Shown: piece by piece, positions 1 through 49,891 of the stretch
How the letters are laid out: every line of letters begins with the position of its first letter
How positions within the stretch are numbered: the first letter of the stretch is position 1
From: Caldithrix sp.
Lineage (GTDB): Bacteria; Calditrichota; Calditrichia; Calditrichales; Calditrichaceae
Reading direction: 5' to 3'
Assembly: GCA_020720405.1 (NCBI GenBank)
Contig: DYOS01000008.1
Coordinates: 1-49,891 of the forward strand
DNA length: 49,891 nucleotides
The notes under the pieces: model-generated
Databases searched by the model: none
Seen by the model: the letters and a program-made list of their open reading frames with translations, nothing else
What the model was told of the DNA's origin: nothing
Translations under genes and position numbers: made by a program

Positions 1-1014
1 TTGAAAATACTTGTTTTACCCCAAACCGATAATCCGGCCTGGAATCTTGCGGCGGAAGAAGTCTTACTCCGCCGGCTGGATATTTCTTCTGGTTCTTATC
101 TTTTTTTTTATATCAACAAACCCTGCCTGGTCATTGGCCGTAATCAAAATCCCATTATTGAAATCAATCTCAGTGAAATGGACGAACAGGGCATTTCTTT
201 TTATCGTCGCATCTCCGGCGGCGGTACGGTGTATCACGATCCAGGTAATCTGAATTTTACCTTTATCTCCGCAAACACACCGCAAATTTTTGATAACCAT
301 GGCCAGTTACTGCAACCGATTGTCGACTATTTCAGCGGTCTGAAAATTAATCTGGAGATCAATGCCCGTAATGATTTATTACTAAACGGTAAAAAGATTT
401 CCGGGAATGCCCGCTTTGCTTCCCGTGACCGGCTTCTCTCACACGGTACCTTGCTCATCAATACCGATTTGGGACAGCTGCGCCAATATATCCGACCCAT
501 GCCGCCCTTGGAAATTGAGACCAAAGCCAGCGCCAGCCGGCGTAGTCCGGTTACGGTCATTTCTGCGGTTAAAAAGAATATGACTGCTCAGGAAGTTCAG
601 TCTGGGCTGGAGCGGTATTTTAAGGATAAGATGTATTGGACAGATTTTGATGTTCCGCTGGAATGGCTTGCTGAGATTGAGCAACTGGCCGTTGAGCGGT
701 TCGCTCAACAGGACTGGAAATATGGCCGCAGTCCGCAATTTACTTATCGGCTGCCTTTATTCCGTGAAGGAGATGCTTTTTCGATTTCAGCAGACCGTAA
801 GTTGTTACCGCAGAAAAGAGAATTGCAGCTTGAAATTGATCAGTTCCGGCTGCAAAGAATGAAACTTACCGACTTTCCGGAACGCTTGCCTTCCGTCTTT
901 GATAGCATAATTGGTAAATTCTGGGACAAAAAAACGGCAGAAATTTTAAGCAACACTTTAAATAATATGGATTATATTCCTTTCGGGAATCTTAACTATA
1001 ACTTTGGATTTTAA
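1..1014 (+). CDS. lplA: Lipoate-protein ligase A
   Basis: This enzyme activates free lipoate with ATP and attaches it to a lysine of 2-oxoacid dehydrogenase E2 or glycine-cleavage H proteins in the cytoplasm. The 337-residue product matches full-length two-domain LplA. The signature RRISGGGTVYHD lies at residues 69-80, the lipoyl-AMP-binding lysine is K132 in KISGNA, and a smaller C-terminal domain follows from about residue 230. The reading frame opens with TTG at the first base of the window, so the upstream region and the ribosome binding site cannot be seen and a start further upstream is possible. The next gene starts directly after its stop codon, so the two are probably co-transcribed. 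The family assignment is secure. Confidence 0.93.
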   Translation: MKILVLPQTDNPAWNLAAEEVLLRRLDISSGSYLFFYINKPCLVIGRNQNPIIEINLSEMDEQGISFYRRISGGGTVYHDPGNLNFTFISANTPQIFDNHGQLLQPIVDYFSGLKINLEINARNDLLLNGKKISGNARFASRDRLLSHGTLLINTDLGQLRQYIRPMPPLEIETKASASRRSPVTVISAVKKNMTAQEVQSGLERYFKDKMYWTDFDVPLEWLAEIEQLAVERFAQQDWKYGRSPQFTYRLPLFREGDAFSISADRKLLPQKRELQLEIDQFRLQRMKLTDFPERLPSVFDSIIGKFWDKKTAEILSNTLNNMDYIPFGNLNYNFGF

Positions 1015-1770
1015 ATGGAACCACTTGTTTTAATAACCGGCGGCGGCACCGGGATTGGTCAGGCCCTGGCCTGGAAATTTGCCGAAAAAGAGCATGGCAC
1101 TATTCTCATTACCGGCCGGAGACGGGAAATGCTGCAGGCGACGGCAGCCGTGGCACCAGACCGAATCCGTTTTCTTGTTTCGGATATCAGCTCGGAAAGC
1201 GACCGCCAATTGCTGACCGATCACATCTCTTCGGAGTACGCCCTGCGCTATATCATTCATAATGCCGCGGTGATCGAACCGGTCCGGTCGTTACTCCAGG
1301 TAAATCTTGACCAATGGCGCGAACATCAGGCTATCAATGTGGAAGGGCCATTATTTCTGACCCAAAGTCTTCTCTCTCTCTTTTCCGGTGATGGGAGAAT
1401 TATGCATATTTCGTCTGGTGCGGCCCATTTTGCCTACGCCGGCTGGGGTGCTTATTGCACTTCAAAGGCCGCCTTGCACATGATTTACCAGGTTTTGCGG
1501 GTTGAACTAGCCGGGCAGGGAGTAGCCATCGGCAGTGTCCGACCTGGGATAGTTGATACGCCCATGCAGCAACTTATTCGCGCTAAGGATGAAACAGATT
1601 TTCCACAGCGCCAGCGTTTTGTGGATTATGAGAGAAAGAGGCAGCTTGAAAATCCGGAGCGGGTGGCCGAATTTATTTACCAGGTTTTGACCAGCACCAG
1701 CGCTGAAGAATATAGTGAAAAGGAATGGGATTTCCGTAGCGATGCCGGACGATGGTTTGAACAACAATGA
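1015..1770 (+). CDS. Short-chain dehydrogenase/reductase
   Basis: This is a classical SDR oxidoreductase of 251 residues that should use NAD(P)H on a carbonyl or alcohol substrate. The glycine-rich nucleotide-binding motif TGGGTGIG is at residues 8-15, the NAA motif at 83-85, the catalytic serine near 133-134 and the YxxxK pair at Y147 and K151. The general shape recalls sepiapterin or benzil reductase-like SDRs, but the substrate cannot be read from the sequence. The ATG follows the TAA of lplA with no gap, so translation is probably coupled. Arg-Arg after the first beta-alpha unit (GRRRE, 34-38) suggests a preference for NADPH, which is inference. Confidence 0.88.
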   Translation: MEPLVLITGGGTGIGQALAWKFAEKEHGTILITGRRREMLQATAAVAPDRIRFLVSDISSESDRQLLTDHISSEYALRYIIHNAAVIEPVRSLLQVNLDQWREHQAINVEGPLFLTQSLLSLFSGDGRIMHISSGAAHFAYAGWGAYCTSKAALHMIYQVLRVELAGQGVAIGSVRPGIVDTPMQQLIRAKDETDFPQRQRFVDYERKRQLENPERVAEFIYQVLTSTSAEEYSEKEWDFRSDAGRWFEQQ

Positions 1771-1773
1771 TAT

Positions 1774-1862
1774 GATTTTTTCTCACACAGGCCGCAAAAT
1801 ACACTGGGAAAACCAATTCATTTTCCCTCTGTGATCTTCGCGGCTTTGAGTGAGATTTTTTC
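1774..1862. repeat. Large imperfect intergenic palindrome
   Basis: An imperfect inverted repeat of about 85 bases fills the gap between the SDR gene and the next gene. Nested complementary pairs are CTCAC 1782-1786 with GTGAG 1850-1854, GCCGC 1791-1795 with GCGGC 1840-1844, and GGGAAAA 1806-1812 with TTTTCCC 1821-1827 around an 8-base loop. The right arm (CTCTGTGATCTTCGCGGC) looks like a family of dispersed intergenic palindromes common in bacterial genomes. It could act as a transcript-end structure or be a non-autonomous repeat. Confidence 0.6.
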
Positions 1863-1896
1863 ATATAACGCGGCGAATTTTGAAAAGAGAGATAAA

Positions 1897-2382
1897 ATGT
1901 TTCAGCTTTCTGAAATTAATCCGGCTGATAAACCGGCTTTTTACACCGCACTCAATCGGCAACTTGAATTGCTGCTTTATGGTGAATCAGATCTCATCGC
2001 CAATATGGCTAATGCCGCTTCACTGCTCTATTTTTCACTGCCGGCTATTAACTGGGCCGGGTTTTATTTACTGAAGGATGGGGAATTGGTTCTCGGCCCC
2101 TTCCACGGTAAACCGGCCTGCGTCCGTATCAAATTGGGAAAGGGTGTTTGCGGAACAGCCGCTGCCAGCGGGAAAATACAGCGGGTTGATGATGTGCATC
2201 TTTTTCCGGGGCATATTGCCTGCGATGCGGATTCCCGCTCAGAAATCGTCATCCCGCTTTTCGCTGGTCAGAAATTGCTTGGGGTGATGGATATTGACAG
2301 CCCGCAAACCGGACGATTTACAGAAGAAGATCAGGCAGGATTGGAAAAATTTACCGGGATTTTGTTATCAGGCTTGATCTAA
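1897..2382 (+). CDS. msrC: Free methionine-(R)-sulfoxide reductase (GAF type)
   Basis: This enzyme reduces free methionine-R-sulfoxide, a product of oxidative damage, using thioredoxin-type reductant in the cytoplasm. The product is a single GAF domain of 161 residues, the normal size. All three family cysteines are present, at C75, C85 and C109, in the contexts KPACVRI, GKGVCG and GHIACDADS, followed by SEIVIPL. The ATG at 1897 has an AAGAGAG Shine-Dalgarno-like stretch just upstream. An in-frame upstream ATG at 1831 would add 22 residues encoded by the palindrome, so it is rejected. A strong terminator follows within about 20 bases. Confidence 0.92.
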   Translation: MFQLSEINPADKPAFYTALNRQLELLLYGESDLIANMANAASLLYFSLPAINWAGFYLLKDGELVLGPFHGKPACVRIKLGKGVCGTAAASGKIQRVDDVHLFPGHIACDADSRSEIVIPLFAGQKLLGVMDIDSPQTGRFTEEDQAGLEKFTGILLSGLI

Positions 2383-2396
2383 GCCCGCTATAAATA

Positions 2397-2430
2397 AAAA
2401 AGGCTGCCTGATTTCAGACAGCCTTTTTTT
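2397..2430 (+). terminator. Bidirectional intrinsic terminator
   Basis: A GC-rich stem, GGCTGCCTGA with TCAGACAGCC (one mismatch), is followed by a run of seven T on the plus strand and preceded by a run of A. It can therefore end both the methionine-sulfoxide reductase transcript on the plus strand and the tRNA-Ala transcript on the minus strand. Confidence 0.88.
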
Positions 2431-2431
2431 G

Positions 2432-2504
<73 letters not shown>

Positions 2505-2516
2505 AAACGAGCGGCA

Positions 2517-2545
2517 AATATAATTTTATCAACCATTCTTGTCAA
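2517..2545 (-). promoter_or_regulatory. Promoter of tRNA-Ala
   Basis: On the minus strand a perfect -35 box TTGACA (2540-2545) is followed, after exactly 17 bases, by a -10 box TATATT (2517-2522). The first base of the tRNA is 12 bases further on, which leaves a leader of about five bases. This is the strongest housekeeping promoter match in the window. Confidence 0.85.
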
Positions 2546-2552
2546 AAAATAA

Positions 2553-2873
2553 TTAAACCGTTACGCCCTGATTGCAATGTAAAATTATATCGGCCGTATC
2601 CATCAACTGGTTTAGGGTGCGCGGACTGGAAAATATAACTTCCGGTTGAAAATCAATATTATAGTTTTTGACATCATAAACATTGGCGTAGTAAATCACC
2701 TCAGGATCAAAAATGCTTTGCCAGAATGGTTCGGCCAGCCACATTACACCCGGACCATGGAGAAATACTTTTAACCGGCGGTCCAGCGAGCGCATTTCAC
2801 TGATTTTACCGGAAATATAGGCCGGATCATTTAAACCAGGTTTAAGATCAATGACTATTAAGGCTTTGCCCAT
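2553..2873 (-). CDS. DsrE-like small protein
   Basis: This 106-residue protein begins with a hydrophobic beta strand (KALIVIDL), has a glycine-rich turn after a second strand (KVFLHGPGV, residues 35-43) and ends with a TLNQLMDTADIILHC segment (86-100). That order resembles the alpha/beta fold of DsrE/TusD-type sulfur-relay proteins. The single cysteine, C100, is at the C-terminal end and not at the usual sulfur-carrier position, so a sulfur-transfer role is doubtful. The minus-strand start codon follows GAGGAGTT. It may be read alone; the tRNA promoter lies just beyond its 3' end. The family assignment is tentative. Confidence 0.5.
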   Translation of the reverse strand: MGKALIVIDLKPGLNDPAYISGKISEMRSLDRRLKVFLHGPGVMWLAEPFWQSIFDPEVIYYANVYDVKNYNIDFQPEVIFSSPRTLNQLMDTADIILHCNQGVTV

Positions 2874-3140
2874 AACTCCTCACTGTAAAATTTTGGTACA
2901 GGTAGCGGTTTTTTTTCAGGCCGGAACCTGAAATGCCGTCAACTCCACGGCGATCGTTCAATACCTGTGCCAGACAAGATGATCATCTTTCGCCCAGGCT
3001 AAAACTGCATAACCGTGAGATTGATTTTCCCTAATGACTTATTTAGTACCGTGGTGAAAAGGATTTCGAAAAATATATTGGCTAAAATCCATGGTCTGTC
3101 CCGTTTGGTATTGGCTGCTGAAAATCGGCTAAAGAAAAAT
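2874..3140. other. Intergenic region between divergent genes
   Basis: No gene is supported here. Two short perfect inverted repeats sit side by side: TTTCAGG 2914-2920 with CCTGAAA 2927-2933, and GCCGT 2935-2939 with ACGGC 2947-2951. The T run lies on the wrong side for a plus-strand terminator. They may belong to the leader or regulatory region of the minus-strand DsrE-like gene. An open frame on the plus strand from 3015 only extends the Rrf2 regulator into its own promoter and is not credible as coding sequence. Confidence 0.5.
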
Positions 3141-3169
3141 TTGGCGGGAATAAATAAGGCCTTTATATT
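3141..3169 (+). promoter_or_regulatory. Putative promoter of the suf operon
   Basis: TTGGCG (3141-3146) and TATATT (3164-3169) are separated by 17 bases. The predicted transcript start, near 3177, falls immediately before the palindromic operator at 3179, so a bound repressor would block initiation or early elongation. The -10 hexamer is identical to the one used by the tRNA-Ala promoter. Confidence 0.6.
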
Positions 3170-3178
3170 CGCTACCGG

Positions 3179-3226
3179 AAATACGACCAAATTAGTCGTA
3201 TTTTTTTGGAGTAAAATACGACCAAA
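3179..3226. promoter_or_regulatory. Palindromic operator, probable Rrf2 site
   Basis: A perfect inverted repeat AAATACGAC (3179-3187) and GTCGTATTT (3195-3203) surrounds CAAATTA. A further copy of the left half, AAATACGACCAAA, occurs at 3214-3226. The central AAATTAGTC resembles the core of IscR-type sites (GACT-AT-rich-AGTC). The right arm and the third half-site are also complementary to each other, with a 10-base loop holding GGAG, so the RNA could fold into a second hairpin. The location, downstream of the promoter and before the Rrf2 gene, implies negative autoregulation. That the neighbouring Rrf2 protein binds here is inference. Confidence 0.65.
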
Positions 3227-3239
3227 AGAATCGGGTTTT

Positions 3240-3719
3240 GTGTTAAAATTTAGTAAAAAAACTGAATATGCCTTGATTGCTGTGCTGGAGATGACGGGCA
3301 GATCACCGGATAATCTGTTAACCACCCGTGATTTATCGCGCAGCTATAAGATTCCTCTTGAAATTCTGGGCAAGGTTTTACAGAAACTGGTCAAAAACCA
3401 TATTCTCATTTCCGTCCAGGGTGTCCATGGGGGATATCTGCTCAGCCGGAGCGCAGAAAAAATCAAAGTGAAAGAGATTATCGAAGCAGTCGAAGGTCCG
3501 ATTCAGCTAATCAGTTGTTCTTCCGGCCGCATCTGCGACTGCGAGCAGATATTTCACTGCAATATCCGCCAGCCGATGGGTGTCATTCAGTATGAACTGG
3601 CCCAGTTCTTTGATGGTATTACGGTCATGGATTTGCGCGAGCGCTTCCGGACTTTGCCGGTTGCCAACACAACAAGCCAACCAATTTTAATAAATGGAGG
3701 CGATGCCAATGCCGTCTGA
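3240..3719 (+). CDS. Rrf2-family Fe-S-sensing regulator (IscR-like)
   Basis: This is a winged-helix repressor that very likely senses iron-sulfur status and controls the suf genes that follow. With the GTG start at 3240 the protein has 159 residues and begins LKFSKKTEYALIAVLEM, the usual Rrf2 N-terminus; an upstream ATG would add 75 residues translated from promoter and operator sequence. The helix-turn-helix spans about residues 26-52 and the wing contains GVHGGYLLSR. Cysteines lie at C93, C99, C101 and C107, where IscR has C92, C98 and C104, so cluster binding is plausible. The Shine-Dalgarno sequence is weak. The last 11 bases overlap sufT. Confidence 0.9.
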   Translation: MLKFSKKTEYALIAVLEMTGRSPDNLLTTRDLSRSYKIPLEILGKVLQKLVKNHILISVQGVHGGYLLSRSAEKIKVKEIIEAVEGPIQLISCSSGRICDCEQIFHCNIRQPMGVIQYELAQFFDGITVMDLRERFRTLPVANTTSQPILINGGDANAV

Positions 3720-4014
3720 TTACGAAGTTCTTGATGCCCTGCGTGTGGTTTATGATCCGGAAATAAGGGTAAATATTGTTGATCTCGGTCTGATTTATAG
3801 TGTCGATGTCCGCGATGATGGTTTCGTTCTGATAAAAATGACCCTGACTTCACCGGGCTGTCCGGTCTCCGGACAGATCAAGGCTGATATTGAACGCATT
3901 GTTCGGCGTATGTCCGGGGTCAGTGATCTTGAAATTGAACTGGTCTGGGATCCGCCATGGGGACCGATGATGATGAGCGAGGAAGCAAAACTGATGTTGG
4001 GTTATGATATATAG
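3709..4014 (+). CDS. sufT: SufT / MIP18-family Fe-S assembly factor
   Basis: SufT-type DUF59 proteins help mature iron-sulfur proteins, especially under high demand. The 101-residue product has DPEIRVNIVDLGLIY (16-30) and the invariant cysteine C51 in SPGCPVSG, followed by the VWDPPWGP motif. The start is fixed by a GGAGG at 3696-3700, eight bases before the ATG at 3709; other in-frame ATGs at 3694 and 3703 are before or too close to it. The gene begins inside the 3' end of the Rrf2 gene, so translation is probably coupled, and sufB follows nine bases after its stop. Confidence 0.92.
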   Translation: MPSDYEVLDALRVVYDPEIRVNIVDLGLIYSVDVRDDGFVLIKMTLTSPGCPVSGQIKADIERIVRRMSGVSDLEIELVWDPPWGPMMMSEEAKLMLGYDI

Positions 4015-4023
4015 GAGCGGGAA

Positions 4024-5469
4024 ATGAGTACCGAAAAAGAACAGCTTGAACTGCTGGCCAACCGGGAATACAAATATGGTTTTGTAACAGATATTGAAAC
4101 CGAGACTTTTCCGGCCGGGCTAAACGAGACTGTTATTGAAAGGTTGTCGGCAAAAAAAAATGAGCCGATATGGATGCTGGAATGGCGGCTCAAATCGTAC
4201 CGTCATTGGCTGAAAATGAAGGAGCCGCACTGGCCGAAAGTAAAATATCCACAGGTGGATTATAATGCCATCTCCTATTATTCCGCGCCGAAGAGCCAGC
4301 CAAAATATGACAGTCTGGATCAGGTTGATCCGGAATTGCTCAGGACCTACGAAAAACTGGGCATTCCACTCGAAGAGCAGAAAATTTTTGCCGGTGTGGC
4401 CGTTGATGCTGTTTTTGACAGTGTCTCTGTAGCGACTACTTTCAAAGAAAAACTTAGTGAACTGGGCATTATTTTCTGTTCGATGACGGAGGCTGTGCAG
4501 AACTACCCTGAGTTGATCCGGGAATATCTGGGCTCAGTTGTGCCGCCAGGTGATAATTTCTTCGCCGCCCTGAACTCGGCCGTTTTCAGTGATGGTTCCT
4601 TTATTTATATCCCAAAGGGTGTCCGCTCTCCGATGGAGCTCTCGACCTATTTTCGGATCAATTCCGCCGAAACCGGTCAGTTCGAGCGAACCCTTATTGT
4701 GGCCGATGAAGACAGTTATGTCAGTTATCTCGAAGGTTGTACCGCACCGATGCGCGATACCAATCAGCTTCATGCCGCCGTGGTTGAACTGGTTGCCCTG
4801 AAAAATGCCCAAATCAAGTATTCAACTGTCCAGAACTGGTACCCCGGGGACAAAGAGGGTAAAGGCGGCATCTATAATTTTGTGACCAAGCGCGGTATTT
4901 GCCGGGGTGACCATGCCAAAATATCCTGGACACAGGTCGAAACCGGATCAGCGATTACCTGGAAATACCCCAGCGTTATCCTGAAAGGCGATCATTCGGT
5001 CGGTGAATTTTACTCCGTTGCCATGACCAATAATTTCCAGCAGGCCGATACCGGGACCAAGATGATTCACATCGGGCGGAATACGTCCAGTACAATTGTC
5101 TCCAAAGGCATTTCGGCCGGTCGCAGCGATAATAGTTACCGCGGTCTGGTAAAGGTGCTCAAAAGCGCTGAGAATGCCCGCAATTATTCGCAATGCGACT
5201 CGCTGCTGATTGGCGATAAATGCGGAGCGCATACCTTTCCCTATATTGAAGTTAAAAATACTACCGCCAGAGTCGAACACGAAGCCACGACCTCCAAAAT
5301 CAGTGAAGATCAGATTTTCTACCTGAACCAGCGAGGCATAGGTACCGAAGATGCGGTTTCGATGATCGTCAACGGCTATTGCAAAGAAGTATTCCGTGAA
5401 CTGCCCATGGAATTTGCTGCCGAAGCCCAGAATCTATTGGCAGTAAGCCTGGAAGGCAGCGTTGGTTAA
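4024..5469 (+). CDS. sufB: Fe-S cluster assembly scaffold SufB
   Basis: SufB is the scaffold subunit of the SufBC2D complex, on which a nascent cluster is built from persulfide sulfur. The 481-residue product has the family length, a right-handed beta-helix core, and the conserved cysteine C400 in [13 protein letters not shown], equivalent to E. coli SufB C405. C239 lies in YLEGCTAPM. The C-terminal [13 protein letters not shown] is typical. GGAGCGGG directly after the sufT stop serves as the ribosome binding site. The stop overlaps the open frame upstream of sufC but not the preferred sufC start. Confidence 0.97.
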
Positions 5470-5488
5470 AAAAAGAACAGGAGATTTC

Positions 5489-6250
5489 ATGCTGAAAATA
5501 GAAAATTTAAAAGCCTCTGTTGATGGTAAAGCCATTCTGAAAGGGATCAATCTGGAAGTGAGAGCCGGTGAAGTTCATGCCATCATGGGCCCGAATGGTT
5601 CCGGGAAAAGTACCCTGGCCAATGTTCTGGCCGGACGGGCTGATTACCAGGTGGATGAGGGACGGGTTGAATTCAGGGACAAAGATTTATTTGAAATGGC
5701 GCCTGAAGACCGGGCCCGGGAAGGTTTGTTTCTGGCCTTCCAATATCCGGTGGAAATACCCGGGGTTAGTAATGTTTACTTTCTGAAAACAGCTCTGAAT
5801 GAGAAGCGGAAATACCAGGGTCTGGAAGAAATGGATGCCGCTGCGTTTTTAAAACTGGTCCGCGAGCGGATGAAAATTGTCGATCTGGATAAAAGTCTGC
5901 TCAATCGTTCGGTGAATGAAGGATTTTCGGGCGGTGAAAAAAAGCGAAATGAAATCTTCCACATGGCCGTACTCGAACCAACTTTAGCGCTTTTGGACGA
6001 AACGGATTCGGGATTGGATATCGATGCCCTGCGCATTGTTGCCAGTGGTGTAAACCAGCTTCGGAATGAGAAAAATGCCTTTATCATTGTCACCCATTAT
6101 CAGCGCCTTCTGGAATATATCGAACCCGATTTTGTTCATGTTTTGCACGACGGGCGCATCATCCGCTCGGGCGGAAAAGAGCTGGCGCTTGAGTTAGAAG
6201 AAAAGGGCTACGACTGGTTAAAACAGGGCAGCGGAGAATCAAATGGATAA
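5489..6250 (+). CDS. sufC: Suf complex ATPase SufC
   Basis: SufC is the ABC-type ATPase that drives conformational change in SufB-SufD during cluster assembly. The 253-residue product carries Walker A GPNGSGKST at 34-42, the signature FSGGEKKR at 146-153 and Walker B LLDETDSGLD with D170 and E171, then the H-loop in VTHYQR. The ATG at 5489 follows AGGAG at a good distance; a GTG-type start at 5462 would add nine residues overlapping sufB. The gene ends eight bases inside sufD. Confidence 0.97.
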   Translation: MLKIENLKASVDGKAILKGINLEVRAGEVHAIMGPNGSGKSTLANVLAGRADYQVDEGRVEFRDKDLFEMAPEDRAREGLFLAFQYPVEIPGVSNVYFLKTALNEKRKYQGLEEMDAAAFLKLVRERMKIVDLDKSLLNRSVNEGFSGGEKKRNEIFHMAVLEPTLALLDETDSGLDIDALRIVASGVNQLRNEKNAFIIVTHYQRLLEYIEPDFVHVLHDGRIIRSGGKELALELEEKGYDWLKQGSGESNG

Positions 6251-7526
6251 TTTACCGGGACTGTCTGCACATTACGGGCAAATACTTGAGACCCTTCTCA
6301 ACCAGCAGGACAATAATCATCCTGATCAGAGCGTTTTACGAAAAAACGCCTTGCAGCGACTGATGGAAACCGGTTTCCCCTCAACCAGGGATGAGGAGTG
6401 GCGGTTTACCAATACCAAAATTCTGAACGAAACAGCCTTCCGCCTGGCGGACACCGTAACCAACGCCAACGCTTCACAGGAACAAAACCGTTTTGACAAC
6501 TGGCCTGGGATCCGCCTGGTTTTTGTCAATGGCCAATTTATGGCTGGCCTTAGTAAAAATATGGATCCAAATGACCGGCGTCTGAGCATCGAAAATACAG
6601 CCTTTATTGCCGATTCTGAGCCGGATGGTTTTGGTCTGCTGCACCTGGCCCTGCAGAATTCCGGTCTGACTATCCGGATTGCAGATAATGTGCAACTCAG
6701 TGAACCGATCCATTTGCTGTTTATCGCCAGCGGTGCCGATAACGAAATGATGACCCCGGTTTGTGACATCAATGCCGGCAGAAATTCCGGGCTGACCATT
6801 ATTGAAAACTTTATCAGCAGCGATCAGAATACAAATTTTACAAATACCCACACCCGGATCCGTTTGTCTGAAAATGCCTCGGTCAGACATATAAAAATCA
6901 TCAATGAAAATATCCGCAGTTATCATTACGGACAGCTTCGGGTAGATCAGGAAAGAGACAGCCGTTTCCAGTCACTGGCCTTTCTGTTTGGTAACAAATT
7001 AAACCGCAATAATATTAGTATCATTTTAAACGGTTCGGGATGTGAGTCGCTGATGGACGGCGTTTTTGCCGGTCACCGTAACCAGCACCACGATGTGCAT
7101 ACCCTGATCCATCACGCCAGTCCGCACTGCCGGAGTCATGAATTGTACCGGGGGATTCTGGCCGATGAATCCAGCGCTGTTTTCAGCGGAAAAATTCATG
7201 TCCATCCCGATGCCCAGAAAACCGATGCTCTTCAATCCAATAATTGCCTTTTGCTTTCGGATCAGGCTACGATTAATACCAAGCCGCAGCTTGAAATTTA
7301 TGCCGACGATGTCAAATGCACACACGGGGCAACGGTCGGTCAGTTAAACGAAGACCAGATTTATTATCTGCGCAGCAGGGGAATTCCGGAAAAAAAAGCC
7401 AGGAATATCCTGACTTATGCCTTTGCCCGGGAAATAATTGAACAGGTAGAAACGGAAGAGGTCAGAAATTATATTGACCAGCTGTTACTGAACAGACTCG
7501 AGGAAGATATGGATTTTCATAAATAA
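6243..7526 (+). CDS. sufD: Fe-S cluster assembly protein SufD
   Basis: SufD is the SufB paralogue that completes the SufBC2D scaffold and is needed for iron delivery. The 427-residue product shows the helical N-terminus containing RDEEWRFTNT, the long beta-helix, and the C-terminal hallmark KCTHGATVGQLNEDQIYYLRSRG-type segment ending in ARNILTYAFA. It overlaps sufC by eight bases and sufU by one base, so the module is translated in tight coupling. The sequence identifies it without difficulty. Confidence 0.96.
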   Translation: MDNLPGLSAHYGQILETLLNQQDNNHPDQSVLRKNALQRLMETGFPSTRDEEWRFTNTKILNETAFRLADTVTNANASQEQNRFDNWPGIRLVFVNGQFMAGLSKNMDPNDRRLSIENTAFIADSEPDGFGLLHLALQNSGLTIRIADNVQLSEPIHLLFIASGADNEMMTPVCDINAGRNSGLTIIENFISSDQNTNFTNTHTRIRLSENASVRHIKIINENIRSYHYGQLRVDQERDSRFQSLAFLFGNKLNRNNISIILNGSGCESLMDGVFAGHRNQHHDVHTLIHHASPHCRSHELYRGILADESSAVFSGKIHVHPDAQKTDALQSNNCLLLSDQATINTKPQLEIYADDVKCTHGATVGQLNEDQIYYLRSRGIPEKKARNILTYAFAREIIEQVETEEVRNYIDQLLLNRLEEDMDFHK

Positions 7527-7960
7527 TGGATCAAAATCAGGCTGCCATTTTTGATGACCGTCTGCTCGAACTAAGCCGGCATCCGCTACACATGTTAGTT
7601 CCCGGGCAGTTTACCGATCAGCTTCAGGCTGAAAATGCTCTTTGCGGAGACCAGTGTATACTATACCTGATCCGGGAGGGTGAAACCATTCGTCAGGTTT
7701 TTTTCTCAGGCCAAAGCTGTACTATGGTCCGTGCTTCTGCCTCGGTGCTGACCGGTCTGATCCGGGATTATCCCGTAAATTCTGCGCTTTATCTGGCCAA
7801 AACCGCAATTGAGTTTTTTCGGCATCCCGGACAGGACGTCGCTGATTTGCCGGAAATTTTCTCGGTATTTTTACCACTCCGCCAATTTCCGACCCGTACC
7901 AAATGTTTGATTTTACCCTGGCAGGCCCTGTCCCAATTATCTTTGGAAGGCAAAAAATAA
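7526..7960 (+). CDS. sufU: SufU-type zinc sulfurtransferase
   Basis: SufU accepts sulfur from the SufS cysteine desulfurase and passes it to the scaffold. The 144-residue product has the zinc ligands of the family: C40 and D42 in ALCGDQ, C65 in GQSCTMVRASAS, and C127 in RTKCLILPWQAL. This arrangement is that of SufU, not of the NifU/IscU scaffold. The start ATG overlaps the last base of sufD and its stop overlaps the first base of sufS. SufU, in place of SufE, marks a Firmicutes-style Suf system in what otherwise looks like a Gram-negative genome. Confidence 0.93.
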   Translation: MDQNQAAIFDDRLLELSRHPLHMLVPGQFTDQLQAENALCGDQCILYLIREGETIRQVFFSGQSCTMVRASASVLTGLIRDYPVNSALYLAKTAIEFFRHPGQDVADLPEIFSVFLPLRQFPTRTKCLILPWQALSQLSLEGKK

Positions 7961-9207
7961 TGCAACTGGAATCTGTTGTCCGCCCGGCGGAATTCGATGT
8001 ACTTCGGATCAGAGAAGATTTTCCTATTCTGAACGAAAAGATCCATGGCAAACCTCTGGTTTACCTGGACAATGCAGCAACGACCCAGAAACCACTACCG
8101 GTAATCGATGCGCTGCGTGATTATTATCTTCATCATAATGCCAATGTTCACCGGGCGATCCATGTTCTGGCCGAAAGAGCCACCGAAGGATATGAAAAAG
8201 CCAGGCAGGCTGTAGCCGAATTTATCAAAGCCCGCAGCGAGCGCCAGATTATTTTTACCAGAGGTACAACCGAAGCCATAAACCTGGTGGCCAGCGCCTG
8301 GGGCCGGAAATTTGTACGCGCCGGGGATGAAATAATGCTCACCGAAATGGAGCACCACAGCAATTTGGTTCCCTGGCAGATCTTAGCGCAGGAAGTTGGT
8401 GCGGTGCTGCGTTTTATCCCTTTCACGGAAGAGGGCATTCTCGATGTCCGGCGGTTTGAAACCCTGCTCTCCGGCCGGACCAGGATTATCGCCCTGTCCC
8501 ACATGTCCAATGTTTTTGGAACCATCAACCCGATAAAACGGATCATCCGCATGGCGCACGACCGCGGCATCCCGGTTCTGCTCGACGGAGCGCAGAGTGT
8601 GCCGCATCTGCCCATCGATGTTGATTTCCTGGATTGTGATTTCCTGGCTTTTTCCTCCCATAAAATGCTTGGCCCGACCGGGATTGGTGTACTTTACGCC
8701 AAAGATCATCTGCTCGAAAATATGAATCCCTACCAGGGCGGCGGGGAAATGATCAGCACGGTCTGGCTGGAAAATTCTACCTGGAATGAAATTCCGCACA
8801 AATTTGAAGCCGGCACACCAAATATCGAAGCAGCTTTTGGCTTCCATGCCGCTCTCGATTATCTGCAGTCGATTGGCATGAAACGGGTCACCCTGTATGA
8901 GCAGGAGCTGACAACCTATGCCCTGAACCGGATGAAACAGGTTGAAGGTCTTAATATTTATGGCGATGCCCCGGAACGCGGCGGTGTGATTTCTTTTAAT
9001 ATTGAAGGCTTACATCCCCATGACCTGGCCCAGTTTCTCGATCAGCATGGTATCGCCATCCGGGCCGGTCACCATTGTGCCCAGCCGATTATGCGCAAGC
9101 TGAATATTGCCGCCACTGCCCGGGCCAGTTTTTATCTTTATAATACCTTTGAAGAAATAGATTATTTTGTCGATTCTCTCCGCAAGGCCCGGGTATTCTT
9201 TCTGTAA
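7960..9207 (+). CDS. sufS: Cysteine desulfurase SufS
   Basis: SufS is a PLP enzyme that releases sulfur from cysteine as a persulfide for cluster assembly. The 415-residue product has the PLP lysine K235 in FSSHKMLGPTG, the PLP-stacking H132/H133 in EMEHHSN, and the catalytic cysteine C373 in RAGHHCAQP. The ATG at 7960 overlaps the sufU stop by one base; a start 57 bases upstream would lie inside sufU and is rejected. It is the last gene of the operon, and a perfect AT-rich inverted repeat begins at its stop codon. Confidence 0.97.
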   Translation: MQLESVVRPAEFDVLRIREDFPILNEKIHGKPLVYLDNAATTQKPLPVIDALRDYYLHHNANVHRAIHVLAERATEGYEKARQAVAEFIKARSERQIIFTRGTTEAINLVASAWGRKFVRAGDEIMLTEMEHHSNLVPWQILAQEVGAVLRFIPFTEEGILDVRRFETLLSGRTRIIALSHMSNVFGTINPIKRIIRMAHDRGIPVLLDGAQSVPHLPIDVDFLDCDFLAFSSHKMLGPTGIGVLYAKDHLLENMNPYQGGGEMISTVWLENSTWNEIPHKFEAGTPNIEAAFGFHAALDYLQSIGMKRVTLYEQELTTYALNRMKQVEGLNIYGDAPERGGVISFNIEGLHPHDLAQFLDQHGIAIRAGHHCAQPIMRKLNIAATARASFYLYNTFEEIDYFVDSLRKARVFFL

Positions 9208-9229
9208 ATCTTTATTATTAAAAGATTTA
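9205..9229 (+). terminator. AT-rich hairpin at end of suf operon
   Basis: TAAATCTTT (9205-9213) and AAAGATTTA (9221-9229) form a perfect nine-base inverted repeat that includes the sufS stop codon. It is A/T only apart from one C:G pair and has no T run behind it, so it is a weak terminator candidate or a 3'-end structure. Confidence 0.35.
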
Positions 9230-9308
9230 ATCTGCGGTCAGACGGAGAAAACATTTGCCCGGCCGAATTGCCCTTTCTAAATTTCTATTTTATTAACCTG
9301 GGAAAAGA

Positions 9309-10445
9309 TTGAACAGGCAGCGCAGACTAAGCAACGACGAGCGGCGGCATTTTTTACAATTGCGGCGAAATTTCAAGGGTCCGGTTATTGGGGTGACCGG
9401 CAGTCTTGGCAAAACCACAACCATCGAAATGATTGACTGTGTGTTATCAACCCGCGGCCGGGTGTTGCGCAGCCATCAAAGCCACGGTGACTGGTCCACC
9501 AATATTGAATTACTGAACAAGCTGGGCCCGGAATATGATTTTGCCCTGTTTGAGTTTGATTATCAGCGCGGCGACCGGTTTGGAGAAATGCTGCGTCTGA
9601 TCAAACCGACCATTGGAATTGTCACCAATATCGGCGATGCTCACCTCAATTACCTAAGCCGGATGATGAATACCGCACTGGAAAAATCTGAGGTAGTCAA
9701 ATATCTGGCCCGTAATGGTCTGGCCATTTTGAATAAGGACGACGAGCTGACCTCCGCCCTGGCTGACCATATCGCTACCGGCAACATCATTAAATACGGT
9801 TTGAGTCAAAATGCCCGGTTCTACGCATCCGATATTGAACAGCTCGGTCCGAACGGCAGCCGGTTTAAAATTAGTGGCGGTGAGGAAGTACGTATTCCGA
9901 TTTACAGTATTCCCGATGTTTATAATTTTTTAGCAGCCTACAGTCTATTGATCAATCTGGATTTTTCGACCGCTGAAATTGCTGCTCAATTTCAGAAGAA
10001 TTTTATTATGCCGGATGGCCGCGGTCAGATTCACAAAATCAAAAATAATTATTACCTGGATGAAAGCTACCGGGCTACACCGCGTTCACTCAGTAAAGCT
10101 GCCCGCTCCCTGATCGGCTTCAAACCCTACTCCCGAAAATTGATTTTTATCGTCAGTGATATGGAAGAAGCTGGCGTGAATATCGAAGATCATCATCTGA
10201 ACATGGGCTATTTCCTGTCTGCCCTGCCCATCGATTCTCTGATTACGGTTGGTGAGTATGCCCGGCATATTGCCAAAGGGGCATCACTGATCTGGAACCC
10301 GGATAAGAATATTTTTTCGGTTAACTCGGTTGACGAGGTTCTGAATATACTCGATAATGTCCTGGTCGAAAATTCAGCCATTTCCGTCAAGGGAATCGGG
10401 TCAGTTGCTTCGCGGCGAATTTTAAAATATCTGAAAACCAGATAA
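9309..10445 (+). CDS. MurF-like Mur ligase without N-terminal domain
   Basis: This protein has the central ATPase and C-terminal domains of Mur ligases but not the usual N-terminal UDP-substrate domain. The P-loop GVTGSLGKTTT is at residues 28-38, compared with about 100 or later in MurF. The central domain follows with IVTNIGDAHL and ILNKDDE, and the C-terminal domain with DESYRATPRS, like the DDSYNANP-type motif of MurF. The product is 378 residues from a TTG at 9309; GGGAAAAG lies upstream. It should form an amide bond between an acid and an amino acid or peptide, but the substrate is unknown. The next gene, an OmpA-type protein, is 16 bases away, hinting at an envelope role. Confidence 0.75.
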   Translation: MNRQRRLSNDERRHFLQLRRNFKGPVIGVTGSLGKTTTIEMIDCVLSTRGRVLRSHQSHGDWSTNIELLNKLGPEYDFALFEFDYQRGDRFGEMLRLIKPTIGIVTNIGDAHLNYLSRMMNTALEKSEVVKYLARNGLAILNKDDELTSALADHIATGNIIKYGLSQNARFYASDIEQLGPNGSRFKISGGEEVRIPIYSIPDVYNFLAAYSLLINLDFSTAEIAAQFQKNFIMPDGRGQIHKIKNNYYLDESYRATPRSLSKAARSLIGFKPYSRKLIFIVSDMEEAGVNIEDHHLNMGYFLSALPIDSLITVGEYARHIAKGASLIWNPDKNIFSVNSVDEVLNILDNVLVENSAISVKGIGSVASRRILKYLKTR

Positions 10446-10461
10446 ATTTGTGAGGATGTCC

Positions 10462-11859
10462 ATGTTAAAAACCATCATGTTCCTGTTGCTTTTTATTTGT
10501 ATTGGTCAATTATCTGCCCAGACCGATAAAGAAAAATTTTTCAGGGATTATGAAGCCGGTATTGATGATTTGCGGCGCAGGAACGCAGAAATCCTTTCAC
10601 CTGATTTTTTTAAAAAATCTATTGAAAACTACGAAGAGGCAGTTCGCTTGTGGGATGAGGGCAAGGGCCCGAAACGCACCCGGCCAAGCCTTGACAAATC
10701 GGCCGACTTTGTACGGCGAGCCAGCCACGTGGTTGAAATGATGAACACACACCTGCCTGAAGCCATCAGCAGCCGGGAAGACGCTCTTGCTTCAAGTGCA
10801 GCGCTTTTTTCTGAGTCGTTGTGGGAAAAAGGGGAGACTGCTTTCCACGAGGCAGCCATAGACATGGAAGAAAACAATTTGCGCAGCGCCCAAAAGAACG
10901 GAGAGGAAGCCAGGAATTTCTACCGCCAGGCCGAACTGGGTGCCATAAAAAACGGAATTTTGGGTGAGGCCCGTTCGGCTATTGCCCTGGCCGTGGAAGC
11001 CGAAGCTGAAAAATACTGTCCGAACACAATCAGCAATGCCCGGAAACAACTGACCGAAGCAGAAAACCTGCTTAATGACAATCGCTACGCCAAAGACCAG
11101 GCTATACAAAAAGCCAGAGTTGCCTTGTATGAAGGTCGGCATGCCCAATACCTGGCCCGGACTATCCTGGTGCTTTCAAAGAATGAACGTAACTGGGAAG
11201 GATTGATTTTAGGTTTCGAGGAAATTCTGATCAATATCACCAACCAGTTCAATCATCAGCCAATGTTTGATACCGGCTTCGACCCTGCAGCAAAAGCGGT
11301 TATGGCCTATATCGCCAATATCAAGAATGAATATAACCGGCTGACAGCCGAAAATGCCCAACTGCAGGAAGAACTGGGCATTGTAAAAGAAAAAGCGGAA
11401 GTTTCTTCTGCCCAGCTTCAGGCTCAGAAAAACCGGGAAAGAAAGATAAATAAAATCAAAGATCTGTTTAGTGAGGATGAAGCAAAAGTCATTTATCAGG
11501 GCGATCAACTTATTATCCGTTTACATGGTCTGAAATTTCCATCGGGTCAGGCTATTATTCAACCGGAGTATTTTTCAATGCTGACCAGGGTTCAACGGGC
11601 CCTGCAGGAATTTCCGGGCCAGCATTTTATGATTGAAGGACACACGGATAGTCAGGGTGCCAACGATGCCAACCTGCTCCTCTCAGAAAAGCGGGCTGCT
11701 GCAGTAAAGGAGTATCTGCTGGCCAATATGGGGCTGGATCCCGGACAGATAGATCATTACGGAATTGGCGAATCGCGGCCGGTTTTAAGCAATGAAACTG
11801 CCGAAGGCCGGGCCATGAACCGGCGCATCGAAATAGTCATCACGTTATCAGAATTATAA
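10462..11859 (+). CDS. OmpA-family envelope protein
   Basis: This 465-residue exported protein has a signal peptide (about 1-19, cleavage after LSA), a long helical region of TPR- or DUF4398-like character (about 20-230), a coiled-coil stretch (roughly 285-335), and a C-terminal OmpA domain from about 345. The peptidoglycan-binding motifs are GHTDSQG at 393-399 and NRRIEI at 453-458. It should sit in the periplasm and hold the cell wall. No lipobox cysteine is seen. The ATG at 10462 is chosen because GAGGA lies six bases upstream; in-frame GTG and ATG codons at 10450 and 10456 precede or overlap it. Confidence 0.88.
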   Translation: MLKTIMFLLLFICIGQLSAQTDKEKFFRDYEAGIDDLRRRNAEILSPDFFKKSIENYEEAVRLWDEGKGPKRTRPSLDKSADFVRRASHVVEMMNTHLPEAISSREDALASSAALFSESLWEKGETAFHEAAIDMEENNLRSAQKNGEEARNFYRQAELGAIKNGILGEARSAIALAVEAEAEKYCPNTISNARKQLTEAENLLNDNRYAKDQAIQKARVALYEGRHAQYLARTILVLSKNERNWEGLILGFEEILINITNQFNHQPMFDTGFDPAAKAVMAYIANIKNEYNRLTAENAQLQEELGIVKEKAEVSSAQLQAQKNRERKINKIKDLFSEDEAKVIYQGDQLIIRLHGLKFPSGQAIIQPEYFSMLTRVQRALQEFPGQHFMIEGHTDSQGANDANLLLSEKRAAAVKEYLLANMGLDPGQIDHYGIGESRPVLSNETAEGRAMNRRIEIVITLSEL

Positions 11860-12031
11860 AATTAGACGCCGCACTATTCCCAACTTTAAGAAACCATGTC
11901 GCGGGAAGAAGTATGGGCATGCTTTATCCTGCTCCTTCTCCGGGCACCATTTGGCAATTATAACCGTAGTAAATACCTTTTCAAAAGATTTTCGCCGGTT
12001 CTGAAATTAACCCGCTTCCATACTCTACCGG

Positions 12032-12047
12032 TGGCACCTGTTTTGCA
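12032..12047 (+). promoter_or_regulatory. Sigma-54 promoter match
   Basis: TGGCAC (12032-12037) and TTGCA (12043-12047) are spaced exactly as in the -24/-12 sigma-54 consensus, with ten bases between GG and GC. The predicted start of transcription is about 12058, only two bases before the ATG at 12060. A CTTTTCAAAAG palindrome at 11977-11987, about 70-80 bases upstream of that start, is a candidate activator site. An NtrC-type activator is encoded 1.6 kb downstream. Confidence 0.6.
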
Positions 12048-12059
12048 TTTCCCGGAACC

Positions 12060-12461
12060 ATGTCTGTCTCCGAACAAAAAAAGAACCTCCTGGTTATCGA
12101 TCCTGATCCTGAGTTTTGCAGGAGTGTCCGGCTTTTCCTGGAAGAGTGCTTCCGGGTTTATACCCGGCAGGGTCTGACCTATATTGATTATGCTATCATT
12201 CTTAACCGGATTGACCTGATTCTGGTTGAGGCCGATTTTGGCAGCGATCGACTAATACCCTTAATCAACAGCCTGCGCCTGAACCATCCGGCTGTTAAAG
12301 TGGTGGTCATGTACACTTTCTTTCCCATTGACCGAAACGATGAGCAAAGCCTTGCCTCCTTAGCTGACGGCCTGATTTCTAAACCGTTTGATGTCAGTGA
12401 ACTTAAAACCAAGCTTGAAAAACTGCTGACAACTCCTGCCATCAGTTCCCCTCAGGACTAA
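12060..12461 (+). CDS. Stand-alone receiver domain, degenerate site
   Basis: This is a 133-residue protein made of one response-regulator receiver domain and no output domain. The first strand ends in acidic residues D14 and D16, T86 occupies the conserved Thr/Ser position and K108 the conserved lysine in ISKPFD. At the phosphoacceptor position the local alignment (DLILVE against the usual DLILLD) places glutamate E57, although D59 two residues later could serve. A glutamate here often mimics the phosphorylated state. The start ATG has only a short GGA upstream, three bases away, and lies directly after a sigma-54 promoter match. The product is probably a regulatory partner protein. Confidence 0.75.
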   Translation: MSVSEQKKNLLVIDPDPEFCRSVRLFLEECFRVYTRQGLTYIDYAIILNRIDLILVEADFGSDRLIPLINSLRLNHPAVKVVVMYTFFPIDRNDEQSLASLADGLISKPFDVSELKTKLEKLLTTPAISSPQD

Positions 12462-12491
12462 GCCGGTTTGCTTTCTATCAAATCTGATTCA

Positions 12492-12520
12492 TTGAATTAA
12501 TAATACTCAGGCTTTATATT
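12492..12520 (+). promoter_or_regulatory. Putative promoter of the TPR gene
   Basis: TTGAAT (12492-12497) and TATATT (12515-12520) are separated by 17 bases, 27 bases before the GTG start of the TPR gene. This lets the TPR-NtrC pair be transcribed separately from the upstream receiver gene. Confidence 0.55.
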
Positions 12521-12546
12521 GCCCACGGATTTAAGGATGAATCATT

Positions 12547-13695
12547 GTGAAAGAATTCGGCTACAAAGATAAGCTGGTTGTTGGAGAAAGAGAATTTCTA
12601 ATTCACACCGGTACCAATCCCCTTGACCAAACCGCCGTTTCCGAGGTTTTTGAATCCGGACATTTTATTTATCACAGCCGGTCGGATTTTGAACTGCGTC
12701 AGCAGAGTGAAGAAAAAGCTGATATGACTTACATCGAGCAGACCACGCATCAGCTTCACCACGATGTTATGGATGAAATCCGGGTTCTGTTCCTGGTCAA
12801 TGAAAAAATAAAACTGATCCGCCAGCCCATGCCACATTACCGCCTGGCCAATCTTTTTCTTTATAAAAATTTTCTACCTGAGGCGGTTGATAATTTCCAA
12901 AGGGTGATTGCCCTTGACCCCAAAAATAAAAAAGCACACAAGCGTCTGGCGCTGGCTTCTCTTTCCACAGGGCAATTTGAAACAGCTGTTGATGTCATAA
13001 AACAAGCTATTCTTCTCGCCCCAAACTATCCCGATTTGTACAATATTTCAGGTGTAATTAACACCAGGCTGCACCGCTTCGATCAGGCTAAAGGCGATTT
13101 TCAGAAAGCCATCCAGCTTAAACCAATATTTCTTGAAGCCAATTTCAATCTTGGTTTACTCTTGTTTTTCAGCACCATTGCCGAACAGGATGAAAGTGCT
13201 GCCCTTGTTATCCCGGCCAGGGTAAACCGGGCCCTGAACGAATTACAGAGCTGGCCGGTTTATCAGAAACCGTTCTGGCAGAGCCGCATCCAAAAACTTA
13301 AAACAGCCATGCTTGGCGGCAGTCGGGATGAAGTGCTGAATACACTGTATCATTTTCAGATAGACCTTGTTACCTATGAAGATTATAATCCGGCCATCGA
13401 TCTCTTCTTCCTGAAATTTATGTATGGCGGGAAGCAACTGACCCACGACGAAATGGAATTATATGAATTAAAAATTAAGGATGAGGCCACTTCGCAGAAG
13501 GACTTCGCTGATTTCTGGAATGAGCTTGGCATCGTCCATCTTGTCCAATGCCGGGACTACTTTTTAAAAGCCGTGGCCGACTTTGAAAAAGCTATAAAGA
13601 TCAATGATAAATATTCTGAAGCCCAGAAAAATTTTGACCTGCTTAAACATAATAAAAATGGTTTCCTGATTCTGCTGCGGGCCATTCTCAAATAA
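12547..13695 (+). CDS. TPR-repeat protein
   Basis: This 382-residue soluble protein has tetratricopeptide repeats that should mediate protein-protein contacts. Clear repeats run from about residue 98 to 205 (for example the segments ending NFQRVIALDPKN and DFQKAIQLKP), with a further one near the C-terminus (DFEKAIKINDKYSEA). The N-terminal 95 residues, containing GEREFLIHTGT, look like a separate small domain that I do not recognise. The GTG start has AAGGA nine bases upstream. It ends two bases before the sigma-54 activator gene, so the two are likely co-transcribed and perhaps act together. Confidence 0.8.
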   Translation: MKEFGYKDKLVVGEREFLIHTGTNPLDQTAVSEVFESGHFIYHSRSDFELRQQSEEKADMTYIEQTTHQLHHDVMDEIRVLFLVNEKIKLIRQPMPHYRLANLFLYKNFLPEAVDNFQRVIALDPKNKKAHKRLALASLSTGQFETAVDVIKQAILLAPNYPDLYNISGVINTRLHRFDQAKGDFQKAIQLKPIFLEANFNLGLLLFFSTIAEQDESAALVIPARVNRALNELQSWPVYQKPFWQSRIQKLKTAMLGGSRDEVLNTLYHFQIDLVTYEDYNPAIDLFFLKFMYGGKQLTHDEMELYELKIKDEATSQKDFADFWNELGIVHLVQCRDYFLKAVADFEKAIKINDKYSEAQKNFDLLKHNKNGFLILLRAILK

Positions 13696-13697
13696 TT

Positions 13698-15053
13698 ATG
13701 GCCTATATCCTCGCCGTCGACAACGAAGAGCGTATGTGTAAGCTGATCCGCACGGCCCTTGAGCTGGATGGGCACCGCGTTGACATTTCTTTTTCCGGGG
13801 CTGAAGCCCAGCAATTGATTTCAAAAAATCCCTACGACATTGTGGTTACCGATCTGAAAATGTCCCCGGTAGACGGTCTGGCTGTATTAAAATATAGCCG
13901 GCAGCACAGCCCGGCGGCCGAAGTTATTCTGATTACGGCTTTTGCCACCCAGGAAACCGCCCTGCAGGCCATGAAAGACGGCGCCTACGATTACCTGATT
14001 AAGCCTTTTAAAATGGATGAACTGGCCCTGCGTATTGCACGGATCATGCGTCAGAAAAATCTGGAACGGGAAAACAGGGAACTGAAGAAAAAAGTAGAAA
14101 CCGAAGCAGCCGGAGATCTACCTGGTTTTATCGGGAAAAGCAACCGCATGCGCCAGGTTTTTCAACTGATCCGCCGGGTCGCTGAAAATGATACCGCCGT
14201 TTTGATACGCGGCGAAAGTGGTACCGGTAAGGAGCTGGTCGCCAGCGCCATTCACCGCCTGAGCCAGCGCCGGGATTTCCCGTTTGTGGCTATCAACTGC
14301 GCTGCCTTACCGGAAAATCTGCTGGAAAGCGAACTTTTTGGTTATGAGAAAGGCGCCTTTACCGGGGCCGACCGGCAGAAAAAAGGTCTGCTCGAAACCG
14401 CCTCCGGCGGTATCCTGTTTCTGGATGAAATTGGTGACTTACCGCTCAGTCTTCAGGCCAAACTGTTGCGCGTTTTGCAAAATAACGAATTGATCAGGCT
14501 TGGCGGGCAGGAAAAAATTCAACTTAATTTCCGCCTGATCACAGCAACCCATCAGAATCTGGAAGAAATGATTGGTCAGCAACGCTTCCGGTCGGATCTG
14601 TTTTACCGCATCAACATTTTCCCGATAGTGCTGCCAGCCCTGCGCGAACGGAAAGAAGACATACCGGAACTGATCCAGTTTTTTCTGCGCCGCTACCCGG
14701 AAAAATCCATTTCTTCCGCTGTCCGGCGGATGCTTATCGAATATGACTATCCGGGAAATGTCCGTGAGCTTGAGAATATAATTGCCCGGGCTGTGATCAT
14801 GAATGACGGGGTAATCGATGAATTGAACCTGCCCGGGGCTGAAGCAACTGTTTCATCTGTGCAAGGTGGTGGAACGACCTCCGGTGAATACCAGATACCC
14901 GACAGCGGAATTGTCCTCGATGATTTTGAAAAACAGTTAATTCTGCAGGCCATCCGGAAAAGCGATGGAAATAAAAGCCGGGCAGCCGAGCTTCTTGGCA
15001 TCACCCGGCGCAGATTGTATTCGATGATGGAACGATTCGGCCTGCCGGTATAA
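13698..15053 (+). CDS. NtrC-family sigma-54 response regulator
   Basis: This 451-residue protein has the standard three-part layout: receiver (1-120), AAA+ sigma-54 interaction domain (about 143-370) and a Fis-type helix-turn-helix (about 407-448). The phosphoacceptor is D52 in VVTDLKM and the lysine is in LIKPFK. The Walker A is GESGTGKE at 172-179 and the sigma-54 contact loop GAFTGA is intact at 219-224, so it should be a functional activator. One of the usual acidic residues is Asn (VDNEE). No histidine kinase is adjacent; the nearest is at 30.6 kb. A sigma-54 promoter match occurs upstream in the same cluster. Confidence 0.94.
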   Translation: MAYILAVDNEERMCKLIRTALELDGHRVDISFSGAEAQQLISKNPYDIVVTDLKMSPVDGLAVLKYSRQHSPAAEVILITAFATQETALQAMKDGAYDYLIKPFKMDELALRIARIMRQKNLERENRELKKKVETEAAGDLPGFIGKSNRMRQVFQLIRRVAENDTAVLIRGESGTGKELVASAIHRLSQRRDFPFVAINCAALPENLLESELFGYEKGAFTGADRQKKGLLETASGGILFLDEIGDLPLSLQAKLLRVLQNNELIRLGGQEKIQLNFRLITATHQNLEEMIGQQRFRSDLFYRINIFPIVLPALRERKEDIPELIQFFLRRYPEKSISSAVRRMLIEYDYPGNVRELENIIARAVIMNDGVIDELNLPGAEATVSSVQGGGTTSGEYQIPDSGIVLDDFEKQLILQAIRKSDGNKSRAAELLGITRRRLYSMMERFGLPV

Positions 15054-15190
15054 ACGTTATTCTTAAAACTTAAATTAACCAAAAGTTAAAAAGAAGGTTG
15101 TGAAATTTGTTCGACCATAGGCAGGTTGACAGGTAAATATAGTCTTCCTGTGACAGTATGAGGGTGGGACACGCTGAATTAAGTCATTCT

Positions 15191-15258
15191 GTCCCGCATG
15201 GGCGGGATCAGCATCCCTTTCAGGTTCATGTTTGGCATCTCTCAGATTCCGATCCCGC
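15191..15258. repeat. REP-like intergenic palindrome
   Basis: The 326-base gap 15054-15379 holds no supportable gene. Inside it TCCCGC (15192-15197) and GCGGGA (15202-15207) form a tight hairpin with loop ATGG. The strand from 15202 (GCGGGATCAGCATC) is also complementary, with two mismatches, to GATTCCGATCCCGC at 15245-15258, so two alternative folds compete. The wording GTCATTCTGTCCCGC resembles dispersed intergenic repeats seen in many bacterial genomes. The remaining parts of the gap show no further structure that I can defend. Confidence 0.55.
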
Positions 15259-15379
15259 ACAGCAGATTGTCGCAGGATTCTCATTATGGCGAAGTTTCGA
15301 ATGATCAGAATTTTAAATAAAATAGGTTATGTTAAAAATCCTGGTCCGATAGCAATCCATAACCCGGAAAGTGAAATTT

Positions 15380-16186
15380 ATGCCGGAATTACCTGAAGTG
15401 GAAACGGTGGCCCGGGAACTGCGCCTGGTTCTGCCCGGGTTGAAAATAGAATCACTTACAGCCATCTATCCCAAATCTTTTGAAAACCGGGCCGCTCAGT
15501 ATTCATTAACGCAAACGATCAGCGAGATCAGCCGGCAGGGAAAATACCTGATTTTCCGGCTGGACAACACGTTTCTGATCGCCCATCTGCGCATGACCGG
15601 AGTTTTTAGTTTTCATACCGGATCCGAGTCCACAGGAAAATACTGCCGGGTGCTGATCCGCTTTACAGATCATAGTCAGCTTCAATTTCTCGATACCCGC
15701 AAATTCGGGCGCATCTGGCATGTGGCGGAAATATCGGAAATCACCGGGCAACTCGGCAAAGATGCCCTTGATCCATATTGGACGGAAAAAACTTTCAGCA
15801 CCGCACTCAATGCTTCCCGACAGGGCATCAAGGCTTTGCTGCTCGGCCAGTCGGTCATCTCCGGTTTAGGCAATATTTACACCGATGAGATTTTGTTTGC
15901 CTCAGGTATTCATCCCCTGAGTATTTCAGCAACAATTCCGGCCCGGAAGAAAATAGAACTTTTTCAAAATATACACGCCACGCTGCGTTTTGCTATCGGG
16001 CAAATGGGCAGCACCATCTCCGATTACCGCACGGTAAATGGTGAATCCGGAAATTTCCAAAACTACTTCAGGGTTTACGCCCAGACCGGAAAACCCTGTC
16101 CGCAATGCGCCCGGCCCATCCAAAGGATACGAGCTGCCGGGCGTTCCACTCATTATTGTCCTTATTGCCAGAAGCTGAGCAAATGA
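15380..16186 (+). CDS. mutM: Formamidopyrimidine-DNA glycosylase MutM (Fpg)
   Basis: Fpg removes 8-oxoguanine and formamidopyrimidines from DNA and cleaves the abasic site. The 268-residue product starts MPELPEVETV, giving the catalytic N-terminal P2 and E3 after methionine removal. The C-terminal zinc finger has C240, C243, C260 and C263, with R255 in the GRSTHYC turn. The start at ATG 15380 is dictated by the need for P2; a GTG nine bases upstream is rejected. It is the first gene of a long overlapping run and shares ATGA with the next gene. Confidence 0.96.
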   Translation: MPELPEVETVARELRLVLPGLKIESLTAIYPKSFENRAAQYSLTQTISEISRQGKYLIFRLDNTFLIAHLRMTGVFSFHTGSESTGKYCRVLIRFTDHSQLQFLDTRKFGRIWHVAEISEITGQLGKDALDPYWTEKTFSTALNASRQGIKALLLGQSVISGLGNIYTDEILFASGIHPLSISATIPARKKIELFQNIHATLRFAIGQMGSTISDYRTVNGESGNFQNYFRVYAQTGKPCPQCARPIQRIRAAGRSTHYCPYCQKLSK

Positions 16187-16956
16187 AGACGATTATTACC
16201 CTGATGACCGATTTCGGTAGCGAAGATGGTTATGCCGGTGCGCTAAAAGGGCGGATTTTGTCCATCAATCCCGAGGCCCGGCTGCACGATATCGGCCATG
16301 AAATTCCGCCCTTTAATATTGCCCACGGCGCTTATGCTTTGCGGACCTATTTTTTTGAATATCCCGAGAAGACCGTTCATATCGCTGTCGTTGATCCCGG
16401 TGTCGGTAGTAACCGGGATGGTCTGGTTATCCGTTGTGACGGACGCTGGTTTGTCGGGCCGGACAACGGACTGGCTGATCTGATTTTGTATGACCGGACC
16501 TATGAGGCCTTTAAAATCAGAACCAAAGCCGTTTCACCACACCTGGTCAGTCAGACTTTTCACGGCCGGGATATTTTTGCCCCGGTTGCTGCCGCGCTCA
16601 GTCTCGGCCAATTCCACAGGGACTGGTTTGAGCCTTTTACATACAAACCCCGGCAGGCCCGAATAGATTTGGGCACTGGACGAATACCGCTCTTATGCGC
16701 CGATCATTTCGGAAATCTTATCTTCAATCTGCACCATTCCGAGCTGGTTGGGAAAAAAATATTAAAACTAAGCTATAAAAACTTTTCAACTACTCTGATC
16801 TGTCCTTATTTTAGCGCCGTTGAGCAGGGGCAGCCCCTGTTCCTCTGGAATTCAGCCGGCTTTCTTGAACTGGCCGTAAACCAGGGCAGTGCTGCGGACT
16901 ATTTTAATCCGGTGGAAAGTGAAGTTCTTTTAAGTACAGAGTGCGATGAAGTTTAA
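16183..16956 (+). CDS. SAM hydrolase (DUF62 family)
   Basis: DUF62 proteins hydrolyse S-adenosylmethionine to adenosine and methionine, or in relatives make 5'-halogenated adenosines. The 257-residue product shows D10 in TLMTDFGSEDGY, DPGVGS at 71-76, GPDNG at 92-96 and TFHGRD at 125-130, the family active-site segments. The start ATG overlaps the mutM stop as ATGA; an earlier ATG inside mutM is rejected. The hydroxide adenosyltransferase (hydrolase) activity is the default expectation and halogenase activity is unlikely in this context. It overlaps the next gene by 11 bases. Confidence 0.88.
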   Translation: MKTIITLMTDFGSEDGYAGALKGRILSINPEARLHDIGHEIPPFNIAHGAYALRTYFFEYPEKTVHIAVVDPGVGSNRDGLVIRCDGRWFVGPDNGLADLILYDRTYEAFKIRTKAVSPHLVSQTFHGRDIFAPVAAALSLGQFHRDWFEPFTYKPRQARIDLGTGRIPLLCADHFGNLIFNLHHSELVGKKILKLSYKNFSTTLICPYFSAVEQGQPLFLWNSAGFLELAVNQGSAADYFNPVESEVLLSTECDEV

Positions 16957-17893
16957 TTCAAAACTATTCCGATCACAGGGCAAGGAACTGATTTTCTCCT
17001 TTGTTCTGGCTTTTATTCTCTGGTTTATGGTTGTGGCCAATAAAGTTTATGAAGACCGGTTTGAGATTCCCATAAAAATTGTCAGTCTGCCGGAAGGCAA
17101 AATTCTAAGCAACCGTCTGCCCGATCATATTACGGCCGAATTGCGCGGGCGGGGCAGATCTCTGTTTAGTTTATATGTGCTAAAGCCGTCACTACAGCTT
17201 GAACTTTCCACTTTCGATAAATCTGCTTCCATCGATTTGAATGTCTATAAAAATAATATCAGCCTGCCAAAGGATCTCGGTGTGGAAATTACCCGGATCA
17301 TCCATCCGCTTGTACTTGATATCCATCTTGATCAGTATATTGAACAGAAAATTCCGGTCCGTCTGGACTATACAGTGAATACAGCGGCTGGTTATCTTCT
17401 GGATGGCACGACTATCGAACCGGAATCGGTGCTGGTCAAAGGGCCAGAACTGGTTGTCTCCAACCTGACCGAAATATTGACCGAACCGGTTTTTCGTCAG
17501 GATGAGAAATTTCCCTTTGAAACGGCGGTTAAAATTATAAATGCCATGCCCGGAATTCTCAGGATGCAGCCGTCCCAGGTCCATGCCAAATTTTTAATAG
17601 AACGCTATGTTGAACGGAATATCTATAATATTCCGATCCAGATTTTAGGTGTACCTGCCCATCTTGTGGCCGAGGCCCGGCCGGCTACCATCACCATCAA
17701 GGTTAAAGGCGCCGAGTCTACGGTTTCTTACCTGAAGACCGAAGATGTCGCTGTTTCTTTCAATTACCGCACCCAGTACCGCAGTGCCCACGACCGCTAT
17801 CCTTACGAAATTGAATTACCCGATAATATTTCCCTGGTCAGCAAATCGCCCAATATCTTTACCATTACCCTGCGCGAAAGGGCAAGCGAATGA
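16946..17893 (+). CDS. YbbR-domain membrane protein (CdaR-like)
   Basis: This 315-residue protein has one N-terminal membrane segment (about 13-31, IFSFVLAFILWFMVVANKV) and an outer region of three YbbR-like beta repeats, each beginning near an IP(I/V) stretch (residues about 41, 130 and 230). In Firmicutes YbbR proteins regulate the diadenylate cyclase CdaA, but no cyclase gene is next to it here. It starts 11 bases inside the SAM hydrolase gene and ends with an ATGA overlap with tsaD. Confidence 0.85.
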   Translation: MKFNSKLFRSQGKELIFSFVLAFILWFMVVANKVYEDRFEIPIKIVSLPEGKILSNRLPDHITAELRGRGRSLFSLYVLKPSLQLELSTFDKSASIDLNVYKNNISLPKDLGVEITRIIHPLVLDIHLDQYIEQKIPVRLDYTVNTAAGYLLDGTTIEPESVLVKGPELVVSNLTEILTEPVFRQDEKFPFETAVKIINAMPGILRMQPSQVHAKFLIERYVERNIYNIPIQILGVPAHLVAEARPATITIKVKGAESTVSYLKTEDVAVSFNYRTQYRSAHDRYPYEIELPDNISLVSKSPNIFTITLRERASE

Positions 17894-18918
17894 TAGTTCT
17901 GGGGGTTGAAACCTCCTGTGACGAGACCTCGGCTGCTGTTTTACATGATGGTCAGATTTTAAGCAGTATCATCTCTTCACAGGATGTTCATGAGGCCTTT
18001 GGCGGTGTTGTACCCGAACTGGCTTCCCGTGAGCATGTCCGGCTGATTGTGCCCATGGTCCGCCAGGCCCTGCAGAAAGCAGAACTGGAAAGTTCGGCGA
18101 TAGAAGCCTGTGCCGTCACTTACGGCCCCGGTTTGGTCGGCGCTCTGCTGGTTGGCCTGAATTTTATAAAGGGTTTTTCAGCCGGAAGAAACATTCCCTA
18201 TATCGGTGTCAATCATATTGAAGGCCATATTTATGGTACCTTTCTTTCCAACCCCGATTTTGCCTTCCCGGTCCTGTTTCTGATAGTATCGGGCGGTCAT
18301 ACCCAGCTTGTGCTGATGCCTTCCCACTTACAATATGAAATTGTCGGTGAAACAATTGATGATGCAGTCGGCGAGGCCTTTGATAAAGGCGCCAAGATGC
18401 TCGGGCTGGGTTATCCGGGCGGACCGGTGATCGACCGCCTGGCGGCTGACGGCAACCCGGAATTTTTCGAATTTCCCCGGGCCTTGCGCCGCCACGATAA
18501 TCTCAATTTTAGTTACAGCGGATTGAAAACTTCTCTGCTGACCTTTATCAACAAGAATCCGCAAACCTTTATTCAGGAAAACCTGTCCGATATCTGTGCT
18601 TCCTACCAGGCGGCGGCGGTCGATATCCTGATTGAGAAAGCTCTGACTGCCGCCCGCAGCTTCGGTTGTCCGACCATCGGCCTGGCCGGCGGTGTGGCTG
18701 CCAATTCCCGGCTGCGCGCCAAGCTGCAGCAAAAATGTGCCGCCAACGGGTCGCAGCTTCTGATACCCGAACTGAAATATTGCACGGATAATGCCGCCAT
18801 GATAGCCCGGGCCGGTTATGAATATTTAAAGAGCGGACATTTCTCAGCCGGGAATTTAAATGCCTGGCCGGCGCTGCGTCTCGGCCTTAACCGCAGCTTT
18901 GAGAGTATCCCGGTTTGA
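17890..18918 (+). CDS. tsaD: tRNA t6A37 threonylcarbamoyltransferase TsaD
   Basis: TsaD transfers threonylcarbamoyl to A37 of tRNAs that read ANN codons, working with TsaB and TsaE. The 342-residue ASKHA-fold product has ETSCDETSAA at 7-16, the metal-binding histidines H109 and H113 in VNHIEGH, and GGHTQL plus GGVAANSRLR further on. TsaB and TsaE are not in this window. The start overlaps the ybbR stop (ATGA). Confidence 0.97.
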   Translation: MIVLGVETSCDETSAAVLHDGQILSSIISSQDVHEAFGGVVPELASREHVRLIVPMVRQALQKAELESSAIEACAVTYGPGLVGALLVGLNFIKGFSAGRNIPYIGVNHIEGHIYGTFLSNPDFAFPVLFLIVSGGHTQLVLMPSHLQYEIVGETIDDAVGEAFDKGAKMLGLGYPGGPVIDRLAADGNPEFFEFPRALRRHDNLNFSYSGLKTSLLTFINKNPQTFIQENLSDICASYQAAAVDILIEKALTAARSFGCPTIGLAGGVAANSRLRAKLQQKCAANGSQLLIPELKYCTDNAAMIARAGYEYLKSGHFSAGNLNAWPALRLGLNRSFESIPV

Positions 18919-20930
18919 TCAGCCTGAATATTCCTTTCATACTTTTTCCGCTGCTTATCGCGGTCGCGGGCTGGCTGGCCTTCGGTCTGTATAAAATTCA
19001 TCGCCCGGTGCTTGGTAGCGCTGTTGTCCGCATTTTTACACTGCTCCGCTTCACGGTAATTTTCCTTCTGCTGATACTTTTGCTCCGGCCCTGGGCCTTT
19101 ATCAGCCGGACGGCCAATCAATATCCAAAGCTGGCTGTTTTCTATGATCATTCCATTTCCATCGGGACAACAAACAACGAAGAGAACCGGCTGGATTCTG
19201 TGAAGGCAGCACTGGCTATGGCTGGAAAATATAATATGCCCTACCAGGTTTTTGCCTTTGGCAGTGAAGTATCGGCCCGCAGCGGGTTGGGCCTGCCCGA
19301 CACGCTTCAACCGGAAACAGATTTTAGCAATCTGCTCGAATTTATCAGCCGCCAGTCATTTGATCAGGTTCTCCTGGTTTCGGACGGCCGGATGACCGAT
19401 CCGGTTTTCCCGCTTATCGGGCCATCCGGACTGCCGGTCATCCATACATTGCTGCTCGGCCGGATAACCCCGCCCACCGATCTGGCCATCACCTATATCT
19501 CCGGCCCGGAAACCTGGTCTGCCGGCCGGGAAGGTCTGCTTAAAATTGGTTTGAGTGCTACCAATCTGGAGCGGGAACAGGCTGTTGAATTATCGCTGCC
19601 CGGCCAGACATCGCGGCTGATCCGTTATCCGGCAGGGAAAAGTGAACAGGAAGTTCAATTTAATTTTACACCGCCCCGGGCCGGGCTCCACCTGCTTAAT
19701 TTCCGTCTGGCCGGTCTGGCCGCTGAAAATAATCTCCAAAATAACCAACAATCCCTGACCATTCGGGTCCGGCCGGCCAAACTCAATATACTTCTGGTTT
19801 CGGACCGTCCGGATCTGGACAGCCGTTTTATGGCCCGGATTCTGAATTCCAATGATGACACCGCCTGTCATCTGTATTGGCCGCAATTGCCGTCAACCAA
19901 ACCGCCGTCCGGTTACCAGGCCGATCTGTTAATCCTGCATGGCTTTAATCAGCAGCCGGATGTGCAAACCCTTACCACTCAATATCTGAAGCCGGATAAC
20001 CGGCCGGTTTTTATAATCGGCGGATCAGCCGCTTCCCTGACCGCAATGGCCCGTAGTCTGGGCATTGACTATCAAACTTCGCCGGCCGGAGAAACCGAAA
20101 TCAGCGGTTTTACTCCCCATGAAACCGTTCGTTTTGTTTACCCGGAGGTAACGGCCAGCGATTTTTTCTGGAGCCGGCTGGCACCGCTCAACCAATCGGG
20201 CAGCCTGACTGCGCTTAAACCGGATGATGCGCTGCTCATCGCCTCCCGGGAGCGCCCGGTGGTTTGGAAAAATGCGCCGGACAAAGTGTTCTTTTTTGGC
20301 CGGGGATTCTGGAAATGGCATTTTCTGAATGCCGGACAGCCTTCAGCAGCAGATGGTTTCGCCCGCTTCATACATGATCTGGTCTGGAATACTTTTGAAT
20401 CACAGTCCGTAAAAAGATTTGAAATTGTTGCCGATAAAACAGAAATGCTCAGTCAGGAGATAAATCACTGGCAGGTCAACCAGCGTCAAACTCTGCCCGG
20501 CGCTGCCCGGCTGATGGTAAGGCTCGACTCGACCGTACTTTATGATGGTGCCCTTGGCGATTATAACCGTGAGCAGCAGCCGGGATTCAGAATTTACAGA
20601 CCCGGTCCGGCCACACTTTCAGCCCGGTTGCTACTGGACGGGCAGACCATTGAAGCCGATTCCGTATCCCTTGCTGTGCAGGCTGTTGGCGCTGAATTCA
20701 CCGATCTTTCGGCCAGCCCGCTCCTGCTGAAAAAAATCAGCCAGACCAGCGGTGGAAAATTTATCCGCCTTAGTGGACTGGATAGTTTAATGAACGCCTG
20801 GGCCGGCAGCGCCGTACCCGAAATTAAAAAGCAGGAAATCGACCTGCGCTATTCTTACATTGTCATCGGGCTTATTCTAACCCTGCTCATCGTTGAATGG
20901 TATATGCGCCGGAAAAAACAACTTATCTGA
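18915..20930 (+). CDS. VWA-like membrane protein of unknown function
   Basis: This 671-residue protein has two N-terminal membrane segments (about 5-26 and 43-65), a von Willebrand A-like domain (about 73-175) and a third membrane segment near the C-terminus (647-664). The metal-binding DxSxS motif is present as DHSIS, and the VWA strand LLVSDGR is recognisable. A second alpha/beta region (about 290-390, with ILLVSDRPD and FIIGGS) resembles the glutamine amidotransferase-like fold found in similar membrane proteins. Topology suggests that the soluble part is exported or periplasmic. The TTG start overlaps the tsaD stop. The function is unknown. Confidence 0.65.
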   Translation: MISLNIPFILFPLLIAVAGWLAFGLYKIHRPVLGSAVVRIFTLLRFTVIFLLLILLLRPWAFISRTANQYPKLAVFYDHSISIGTTNNEENRLDSVKAALAMAGKYNMPYQVFAFGSEVSARSGLGLPDTLQPETDFSNLLEFISRQSFDQVLLVSDGRMTDPVFPLIGPSGLPVIHTLLLGRITPPTDLAITYISGPETWSAGREGLLKIGLSATNLEREQAVELSLPGQTSRLIRYPAGKSEQEVQFNFTPPRAGLHLLNFRLAGLAAENNLQNNQQSLTIRVRPAKLNILLVSDRPDLDSRFMARILNSNDDTACHLYWPQLPSTKPPSGYQADLLILHGFNQQPDVQTLTTQYLKPDNRPVFIIGGSAASLTAMARSLGIDYQTSPAGETEISGFTPHETVRFVYPEVTASDFFWSRLAPLNQSGSLTALKPDDALLIASRERPVVWKNAPDKVFFFGRGFWKWHFLNAGQPSAADGFARFIHDLVWNTFESQSVKRFEIVADKTEMLSQEINHWQVNQRQTLPGAARLMVRLDSTVLYDGALGDYNREQQPGFRIYRPGPATLSARLLLDGQTIEADSVSLAVQAVGAEFTDLSASPLLLKKISQTSGGKFIRLSGLDSLMNAWAGSAVPEIKKQEIDLRYSYIVIGLILTLLIVEWYMRRKKQLI

Positions 20931-20940
20931 GGCCGGATTT

Positions 20941-21573
20941 ATGGTTATAGATTTATCCCATCCCTTTGACCAGAACATGACTCTGTACCCGGGAACACCA
21001 GCGCCGGTTTTCACCCAATTGAACAGTCTTGAGAACGATGGTTTTCGCCAGAAACTAATTACCCTGGCCAGCCATATGGGCACCCATGTCGATGCGCCGG
21101 GACATATTCTGCCCGGCGGACGCTTTCTGGATCAGTTTACAGTTGAAAATTTTATAGGTGCCGGCCAGGTAATTGATGTCCGCCCGGCCGGAAAATACAT
21201 CACACCAGGGCTGGTTGAAGGTAAAATAAAAGCGGACACCCGCTTTGTACTTTTCCTGACCGGTTTTGGGTCATACTGGGGCCAAAGCCGTTATCTGGAG
21301 GATCAGCCGGCTCTGGCTGAAGAAACCGCTGCTTATCTGGCCGGTTTTTCGTTAAATGGTATCGGTATTGATACCATATCCATTGACCCGCCGGACTCTA
21401 TTACTTTACCGGCGCACCGGTGGATTCTCGGTGCCGGGTTTTTGATTCTGGAGAATCTGAACAATCTGCATCTGCTTTTGGATAAAACCTTCCGGATCAT
21501 CTTTTTGCCTCTGCTGATTCCTCAATCAGATGGTTGTCCGGTCCGGGTTATCGCCATAGTGGAGGAAAAATGA
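20941..21573 (+). CDS. Cyclase-family metal hydrolase (kynurenine formamidase-like)
   Basis: This 210-residue protein belongs to the cyclase family, whose members include bacterial kynurenine formamidase and isatin hydrolase. The metal-binding motif HMGTHVDAPGH is at residues 45-55. No kynurenine pathway gene is nearby, so the substrate is not known. The ATG at 20941 comes ten bases after the previous stop with GAGG in between; an earlier in-frame ATG lies inside the upstream gene. The stop overlaps the tag start as ATGA. Confidence 0.85.
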   Translation: MVIDLSHPFDQNMTLYPGTPAPVFTQLNSLENDGFRQKLITLASHMGTHVDAPGHILPGGRFLDQFTVENFIGAGQVIDVRPAGKYITPGLVEGKIKADTRFVLFLTGFGSYWGQSRYLEDQPALAEETAAYLAGFSLNGIGIDTISIDPPDSITLPAHRWILGAGFLILENLNNLHLLLDKTFRIIFLPLLIPQSDGCPVRVIAIVEEK

Positions 21574-22175
21574 TCCGGCCGCGTTGCGCCTGGGTACCTG
21601 CCGATGATCCGCTTTATCGCCGTTATCACGATGAGGAATGGGGTGTTCCGGTTTTTGATGAACGGTTGATGTTTGAATTTCTGATATTAGAAACCTTTCA
21701 GGCCGGGTTGAGCTGGCGGACCATTCTGAACAAACGGGAAAACTTCCGCCGCTCCTTTTCCAATTTTGATTTTGTCAAGGTCGCGGCATTTGATGAAACG
21801 GATATTGCCCGCTTAATGCAGGATAAAGGCATTATCCGCAACGGCCTTAAAATAAAGGCAGCTATAAAAAATGCCCGCGCCGTTGTCCGGCTCCATGAAG
21901 CAGGCCGTTCCCTGGTTTCCTTTTTCTGGGAGTTTACCGGTGGTCAGCCGATCATCAATTCTTTCCATGAAAACAGTGAAATTCCGCCGCTGACACCCCT
22001 GGCCGAAACAATCTCCATAGAATTAAAAAAACTCGGCTTTGCTTTCGTCGGCCCGACGGTCGTCTATGCCCACATGCAGGCCACCGGTTTGGTCAATGAC
22101 CACCTGTGTTCCTGTTTCCGCTATGCGCAAGTTACCGTTCCGGCTGCAGCCGGAAATATCCCGGGCGGGAACTGA
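21570..22175 (+). CDS. tag: 3-methyladenine DNA glycosylase I
   Basis: Tag excises 3-methyladenine from alkylated DNA. The 201-residue product begins RCAWVPADDPLYRRYHDEEWG, with zinc ligands C6 and H20 at the N-terminus and H178 and C182 near the C-terminus (HLCSC), and the substrate-recognising glutamate E41 in LETFQAGLSW. GGAGG at 21561-21565 sets the ATG at 21570. The start overlaps the cyclase stop by four bases and the stop shares one base with the next start. Its presence in the same run as mutM gives the operon two base-excision glycosylases. Confidence 0.95.
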   Translation: MIRPRCAWVPADDPLYRRYHDEEWGVPVFDERLMFEFLILETFQAGLSWRTILNKRENFRRSFSNFDFVKVAAFDETDIARLMQDKGIIRNGLKIKAAIKNARAVVRLHEAGRSLVSFFWEFTGGQPIINSFHENSEIPPLTPLAETISIELKKLGFAFVGPTVVYAHMQATGLVNDHLCSCFRYAQVTVPAAAGNIPGGN

Positions 22176-23119
22176 TGAAGCGTATTTTTATTAGCGGGGG
22201 AACCGGTCTGATCGGTACTCACCTGATCCGTGAACTGCTGAAAACCGGTCCGGTCAGTATAATTGTTGCCTCGCGTTCTCCGGAAAAAGTGCGCCGGAAA
22301 TTTGGCAATTCCGTTCAGTTTGCTTTCTGGAATGAGGAAAAGAATCTGGTCTGGTTCCGGCAACTTGAAAGCTGTGATGCGGTGATCAATCTGGCCGGAG
22401 AAAGTATTGCCGGAAGCTGGTGGAGCAGGGCCTATAAGGAAAAAATTCTGCACAGCCGGCTGCGGGCAGTTCAGGCTTTTAATGATGCCTTTCAGGTTGT
22501 CCGCCATTTTCCGCCCTTGTACATCCAGGCTTCGGCCGCCGGCTATTACGGACACACCGGGTCATCATCCGTTGATGAGAACGGGGAAGTAGGCCGGGGT
22601 TTTTTAGCCGATGTTGCCTACGCCTGGGAAAATGTTCTCGATATGGAAATTCAGAACAAATCACGGGTGGTTTTCCTGCGCACCGGACTGGTTCTGTCAC
22701 GGTCGGCAGGCATCCTGCCCAAAATGCTGCTGCCTTTCCGCCTCGGTTTGGGCGGCCCGATCGGGGATGGCCGGCAGGGACTGCCCTGGATCAGTATCGA
22801 AGATGAAATCGCGGCGATTCTTCACATCATGAAAACTCCTCAGATCCATGGTGCGGTCAACCTGGCTGGACCGGAAGCTGCCGATATGAATACATTTGCC
22901 CGCACGCTGGCCCGGATTCTACACCGCCCCGCTGTGTTTCGCATCCCGGGTCCGCTGGTCCGGCTGATCGGCGGGGAAATGGGCCGGGAACTGTTGCTGG
23001 CCGGACAGAATATCAAGCCGGCTAAATTGCTTGAACACGGCTACCGGTTTGTTTTTACCAGTCTTGAACAGGCTTTGCGCCATGAATTGAATCGTAAACC
23101 GGAACAACTATTTAGATAA
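22175..23119 (+). CDS. TIGR01777 NAD(P)-binding epimerase
   Basis: This 314-residue extended SDR-type protein belongs to the TIGR01777 (YfcH-like) family of unknown substrate. The Rossmann motif SGGTGLIG is at residues 7-14, followed by NLAGESIAGSWW, the YYGHTGSSSVDE segment with the active-site tyrosine region, and a C-terminal DUF1731 portion with LLAGQNIKPAKLLEHGY. The ATG overlaps the last base of the tag stop (TGATG). Earlier ATGs fall inside tag. Confidence 0.9.
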   Translation: MKRIFISGGTGLIGTHLIRELLKTGPVSIIVASRSPEKVRRKFGNSVQFAFWNEEKNLVWFRQLESCDAVINLAGESIAGSWWSRAYKEKILHSRLRAVQAFNDAFQVVRHFPPLYIQASAAGYYGHTGSSSVDENGEVGRGFLADVAYAWENVLDMEIQNKSRVVFLRTGLVLSRSAGILPKMLLPFRLGLGGPIGDGRQGLPWISIEDEIAAILHIMKTPQIHGAVNLAGPEAADMNTFARTLARILHRPAVFRIPGPLVRLIGGEMGRELLLAGQNIKPAKLLEHGYRFVFTSLEQALRHELNRKPEQLFR

Positions 23120-23184
23120 ATTTTACCCGTTCCGGGTGGTGATGAACTGCCGGAAATACAAATCATTGACCAGACAGGGAAAAG

Positions 23185-24726
23185 ATGATTTCTAAAATTA
23201 CCAGTGCTGCCGTTCTGGGCATTGAAGCCCACCCCGTGGAAGTGGAAACCCATATTGAAGGTAATATCCCGTTTTTTGGTATTGTCGGTTTGCCGGATAA
23301 TGCAGTTAAGGAGAGCCGGGAACGGGTGATTGCGGCGATTAAAAATTCCGGGCTCAAATTTGTTCATCAGCGTCGGATAACCATAAACCTGGCTCCGGCT
23401 GATGTAAAAAAAGAAGGCTCGGCTTATGATCTGCCTATTGCCCTCGGGATTCTAATTGCGGATGGTACCATCCACTCCGATAAGGCCGGAGAGAATATTT
23501 TTCTTGGAGAGCTGGCTCTGGATGGCAGTCTGCGACCGGTTCACGGTGTTTTACCAATTGCGGTCATGGCCAGACAAAAAGGCTTCCGCAGTCTGCTTAT
23601 CCCGGAAGTGAACGCCCGCGAAGCGGCCATGGCCGGTCCCGATCTGAAAGTTTATCCCGTCCGCAATCTGCGCCAGGTAATCGATTTTCTGAATGGTGAA
23701 CAGGAAATAGCACCTTTCGAAATAGATCTGCTGGCCTTATTCCATTCCGCCGTCAGAGACCTGCCCGATTTCCATGATGTAAAGGGTCAGGAACATGTCA
23801 AGCGTGCCCTGGAAGTTGCTGCTGCCGGACGCCACAATGTGATCATGATCGGGCCGCCCGGTTCGGGAAAAACCATGCTGGCCCGGAGATTCCCGGGAAT
23901 TCTGCCCGATCTTTCTCTCGAAGAGGCTATTGAAACAACAAAGATTCATTCGGTTGCCGGGATATTGCCAATGGAACTGGGTCTGATTACCCGGCGTCCT
24001 TTCCGCTCGCCGCATCATACAATATCTGATGCTGCCCTGGTTGGCGGAGGCCGGATTCCCCGGCCGGGCGAGGTCAGTCTGGCTCATAACGGGGTACTGT
24101 TCCTGGATGAATTTCCTGAATTCAAAAAAAATGTTCTGGAAGTGATGCGTCAGCCGATGGAGGATCAGCAGGTCACCATCAGCCGGGCTTTGCAAAGTCT
24201 GACCTATCCGGCCAATTTTGTTTTGCTGGCCGCCATGAATCCTTGTCCCTGCGGTTATTACGGGGCACCTACCCGGACCTGCACCTGTTCTTCCGTCCAG
24301 ATTCAAAAATATCAGTCACGCATTTCCGGGCCATTGCTCGACCGGATCGATATTCATGTGGATGTTCCGGCCATAAATTTTAAGGAATTATCCGCCGACC
24401 GGCTGGGCGAACCCTCGGAACAGATCCGGTTGCGGATTGAAAAAGCCCGCCAAAAACAGATCGAACGGTTCCGTGAGCTGCCAAAAATCCGGTTCAATTC
24501 GGATATGCAGCCAAAACAAATCCGTGAATTCTGCCGGCTGGATGAGAGCGGGAAAGCTCTGCTCAAGACTGCCATTGAACGGCTGGGACTCTCGGCCCGG
24601 GCTTATGACCGGATTCTTAAAGTCTCCCGGACTATCGCCGATCTGGATGCTCAGGATCAGATACTCAGCCAGCATCTCAGTGAAGCTATTCAGTACAGAA
24701 GCCTTGACCGCGAATATTGGGCCTGA
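23185..24726 (+). CDS. comM: ComM/YifB-family AAA+ ATPase
   Basis: ComM is a hexameric helicase that promotes branch migration when incoming DNA is integrated during transformation. The 513-residue product has the N-terminal Lon-like domain (1-170), the Mg-chelatase-type AAA+ module with Walker A GPPGSGKT at 223-230, Walker B in LFLDEFPEF, and the cysteine-rich CPCGYYG...CTCSS insert. The C-terminal Mg-chelatase helical domain is complete. AGGGAAAAG precedes the ATG. No other competence gene is in the window. Confidence 0.95.
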   Translation: MISKITSAAVLGIEAHPVEVETHIEGNIPFFGIVGLPDNAVKESRERVIAAIKNSGLKFVHQRRITINLAPADVKKEGSAYDLPIALGILIADGTIHSDKAGENIFLGELALDGSLRPVHGVLPIAVMARQKGFRSLLIPEVNAREAAMAGPDLKVYPVRNLRQVIDFLNGEQEIAPFEIDLLALFHSAVRDLPDFHDVKGQEHVKRALEVAAAGRHNVIMIGPPGSGKTMLARRFPGILPDLSLEEAIETTKIHSVAGILPMELGLITRRPFRSPHHTISDAALVGGGRIPRPGEVSLAHNGVLFLDEFPEFKKNVLEVMRQPMEDQQVTISRALQSLTYPANFVLLAAMNPCPCGYYGAPTRTCTCSSVQIQKYQSRISGPLLDRIDIHVDVPAINFKELSADRLGEPSEQIRLRIEKARQKQIERFRELPKIRFNSDMQPKQIREFCRLDESGKALLKTAIERLGLSARAYDRILKVSRTIADLDAQDQILSQHLSEAIQYRSLDREYWA

Positions 24727-24775
24727 AAACTTTGACGCTGCGCCGGAAAGCCATGTAAATAACTCCACTGTGATG

Positions 24776-24804
24776 TTGATATATTTGAGTGATGGAAGTA
24801 AATT
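24776..24804 (+). promoter_or_regulatory. Putative promoter of korAB
   Basis: TTGATA (24776-24781) and TAAATT (24799-24804) are separated by 17 bases in the gap between comM and korA. The predicted start lies about 44 bases before the korA ATG. Confidence 0.5.
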
Positions 24805-24854
24805 CTGCGATTCATACAAAAAAACTGAAAGAACCAAGAAGACAGGAAAAAATT

Positions 24855-26693
24855 ATGGCAAAAAAAGAAACTCAGAAACTTGAGCGTGTTACCATACGGT
24901 TTGCCGGGGATTCCGGTGATGGCATGCAGCTGACCGGCGGTCAGTTTACAAATACAACCGCACTGGCCGGCAGCGATTTAATTACACTGCCCGACTATCC
25001 GGCTGAAATCAGAGCACCGGCCGGTACTTTATTCGGAGTGTCCGGATTTCAGATCCAGTTCAGCAGCCAACCCGTTCATACGCCCGGTGATATGCCCGAT
25101 GTACTGGTCGCCATGAATCCTGCTGCACTTAAAGTCAACCTTGCTGCTCTGCGCCATAATGGAATTATTATCATCAATTCCGATGCCTTCCAGGTAAAAA
25201 ATCTTAAACTGGCTGCCTATGAGGAAAACCCCCTTGAAAATGATTCACTCAAAGGATACCAGGTTTTCCCGGTTCAGATAACCGAGCTGACCAGAGAAGC
25301 ATTGAAGGATTCTTCGCTTTCGATGAAGGAAAAAGACCGCTGTAAAAACTTTTTTGCACTTGGCATGACTTACTGGATGTTCAGCCATTCCATGGAAACA
25401 ACCGAGAGCTGGATAAAGGATAAATTTGCCAGTAAGCCGGACCTGATCGATGCGAACCTTAAAGCACTCAATGCCGGTTACAGCTATGCACTGTCAACCG
25501 AGATATTTACAACTTCCTATGAAGTTGCCAAGGCCTACAAAGAACCGGGCATGTACCGGAATATCACCGGGAACGAAGCCATTGCCCTCGGACTTATTGC
25601 TGCCGCCCATAAATCCGGCAAGGAACTATTTCTGGGCAGCTACCCGATAACCCCGGCCAGTGATATTCTGCATGAATTATCAAAGCACCGTAATCATAAT
25701 GTAAAAACCTTCCAGGCTGAGGATGAAATCGCCGGCATCGGAACTGCCCTGGGTGCGGCTTACGCCGGATCCCTTGCTGTAACTACCACTTCCGGCCCCG
25801 GTATGGCTTTAAAAACAGAATTCATGGGTTTGGCAGTTATGACTGAATTACCATTGGTCATTGTTAATATCCAGCGCGGTGGGCCCAGTACCGGTTTGCC
25901 GACCAAAACCGAACAGGCCGATCTTCTGCAGGCTGTTTATGGACGTAATGGGGAAGCACCTATTCCGGTTATTGCTGCGGCCAGCCCTGCCGATTGTTTC
26001 ATGGCCACTTTCGAAGCCTGTGAAATTGCCTTCCGGGTCAATTCCCCGGTTATCCTGTTAAGCGACGGGTATATTGCCAATGGTGCAGAACCATGGAAAA
26101 TACCAACCGCCGAAAGTTTACCGGAGATAAAAGTGGAATATGCCACTAATCCTGAAAACTATGAACCCTATAAACGTGATCCGCAAACTCTGAGCCGGCT
26201 GCATGTTCTGCCGGGTACACCCGGATTTGAACACCATGTCGGCGGTCTGGAAAAAGATGATTCCGGAAATGTATCCTATGTTCCGGATAACCACGACCGG
26301 ATGATCCGCCTGCGGGAGGCCAAAATCCAAAAACTGGCCGACGTTTTACCACAACCCGAAATTTTCGGTGCCAAAGAAGGTGATTTATTGATTATCAGCT
26401 GGGGCAGCACATATGGTACTATCTATACCGCGCTGGATGAAATTCTGAATCGGAAGACGAATAAAAAAATTGGTTGGATTCACCTGCGCTGGATAAATCC
26501 GCTGCCAAAGAATCTGGCTGACTATGTAAGTAAATTCAAAAAAGTGCTGGTACCGGAAATAAACCTGGGTCAGTTGATTAAAATCATCCGCTCGGAATAT
26601 CTGGTCGATGCGAAAGGCTTTAATAAAGTAAGAGGTCTGCCGCTCAGTACATCAGACCTGATTAATGCGATAGACGAAGAGTTGAAAGGATAA
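24855..26693 (+). CDS. korA: 2-oxoacid:ferredoxin oxidoreductase, gamma-alpha fusion (KorA)
   Basis: With KorB this enzyme oxidises 2-oxoglutarate (or a related 2-oxoacid) to the acyl-CoA and reduces ferredoxin, or runs in reverse. The 612-residue product begins with the gamma domain (IRFAGDSGDGMQLTGGQF, about 10-190) fused to the alpha domain (SYPITPASDI, then EDEIAGIG and TTSGPGMALK). The ATG at 24855 follows AGGA; an upstream in-frame ATG at 24789 overlaps the promoter and is rejected. The exact 2-oxoacid is inferred from family resemblance to KorA. Confidence 0.92.
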   Translation: MAKKETQKLERVTIRFAGDSGDGMQLTGGQFTNTTALAGSDLITLPDYPAEIRAPAGTLFGVSGFQIQFSSQPVHTPGDMPDVLVAMNPAALKVNLAALRHNGIIIINSDAFQVKNLKLAAYEENPLENDSLKGYQVFPVQITELTREALKDSSLSMKEKDRCKNFFALGMTYWMFSHSMETTESWIKDKFASKPDLIDANLKALNAGYSYALSTEIFTTSYEVAKAYKEPGMYRNITGNEAIALGLIAAAHKSGKELFLGSYPITPASDILHELSKHRNHNVKTFQAEDEIAGIGTALGAAYAGSLAVTTTSGPGMALKTEFMGLAVMTELPLVIVNIQRGGPSTGLPTKTEQADLLQAVYGRNGEAPIPVIAAASPADCFMATFEACEIAFRVNSPVILLSDGYIANGAEPWKIPTAESLPEIKVEYATNPENYEPYKRDPQTLSRLHVLPGTPGFEHHVGGLEKDDSGNVSYVPDNHDRMIRLREAKIQKLADVLPQPEIFGAKEGDLLIISWGSTYGTIYTALDEILNRKTNKKIGWIHLRWINPLPKNLADYVSKFKKVLVPEINLGQLIKIIRSEYLVDAKGFNKVRGLPLSTSDLINAIDEELKG

Positions 26694-26696
26694 AAC

Positions 26697-27731
26697 ATGG
26701 CAAATTCAATGATAAATACAGAGCCGCTGAAATTAACCAAGGATGATTTTACCTCCGATCAGGAACCGCGCTGGTGTCCGGGTTGCGGTGATTATTCCAT
26801 CCTGGCCCAGATGAAAAAAGTATTGCCGGAACTGGGCATTCCCAAAGAAAAATTTGTATTTGTGTCTGGTATCGGCTGCTCCAGCCGGTTTCCGTACTAT
26901 ATGGACACTTATGGCTTTCACAGTATTCACGGCCGGGCCGCGGTTCTTGCTTCCGGTGTCAAAACCGCTAATCCGGATTTAAAAGTATTTGTTATTACCG
27001 GTGATGGTGATGCCCTGAGTATTGGTGGCAACCATTTCATCCATTTATGCCGCCGGAATATCGATATCACCATGGTCTTGTTTAATAACCGTATTTATGG
27101 TCTGACCAAAGGCCAGTACTCACCAACCTCCGAAAAAGGCAAGAAAACAAAATCTTCACCCTGGGGGACATTGGAAGCACCCTTTAACCCGGTACAGATG
27201 GCCATGGCTTCCGGGGCCAGTTTTGTTGGCCGGACCATCGACCGTGATCCGAAACATCTGGCCGATATGCTGAAGAGAGCAGCAGAACATAAAGGCACCG
27301 CCTTTGTCGAGGTTTACCAGAACTGTAATATTTTTAACGACGGCGCTTTTGCCCAGTACACGGAACAGGAAACAAAAGGTGATCATGTTCTGCAGATGGA
27401 AGAAGGTCAGCCTTTCATCTTTGGCAAGAATAAGGACAAAGTGCTCAACTGGAACGGCGATCATTTTGAAATTTCAGCATTCACCGCGGAAAAGAAGCCG
27501 GAAAATCCTGCTCGCCATAACCCCCGGAGCGGAAATGCGGCCATGGAATTTTTGTTGTCCAGTCTGACATACGACGATCAGTTTCCAACACCGTTCGGCG
27601 TTTTCCGTCAGTTGGAGCAGGACACTTTTGAAGACTTGCTGGTCCGCCAGATCGAATTTGTCAAACAGCGTAAAGGCCCGGGCGATCTGAACAAACTGCT
27701 ACAATCCGGTGACTCCTGGATGGTTGAATAA
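26697..27731 (+). CDS. korB: 2-oxoacid:ferredoxin oxidoreductase beta subunit (KorB)
   Basis: The beta subunit binds thiamine diphosphate and one [4Fe-4S] cluster. The 344-residue product has WCPGCGDYS with C27 and C30, C61 in GIGCSSRF and C210 in YQNCN as cluster ligands, and the ThDP motif GDGD at 102-105 followed by NNRIYGLTKGQYSPTS. The ATG is three bases after the korA stop. No separate ferredoxin-like delta subunit is present, as in other two-subunit KorAB enzymes. A terminator follows. Confidence 0.94.
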   Translation: MANSMINTEPLKLTKDDFTSDQEPRWCPGCGDYSILAQMKKVLPELGIPKEKFVFVSGIGCSSRFPYYMDTYGFHSIHGRAAVLASGVKTANPDLKVFVITGDGDALSIGGNHFIHLCRRNIDITMVLFNNRIYGLTKGQYSPTSEKGKKTKSSPWGTLEAPFNPVQMAMASGASFVGRTIDRDPKHLADMLKRAAEHKGTAFVEVYQNCNIFNDGAFAQYTEQETKGDHVLQMEEGQPFIFGKNKDKVLNWNGDHFEISAFTAEKKPENPARHNPRSGNAAMEFLLSSLTYDDQFPTPFGVFRQLEQDTFEDLLVRQIEFVKQRKGPGDLNKLLQSGDSWMVE

Positions 27732-27767
27732 TTTTTTATTCATTCCTGCTGTTCGTTTATTTTTTAA

Positions 27768-27811
27768 AAAAACCACCGATAATGCTTTAAGTGTTAAAGG
27801 TGGTTTTTTTT
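27768..27811 (+). terminator. korAB terminator abutting the next gene
   Basis: AACCACC (27771-27777) pairs with GGTGGTT (27799-27805), and CTTTAA with TTAAAG around a GTG loop extends the upper stem; eight T follow. The T run ends at the base before the ATG of the next gene, and the 3' arm (AAAGGTGG) is also the only Shine-Dalgarno-like stretch for that gene. The element could therefore be a terminator, an attenuator, or both. Confidence 0.75.
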
Positions 27812-28783
27812 ATGCCCGATTCAACTGAATTCTTTTCCTCTCATATCCTGATAGTAGATGATTCTCCTCTCAATATTGAAATAATCCGTGATTCACTGGA
27901 TGACCAGCCGTACCGCATTTCAGAAGCACAGAACGGTGAAGAAGCCCTAAAATTTCTGGAAACCGGCCGGCCGGATTTGATTTTGCTCGATGCCATGATG
28001 CCCGGGCCGGATGGTTTTGAGGTCACCCGGCAGATCAGAACCAACCCTCAAACCAGGTTGATTCCTATTGTGATGATCACCGCGCTGGATGGTCACGAAG
28101 ACCGGCTGCGTGGTCTCGAAAGTGGTGTCGATGATTTTATTTCCAAACCGTTTAACATATTTGAATTAAAAGCCCGCATCCGGAATCTGTTAAAGCTGCG
28201 CGAGTATGTCAGCGAGCTCGAACATGCTGAACAGGTAATCTTCAGTCTGGCCCGGGCAGTAGAGGCAAAAGATAAATACACCGAAGGGCATTGTGAACGG
28301 CTTTCCGATTGGGCGGTTCGTCTGGGCAGAAAACTAAATCTAAGTGAAGCCGATCTTCTCATTCTGAGACGAGGCGGCATTCTCCACGATGTTGGGAAAA
28401 TTGCCATCCATGATTCTATACTTAATAAAAATGGTAAATTGACAACCGAAGAATTTGAAATAATCAAAAAACATCCTGAGATCGGCGAAAGAATTTGTGC
28501 GCCGTTGAAAACACTGAAACCAGTGCTGCCAACTATCCGCTACCACCAGGAAAGATTCAATGGCAGTGGTTATCCCGATGGTTTGAAGGGTTTTGAAATT
28601 CCTATTCACGCCAGAATAATCAGTATCGCCGATTGTTTTGATGCCTTAACCACGCACCGCCCCTATCGGGCAGCCCTGGATAAAGATGCCGCTATCGAAA
28701 TCATGGAAGAGGAAACCCGGCGTGGTCTGTGGGATCCTGAAATTTTTAATATTTTTAAAACGGTCATTGATGAGGAATTCTGA
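27812..28783 (+). CDS. HD-GYP response regulator (RpfG-like)
   Basis: This 323-residue protein joins a receiver domain to an HD-GYP phosphodiesterase, which degrades cyclic di-GMP. The receiver is intact: D16 and D17, phosphoacceptor D60, T90 and K112. The HD pair is at 192-193 in LHDVGKIAIHD, H245 is in YHQERF and the GYP motif is at 253-255. The ATG at 27812 comes directly after the T run of the korAB terminator; an upstream in-frame GTG at 27791 lies inside the hairpin. No diguanylate cyclase is in the window. A close relative lies at 43.96 kb. Confidence 0.94.
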   Translation: MPDSTEFFSSHILIVDDSPLNIEIIRDSLDDQPYRISEAQNGEEALKFLETGRPDLILLDAMMPGPDGFEVTRQIRTNPQTRLIPIVMITALDGHEDRLRGLESGVDDFISKPFNIFELKARIRNLLKLREYVSELEHAEQVIFSLARAVEAKDKYTEGHCERLSDWAVRLGRKLNLSEADLLILRRGGILHDVGKIAIHDSILNKNGKLTTEEFEIIKKHPEIGERICAPLKTLKPVLPTIRYHQERFNGSGYPDGLKGFEIPIHARIISIADCFDALTTHRPYRAALDKDAAIEIMEEETRRGLWDPEIFNIFKTVIDEEF

Positions 28784-28890
28784 TCGAGCCGTATTTGTGA
28801 TAACTAAGTGTTGACTTAATACCTCCTGATGGAACCCGTCTACCCGATTTTATCATGCCAGTATCTTACTGAAAATGAATAACTTACCTA

Positions 28891-28919
28891 TTGTGATCAA
28901 TAATAAAATTATCTATCTT
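28891..28919 (+). promoter_or_regulatory. Putative promoter of lapA-SPOR-crp genes
   Basis: TTGTGA (28891-28896) and TATCTT (28914-28919) are spaced by 17 bases, 31 bases before the lapA-like ATG. The match is moderate; the surrounding sequence is AT-rich. Confidence 0.4.
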
Positions 28920-28950
28920 CGCCCCGATATCATGATTTGCAGGAGCCAAA

Positions 28951-29262
28951 ATGCGCATCTTTTGGACAATTCTCTGGCTGAGTCTCGGCGTAATTATCCT
29001 CTGGGTAGCCAGGCAAAATCTCAATACCAAGGTTGATCTGCATCTCCTGCATCTTAGCTACACTAATATTGACCTGGTGACGGTAATTTTTTTCTCAGCT
29101 CTTTCCGGTTTGGTTTTTGGTGGCCTGGCTTTCCTCAGCCCATTGTTCGGACTAAATAGCGAGGTTCGGATTTTACGCCGGGAAAAAGAGCAACTGGTCC
29201 GCCAGATGGAAGAAATGCAGGCGAAGTACAAATCAGCGCCTGCCAAAACGGATTCACTTTAA
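28951..29262 (+). CDS. LapA-domain membrane protein
   Basis: This 103-residue protein has two membrane segments (about 4-19 and 43-66) followed by a charged coiled-coil tail (RILRREKEQLVRQMEEMQ). The layout is that of LapA/DUF1049 proteins, which in Gamma-proteobacteria help control lipopolysaccharide assembly. GGAG lies just upstream of the ATG. It begins a short unit with the SPOR protein and the Crp-family regulator. Confidence 0.78.
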   Translation: MRIFWTILWLSLGVIILWVARQNLNTKVDLHLLHLSYTNIDLVTVIFFSALSGLVFGGLAFLSPLFGLNSEVRILRREKEQLVRQMEEMQAKYKSAPAKTDSL

Positions 29263-29274
29263 GGCAGGGATTTA

Positions 29275-29889
29275 ATGAAACTCATTCCTGTTATAGTACT
29301 GTCCGTCCAGTTTTTACTCGGCCAGAACCCGGCGGATAAACTATTCGAGTTGTACCGGAATGCTGAATACAAACAGCTGGCCGAAAATTTTAAAGAATTA
29401 TCAATAAACCATAAGCTGAACAGAGATGAACAACTTCTTTTTGAATCCTTGCTCAGCGAAGACGGGCAAAAAACCTTTTCCGGCATGATGAACCTGGTCA
29501 AATCGGATGATGGCCGGGTTCGTGAAATTGCACTTGGTAAAATAAAAGATTATTATTTTGCCAGAGGTTATTATCAAACCGCAAATGAGTTTGAGAAGGA
29601 ATTAGTCGCGCTTCCGGCGGAATCTGTATTGCCCGTTGCTGAGCCGGCGCTTGCCGGTTCAGACTTCCATATCCAGGTCGGTGCTTACGGGTTCAGGGAA
29701 AATGCCGAGCGTCTGCAGAAAATGCTGGCCACACAAAACATCAGGGCCGAGATTGTCACCCGCGTTCAGAATGCCAAAACTCTGTATTGCGTCTGGATTT
29801 CCGGTCTGGAAAGCCTTGATCAAACCATGGAATATGCCCAGACCCTAAAAGAGAAGTATGATTTATCCTACCATATTATCAAGGAGTAA
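29275..29889 (+). CDS. Exported SPOR-domain protein
   Basis: The 204-residue product has an N-terminal hydrophobic signal (about 1-16, LIPVIVLSVQFLLGQ), a helical middle region and a C-terminal SPOR domain (about 130-204, beginning FHIQVGAYGF). SPOR domains bind denuded peptidoglycan at the division site. It follows lapA after 12 bases, with AGGGA upstream of the ATG, and ends three bases before the Crp-family start. Confidence 0.85.
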   Translation: MKLIPVIVLSVQFLLGQNPADKLFELYRNAEYKQLAENFKELSINHKLNRDEQLLFESLLSEDGQKTFSGMMNLVKSDDGRVREIALGKIKDYYFARGYYQTANEFEKELVALPAESVLPVAEPALAGSDFHIQVGAYGFRENAERLQKMLATQNIRAEIVTRVQNAKTLYCVWISGLESLDQTMEYAQTLKEKYDLSYHIIKE

Positions 29890-29892
29890 ATT

Positions 29893-30573
29893 TTGATTGA
29901 TTTAAACGATTTATCACTGATTCCATTATTCTCGGAATTAAAAGATGAAGACCTTCAAAAACTGTCTGAAACTATGATCAGGCAGGTCTACAAAAAAGAT
30001 AACATGGTTTTGATTGAAGAAGAAATTGGCACAACGATGTTTGTTATCCTCAGTGGCCGGGTAAAAATTTCACGGATCAGCGATGAAGGCCGTGAGGTTA
30101 TTTTATCGGTACTTTGTGACGGAGATTTTTTTGGTGAAATGTCTATTTTGGATGGTCAGACCCGCAGCGCTAATGCGGTTACACTCGAGGATACCGAAAT
30201 GCTGATCATTCGCAAAGAACTTTTTCTGCAAATGCTATATGATTATCCGCAGATTGCCATCAATCTGCTCAAGGAACTTGCCCATCGTCTGCGCCGCAGC
30301 GATTCCCAAATAAAAAGCCTTTCGCTGCAAAATGCCCTGGGTAAAGTAGCATCAACTATCCTGCGCATTGCCGACGACTCCGGAATTATCCGTCAGGGTC
30401 AGGTTGAGATCGCCCAATTACCACCGCAGCAGGACCTGGCCAACATGGCCGGAACCAGCCGTGAGACGATTTCCCGGGTTATTAAATCGCTCAATCAACT
30501 GGGTTATGTCAAAAAACATGGTGGCAAGTTGATTATCCTGGATTATAACAAGTTCAGACATGACTTTTCCTGA
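29893..30573 (+). CDS. Crp/Fnr-family transcription regulator
   Basis: This 226-residue protein has a cyclic-nucleotide-binding-type beta barrel (about 10-120, with DGDFFGEMSILDGQTRSANA as phosphate-binding cassette) and a C-terminal winged helix whose recognition region is QQDLANMAGTSRETISRVIKS, starting at 179. The effector cannot be read; the cassette has the TRSA arrangement seen in cAMP-type proteins. The TTG start is well supported by AAGGAG at 29881-29886, which sits over the stop of the SPOR gene. The histidine kinase follows after six bases. Confidence 0.92.
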   Translation: MIDLNDLSLIPLFSELKDEDLQKLSETMIRQVYKKDNMVLIEEEIGTTMFVILSGRVKISRISDEGREVILSVLCDGDFFGEMSILDGQTRSANAVTLEDTEMLIIRKELFLQMLYDYPQIAINLLKELAHRLRRSDSQIKSLSLQNALGKVASTILRIADDSGIIRQGQVEIAQLPPQQDLANMAGTSRETISRVIKSLNQLGYVKKHGGKLIILDYNKFRHDFS

Positions 30574-30578
30574 TTCCG

Positions 30579-32666
30579 ATGATTAATGAGATTAGTAATA
30601 TTCTGCTGATTACAGATCGTGAAAACCGGACCCGACAAATATTTTCATTTTTCAATGATCCGACGCTGAGTATTCGGCAGTACCGGTTCGGTGATTTATT
30701 ACAAGGCCTGCCAAGTGATTTTCATCCGGAAATCATCATTTTTGACCTGGCCTCAAGCCCTTTGTTTGATAGGAAAACCCTGGAAATTCTACTTTCCAAT
30801 AAAATTTTTTCCGCTCCAGCCATCTTTATAACCCAAATTTCACAAACCAGCCTGCGCCAGATTCTCAGTGTCAGAACCGGAAGCCAGCTTCTTACAGATC
30901 CGGTTGATGCTGAAATTTTACAATCGGCCATTAACAGTATCGTCTATATCAGACAGCTTGAATACCGTAACCGAACCAGTCAGGAAATCGCCCGGCGGGA
31001 AAAACAACTGCTCAGCGTGGTTGATGAAATACTGGATATGTCCCGGTTTTATAACATAAAGAATCCATTTGAGATCAGGGCTGAATTAAAAACCGGCATT
31101 CTGCTGGGCCTGATCCAAACCCTTGGTGCGTCCACCGGTCTGGTCGCCGATCTGGCCGGTGAAACCATCAGCGGAACCCAATCCGACCGGCCTTTCCATC
31201 TGAGTCTAAAAAACAGCGCAATATTACCTGCCCTGGGCAATGGATTTCCCTTTATCGTCGAGGGAGATAAAAATCAGGATGTTCTGATTTCCGGTTTAAG
31301 CCAGATCACAGGTATCGCGGTTCAATCCTGCCTGATTATACCTGTAGCCGTTTTTCAACAAACGGAGATTGTCTTTTTCCTTTTTAATAAACAAACCGCT
31401 GACTGCTTCACGGAAATTGATCTGGCCTTTGCCTTTATTGCCGCGGCTAAAATTGCCCGTCACTGGGAGCAGCTCATCCTCGGGCCGGAAGGTCAGAACT
31501 ACAATCTTCCGGGGCTGCTGTCCGATGGGTTTAAATTCATCAAAGAATACCAGCTTTTATCCAATGTTCTGGCCGCTGTTCATTTCGGAATCATCATTTA
31601 TGATGAAAGCTTCAGGGTGCTGTTTCACAATGCTTCCGCCCAGCGGATACTGAAATCACATTTGCGGATTGCCGATACTCTGTTTGTTGAAAATTTTTTC
31701 AGTCCAAAGGATTTTGAGGTGATCAGTAAAAATCTTGATCTGAAAAAACTGCCGCTTATCCGCAATGAAATAAAAATCAGCGCTGAATACCCGGAAGATT
31801 TTTATATCGGTTATTCGGTCTATCCCTTTCTCTTCGAAAACGAAGTTCAGGCCGGGATGATGATTTTTTCCGAAATAAGCCAAACCAAGCGCATACAAGC
31901 CGAAATTATCCGCATGGACCGGATGGCTTCGCTTGGCGTGCTCAGTTCGGGCATTGCCCACGAAATCCGCAATCCACTGGCCGGTATCAAATCCATGGCC
32001 CAGGTTCTTGAGGAAGAAATGGATCCCAAATCGACGCACATCGAATATGTGGAACGGATTATCCGCCAGGTAAACCGACTCGACCAGCTTTTGAAAGCCT
32101 TTTTTACTTATGCCAAACCGGTCCGGCCCGATCCGCATGAAGTGCATATCTTCCGGATCACAAAAGAGGTTTTGCCTTTGTTAGACCGCAAATTCAGGGA
32201 GAATAAAATCCGGGTTATGGAATCCTATTCGAAGGATCTGCGGCCAATTTTTGTGGATTCCAACCAGATTCAACAGGTCCTGTTTAATCTGATATTAAAC
32301 GCAGTTGATGCCATGCCAGAGGGCGGCGCTCTTAAAATTTCCGCCCGCAATGCGACACGACCTTTAAAGCCACCAGTTGACCGGCGAAGCATTCATCAAT
32401 CACTCAACGCCAGCCAGTTTATTGAACTGGTTATTGCCGATAGCGGGAAGGGAATTTCTGCCTCAACCAGGGATAAAATTTTTACACCGTTCTTTACCAC
32501 CAAGGCCAACGGTACCGGGCTTGGCTTATCTATTGTTTACCAGATTGTCCGGGAGCATGGCGGGGAAATCGAAGTTTTTTCTCAGGAAGGTGTGGGAACA
32601 GAATTCCGGGTTTTACTGCCCTCTTTTGGCAGGATTCAGGAAGACCCACCGCAGATTATTACTTAA
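30579..32666 (+). CDS. Soluble histidine kinase with receiver-like N-terminus
   Basis: This 695-residue kinase has no membrane segment. Its N-terminus (8-120) folds like a receiver: an acceptor-like D is kept in IIIFDLASS but the conserved lysine is replaced (LTDPVD). A GAF-like region follows (about 170-300), then a PAS-like region (about 320-430), the dimerisation/phosphoacceptor domain with H461 in IAHEIRNP, and a complete HATPase (N-box, DSGKGIS, GTGLGLSI, to residue 690). The kinase core resembles NtrB-type proteins. No response regulator is adjacent; the NtrC-type activator at 13.7 kb is one candidate partner. It is probably co-transcribed with the Crp-family gene. Confidence 0.9.
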   Translation: MINEISNILLITDRENRTRQIFSFFNDPTLSIRQYRFGDLLQGLPSDFHPEIIIFDLASSPLFDRKTLEILLSNKIFSAPAIFITQISQTSLRQILSVRTGSQLLTDPVDAEILQSAINSIVYIRQLEYRNRTSQEIARREKQLLSVVDEILDMSRFYNIKNPFEIRAELKTGILLGLIQTLGASTGLVADLAGETISGTQSDRPFHLSLKNSAILPALGNGFPFIVEGDKNQDVLISGLSQITGIAVQSCLIIPVAVFQQTEIVFFLFNKQTADCFTEIDLAFAFIAAAKIARHWEQLILGPEGQNYNLPGLLSDGFKFIKEYQLLSNVLAAVHFGIIIYDESFRVLFHNASAQRILKSHLRIADTLFVENFFSPKDFEVISKNLDLKKLPLIRNEIKISAEYPEDFYIGYSVYPFLFENEVQAGMMIFSEISQTKRIQAEIIRMDRMASLGVLSSGIAHEIRNPLAGIKSMAQVLEEEMDPKSTHIEYVERIIRQVNRLDQLLKAFFTYAKPVRPDPHEVHIFRITKEVLPLLDRKFRENKIRVMESYSKDLRPIFVDSNQIQQVLFNLILNAVDAMPEGGALKISARNATRPLKPPVDRRSIHQSLNASQFIELVIADSGKGISASTRDKIFTPFFTTKANGTGLGLSIVYQIVREHGGEIEVFSQEGVGTEFRVLLPSFGRIQEDPPQIIT

Positions 32667-32764
32667 CCTGAAAAACAGGGTAAAAACAGCTTTACTTGAA
32701 CTTTTTCATTCCTTAATTTCAATGCTAAAATCCTGATAAAAAACAACTTAAATAAGGAATTACC

Positions 32765-34792
32765 ATGGATCATCAAGCTATTGGCAAAGGGTTGCCGGAA
32801 AATGCCTACCGTTCACTCAGGGAAGGTGAAGTTTACGCTCCGGTTGTCCCGGCCGATCGTCCGCTGCCTGAAGCAACACCTTATTCTGTAATCTGGGGTA
32901 TGCTGTTCGCGGTTATTTTTTCCGCCGCCGCGGCTTACCTTGGATTGAAAATCGGACAGGTTTTTGAAGCTGCAATTCCGATTGCCATCCTGGCTGTCGG
33001 CATTTCAGCCCTGACCAAACGGAAAAATGCCTTGTCGGAAAATGTCATTGTCCAATCTATAGGTGCCAGCTCCGGGGTTATTGTCGCCGGGGCTATTTTT
33101 ACCATTCCCGGTTTGTATATTCTGGGTCTTGACGCCACCTTTCTGCAGGTTTTTCTGGCCTCTCTCTTTGGCGGGATTTTAGGTATCCTTTTCCTCATTC
33201 CCTTCCGCCGCTATTTTGTAAAGGATATGCACGGTGAATTTCCATTCCCGGAAGCTACGGCGACAACCGAAGTACTGGTAGCCGGAGAGTCCGGCGGAGA
33301 TCAGGCCAAAGTTTTGGTTAAAGCCCTGGCCGTCGGTGGTATTTATGATTTTTTAGTTTCCGGGCTTGGTTTGTGGAAAGAAGTTATTTCGACAACGGTG
33401 TTCGGCTGGGGAGAAAAATTAGCCCAGGCCACCAAGCTTGAATTCCGGATGAATATCGGTGCGGCAGTTATGGGTCTTGGCTATATCGTCGGCTTAAAAT
33501 ATTCACTGATTATTGCCAGCGGGTCCTTCCTGGCCTGGTGGGTTATTATGCCGGCTATTTATTATATCGGCCAATTCAATCCGGCGCCGCTGCTGAATGC
33601 GGTTAAGCCGATTATTGAGATGACACCATCTGAGATATTCAGTACTTACGTCCGCCACATCGGTATCGGCGGTATTGCCGCAGCCGGACTAATCGGGATT
33701 ATAAAATCGCACAAAATAATTACCGGCGCTTTTAAACTGGCCATAAAGGAAATCGGCGGTAAAGGTCATGATAGCGCAGCAGTTGTTTCAACCCGGAGAA
33801 CCGATAAAGATATCCCGATGAAATGGGTCGGTATGATGATTCTTTCGGCACTGCTGGGCATTTTCGCCTTCTTTATGGTGCTGGTAGTGAACGGAAATGT
33901 TCTCTATGCCCTGACCGGGTTGGGCATCGTTACGGTGGTTGCGTTTCTGTTTACAACAGTGGCGGCACAGGCTATTGCCATTGTTGGTACCAATCCGGTT
34001 TCCGGCATGACCCTGATGACCTTGATTTTATCTTCGGTAATACTGGTCAGCATTGGTCTGGACGGCTCCGATGGAATGCTGGCCGCATTGATAATCGGCG
34101 GTGTGGTTTGCACGGCATTATCCATGGCCGGCGGTTTTATAACCGATCTTAAAATCGGCTATTGGCTTGGTACCACTCCGGTCACCCAGCAGCGCTGGAA
34201 ATTTCTTGGTACCCTGCTGGCATCACTCTCAGTGGGCGCAGTTATTTTTATGCTTAACCAGACCTATGGCTTTGGTGCTGAAGCCGGCCCAAATGCGCTT
34301 GAAGCGCCGCAGGCTTCGGCCATGGCAGCAGTCCTCGAGCCGCTGATGACCGGCCAGCCGGCACCCTGGCTGCTTTATATTGCTGGCGTTATTTTAGCGA
34401 TAGTGCTTAATTTTATCGGGATTCCGCCATTGGCTTTTGCCCTCGGTATGTATCTTCCGCTGCACCTTAATACACCGATTCTGGCCGGAGGTATTGTGGC
34501 CCACCTGGTTTCCCGTTCAACCTCAGATGAGAAGCTGAAGGCGGCACGGAAAGACAAGGGTACATTAATCGCTTCAGGATTTATCGCTGGTGGGGCAATT
34601 ATGGGTGTTATCGCCGCGGCAATAGTTTATGTCGGTCAGATTATAACCGGGCAGACTGACTGGAATATGATTAAAGGTCTTGGGCTTGAACACTGGGCTG
34701 AGTCGTCGTCAGCGGAAATTTTGGGCTTTTTCATGTTTGCAATCCTGATGACCTACATGTATTATGATTCAAAAAAGGCAAAACCCGAGTAG
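32765..34792 (+). CDS. OPT-family oligopeptide transporter
   Basis: This 675-residue protein has about fifteen hydrophobic segments and the features of bacterial OPT transporters, which are thought to import small peptides or metal chelates: YSVIWGMLFAVIFSAAAAYLGLKIGQ near the start, PFPEATATTEVL around 160, and a C-terminal half with GIPPLAFALGMYLPLHLNTPILAGG. AAGGAAT precedes the ATG. It stands between signalling genes without an obvious partner and is followed by a strong hairpin. Confidence 0.92.
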   Translation: MDHQAIGKGLPENAYRSLREGEVYAPVVPADRPLPEATPYSVIWGMLFAVIFSAAAAYLGLKIGQVFEAAIPIAILAVGISALTKRKNALSENVIVQSIGASSGVIVAGAIFTIPGLYILGLDATFLQVFLASLFGGILGILFLIPFRRYFVKDMHGEFPFPEATATTEVLVAGESGGDQAKVLVKALAVGGIYDFLVSGLGLWKEVISTTVFGWGEKLAQATKLEFRMNIGAAVMGLGYIVGLKYSLIIASGSFLAWWVIMPAIYYIGQFNPAPLLNAVKPIIEMTPSEIFSTYVRHIGIGGIAAAGLIGIIKSHKIITGAFKLAIKEIGGKGHDSAAVVSTRRTDKDIPMKWVGMMILSALLGIFAFFMVLVVNGNVLYALTGLGIVTVVAFLFTTVAAQAIAIVGTNPVSGMTLMTLILSSVILVSIGLDGSDGMLAALIIGGVVCTALSMAGGFITDLKIGYWLGTTPVTQQRWKFLGTLLASLSVGAVIFMLNQTYGFGAEAGPNALEAPQASAMAAVLEPLMTGQPAPWLLYIAGVILAIVLNFIGIPPLAFALGMYLPLHLNTPILAGGIVAHLVSRSTSDEKLKAARKDKGTLIASGFIAGGAIMGVIAAAIVYVGQIITGQTDWNMIKGLGLEHWAESSSAEILGFFMFAILMTYMYYDSKKAKPE

Positions 34793-34818
34793 TTTTAAAG
34801 GTATGACGATGGTTTGAT

Positions 34819-34849
34819 CCGGCATATCCTGAGAAGCGGGGTATGCCGG
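34819..34849 (+). terminator. GC-rich hairpin after the OPT gene
   Basis: CCGGCATATCC (34819-34829) pairs with GGGGTATGCCGG (34838-34849) over eleven positions including one T:G wobble. No T run follows, so this is not a standard intrinsic terminator; it may cap the 3' end of the OPT transcript or be a processing site. Confidence 0.4.
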
Positions 34850-34876
34850 CCCTGGGGAAAATTAGCAGTATTTATT

Positions 34877-35056
34877 ATGTTAAAGTTTTTAGAGACGCAC
34901 AACCGGAAATTCAGTTTTGGAAAATACCACGGAGAAAATGCTCAAAAAAGAATTGAGTTTGACCGATTACCCCGCAAGCGGATTCGGTCTGTCTGGTGGC
35001 TGATTATTGTGTTTATGATTGCCCTATATTTATTTCGATACTTGGAAAAATTTTAG
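34877..35056 (+). CDS. Small single-span membrane protein
   Basis: This 59-residue product has a basic N-terminal half and one membrane segment near the C-terminus (about 38-54, RSVWWLIIVFMIALYLF), so the bulk of it should be cytoplasmic. The ATG at 34877 lies beyond the OPT hairpin; an earlier in-frame start at 34814 would be inside the hairpin. No strong Shine-Dalgarno sequence is seen, which lowers confidence. It ends 17 bases before the next gene. No family is recognised. Confidence 0.45.
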   Translation: MLKFLETHNRKFSFGKYHGENAQKRIEFDRLPRKRIRSVWWLIIVFMIALYLFRYLEKF

Positions 35057-35073
35057 CCGGGAGAATTCAGGTA

Positions 35074-36165
35074 ATGGTTCAAATCGGAAAAGTACTCAAG
35101 AATGTGCCCATTTTTAAGATGCTCGGGAAAGAGAGCATCGATTTTATTATCGAACGACTAAAACTTAAAACTTTTGCCCAGGGTGATACCGTTGTCCGCA
35201 TTGGCGATCCTGGCGATGAGATGTTTATTATTATGAGCGGAGAGGTGCGCATTTGTATCTATGCCGATGATCATTCCGAGCAAACGGTGGCCCGCTTAGG
35301 CGCCGGGGATTACTTCGGCGAGATGGCCCTTCTGACCGGCGAAACACGCTCCGCTTCGGCGATTGCCAATGAAGAATGTGAAATGTTCATTCTTCAGAAG
35401 AACGATTTCGATGTCATCCTTGAAAAATTTCCTTCAATCTCACTGAGTATGGGTAAAATAGTCAGCAAACGGTTGCGCGATATCCTTAAAAAAGCCAGCC
35501 AGATGCCTTCCGCCAGGCAGCTCGAATCGGCCGGAGGCCAGGGACCCAGTGGCAATCTGAAAGAAATTCCGCTGGTTGATCTGATAAGTTTTGCCGAGTC
35601 CAATTCGATGAACAGTACACTCAAGATAAAGCATGATGGAAAAACCGGCATTTTTAAATTTGAGACCGGTGTTTTGGTTTCAGTCAGCCTCGGTGAAATG
35701 AAAGATGATCAGGCGCTTGATACCATGCTGAACTGGACGGAAGGGGAGTTCGGTTTTGAGATCAAACCGCTGGAACTTCAGCGTTCGGCACCAAACAGTG
35801 CCGTAACCGATGAAACCCGGCATTTACTGATCGTTAATAACAGCCTGGTCGTCCGTAAGGTAATTGAACGCGCCTTCAAAGGGCTAGGCTATGAAGTTAC
35901 TACCACCCAAAATATTGCCCAGTCCCTTGATGTGATTGATACGAATAAACCCGATATTATCATCTCTGATGTTAAACTGGCCGATGGACATGGTCTTAGT
36001 TTTGTCGATCAGGTTCGCCTGAATAAGGATATTCCATTTATTTTTATTTCAGATAAAAGTCTGAAGTCCGAAATGGAAAGCCAGCTTATGGCCAGAGGTA
36101 AAGTCCAGTTCACCCGGACACATGAAGTGAGTGAAATAGTCAAATATGTAGAGAATTATATCTGA
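35074..36165 (+). CDS. cNMP-binding, DUF4388 and receiver-like protein
   Basis: This 363-residue protein combines three domains. Residues 8-130 are a cyclic-nucleotide-binding barrel with the cassette FGEMALLTGETRSASA at 81-96. Residues 162-235 are a DUF4388 (PATAN) domain, containing IPLVDLISFAESNSMNSTLKI. Residues 250-363 are a receiver with an acceptor-like D299 in IIISDVKLADG but asparagines N255 and N256 where metal-binding acids belong and R348 for the lysine, so normal phosphorylation is unlikely. There is no DNA-binding domain. The ATG at 35074 has GGGAG/AGG upstream. It overlaps the next, paralogous gene by one base. Confidence 0.85.
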   Translation: MVQIGKVLKNVPIFKMLGKESIDFIIERLKLKTFAQGDTVVRIGDPGDEMFIIMSGEVRICIYADDHSEQTVARLGAGDYFGEMALLTGETRSASAIANEECEMFILQKNDFDVILEKFPSISLSMGKIVSKRLRDILKKASQMPSARQLESAGGQGPSGNLKEIPLVDLISFAESNSMNSTLKIKHDGKTGIFKFETGVLVSVSLGEMKDDQALDTMLNWTEGEFGFEIKPLELQRSAPNSAVTDETRHLLIVNNSLVVRKVIERAFKGLGYEVTTTQNIAQSLDVIDTNKPDIIISDVKLADGHGLSFVDQVRLNKDIPFIFISDKSLKSEMESQLMARGKVQFTRTHEVSEIVKYVENYI

Positions 36166-37286
36166 TGGCTGTAGATCTGATTGAACATTTAAAACGTATT
36201 CCGCTTTTTACCAGCATTGCCGATGGGGATTTAAAGCTGATTGCTGAAAAATTTGAGGCAGCCAGTTATCAACCCGGCCAGATCATTATCAAGGAAGGGG
36301 AAGAGGGCAGACACCTTTATGTGATACTGGAAGGTCAGGTGCGGGTTGTCGCCGCCATTGATGATAATGAAAGTGAAATTACCTTATCCTTTCTGAATGC
36401 CGGTGATTATTTTGGCGAGATGGCTTTGATTACCGGAGAGCCCCGTTCAGCCACGGTGGTTGCAGAAACAGCTACCAAAACACTGACCCTGAATAAAAAA
36501 GATTTTGACTATATCATTCTGAAGAATCCGCAGGTCACCCTGTCGATCACGCATATTCTCAGCCAGAGATTGAAAAATGCCAACAAAGCCAGGAAAAATG
36601 CGGAAATTTCCTATCTGCAGCGCATTGCACCGCGCGGTTCGATCAATGAATTTAATGTGATTGACCTGATGAAATTCTGCGAGGAAAATTCCCTGAACGG
36701 CGAACTGATCATCGATCATGGTGAAGCGCAGGCCCGCTTTCTGTACCAGAAAGGTCAGTTGGAAAATTTGAGCCTTGGTGATTTGAAGGAAGAAGAAGTA
36801 ATGGACCAGGTTCTGAGTTGGGAGAGCGGTGATTTTATCATTGAGCCCCACCTCCTGGAGGTTGAAAAAACCGGTGATGTACCCGAACCGGCTCCTAAAT
36901 TTTTACTCCAAAACCAGGAAGCGTTCCGGCATTATATTGAAGAGAAACTGGCCAGTTTTATTTCCATCGCCGGGGTCAGGCTGACCCAAAGCGCGATCAA
37001 TAAGGCATATCATAAATTTGCCCAGTTTTTCCCGGCCGCACGGGATTTGTCCCTTAAAATTACCCCGGATATCATGGTTTCCTTCAGGGAAAATCTGAAC
37101 TGGAGCGATAAGCATACCCTGTTTATTGCTGTTCTCTTTCAGGATTTACAGAGCAGTCTGAGCCGGGATCTGATCGGTGCCGAATTCTGGAATTCAGCAT
37201 CAGCCGTTCCGGAAGTGAATAACAGTCTCGAAGAAAATCAGTATTTTACCTATTACAGAGAAGCGATTGAAATTATCAGGGCCTGA
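36165..37286 (+). CDS. cNMP-binding and DUF4388 protein
   Basis: This 373-residue protein is a clear paralogue of the preceding gene: cyclic-nucleotide-binding barrel (7-135, cassette FGEMALITGEPRSATV at 84-99) followed by DUF4388 (about 156-230, with FNVIDLMKFCEENSLNGELII). The receiver is missing; in its place is a helical C-terminus of about 120 residues that I do not recognise. The ATG overlaps the previous stop (TGATG), so the pair is made together and may form a heteromer. Its last 11 bases overlap the convergent LOG-family gene. Confidence 0.85.
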   Translation: MAVDLIEHLKRIPLFTSIADGDLKLIAEKFEAASYQPGQIIIKEGEEGRHLYVILEGQVRVVAAIDDNESEITLSFLNAGDYFGEMALITGEPRSATVVAETATKTLTLNKKDFDYIILKNPQVTLSITHILSQRLKNANKARKNAEISYLQRIAPRGSINEFNVIDLMKFCEENSLNGELIIDHGEAQARFLYQKGQLENLSLGDLKEEEVMDQVLSWESGDFIIEPHLLEVEKTGDVPEPAPKFLLQNQEAFRHYIEEKLASFISIAGVRLTQSAINKAYHKFAQFFPAARDLSLKITPDIMVSFRENLNWSDKHTLFIAVLFQDLQSSLSRDLIGAEFWNSASAVPEVNNSLEENQYFTYYREAIEIIRA

Positions 37287-38094
37287 GTTGAATCCTGTCT
37301 TTTATTATTTCAAAAGCCTCTTCCGCATCGCTGACAAAATGGAACAGATCCAGATCCTTTTTTGAAATTGTCCCCCAGCGCACCATGGCCTCAAGATTTA
37401 TTACTTCCCGCCAGTAATCCTGGCCAAAGATTATTATGGGCAAAGGCCGGTTGATTTTCCGGGTCTGAATCAGTGTTAAAACTTCCATCATTTCATCCAG
37501 GGTGCCAAAGCCTCCCGGGAAAACCACCAATGCTTTGGCCAGGTAAACAAACCAGTATTTACGCATAAAGAAATAGTGAAATTCGAAGCTTAATTCCTCT
37601 GAAATATAATGGTTCGGAAACTGTTCCATGGGAATGGAAATGTTTAACCCGATCGATTTTCCATTCGCCTGATCAGCGCCTTTGTTGGCGGCTTCCATAA
37701 TGCCGGGACCACCGCCGGAACAGATATATATTTTTTGCCGGTCGGGTTTCGCTTCGGCCATTGCCCACTCGGTGATCATTTTAGACAGGCGAACGGCCTC
37801 CTCATAATAAAAAGACAATCGTAACTGCAGACGTGCAGCTTCCAGTTTTTCCTGGTTTTCCGGGGTTTGTTCCTGTTTATAAACGGCATCAGAATCAAAC
37901 AAATGCTGCTTGGCCATCTCCCTGGACAGTATTCTTGCCGATCCAAAAAAAACCACGGTTGAGTCGATTTTAAATTTTTTAAACCGGTAATAGGGTTCAA
38001 GAAATTCGGATAAAATCCTTATTTGGCGGGCATTGCTGCTGTTTAGAAATTCAAGATTCTTGTAGGCTTTCTCCGGCTTGTGGGGCTGCTTCAT
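37276..38094 (-). CDS. LOG-family nucleotide phosphoribohydrolase
   Basis: LOG-family enzymes cleave the N-glycosidic bond of nucleoside monophosphates. The 272-residue product has the Rossmann-like GGGPGIMEAANKG at 127-139 and the diagnostic PGGFGTLDE at 193-201. It has an N-terminal extension of about 45 residues compared with short LOG proteins, placing it with the longer, so-called lysine-decarboxylase-like type; real decarboxylase activity is not expected. On the minus strand GAGGA lies four to five bases before the ATG at 38094; an ATG 18 bases upstream overlaps the preceding gene. The partner gene is DUF4954-like. Confidence 0.85.
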   Translation of the reverse strand: MKQPHKPEKAYKNLEFLNSSNARQIRILSEFLEPYYRFKKFKIDSTVVFFGSARILSREMAKQHLFDSDAVYKQEQTPENQEKLEAARLQLRLSFYYEEAVRLSKMITEWAMAEAKPDRQKIYICSGGGPGIMEAANKGADQANGKSIGLNISIPMEQFPNHYISEELSFEFHYFFMRKYWFVYLAKALVVFPGGFGTLDEMMEVLTLIQTRKINRPLPIIIFGQDYWREVINLEAMVRWGTISKKDLDLFHFVSDAEEAFEIIKDRIQLRP

Positions 38095-38101
38095 AGATTC
38101 C

Positions 38102-40081
38102 TCATTTTTCATTTATCCAGGTTTGGGCGTTTACTTTTAAAAGACTTAGTTCACTTTCCATCGTCTTTATAAATTCATCCGTTTCAATAGAGCCGTAGAC
38201 ATACTCAAACTGATGTTCATCGACTGTGGTAATTTTCCGGAACGGATTGGTAAAATCTTTCAGCCGCGACTGGTAGGCCCACTCGTGAAGTTTCCCGGCC
38301 ACCTTTAAGGCTTTGGCGATTTTATCTTTCCAGTCATCAGCCTTTTCGCGGTCGAGTTGGTAGTCCGTTTCCAAAAGGTAAAGGGCAAAATTCAGCGCAT
38401 TATGCCCGGCATCATGAAATTCTATCTGGTAGACATTATGGAGCGTATCCAAATCGGCAACCGATTCGAGTTTGGCTGTTATCCGGGGCAGGGAATTCTC
38501 TTCCAGAATATAACCGCCCAAATTTCTCCAGCTATAGCTTTTAATCGCCGGAGCATGATCAGCATTATATTTAAGAACATCAGCTAAGGTCTTTGTCTTC
38601 TCCAATACCTGTCGGACTGCCCAATAAAGGATGACCGCATGATAAATGTAAACAGCAGTTTCAGGCTTCAGAATTACAGCCCCTTTTTTGCCATAAATTC
38701 CATTCATGGTCACTCTTTCAGCCTCAGCCGCGGGAAAATTTTCAAAATCAAACCGTTTCAAGTCCGGATATTTGTTCTGACCGGCTAATAATCTAAGCAA
38801 AACTTGTTTGGCCTGGCGCATACTGGTTACCGTGTCGGCAGCAATAGCCTGGTAGGTGTAGCCGGAAAGAAAATTTTTTCGTTTTTCGCGGGTTCTGAAT
38901 TTCCAACCGTTGCGGGCCAGTGCATAATAATTGTACCTGAACCAAAAAGCAGGCATGATCTGCAGTGACTCGTTGGCCGGATCAAGACTGATAAGAGCAA
39001 AGGGAAAGGGAATATCCATTTCCTGGTCATAATCAGCTTTATTGACCAGGCAGAATTCGGAAAACCGTGAATTATGTTTGAACGAGGATGATAGCCCCGG
39101 CCAGAATCCCCGGGCTGCAACAATTTCACCATCCGGGCGGCGTGAATTATGATTCGAACCAATGGTGGCTCCGGCCGCAATATTAGACTGTCCGTTAAAG
39201 GTACAGGCAATCACAAAGGAATTGTTATGGTGCTGTTCATGAAAAGGATGCAGACAGGCGGCATTGATTTCAGCACAGGCGATATGGGAGTTGGCACCGA
39301 TAAAACTGTGGTAAATGCGGGCATATTCACCGATACTGACAAACTGGTCGGTATGAACATGGTCTAAAAACGCTCCCGAAGTAATGGTGCAGCCCTCAGA
39401 AATAAGCGAATTCCGGATAATGATATTGCTGCCCAGGTGGGTCGGATTGGCACCGGAAGACAAAATTAAAGAGTCGCTGATTTCGGAAGACCCATCGATT
39501 CGGCAGGCTGCACCAATACAGCTGTTGCGGATGGAACTGACATTTTCAATAACCGAATCATGCTCGAAGTGAATATGGCGGGCAAAATATTTTTCGGTTC
39601 TTTTTTCAAAAATCCGCCGCAGATGCTGCAGGATTTCAGGGCGGTGGATATTCTCAGAATACAACTCAATATCAAGAATATGCATGCCCGGGAAAGGTAT
39701 ATAATAGCGCCGGGCGTTCTCATTCCGGAAATAAATTTTATTCCCGGAAATCATCCCGGCCGGTGATTCCGGACGGTTCCATGCGATGCAGCCAATATTG
39801 CGGAGAATCACTTGCTCCGCCGTATTAATATTTTCCAGCCGGCTGATGTTGATCAATGTATTGCCGGCACCGATGTTACAATTGGTTATAAAGCAGGAAT
39901 GTATTAGCTGTTCCGGGCCAAGGCTGCCAATCCGTATTCGTCCGCTGAATACATTATTGTGAATGGAAGCCAGATTTGTGCTGTTGTGAATAAAAAACAG
40001 CTCCGGATTCCTGACCATGTTTTGCTGGGCGATGAGCAGGTTAAGCTCGGCTTCATTAATCAACCGGTATTGATCTGGCAT
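38102..40081 (-). CDS. DUF4954-like left-handed beta-helix protein
   Basis: This 659-residue protein resembles DUF4954 family proteins of FCB bacteria and spirochaetes. The first 330 residues show repeated hexapeptide-like strands (for example SCFITNCNIGAGNTLINIS and NSCIGAACRIDGSSEISDSLIL), as in left-handed beta-helix sugar-nucleotide and acyltransferases. The C-terminal 300 residues are mostly helical and not recognised. A sugar-nucleotide role is often guessed but is not shown by the sequence. The ATG follows AGGATAAGT on the minus strand, after a perfect 16-base palindrome. Confidence 0.75.
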   Translation of the reverse strand: MPDQYRLINEAELNLLIAQQNMVRNPELFFIHNSTNLASIHNNVFSGRIRIGSLGPEQLIHSCFITNCNIGAGNTLINISRLENINTAEQVILRNIGCIAWNRPESPAGMISGNKIYFRNENARRYYIPFPGMHILDIELYSENIHRPEILQHLRRIFEKRTEKYFARHIHFEHDSVIENVSSIRNSCIGAACRIDGSSEISDSLILSSGANPTHLGSNIIIRNSLISEGCTITSGAFLDHVHTDQFVSIGEYARIYHSFIGANSHIACAEINAACLHPFHEQHHNNSFVIACTFNGQSNIAAGATIGSNHNSRRPDGEIVAARGFWPGLSSSFKHNSRFSEFCLVNKADYDQEMDIPFPFALISLDPANESLQIMPAFWFRYNYYALARNGWKFRTREKRKNFLSGYTYQAIAADTVTSMRQAKQVLLRLLAGQNKYPDLKRFDFENFPAAEAERVTMNGIYGKKGAVILKPETAVYIYHAVILYWAVRQVLEKTKTLADVLKYNADHAPAIKSYSWRNLGGYILEENSLPRITAKLESVADLDTLHNVYQIEFHDAGHNALNFALYLLETDYQLDREKADDWKDKIAKALKVAGKLHEWAYQSRLKDFTNPFRKITTVDEHQFEYVYGSIETDEFIKTMESELSLLKVNAQTWINEK

Positions 40082-40096
40082 ACTTATCCTAAAAAT

Positions 40097-40177
40097 TATC
40101 TTTTAAAAGATAGGCAAGTCGACTCAGAATTAAAATTCTTTTGTTAGTGGATAATAAAAAAACATATATTTTAAAAT
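40097..40177. promoter_or_regulatory. Palindromes in the divergent intergenic region
   Basis: Three AT-rich palindromes lie between the divergent DUF4954-like and ROK genes: TATCTTTTAAAAGATA (40097-40112, perfect), AGAATT-AA-AATTCT (40126-40139) and ATTTTAAAAT (40168-40177). The first and third share the core TTTTAAAA, with centres 68 bases apart. They are candidate operators for the ROK regulator encoded next to them. Confidence 0.45.
40141..40170 (+). promoter_or_regulatory. Putative promoter of the ROK gene
   Basis: TTGTTA (40141-40146) and TATATT (40165-40170) are 18 bases apart, 34 bases before the ATG. The third palindrome overlaps the -10 box, so a bound repressor would occlude it. 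Confidence 0.45.
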
Positions 40178-40204
40178 TGATTAAGTGAAGCGGGTTCAGA
40201 TAAG

Positions 40205-41461
40205 ATGCAACAATCAGGTTATAGTCCCAAGTTGGTTCGTGAGTATAACGAACTAAATATACTACGCTGTATAAAACAGTACGGACCAATATCAAGGGCC
40301 GGCATTGCCAAGAGATTCAAAATATCCAAGGCGGCAGTTTCGGAGATTGTTCTCGATCTGCTAAATGTCGGTTTTGTTTTTGAAACAGGGATCGGTGAAT
40401 CAACCCGAATGGGTGGCCGAAGACCAATAATGCTCGAATTTAATCATGAATCGGGTTATGCCATCGGTGTCGAAATCAAACGTAATTCAGCCAGTGTGGC
40501 CCTTGGTGATCTGAATGCCCAATTGCGCAGCAAATACAGAATTGATTTCGAAACTGGAACGAATCTGAATCAGGTTCTGCAAATGATCTTTGAAAAAATA
40601 CATATTCTACAGCAGGAACCCTGGATCCGGTCAAGCCGGCCAATCGGTATCGGTGTGGCTATTCCCGGGTTGATCAATTACGAACGGGGCATGGTTGTTG
40701 AGTCGGACAGTCTGAAAGGCTGGCAAAATGTGTCCATCAAGCAAATATTTGAAAATGAATTCAAACTGGAAACGCTGATTGAAAATGATGTAAAATCCAG
40801 CGCTCTGGCCGAGTTGCATTTTGGCAATGCACGCCATGCCCAGAACGTTATTTACATGTGGATTGCCGATGGTATCGGCGCCGGTCTGGTTATCAACGGT
40901 CAACTATACCGTGGCATCAGTGCCAGCGCCGGGGAAGTCGGTTTTTTAGGTGCCTATTCCATTTTACAAAACGACGCTGAGTTTCCTTTGTTATTTCAGA
41001 AACAAAAACATCTCGGTGATTTGTTCTCACTCCAATCTCTGAACAGAGCCATTTATAAGGCGATTGACCGGGGACAGCAAACCAGAATCAACCCGGATGA
41101 AATCAGCTATGACCGGATCGGTGAATTTGTAGCTGCACAAGACCCGGTTGCCCTCTCGATTATGGAGGAATATGGTGCGATTATCGGTACCCTGGCCGTC
41201 AATATGATCAACACCTTAAACCCGGAATTGATTATTCTCTCCGGGAACCAGTTTGCGCGGAGTGATGCAGTAATCAAAGTAGTCGGAGAGCGCATTAACC
41301 AGGATGATTTGTGGACGCCGGCCCATGCGGTTCAGATCAGGCGCAGCGCCTTCAGGGAAGACAGCGGACTGCTTGGTTCGATTGCTCTTGTTTTTGAAGA
41401 TCTCTTTTTTAACAGACAGGCCGATGTTCGCAAGTACCGGGATATTTTCCGTAAGAATTAA
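40205..41461 (+). CDS. ROK-family transcription regulator (NagC/XylR type)
   Basis: This 418-residue protein has an N-terminal winged helix (about 15-65, GPISRAGIAKRFKISKAAVSEI) and a sugar-kinase-like ROK domain with GIGVAIPGLI and the ADGIGAGLVINGQLYRG segment. After AGEVGF at 242-247, where ROK proteins normally have a His and a CxCGxxGC zinc motif, the sequence has no cysteines and no His, so kinase activity and zinc binding are not expected. It is probably a sugar-responsive repressor. Its targets are unknown; the divergent DUF4954-LOG pair is the obvious candidate. Confidence 0.9.
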   Translation: MQQSGYSPKLVREYNELNILRCIKQYGPISRAGIAKRFKISKAAVSEIVLDLLNVGFVFETGIGESTRMGGRRPIMLEFNHESGYAIGVEIKRNSASVALGDLNAQLRSKYRIDFETGTNLNQVLQMIFEKIHILQQEPWIRSSRPIGIGVAIPGLINYERGMVVESDSLKGWQNVSIKQIFENEFKLETLIENDVKSSALAELHFGNARHAQNVIYMWIADGIGAGLVINGQLYRGISASAGEVGFLGAYSILQNDAEFPLLFQKQKHLGDLFSLQSLNRAIYKAIDRGQQTRINPDEISYDRIGEFVAAQDPVALSIMEEYGAIIGTLAVNMINTLNPELIILSGNQFARSDAVIKVVGERINQDDLWTPAHAVQIRRSAFREDSGLLGSIALVFEDLFFNRQADVRKYRDIFRKN

Positions 41462-41474
41462 TAACTTTGGCGGG

Positions 41475-42671
<1,197 letters not shown>

Positions 42672-42688
42672 AAAAAGGAGTCAGATTC

Positions 42689-43012
42689 ATGTACGATATC
42701 TTTTTATTGATGGCCCAGGCTGATCCCACCGCCAAAGCACCAAACCCATTAATGTCCTTTTTACCCTTTCTGCTGATTATTTTGATCATGTACTTTCTGA
42801 TGATCCGACCGCAGTCCAAACGTCAGAAAGAAAAGCAGAAAATGCTTGACGAGCTGAAGAAAGGGGACAATGTGGTCACCATGGGCGGAATCCATGGCAA
42901 AGTTGTCAGTTTTGCCGATAATGATAAAACGGTTGTTGTGAAAATTGACGATAATGTAAAAATCACGGTTGATCGGGCAGCGATTAATCTCGTAAAACCA
43001 GTCGGGAATTAA
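42689..43012 (+). CDS. yajC: Preprotein translocase subunit YajC
   Basis: YajC is an accessory of the SecDF complex at the inner membrane. The 107-residue product has one membrane segment (about 23-42, MSFLPFLLIILIMYFLMIRPQ) followed by KRQKEKQKMLDELKKGDNVVTMGGIHGKV, the family hallmark. AAAGGAG precedes the ATG. SecD and SecF are not in the window. Confidence 0.95.
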   Translation: MYDIFLLMAQADPTAKAPNPLMSFLPFLLIILIMYFLMIRPQSKRQKEKQKMLDELKKGDNVVTMGGIHGKVVSFADNDKTVVVKIDDNVKITVDRAAINLVKPVGN

Positions 43013-43020
43013 TCCGTTTC

Positions 43021-43956
43021 ATGCGCATCATATTCTTCGGTACCCCGGAATTTGCAGGAATCCATCTGCGCCGACTGCTGAACAGCCCGGATCATCAGGT
43101 TGTTGCGGTTGTTACCGTTCCGGATAAACCGAAGGGCAGGGGTCGGCAGGTTTCATTCTCGGCAGTAAAAACAATCGCTGCCGAACATCACCTGCCTGTT
43201 CTTCAGCCGCCCAATCTGAGCGATGAATCCTTTGTGCAGGCGCTGCATTTGTATCAGGCGGATGTATTTGTGGTTGTCGCTTTTCGTATTCTCCCGGAAG
43301 TGGTCTTTGCCATGCCGGCTTTTGGTACGGTAAATGTCCATGCTTCTCTGTTACCAGCCTACCGCGGTGCGGCGCCGATCAATTGGGCTTTGATCAACGG
43401 TGATAAAATCAGCGGCGTGACGACCATGTTGATCAACCGGCAGGTTGATACCGGGAATATCCTGCTGCAAAAATCCATTGATATTCCGGATCAAATGAAT
43501 GCCGGTGAACTGCATGACCGGCTGGCCGGAATTGGCGCAGAATTACTGCTCGAAACTTTAACCGGTCTGGCCGGACACAAACTGGTGCCGCTCCGGCAGA
43601 ATGACGCCCTGGCCAGCAAAGCACCAAAAATCAGCCCTGAGTTTTGTGAGATAAACTTTAACCAGGAATCTGGTAAAGTCATTAATTTTATCAGAGGCCT
43701 GAGCCCCTACCCGGCTGCTTATTCCTTTCTGAATCAGAGCCGGGTAAAAATTTTAGCGGCACAGGTCGGCTTGGGCGGATCATCTCATCAGGAGCCCGGA
43801 GCCGTAACCGCAATAAGTTCGGAAGCGTTCGATATCGCCTGCCGCAATGGATTTATCCGGGTTCTTCAGTTACAACCCGAAGGTAAAAAACCAATGACCG
43901 CCGGTTCCTTCCTGAACGGTTATCCTCTTGAGGTCGGACAGAAAGTCGGAAAATAA
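43021..43956 (+). CDS. fmt: Methionyl-tRNA formyltransferase
   Basis: Fmt formylates the initiator Met-tRNA. The 311-residue product begins MRIIFFGTPEFAG and has the catalytic N105, H107 and D143 in VNVHASLLPAYRGAAPINWA and RQVDTGNIL. The C-terminal OB-like domain is present. Peptide deformylase, the matching removal enzyme, is 4 kb downstream instead of adjacent. No clear ribosome binding site is seen in the eight-base gap after yajC. Confidence 0.96.
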   Translation: MRIIFFGTPEFAGIHLRRLLNSPDHQVVAVVTVPDKPKGRGRQVSFSAVKTIAAEHHLPVLQPPNLSDESFVQALHLYQADVFVVVAFRILPEVVFAMPAFGTVNVHASLLPAYRGAAPINWALINGDKISGVTTMLINRQVDTGNILLQKSIDIPDQMNAGELHDRLAGIGAELLLETLTGLAGHKLVPLRQNDALASKAPKISPEFCEINFNQESGKVINFIRGLSPYPAAYSFLNQSRVKILAAQVGLGGSSHQEPGAVTAISSEAFDIACRNGFIRVLQLQPEGKKPMTAGSFLNGYPLEVGQKVGK

Positions 43957-43963
43957 TTTAACA

Positions 43964-44980
43964 ATGGAACATACTATGGCACCGTTTAAAATTTTGATCG
44001 CCGATGACCTGAGCGAAAACAGAAAACTGATCTCAACTTTTCTGAAGAACCAGAATTATACCTTTTTGGAGGCTTCGAACGGCCCCGAAACAATTAAATA
44101 TGCCGTAGAAGAAGCACCCGATATTATTCTGCTTGATGCCATTATGCCGGGCATGACCGGTTTCGAAGTCAGTCAATGGCTGCGCGCCCACGAGCAGACC
44201 GAAGCCATTCCGATTTTGATGATCACTGCTCTTTCTGATATTGACAGCAAATTAAAAAGCATCAGCGCCGGCATTGACGACTTTGTTTCCAAGCCGGTGG
44301 ATATGCAGGAACTGCATCTGCGGGTACGCACCCTGCTTCGAATAAAAATGCTGACCGATGAGCTGGATTATGCCGAAAAAATGATTATCGGTCTGGCCCT
44401 TAGTGTGGAGGACAAAGATCCAAATATGCAGGGACATTCCCGGCGCATAGCCAATTACTCAAGCCTGCTGGCCGATGATTTTGGTCTTTCCGACGATGAT
44501 ATCCGAACCGTGCGCAAAGGTGCCATCCTGCATGATATCGGTAAAATTGCCATTCAGGATAATATCCTGATGAAACCCGGTCCACTGCTCGATTATGAGA
44601 TGAATGTGGTTAAATCCCACCCCGAAATCGGTGAAAATATCTGTAAACCGGTTCGGGCCTTCCGCAGCGCCCTGCCCATTATTCGTAACCACCTGGAACG
44701 TTTTAACGGAACCGGCTATCCCGACCATTTACAGGGTGCGGAAATACCGGTTATGACCCGAATCGTTTCAATTGCCGACAGTTACGATACCATGTTAACC
44801 AGGAAATCCTATCGGCCGCCCCATCCGCGGGATGAGGCAGTCTCGATTCTGAAAAATGAAACGCAGAATGGATTGTGGGATAAAGAAATGATTGAGTGTT
44901 TTATGGAGGTCATCCATAATAAAGACATTGACGAGTTGGTGCTGCAACCGGTTCGTCTCGATAAGGCAGAAATAAAATAA
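43964..44980 (+). CDS. HD-GYP response regulator (second copy)
   Basis: Receiver plus HD-GYP phosphodiesterase, 338 residues, close in layout to the copy at 27.8 kb. The receiver has D14 and D15, acceptor D58, T88 and K110. The HD motif is at 190-191 in LHDIGKIAIQD and the GYP motif at 251-253, with H243 and E245 in NHLERFNGTGYP. It should be able to degrade cyclic di-GMP. The ATG at 43964 is eight bases after fmt; another in-frame ATG at 43976 is possible. An upstream start inside fmt is rejected. Confidence 0.93.
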   Translation: MEHTMAPFKILIADDLSENRKLISTFLKNQNYTFLEASNGPETIKYAVEEAPDIILLDAIMPGMTGFEVSQWLRAHEQTEAIPILMITALSDIDSKLKSISAGIDDFVSKPVDMQELHLRVRTLLRIKMLTDELDYAEKMIIGLALSVEDKDPNMQGHSRRIANYSSLLADDFGLSDDDIRTVRKGAILHDIGKIAIQDNILMKPGPLLDYEMNVVKSHPEIGENICKPVRAFRSALPIIRNHLERFNGTGYPDHLQGAEIPVMTRIVSIADSYDTMLTRKSYRPPHPRDEAVSILKNETQNGLWDKEMIECFMEVIHNKDIDELVLQPVRLDKAEIK

Positions 44981-44984
44981 AAAT

Positions 44985-45464
44985 ATGCTTGATGCTCAGA
45001 TCAAAAAAGAAATACTGAAATCTTTTCATTACGGGTTGTTTGTTCTTACAATCAATTCCCGGCGCAATATTACTGCGGCTACGGTGACCTGGGTTTCACA
45101 GGCTTCGTTTGAACCGCCCCTGCTGATGATAGCCGTGAAAAAAAGCAGCAATTCTTTCCGGAATCTGCAGGATCAGGATTATTTTGCTTTGAATATTATT
45201 GGTGAAGGTCAGCAGGAAATAGCCAAAGCCTTTTTTAAGGAAACGGCGGTTGCTAATCACTTGCTGAACGGATTTCCTTTTATTCTGACGGAAATGAACC
45301 AGCCTTGTCTGACGGATGCACCTTATGTGCTTGAATGTTTGAAAAAACATGTGTACGATGAGGGAGATCATGCAGTAATTATTGGTGAAATCACCAGTCT
45401 GTATAAACAAAAAACTGCCGCTGCTCTCAGCCTGAAATCAACCGGCTGGAGTTATGGCGGGTAA
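44985..45464 (+). CDS. Flavin reductase-like FMN-binding protein
   Basis: This 159-residue split-barrel protein belongs to the flavin reductase-like family. The FMN-binding region is seen in RRNITAATVTWVSQASFEPPLLMIAVKKSSNSFRNL (25-61) and in the later segment YFALNIIGEG. It may reduce FMN with NAD(P)H or act as an FMN-bound oxidoreductase. It starts four bases after the HD-GYP gene and ends 13 bases before the dodecin start, so it is probably co-transcribed with a flavin-storage protein. Confidence 0.85.
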   Translation: MLDAQIKKEILKSFHYGLFVLTINSRRNITAATVTWVSQASFEPPLLMIAVKKSSNSFRNLQDQDYFALNIIGEGQQEIAKAFFKETAVANHLLNGFPFILTEMNQPCLTDAPYVLECLKKHVYDEGDHAVIIGEITSLYKQKTAAALSLKSTGWSYGG

Positions 45465-45477
45465 AAGAGGAGACTAT

Positions 45478-45684
45478 ATGAGCAGTATTTATAAACTAAT
45501 CGAGATCGTTGGAACCTCGTCTGAGAGTTATGAAAAGGCCATTGAACACGCGATCAGCAAAGCATCGGAAACGGTAAAGGCGATCAGCTGGTTTCAGGTT
45601 CTTGAACAGCGCGGTGCCGTCCGGGACGGACAGGTTACGGAGTATCAGGTTATCATGAAGGTCGGTTTTAAATTGCTGGATTAA
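45478..45684 (+). CDS. Dodecin, flavin-binding protein
   Basis: Dodecins form hollow 12-mers that bind flavins and buffer them. The 68-residue product has the family length and the hallmark SWFQVLEQRGAVRDGQVTEYQVIMKVGFKL, with the flavin-stacking tryptophan near residue 37. AGAGGAG gives the ATG at 45478; an in-frame start at 45454 lies within the preceding gene. The pairing with a flavin reductase fits flavin handling. Confidence 0.93.
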   Translation: MSSIYKLIEIVGTSSESYEKAIEHAISKASETVKAISWFQVLEQRGAVRDGQVTEYQVIMKVGFKLLD

Positions 45685-45702
45685 TCCACAGTTTTGGCCG
45701 CT

Positions 45703-45733
45703 CAGGCTATCCGGATTAACGGTTAATGGCCTG
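45703..45733 (+). other. Hairpin in the rny leader
   Basis: CAGGC (45703-45707) pairs with GCCTG (45729-45733) and encloses a perfect palindrome ATTAAC-G-GTTAAT (45715-45727). It lies in the 75-base gap before rny. It has no T run, so it may be an operator or an RNA structure, not a terminator. Confidence 0.35.
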
Positions 45734-45759
45734 TAACCATAAACATTAAAAGGGACAAA

Positions 45760-47355
45760 ATGGAGAATACAATTGGTATTGGCATGTTTCTCTTCTATCT
45801 GTCAATAGCCGCTGTTGGTGTAATTATTGGTCTGGCGGTTTATCATCTCCGGCAGATGCGCACCAAACAACAGGCCAAAACGATTTTGGATGAGGCCAGA
45901 CGGGAAGCCGAGAAAATGAAGAAAGAACTCAATTTTGAGTTCCGGAAAGAAATTCAGGAGAAACGGCTGCGCTTTCAAAGTGAGCTGAAAAAGAAAGAAG
46001 ACAAATTCACCCGGCTGGAAAGCCAGATTATTCAGCGGGAAAAAGAAATCCGCAGAGAAAGCAATCAGGTGCAGATAAACAACGTCCGCCTGGAAGGCCG
46101 GGAAAAGAAGATTGCGGAACAGGAAGAACTGATTCAGCAGAAGATGAAACAGGCTGAACGGACGGTTGAAGACCAGAATAAAATTCTGGAGCAGGTTTCC
46201 AACCTTGGCATCGAAGAGGCCAAAAAACAATTACTGAACAACCTCGAAAACCGGGTTAAAAGTGAAGCGGCCCAGATGGTAAATGATATTAAAAATGAAG
46301 CGCGGGAAAGAGCCAACCGTGACGCCAAAGAAATTATTGCCACGGCCATAGAAAATCTGGCCTACGAATTCACCATGGAATCGACCCTCTCGACGGTCGA
46401 ATTACCGAATGAACGGTTCAAAGGCATGATCATTGGCAAGGAAGGCCGGAATATCAAGGCTTTTGAAGAAGTGACCGGAGTAAAAGTAATTGTTGATGAT
46501 ACCCCGGAGCTGGTTGTACTCTCCGGCTATGATCCGGTAGCCCGGGAAATTGCCCGTATCGCCATGACCCAGTTGATCAAGGGGCGGAATATTCATCAGA
46601 AAACCATACAGCAGGCAGTCCAGAAAGCAACCTCGGAGGTGCGCCGGAGTATGCAGGTCGCCGCCGAAGAGACTCTGCGCGAGTTGAAACTGAGCAGTGT
46701 TCATCCGCTGATGCGGGAAAATCTCGGGCGGTTGCTCTATCGTTACAGCTATGGTCAGAATATGCTGCAGCATTCCAAGGAAGTAGCTTATCTGTCCGGT
46801 GCCCTGGCCGCTGAACTCGGATTCAATGTTAAGCTGGCCCGCAGAGCAGGATTGTTCCATGACATCGGCAAGGCAATAAGTAATAATTCGGAAGGCAGCC
46901 ATGTTACCCTCGGTGTTGAGCTGGCTACGAAATGTAATGAACATGAAGTAGTCATCAATGCTATTCTGGCTCACCACGAAGAAGCGGAACCGATCTCACC
47001 CATATCGGTTCTGGTTACAGCCGCCGATAAAATTAGCGGCAGCCGGCCCGGTGCCCGCCGCGACAGCCTTGAAGCCTATACCAAGCGTATCACCAAGCTG
47101 GAAGAAATCGGCAATTCTTTTGAAGGTGTCACGAATACCTATGCCATCTCAGCCGGGCGTGAAGTCCGGGTTATCGTTGAGCCGGAAAAAATTAGCGATG
47201 ACAAAGTTGAAATTCTTTCCTCAGATATTGCTTCCAAAATTAAGGAAACCATGGAATACCCAGGGCAGATCAAAGTCTGTGTGATCCGCCGGACCATAAC
47301 CTCCCGTTACACGGATGATTATGAAGAAACCATGGAATTAGATGAAAAATCATAA
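45760..47355 (+). CDS. rny: Ribonuclease Y
   Basis: RNase Y is a membrane-anchored endoribonuclease that initiates mRNA decay. The 531-residue product has an N-terminal membrane segment (about 4-27), a long charged coiled coil (30-200), a KH domain with GMIIGKEGRNIKAFE (from about 222) and an HD domain with H367 and D368 in LFHDIGKA. The start uses AAAAGGGACAAAATG. The coiled coil and KH-HD order are diagnostic. A terminator follows. Confidence 0.97.
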   Translation: MENTIGIGMFLFYLSIAAVGVIIGLAVYHLRQMRTKQQAKTILDEARREAEKMKKELNFEFRKEIQEKRLRFQSELKKKEDKFTRLESQIIQREKEIRRESNQVQINNVRLEGREKKIAEQEELIQQKMKQAERTVEDQNKILEQVSNLGIEEAKKQLLNNLENRVKSEAAQMVNDIKNEARERANRDAKEIIATAIENLAYEFTMESTLSTVELPNERFKGMIIGKEGRNIKAFEEVTGVKVIVDDTPELVVLSGYDPVAREIARIAMTQLIKGRNIHQKTIQQAVQKATSEVRRSMQVAAEETLRELKLSSVHPLMRENLGRLLYRYSYGQNMLQHSKEVAYLSGALAAELGFNVKLARRAGLFHDIGKAISNNSEGSHVTLGVELATKCNEHEVVINAILAHHEEAEPISPISVLVTAADKISGSRPGARRDSLEAYTKRITKLEEIGNSFEGVTNTYAISAGREVRVIVEPEKISDDKVEILSSDIASKIKETMEYPGQIKVCVIRRTITSRYTDDYEETMELDEKS

Positions 47356-47368
47356 TTCGGTATTGCCG

Positions 47369-47402
47369 AAAAAAAGCCGGGACCCAAACCGGCTTTTTTT
47401 TT
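47369..47402 (+). terminator. Intrinsic terminator of rny
   Basis: AGCCGG (47375-47380) and CCGGCT (47389-47394) form the stem, preceded by a run of A and followed by a run of eight T. Confidence 0.9.
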
Positions 47403-47411
47403 GAAATGGAA

Positions 47412-47452
47412 ATGAAAATCAATCCCACCAAGTTATACTATTTGAAATTTCA
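47412..47452 (+). promoter_or_regulatory. Putative promoter and operator of the IscA-type gene
   Basis: ATGAAA (47412-47417) and TATACT (47434-47439) are 16 bases apart. Right behind the -10 box is the palindrome TGAAATTTCA (47443-47452), inside a 20-base sequence that is self-complementary at 16 positions. It differs from the suf operator. Confidence 0.4.
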
Positions 47453-47479
47453 TAAAGTATTTAGGTGGAGGATAAGGTG

Positions 47480-47803
47480 ATGATTAATTTTAGCGATAAA
47501 GCCATCCGCAAGATTGAGAATATTCTATCTGAGGAAGGCAAAACAGGTTGGGGATTAAGGGTTGGCATACGCAGCGGCGGTTGTTCGGGGTATTCTTATC
47601 TGATGCAGTTCGATGAGAAAGCATCGGAGCAGGATCATGTTTTTCAAGTCAGCAAGGTCCCGGTTTTTGTCGATGGACGCAGCCTTGAATTTTTAGAGGG
47701 CACGGAGATCGATTTCAGCGATGGTCTGAGCGGGAGCGGTTTTGTTTTTAATAATCCCAATGCCGTAAAATCCTGCGGCTGCGGCAGCTCTTTCTCCGCC
47801 TGA
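47480..47803 (+). CDS. IscA/HesB-type Fe-S carrier
   Basis: A-type carriers take clusters from the scaffold to apo-proteins. The 107-residue product has the three conserved cysteines C35 (GGCSGY), C99 and C101 (SCGCGSS). The ATG at 47480 is set by GGAGG at 47467-47471, eight bases away. It lies 38 kb from the suf operon with its own promoter and terminator. The type (SufA, ErpA or IscA) cannot be settled. Confidence 0.92.
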   Translation: MINFSDKAIRKIENILSEEGKTGWGLRVGIRSGGCSGYSYLMQFDEKASEQDHVFQVSKVPVFVDGRSLEFLEGTEIDFSDGLSGSGFVFNNPNAVKSCGCGSSFSA

Positions 47804-47821
47804 GGCCCCGGCAAATTCGAT

Positions 47822-47851
47822 AAAAGGCGTCATCAGCGGCGCCTTTTTTAT
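47822..47851 (+). terminator. Intrinsic terminator of the IscA-type gene
   Basis: AAAAGGCG (47822-47829) pairs with CGCCTTTT (47840-47847) and is followed by more T. Confidence 0.88.
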
Positions 47852-47863
47852 TTTCTCCTGCTT

Positions 47864-47892
47864 TTGACAACATTATATATCCGCCCTAAATT
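47864..47892 (+). promoter_or_regulatory. Promoter of def
   Basis: TTGACA (47864-47869) and TAAATT (47887-47892) are exactly 17 bases apart. The predicted start is about 19 bases before the def ATG. Confidence 0.65.
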
Positions 47893-47917
47893 ATTATTTG
47901 TAAATTTGAGGAAAATT

Positions 47918-48415
47918 ATGTACCAGATCCGATACATCGGGGATTCTGTGTTGAGAGTAAAAGCCAGCCCTGTTGTTATTTTTGACGAAAACTTAAAGCT
48001 GTTTATCAGAAAAATGTTCGAAATTATGTATAAAGAAGATGGAATAGGTTTGGCCGCCAATCAGATCGGTGTCACGCAATCCATACTGGTGCTTGATCCA
48101 AGTCCGATCGAAGAAGGGCTTTCCGCCCGTGCTTTCATAAACCCAAAAATTCTTGGTACAGAGGGTGAAGCCAGCCGCGATGAGGGTTGTCTTTCTATAC
48201 CGGAAGTCAGGGAAATGGTCACCCGGCCGGTAAAAATCCGCCTTTTTTCGCAGGATGAAGAGGGCCATGAATACGAAGAAGAATTCGAAGGCTGGATGGC
48301 CCGGGTTCTGCAGCATGAAATCGATCATTTGAATGGTGTTTTATTTGTTGATTATCTGACCCCGGTCAAACTGCACCTGCTTAAAAACAAAGGCCTCATC
48401 CCGGAAAAATACTGA
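47918..48415 (+). CDS. def: Peptide deformylase
   Basis: Def removes the formyl group from nascent proteins. The 165-residue product has all three motifs: GIGLAANQIG at 42-51, EGCLS at 89-93 with metal ligand C91, and HEIDH at 133-137 with the other ligands and the catalytic glutamate. TGAGGA precedes the ATG at 47918; the upstream in-frame ATG at 47864 overlaps the promoter. Confidence 0.96.
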   Translation: MYQIRYIGDSVLRVKASPVVIFDENLKLFIRKMFEIMYKEDGIGLAANQIGVTQSILVLDPSPIEEGLSARAFINPKILGTEGEASRDEGCLSIPEVREMVTRPVKIRLFSQDEEGHEYEEEFEGWMARVLQHEIDHLNGVLFVDYLTPVKLHLLKNKGLIPEKY

Positions 48416-48481
48416 TCGCTACAACATTCCGGAATTGGTTAGACAGAATGCAGTGGATTTCTCAAAATGACGGAGTTTAAC

Positions 48482-49891
48482 ATGCTGAGCCTGTTTGAAA
48501 AAATCGCTTTCTTATTGATTCTCACCGCTTCCCTGTGGTTTTCGTATCAGAATTTTTACCGGATGATCCGGATCATCCGCCGTGGCCAGGGCCGTCTCCA
48601 TTTCGATCAGCCGGTCAGGAGAATCGCAGAAAGTCTGTCTGTTTTCCTGACCCAGAAAACCGTACTCAAAAACCGTCCGCTGGTCAGTATGATTCATTCA
48701 CTGATTGCCTGGGCGTTCACCCTGTATATTTTGGTCAATATTGGTGACATCCTCAGCGGATATATTCCCGGATTTGTTTTTATGGGCTCCGGTCTGATTG
48801 GCGATCTCTACCGTCTTTTTATTGATGTCTTTTCCGTGGCCGCCCTGGCTGCTGTGCTCTTTTTTCTCTGGCGGCGATTTATCGCCGGTTCTGCGGCCAC
48901 AAAAATCCGGGAGAATGTACTTCTTTATGACAAGGCCAGATCAGGTATTCGCCAGGATTCACTGATTGTTGGTGTTTTCATTTTCCTGCACATTGGTTTC
49001 CGTTTTTTAGGGGAAAGTGTTCACCTGGCTTCCGCCGGAGCAGATCCCTGGCAGCCGATGGCCTCTATGCTCGCACCGCTTTTCAACGCCTGGCCGGAAC
49101 CGGTTTTAACCGTTATGCATCATCTGTTCTGGTGGCTGGCAATCGGTCTGATTTTGGCCTTTATTCCCTATTTCCCCTACAGTAAACATCTCCATTTATT
49201 TTTGGGACCAATAAATTATCTGACCCGTCCGCAGCGCAGTGCATACGGTACCATGGAAAAACTGGATTTTGAAAACGAATCCATTGAACAATTCGGCGTT
49301 GCCCGGATTACCGATCTGGAACAGACCAGCCTGATTGATGCTTTCGCCTGTATTCAGTGCAACCGCTGCCAGGAGGTTTGTCCGGCTTATCTGACCGGAA
49401 AAGAGCTTAGTCCTTCGGCCATTGAAATCAATAAACGCTATTTTATCAGGGAAAAATTTACGGAACTGGCCGGCGGTGAAACACCGGATGAAAACTTTTT
49501 CATTTTTGGATTAACCTCTTCCGCCCTCTGGGCCTGTACATCCTGTGCCGCCTGTGTTGAAGTCTGCCCGGTCGGTAACGAACCGATGATGGATATCCTG
49601 AATATCCGGCGGGATCGGGTTTTGATGGAATCAGATTTCCCGAAACAGCTGCAGACGGCCTTTACCGGCATGGAACGTAACGGCAATCCCTGGAACCGCA
49701 ATGAGGACCGGCTAACCTGGGCCCGGGAAGACTTAACCATCAAAGTACCGACCGTTGTTGAAAATCCCGGGTTTGAAATTTTATACTGGGTCGGCTGTGC
49801 CGTCGCCTTTGACCAGAAAGGGCAGAGAGTGGCCCGGGCTTTTGCCTCAATTTTAAACAAAGCCGGGGTAAATTTTGCTGTGCTTGGCAAT
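48482..49891 (+). CDS. Membrane Fe-S oxidoreductase, partial (CCG/HdrD-like)
   Basis: The gene runs off the right edge; 470 codons are visible. About six N-terminal hydrophobic segments (to residue 250) resemble the nitrate-reductase-gamma-like heme b membrane domain. They are followed by two [4Fe-4S] motifs, C290-C293-C296-C300 (CIQCNRCQEVCP) and C352-C355-C358-C362 (CTSCAACVEVCP). The last visible part (LYWVGCAVAFDQ) begins a CCG domain of HdrD/GlcF type. Proteins of this shape pass electrons between electron-transfer flavoprotein or another donor and quinone; the partner is beyond the window. The ATG is chosen as the first Met of the hydrophobic run; the Shine-Dalgarno sequence (GGAG) lies about 11 bases upstream. 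Confidence 0.85.
   Translation, partial: MLSLFEKIAFLLILTASLWFSYQNFYRMIRIIRRGQGRLHFDQPVRRIAESLSVFLTQKTVLKNRPLVSMIHSLIAWAFTLYILVNIGDILSGYIPGFVFMGSGLIGDLYRLFIDVFSVAALAAVLFFLWRRFIAGSAATKIRENVLLYDKARSGIRQDSLIVGVFIFLHIGFRFLGESVHLASAGADPWQPMASMLAPLFNAWPEPVLTVMHHLFWWLAIGLILAFIPYFPYSKHLHLFLGPINYLTRPQRSAYGTMEKLDFENESIEQFGVARITDLEQTSLIDAFACIQCNRCQEVCPAYLTGKELSPSAIEINKRYFIREKFTELAGGETPDENFFIFGLTSSALWACTSCAACVEVCPVGNEPMMDILNIRRDRVLMESDFPKQLQTAFTGMERNGNPWNRNEDRLTWAREDLTIKVPTVVENPGFEILYWVGCAVAFDQKGQRVARAFASILNKAGVNFAVLGN

Follow-up and report, generated by a model that had tools for sequence, protein, structure and literature searches.

What would a bacterium do with two adjacent cyclic-nucleotide-binding (cNMP-binding) proteins that carry no DNA-binding domain? 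To our knowledge, what is understood of cAMP signalling in bacteria concerns CRP-type transcription factors almost exclusively, and the question is raised by two overlapping genes, here called A and B, in the genome of a Caldithrix species. The genes occupy positions 35074 to 37286 of the window, which is the whole stretch of 49,891 nucleotides that was analysed (GenBank assembly GCA_020720405.1, contig DYOS01000008.1, forward strand). They were compared with 40 genomes of the same class, in which families are labelled f1, f2 and so on, and with approximately 345 genomes outside it.

Architecture of genes A and B

Both proteins consist of a cNMP-binding barrel (CNB) followed by DUF4388 (PF14332), which we take to be the PATAN domain, and a distinct C-terminal module.

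35074..36165, + strand: gene A, cNMP-binding, DUF4388 (PATAN) and pseudo-receiver, 363 aa
35167..35427, + strand: A cyclic-nucleotide-binding domain, residues 32-118, PF00027 90.9 bits
35314..35355, + strand: A phosphate-binding cassette FGEMALLTGETRSA, Glu83 and Arg92 invariant in 35 orthologues
35548..35775, + strand: A DUF4388/PATAN domain, residues 159-234, PF14332 36.5 bits
35827..36162, + strand: A pseudo-receiver, residues 252-363, PF00072 48.9 bits
35836..35841 and 35968..35970, + strand: A pseudo-receiver sites, NN at residues 255-256 and Asp299
36165..37286, + strand: gene B, cNMP-binding, DUF4388 and domain X, 373 aa
36264..36524, + strand: B cyclic-nucleotide-binding domain, residues 34-120, PF00027 90.5 bits
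36411..36452, + strand: B phosphate-binding cassette FGEMALITGEPRSA, Glu85 and Arg94 invariant in 22 orthologues
36633..36860, + strand: B DUF4388/PATAN domain, residues 157-232, PF14332 24.6 bits, just below the cut-off of 25 (26.6 in the frame search; 32.5 in a B orthologue, L077)
36906..37283, + strand: B domain X, approximately 125 aa, without known relative; a separate gene beside A in f3, f5 and f6

Gene A begins at ATG 35074, with GGGAG approximately 12 bases upstream, and its orthologues align from their own 'MIQIxKIL', matching this start. A longer frame, from GTG 34996, is unsupported. An earlier note on this DNA had described overlapping, translationally coupled genes that share a cNMP barrel and DUF4388 and lack a DNA-binding domain, and this description held. 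The overlap is a single base (TGATG), the ATG of B at 36165 sharing the last A of the TGA stop of A, and adjacency is kept in relatives. The Pfam search of both proteins agrees with the domain assignments and found no HTH in A or B; the neighbouring Crp gene, by contrast, matches HTH_Crp_2. A and the cNMP-DUF4388 arm of B are paralogues.

Domain X and conservation of the locus

The C-terminus of B, which the earlier note had left without a family, comprises approximately 125 residues, for which searches of Pfam, NCBIfam, PHROGs and PDB gave nothing but isolated single-member matches at chance level. A profile built from this domain alone finds, in f3, f5 and f6, where B does not occur, a separate gene of approximately 127-136 codons directly 3' of A. 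Since the profile reaches this free X at 1e-7 to 1e-17, the X of B and the stand-alone X belong to one family. With a combined profile, X was identified as a single copy in 34 of the 40 class genomes and in none of the approximately 345 genomes outside the class. The possibility that X is a diverged receiver was rejected, as profile comparison with the pseudo-receiver of A gave a probability of 0.1%. AlphaFold run without an alignment returned a pLDDT of 36 for B and 45 for X alone, too low for either model to be used. Judged by the database searches that set it apart, X appears to be a previously undescribed domain family.

Because f3, f5 and f6 encode X separately, in the gene next downstream of A, B is best read as the fusion of a second cNMP-DUF4388 arm to X, the dedicated partner of A, and the comparison among families marks the second arm as an addition in f1, f2 and f4. 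The view of the locus as tandem paralogues is therefore correct for the arms but misses the conserved partner of A, which is X and which stands alone in half of the families. In its gene arrangement, an X that is free beside A in some genomes and the tail of an A-like protein beside A in others conforms to the classical fusion pattern of interacting partners. When the tree of the CNB-DUF4388 arms was left free, all B sequences fell together, outside all A sequences; a tree joining B to the A of f1, f2 and f4 had a higher likelihood and was not rejected (p-AU 0.65). B evolves fast. A duplication in the ancestor of f1, f2 and f4, followed by fusion to X, is a possible origin of B and the simplest one.

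Full-length A was found in 35 of the 40 class genomes. Of the five genomes lacking it, four have a completeness of 72-86%; in G038, the fifth (88%), A may simply be absent from the assembly, because X lies there 161 bases from the start of a contig. Outside the class, full-length A occurs in one genome (G092) of approximately 345, and this genome is without X. In every readable neighbourhood that contains A together with B or X, the latter is the next gene after A, and in 30 of 32 loci the spacing falls between -20 and +35 bases. In f1, f2 and f4 the gene directly 3' of A is B. The earlier note had set absence of the pair from relatives against its own proposal; instead, orthologous A and B genes stand side by side in approximately 20 genomes of these three families, with nearly all spacings in the same range. 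On this comparison the A-B pair is real and old rather than a product of chance, and it is very likely that A cooperates with B (or with X) in one signalling step. Two genomes, G025 (100% complete) and G030, have kept A and lost X, and the gene order suggests that A can work without X, because A persists there alone. At these loci (L050 after position 11336 and L043 after 6829) serS directly adjoins A and no remnant of X is left. In another genome (G019, L063:7101-8228), the B orthologue is broken by one TAA, its halves being otherwise conserved.

The surroundings of the unit are of at least two unrelated kinds, OPT-A-B-LOG and xerD-A-X-serS. The order in f1 and f2 is Crp-HK-(OPT)-A-B-LOG, whereas A-X in f3, f5 and f6 lies between xerD (or a gene of the metallo-beta-lactamase fold) and serS-plsC-upp, with other genes following in f6; the gene names around A-X were read from the sequences and not from a family search. 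These contexts bear on the idea that A and B are co-regulators that modify the syntenic Crp-family protein (29893-30573) or the OPT transporter. In its favour, synteny is retained as Crp-HK-(OPT)-A-B across f1 and as Crp-HK-A-B across f2. Such a role is nevertheless highly improbable: in f2 no OPT gene separates HK from A, and in f3, f5 and f6 A-X is found elsewhere. The link to the neighbouring Crp or HD-GYP genes that the earlier note had suggested is not supported, given the same placement of A-X; outside f1 and f2 the gene order does not preserve an association with Crp, OPT or HD-GYP.

Predicted nucleotide binding and the pseudo-receiver

The Glu and Arg of the phosphate-binding cassette are invariant in 35 of 35 A and 22 of 22 B sequences, with consensus FGEM(A/S)LLTGE.RSA among A orthologues and FGEM(A/S)L(I/L)(T/S)GEPRSA among B orthologues. 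The best PDB matches of the CNB domain of B are PKA/PKG regulatory modules. Every one of the 40 class genomes encodes class III cyclases, and the genome of the window has four. From the cassette and the cyclases it is predicted, with near certainty, that cAMP or another cyclic nucleotide is a ligand of A and B. Many proteins of the CNB fold do not bind cNMP, and A and B could in principle be constitutive scaffolds whose barrels have lost their ligand; the invariant cassette residues in every A and B, together with cyclases in every class genome, argue against this, and we give it very little credence.

The earlier note had described the receiver of A as lacking an acidic pocket, which is correct for the metal-binding acidic pair but not for the phosphoacceptor. 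The pair is replaced by Asn255-Asn256 (N in 30 of 35 and 31 of 35 orthologues), while Asp299, the phosphoacceptor, is present and invariant in 35 orthologues. A thus departs from a phosphorylated response regulator in the absent acidic pair and in Arg348, which stands at the Lys position, while Asp299 is present and Ser326 takes the Thr position. Ser257, Leu302 and Asp304 are also invariant, the D+2 Lys is conserved, and the position of the conserved Lys varies (K, N, R); mean identity of the domain is 51% within f1, f2 and f4. Bourret and colleagues (PMC12632262) define a pseudo-receiver as a domain recognised as a receiver but without active-site residues, and by this definition the sequence of the A domain qualifies. 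Since the first position is non-acidic in approximately 20% of pseudo-receivers (PMC12632262), the conserved NN is uncommon.

It has to be considered that a histidine kinase, perhaps the one encoded at 30579-32666, may still phosphorylate A at Asp299, so that A integrates cAMP with two-component input. Asp299 is invariant, Thr/Ser and often Lys occupy the other catalytic positions, the D+2 Lys and Asp304 are conserved, and the kinase gene lies 2.4 kb upstream of A and is syntenic in f1 and f2. However, nearly all orthologues have Asn in place of the two acidic metal ligands, and with these goes the Mg2+ site that phosphotransfer requires; losses of this type are what defines a pseudo-receiver (PMC12632262), and the histidine kinase does not accompany A in f3, f5 and f6. 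Phosphorylation of A is consequently regarded as unlikely. As a pseudo-receiver, A would be a natural case of conserved replacement of the acidic pair, with a nucleotide probably serving as the alternative trigger; what triggers pseudo-receivers in place of phosphorylation has been named as an open question (PMC12632262). A-related proteins with DUF4388 and a pseudo-receiver, but without a cNMP domain, are encoded in family f5 (L101:1884-2741 and L102:4586-5314), and these have also lost the acidic pair.

Proposed role and related systems

A and B probably form a soluble, non-transcriptional adaptor complex controlled by cyclic nucleotide, a reading that we favour with some reserve. Both CNB barrels would bind cAMP or cGMP supplied by the class III cyclases of the cell; on binding, the helix that follows the barrel would shift, as it does in CRP and in the regulatory subunits of PKA, and this helix is also the likely dimer contact. 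The PATAN domains would then relay the conformational change to the C-terminal module of each protein, which in A is the pseudo-receiver, working independently of phosphorylation, and in B is domain X. These modules would act by binding other proteins, so that the output would be neither DNA-binding nor enzymatic. In f3, f5 and f6 the adaptor would consist of A and free X, while in f1, f2 and f4 the mounting of X on a second cNMP-PATAN arm would make both halves responsive to nucleotide. Nucleotide binding, contact between A and B or X, the relay and the protein-binding output are all deduced from domain content and gene order. More broadly, and more tentatively, A may represent a class-wide cAMP/cGMP effector without DNA binding, in which a cNMP-PATAN-pseudo-receiver protein has X as its dedicated partner; in one lineage, the fusion of X to a second nucleotide-sensing arm would have produced a two-armed heteromeric sensor with output modules switched by nucleotide and not by phosphorylation. 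If this is true, cNMP signalling would extend to protein-level control through a conserved effector that has no DNA-binding domain, a unit present in nearly every complete genome of the class and paired with an orphan domain.

Such an adaptor could be a regulator of type IV pili or of polarity: the PATAN domains of A and B would contact either the pilus extension motor PilB or the switch formed by MglA/MglB, and pilus extension would be tuned by cAMP. An output of this kind is plausible because cyanobacterial PATAN regulators act on PilB, binding PilB1 and PilC (PMC12288463; PMC7690835), and because PATAN genes have been located near mglA/mglB (PMC4316618). The genome of the window encodes PilB- and PilT-like ATPases, as well as an operon (L057:3350-6845, contig C30) that combines a DUF4388 gene with genes of the roadblock/LC7 and MglA-like GTPase types. 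On the other side, A and B lie away from pilus genes in every genome examined. A T2SSE ATPase was not found in G008 (94% complete) or G022 (92%), both of which carry A-B, an absence that gaps in these metagenome-assembled genomes could explain; in the single-contig genome G029, which encodes A and X, there was no PilT-like ATPase and only a weaker GspE-like match. By analogy, the type IV pilus motor is a plausible target but not a general one, and as an account of the locus the pilus or polarity reading is rather improbable.

The preferred reading, a nucleotide-controlled adaptor, can be compared with several known systems. The PATAN-CheY regulators of cyanobacteria (PatA, PixG, PixE and LsiR) resemble A in having PATAN/DUF4388 followed by a receiver, in being soluble and in lacking an HTH, but they have no cNMP-binding barrel and no X. 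Within the pair this arrangement is found in A only, B carrying X instead. In addition, PixG is described as phosphorylated, whereas A is without the metal site, and output to PilB, shown for the cyanobacterial proteins, is a conjecture for A and B. CRP/FNR-family cAMP receptor proteins share the CNB barrel, the complete phosphate cassette (FGEM...RSA) and the following helix; in A and B, PATAN with the pseudo-receiver or X takes the place of the HTH. In PKA/PKG regulatory modules, CNB domains likewise act as non-transcriptional switches, but no kinase partner or inhibitor sequence was seen for A and B, whose arms are joined to PATAN and the pseudo-receiver or X.

The component domains are known, while the combination of cNMP-PATAN-pseudo-receiver with partner X, and one domain family, appear to be new. 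The earlier note knew of no described system with the A-B arrangement, and no description of this combination was found in the accessible literature, most subscription literature being outside its scope. The same literature contains no co-mention of 'DUF4388' and 'cyclic nucleotide', the sole mention of DUF4388 being in a nitrite reductase study.

Several other DUF4388 loci were observed. Outside the class, a gene in G136 (L099:4955-6547) joins a Ser/Thr kinase, a cNMP-binding domain and DUF4388 and is a possible bacterial nucleotide-gated kinase; as in A and B, DUF4388 directly follows the CNB, but the kinase domain is present, and the pseudo-receiver and X are absent. The MglA/MglB-linked proteins of L057 share DUF4388 with A and B but belong to a roadblock/GTPase operon and have no CNB. 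The window's genome contains another overlapping pair of DUF4388 genes (L054:8917-11600, contig C93), the first with a receiver-like part, DUF4388 and a C-terminal part that by eye resembles a small GTPase, and the second with a receiver-like part and DUF4388. Finally, a CheB methylesterase that also contains two receivers and, internally, DUF4388 (L055:7173-10190, contig C95) adjoins a double-receiver protein with a weak DUF4388 match and a CheW-like gene.
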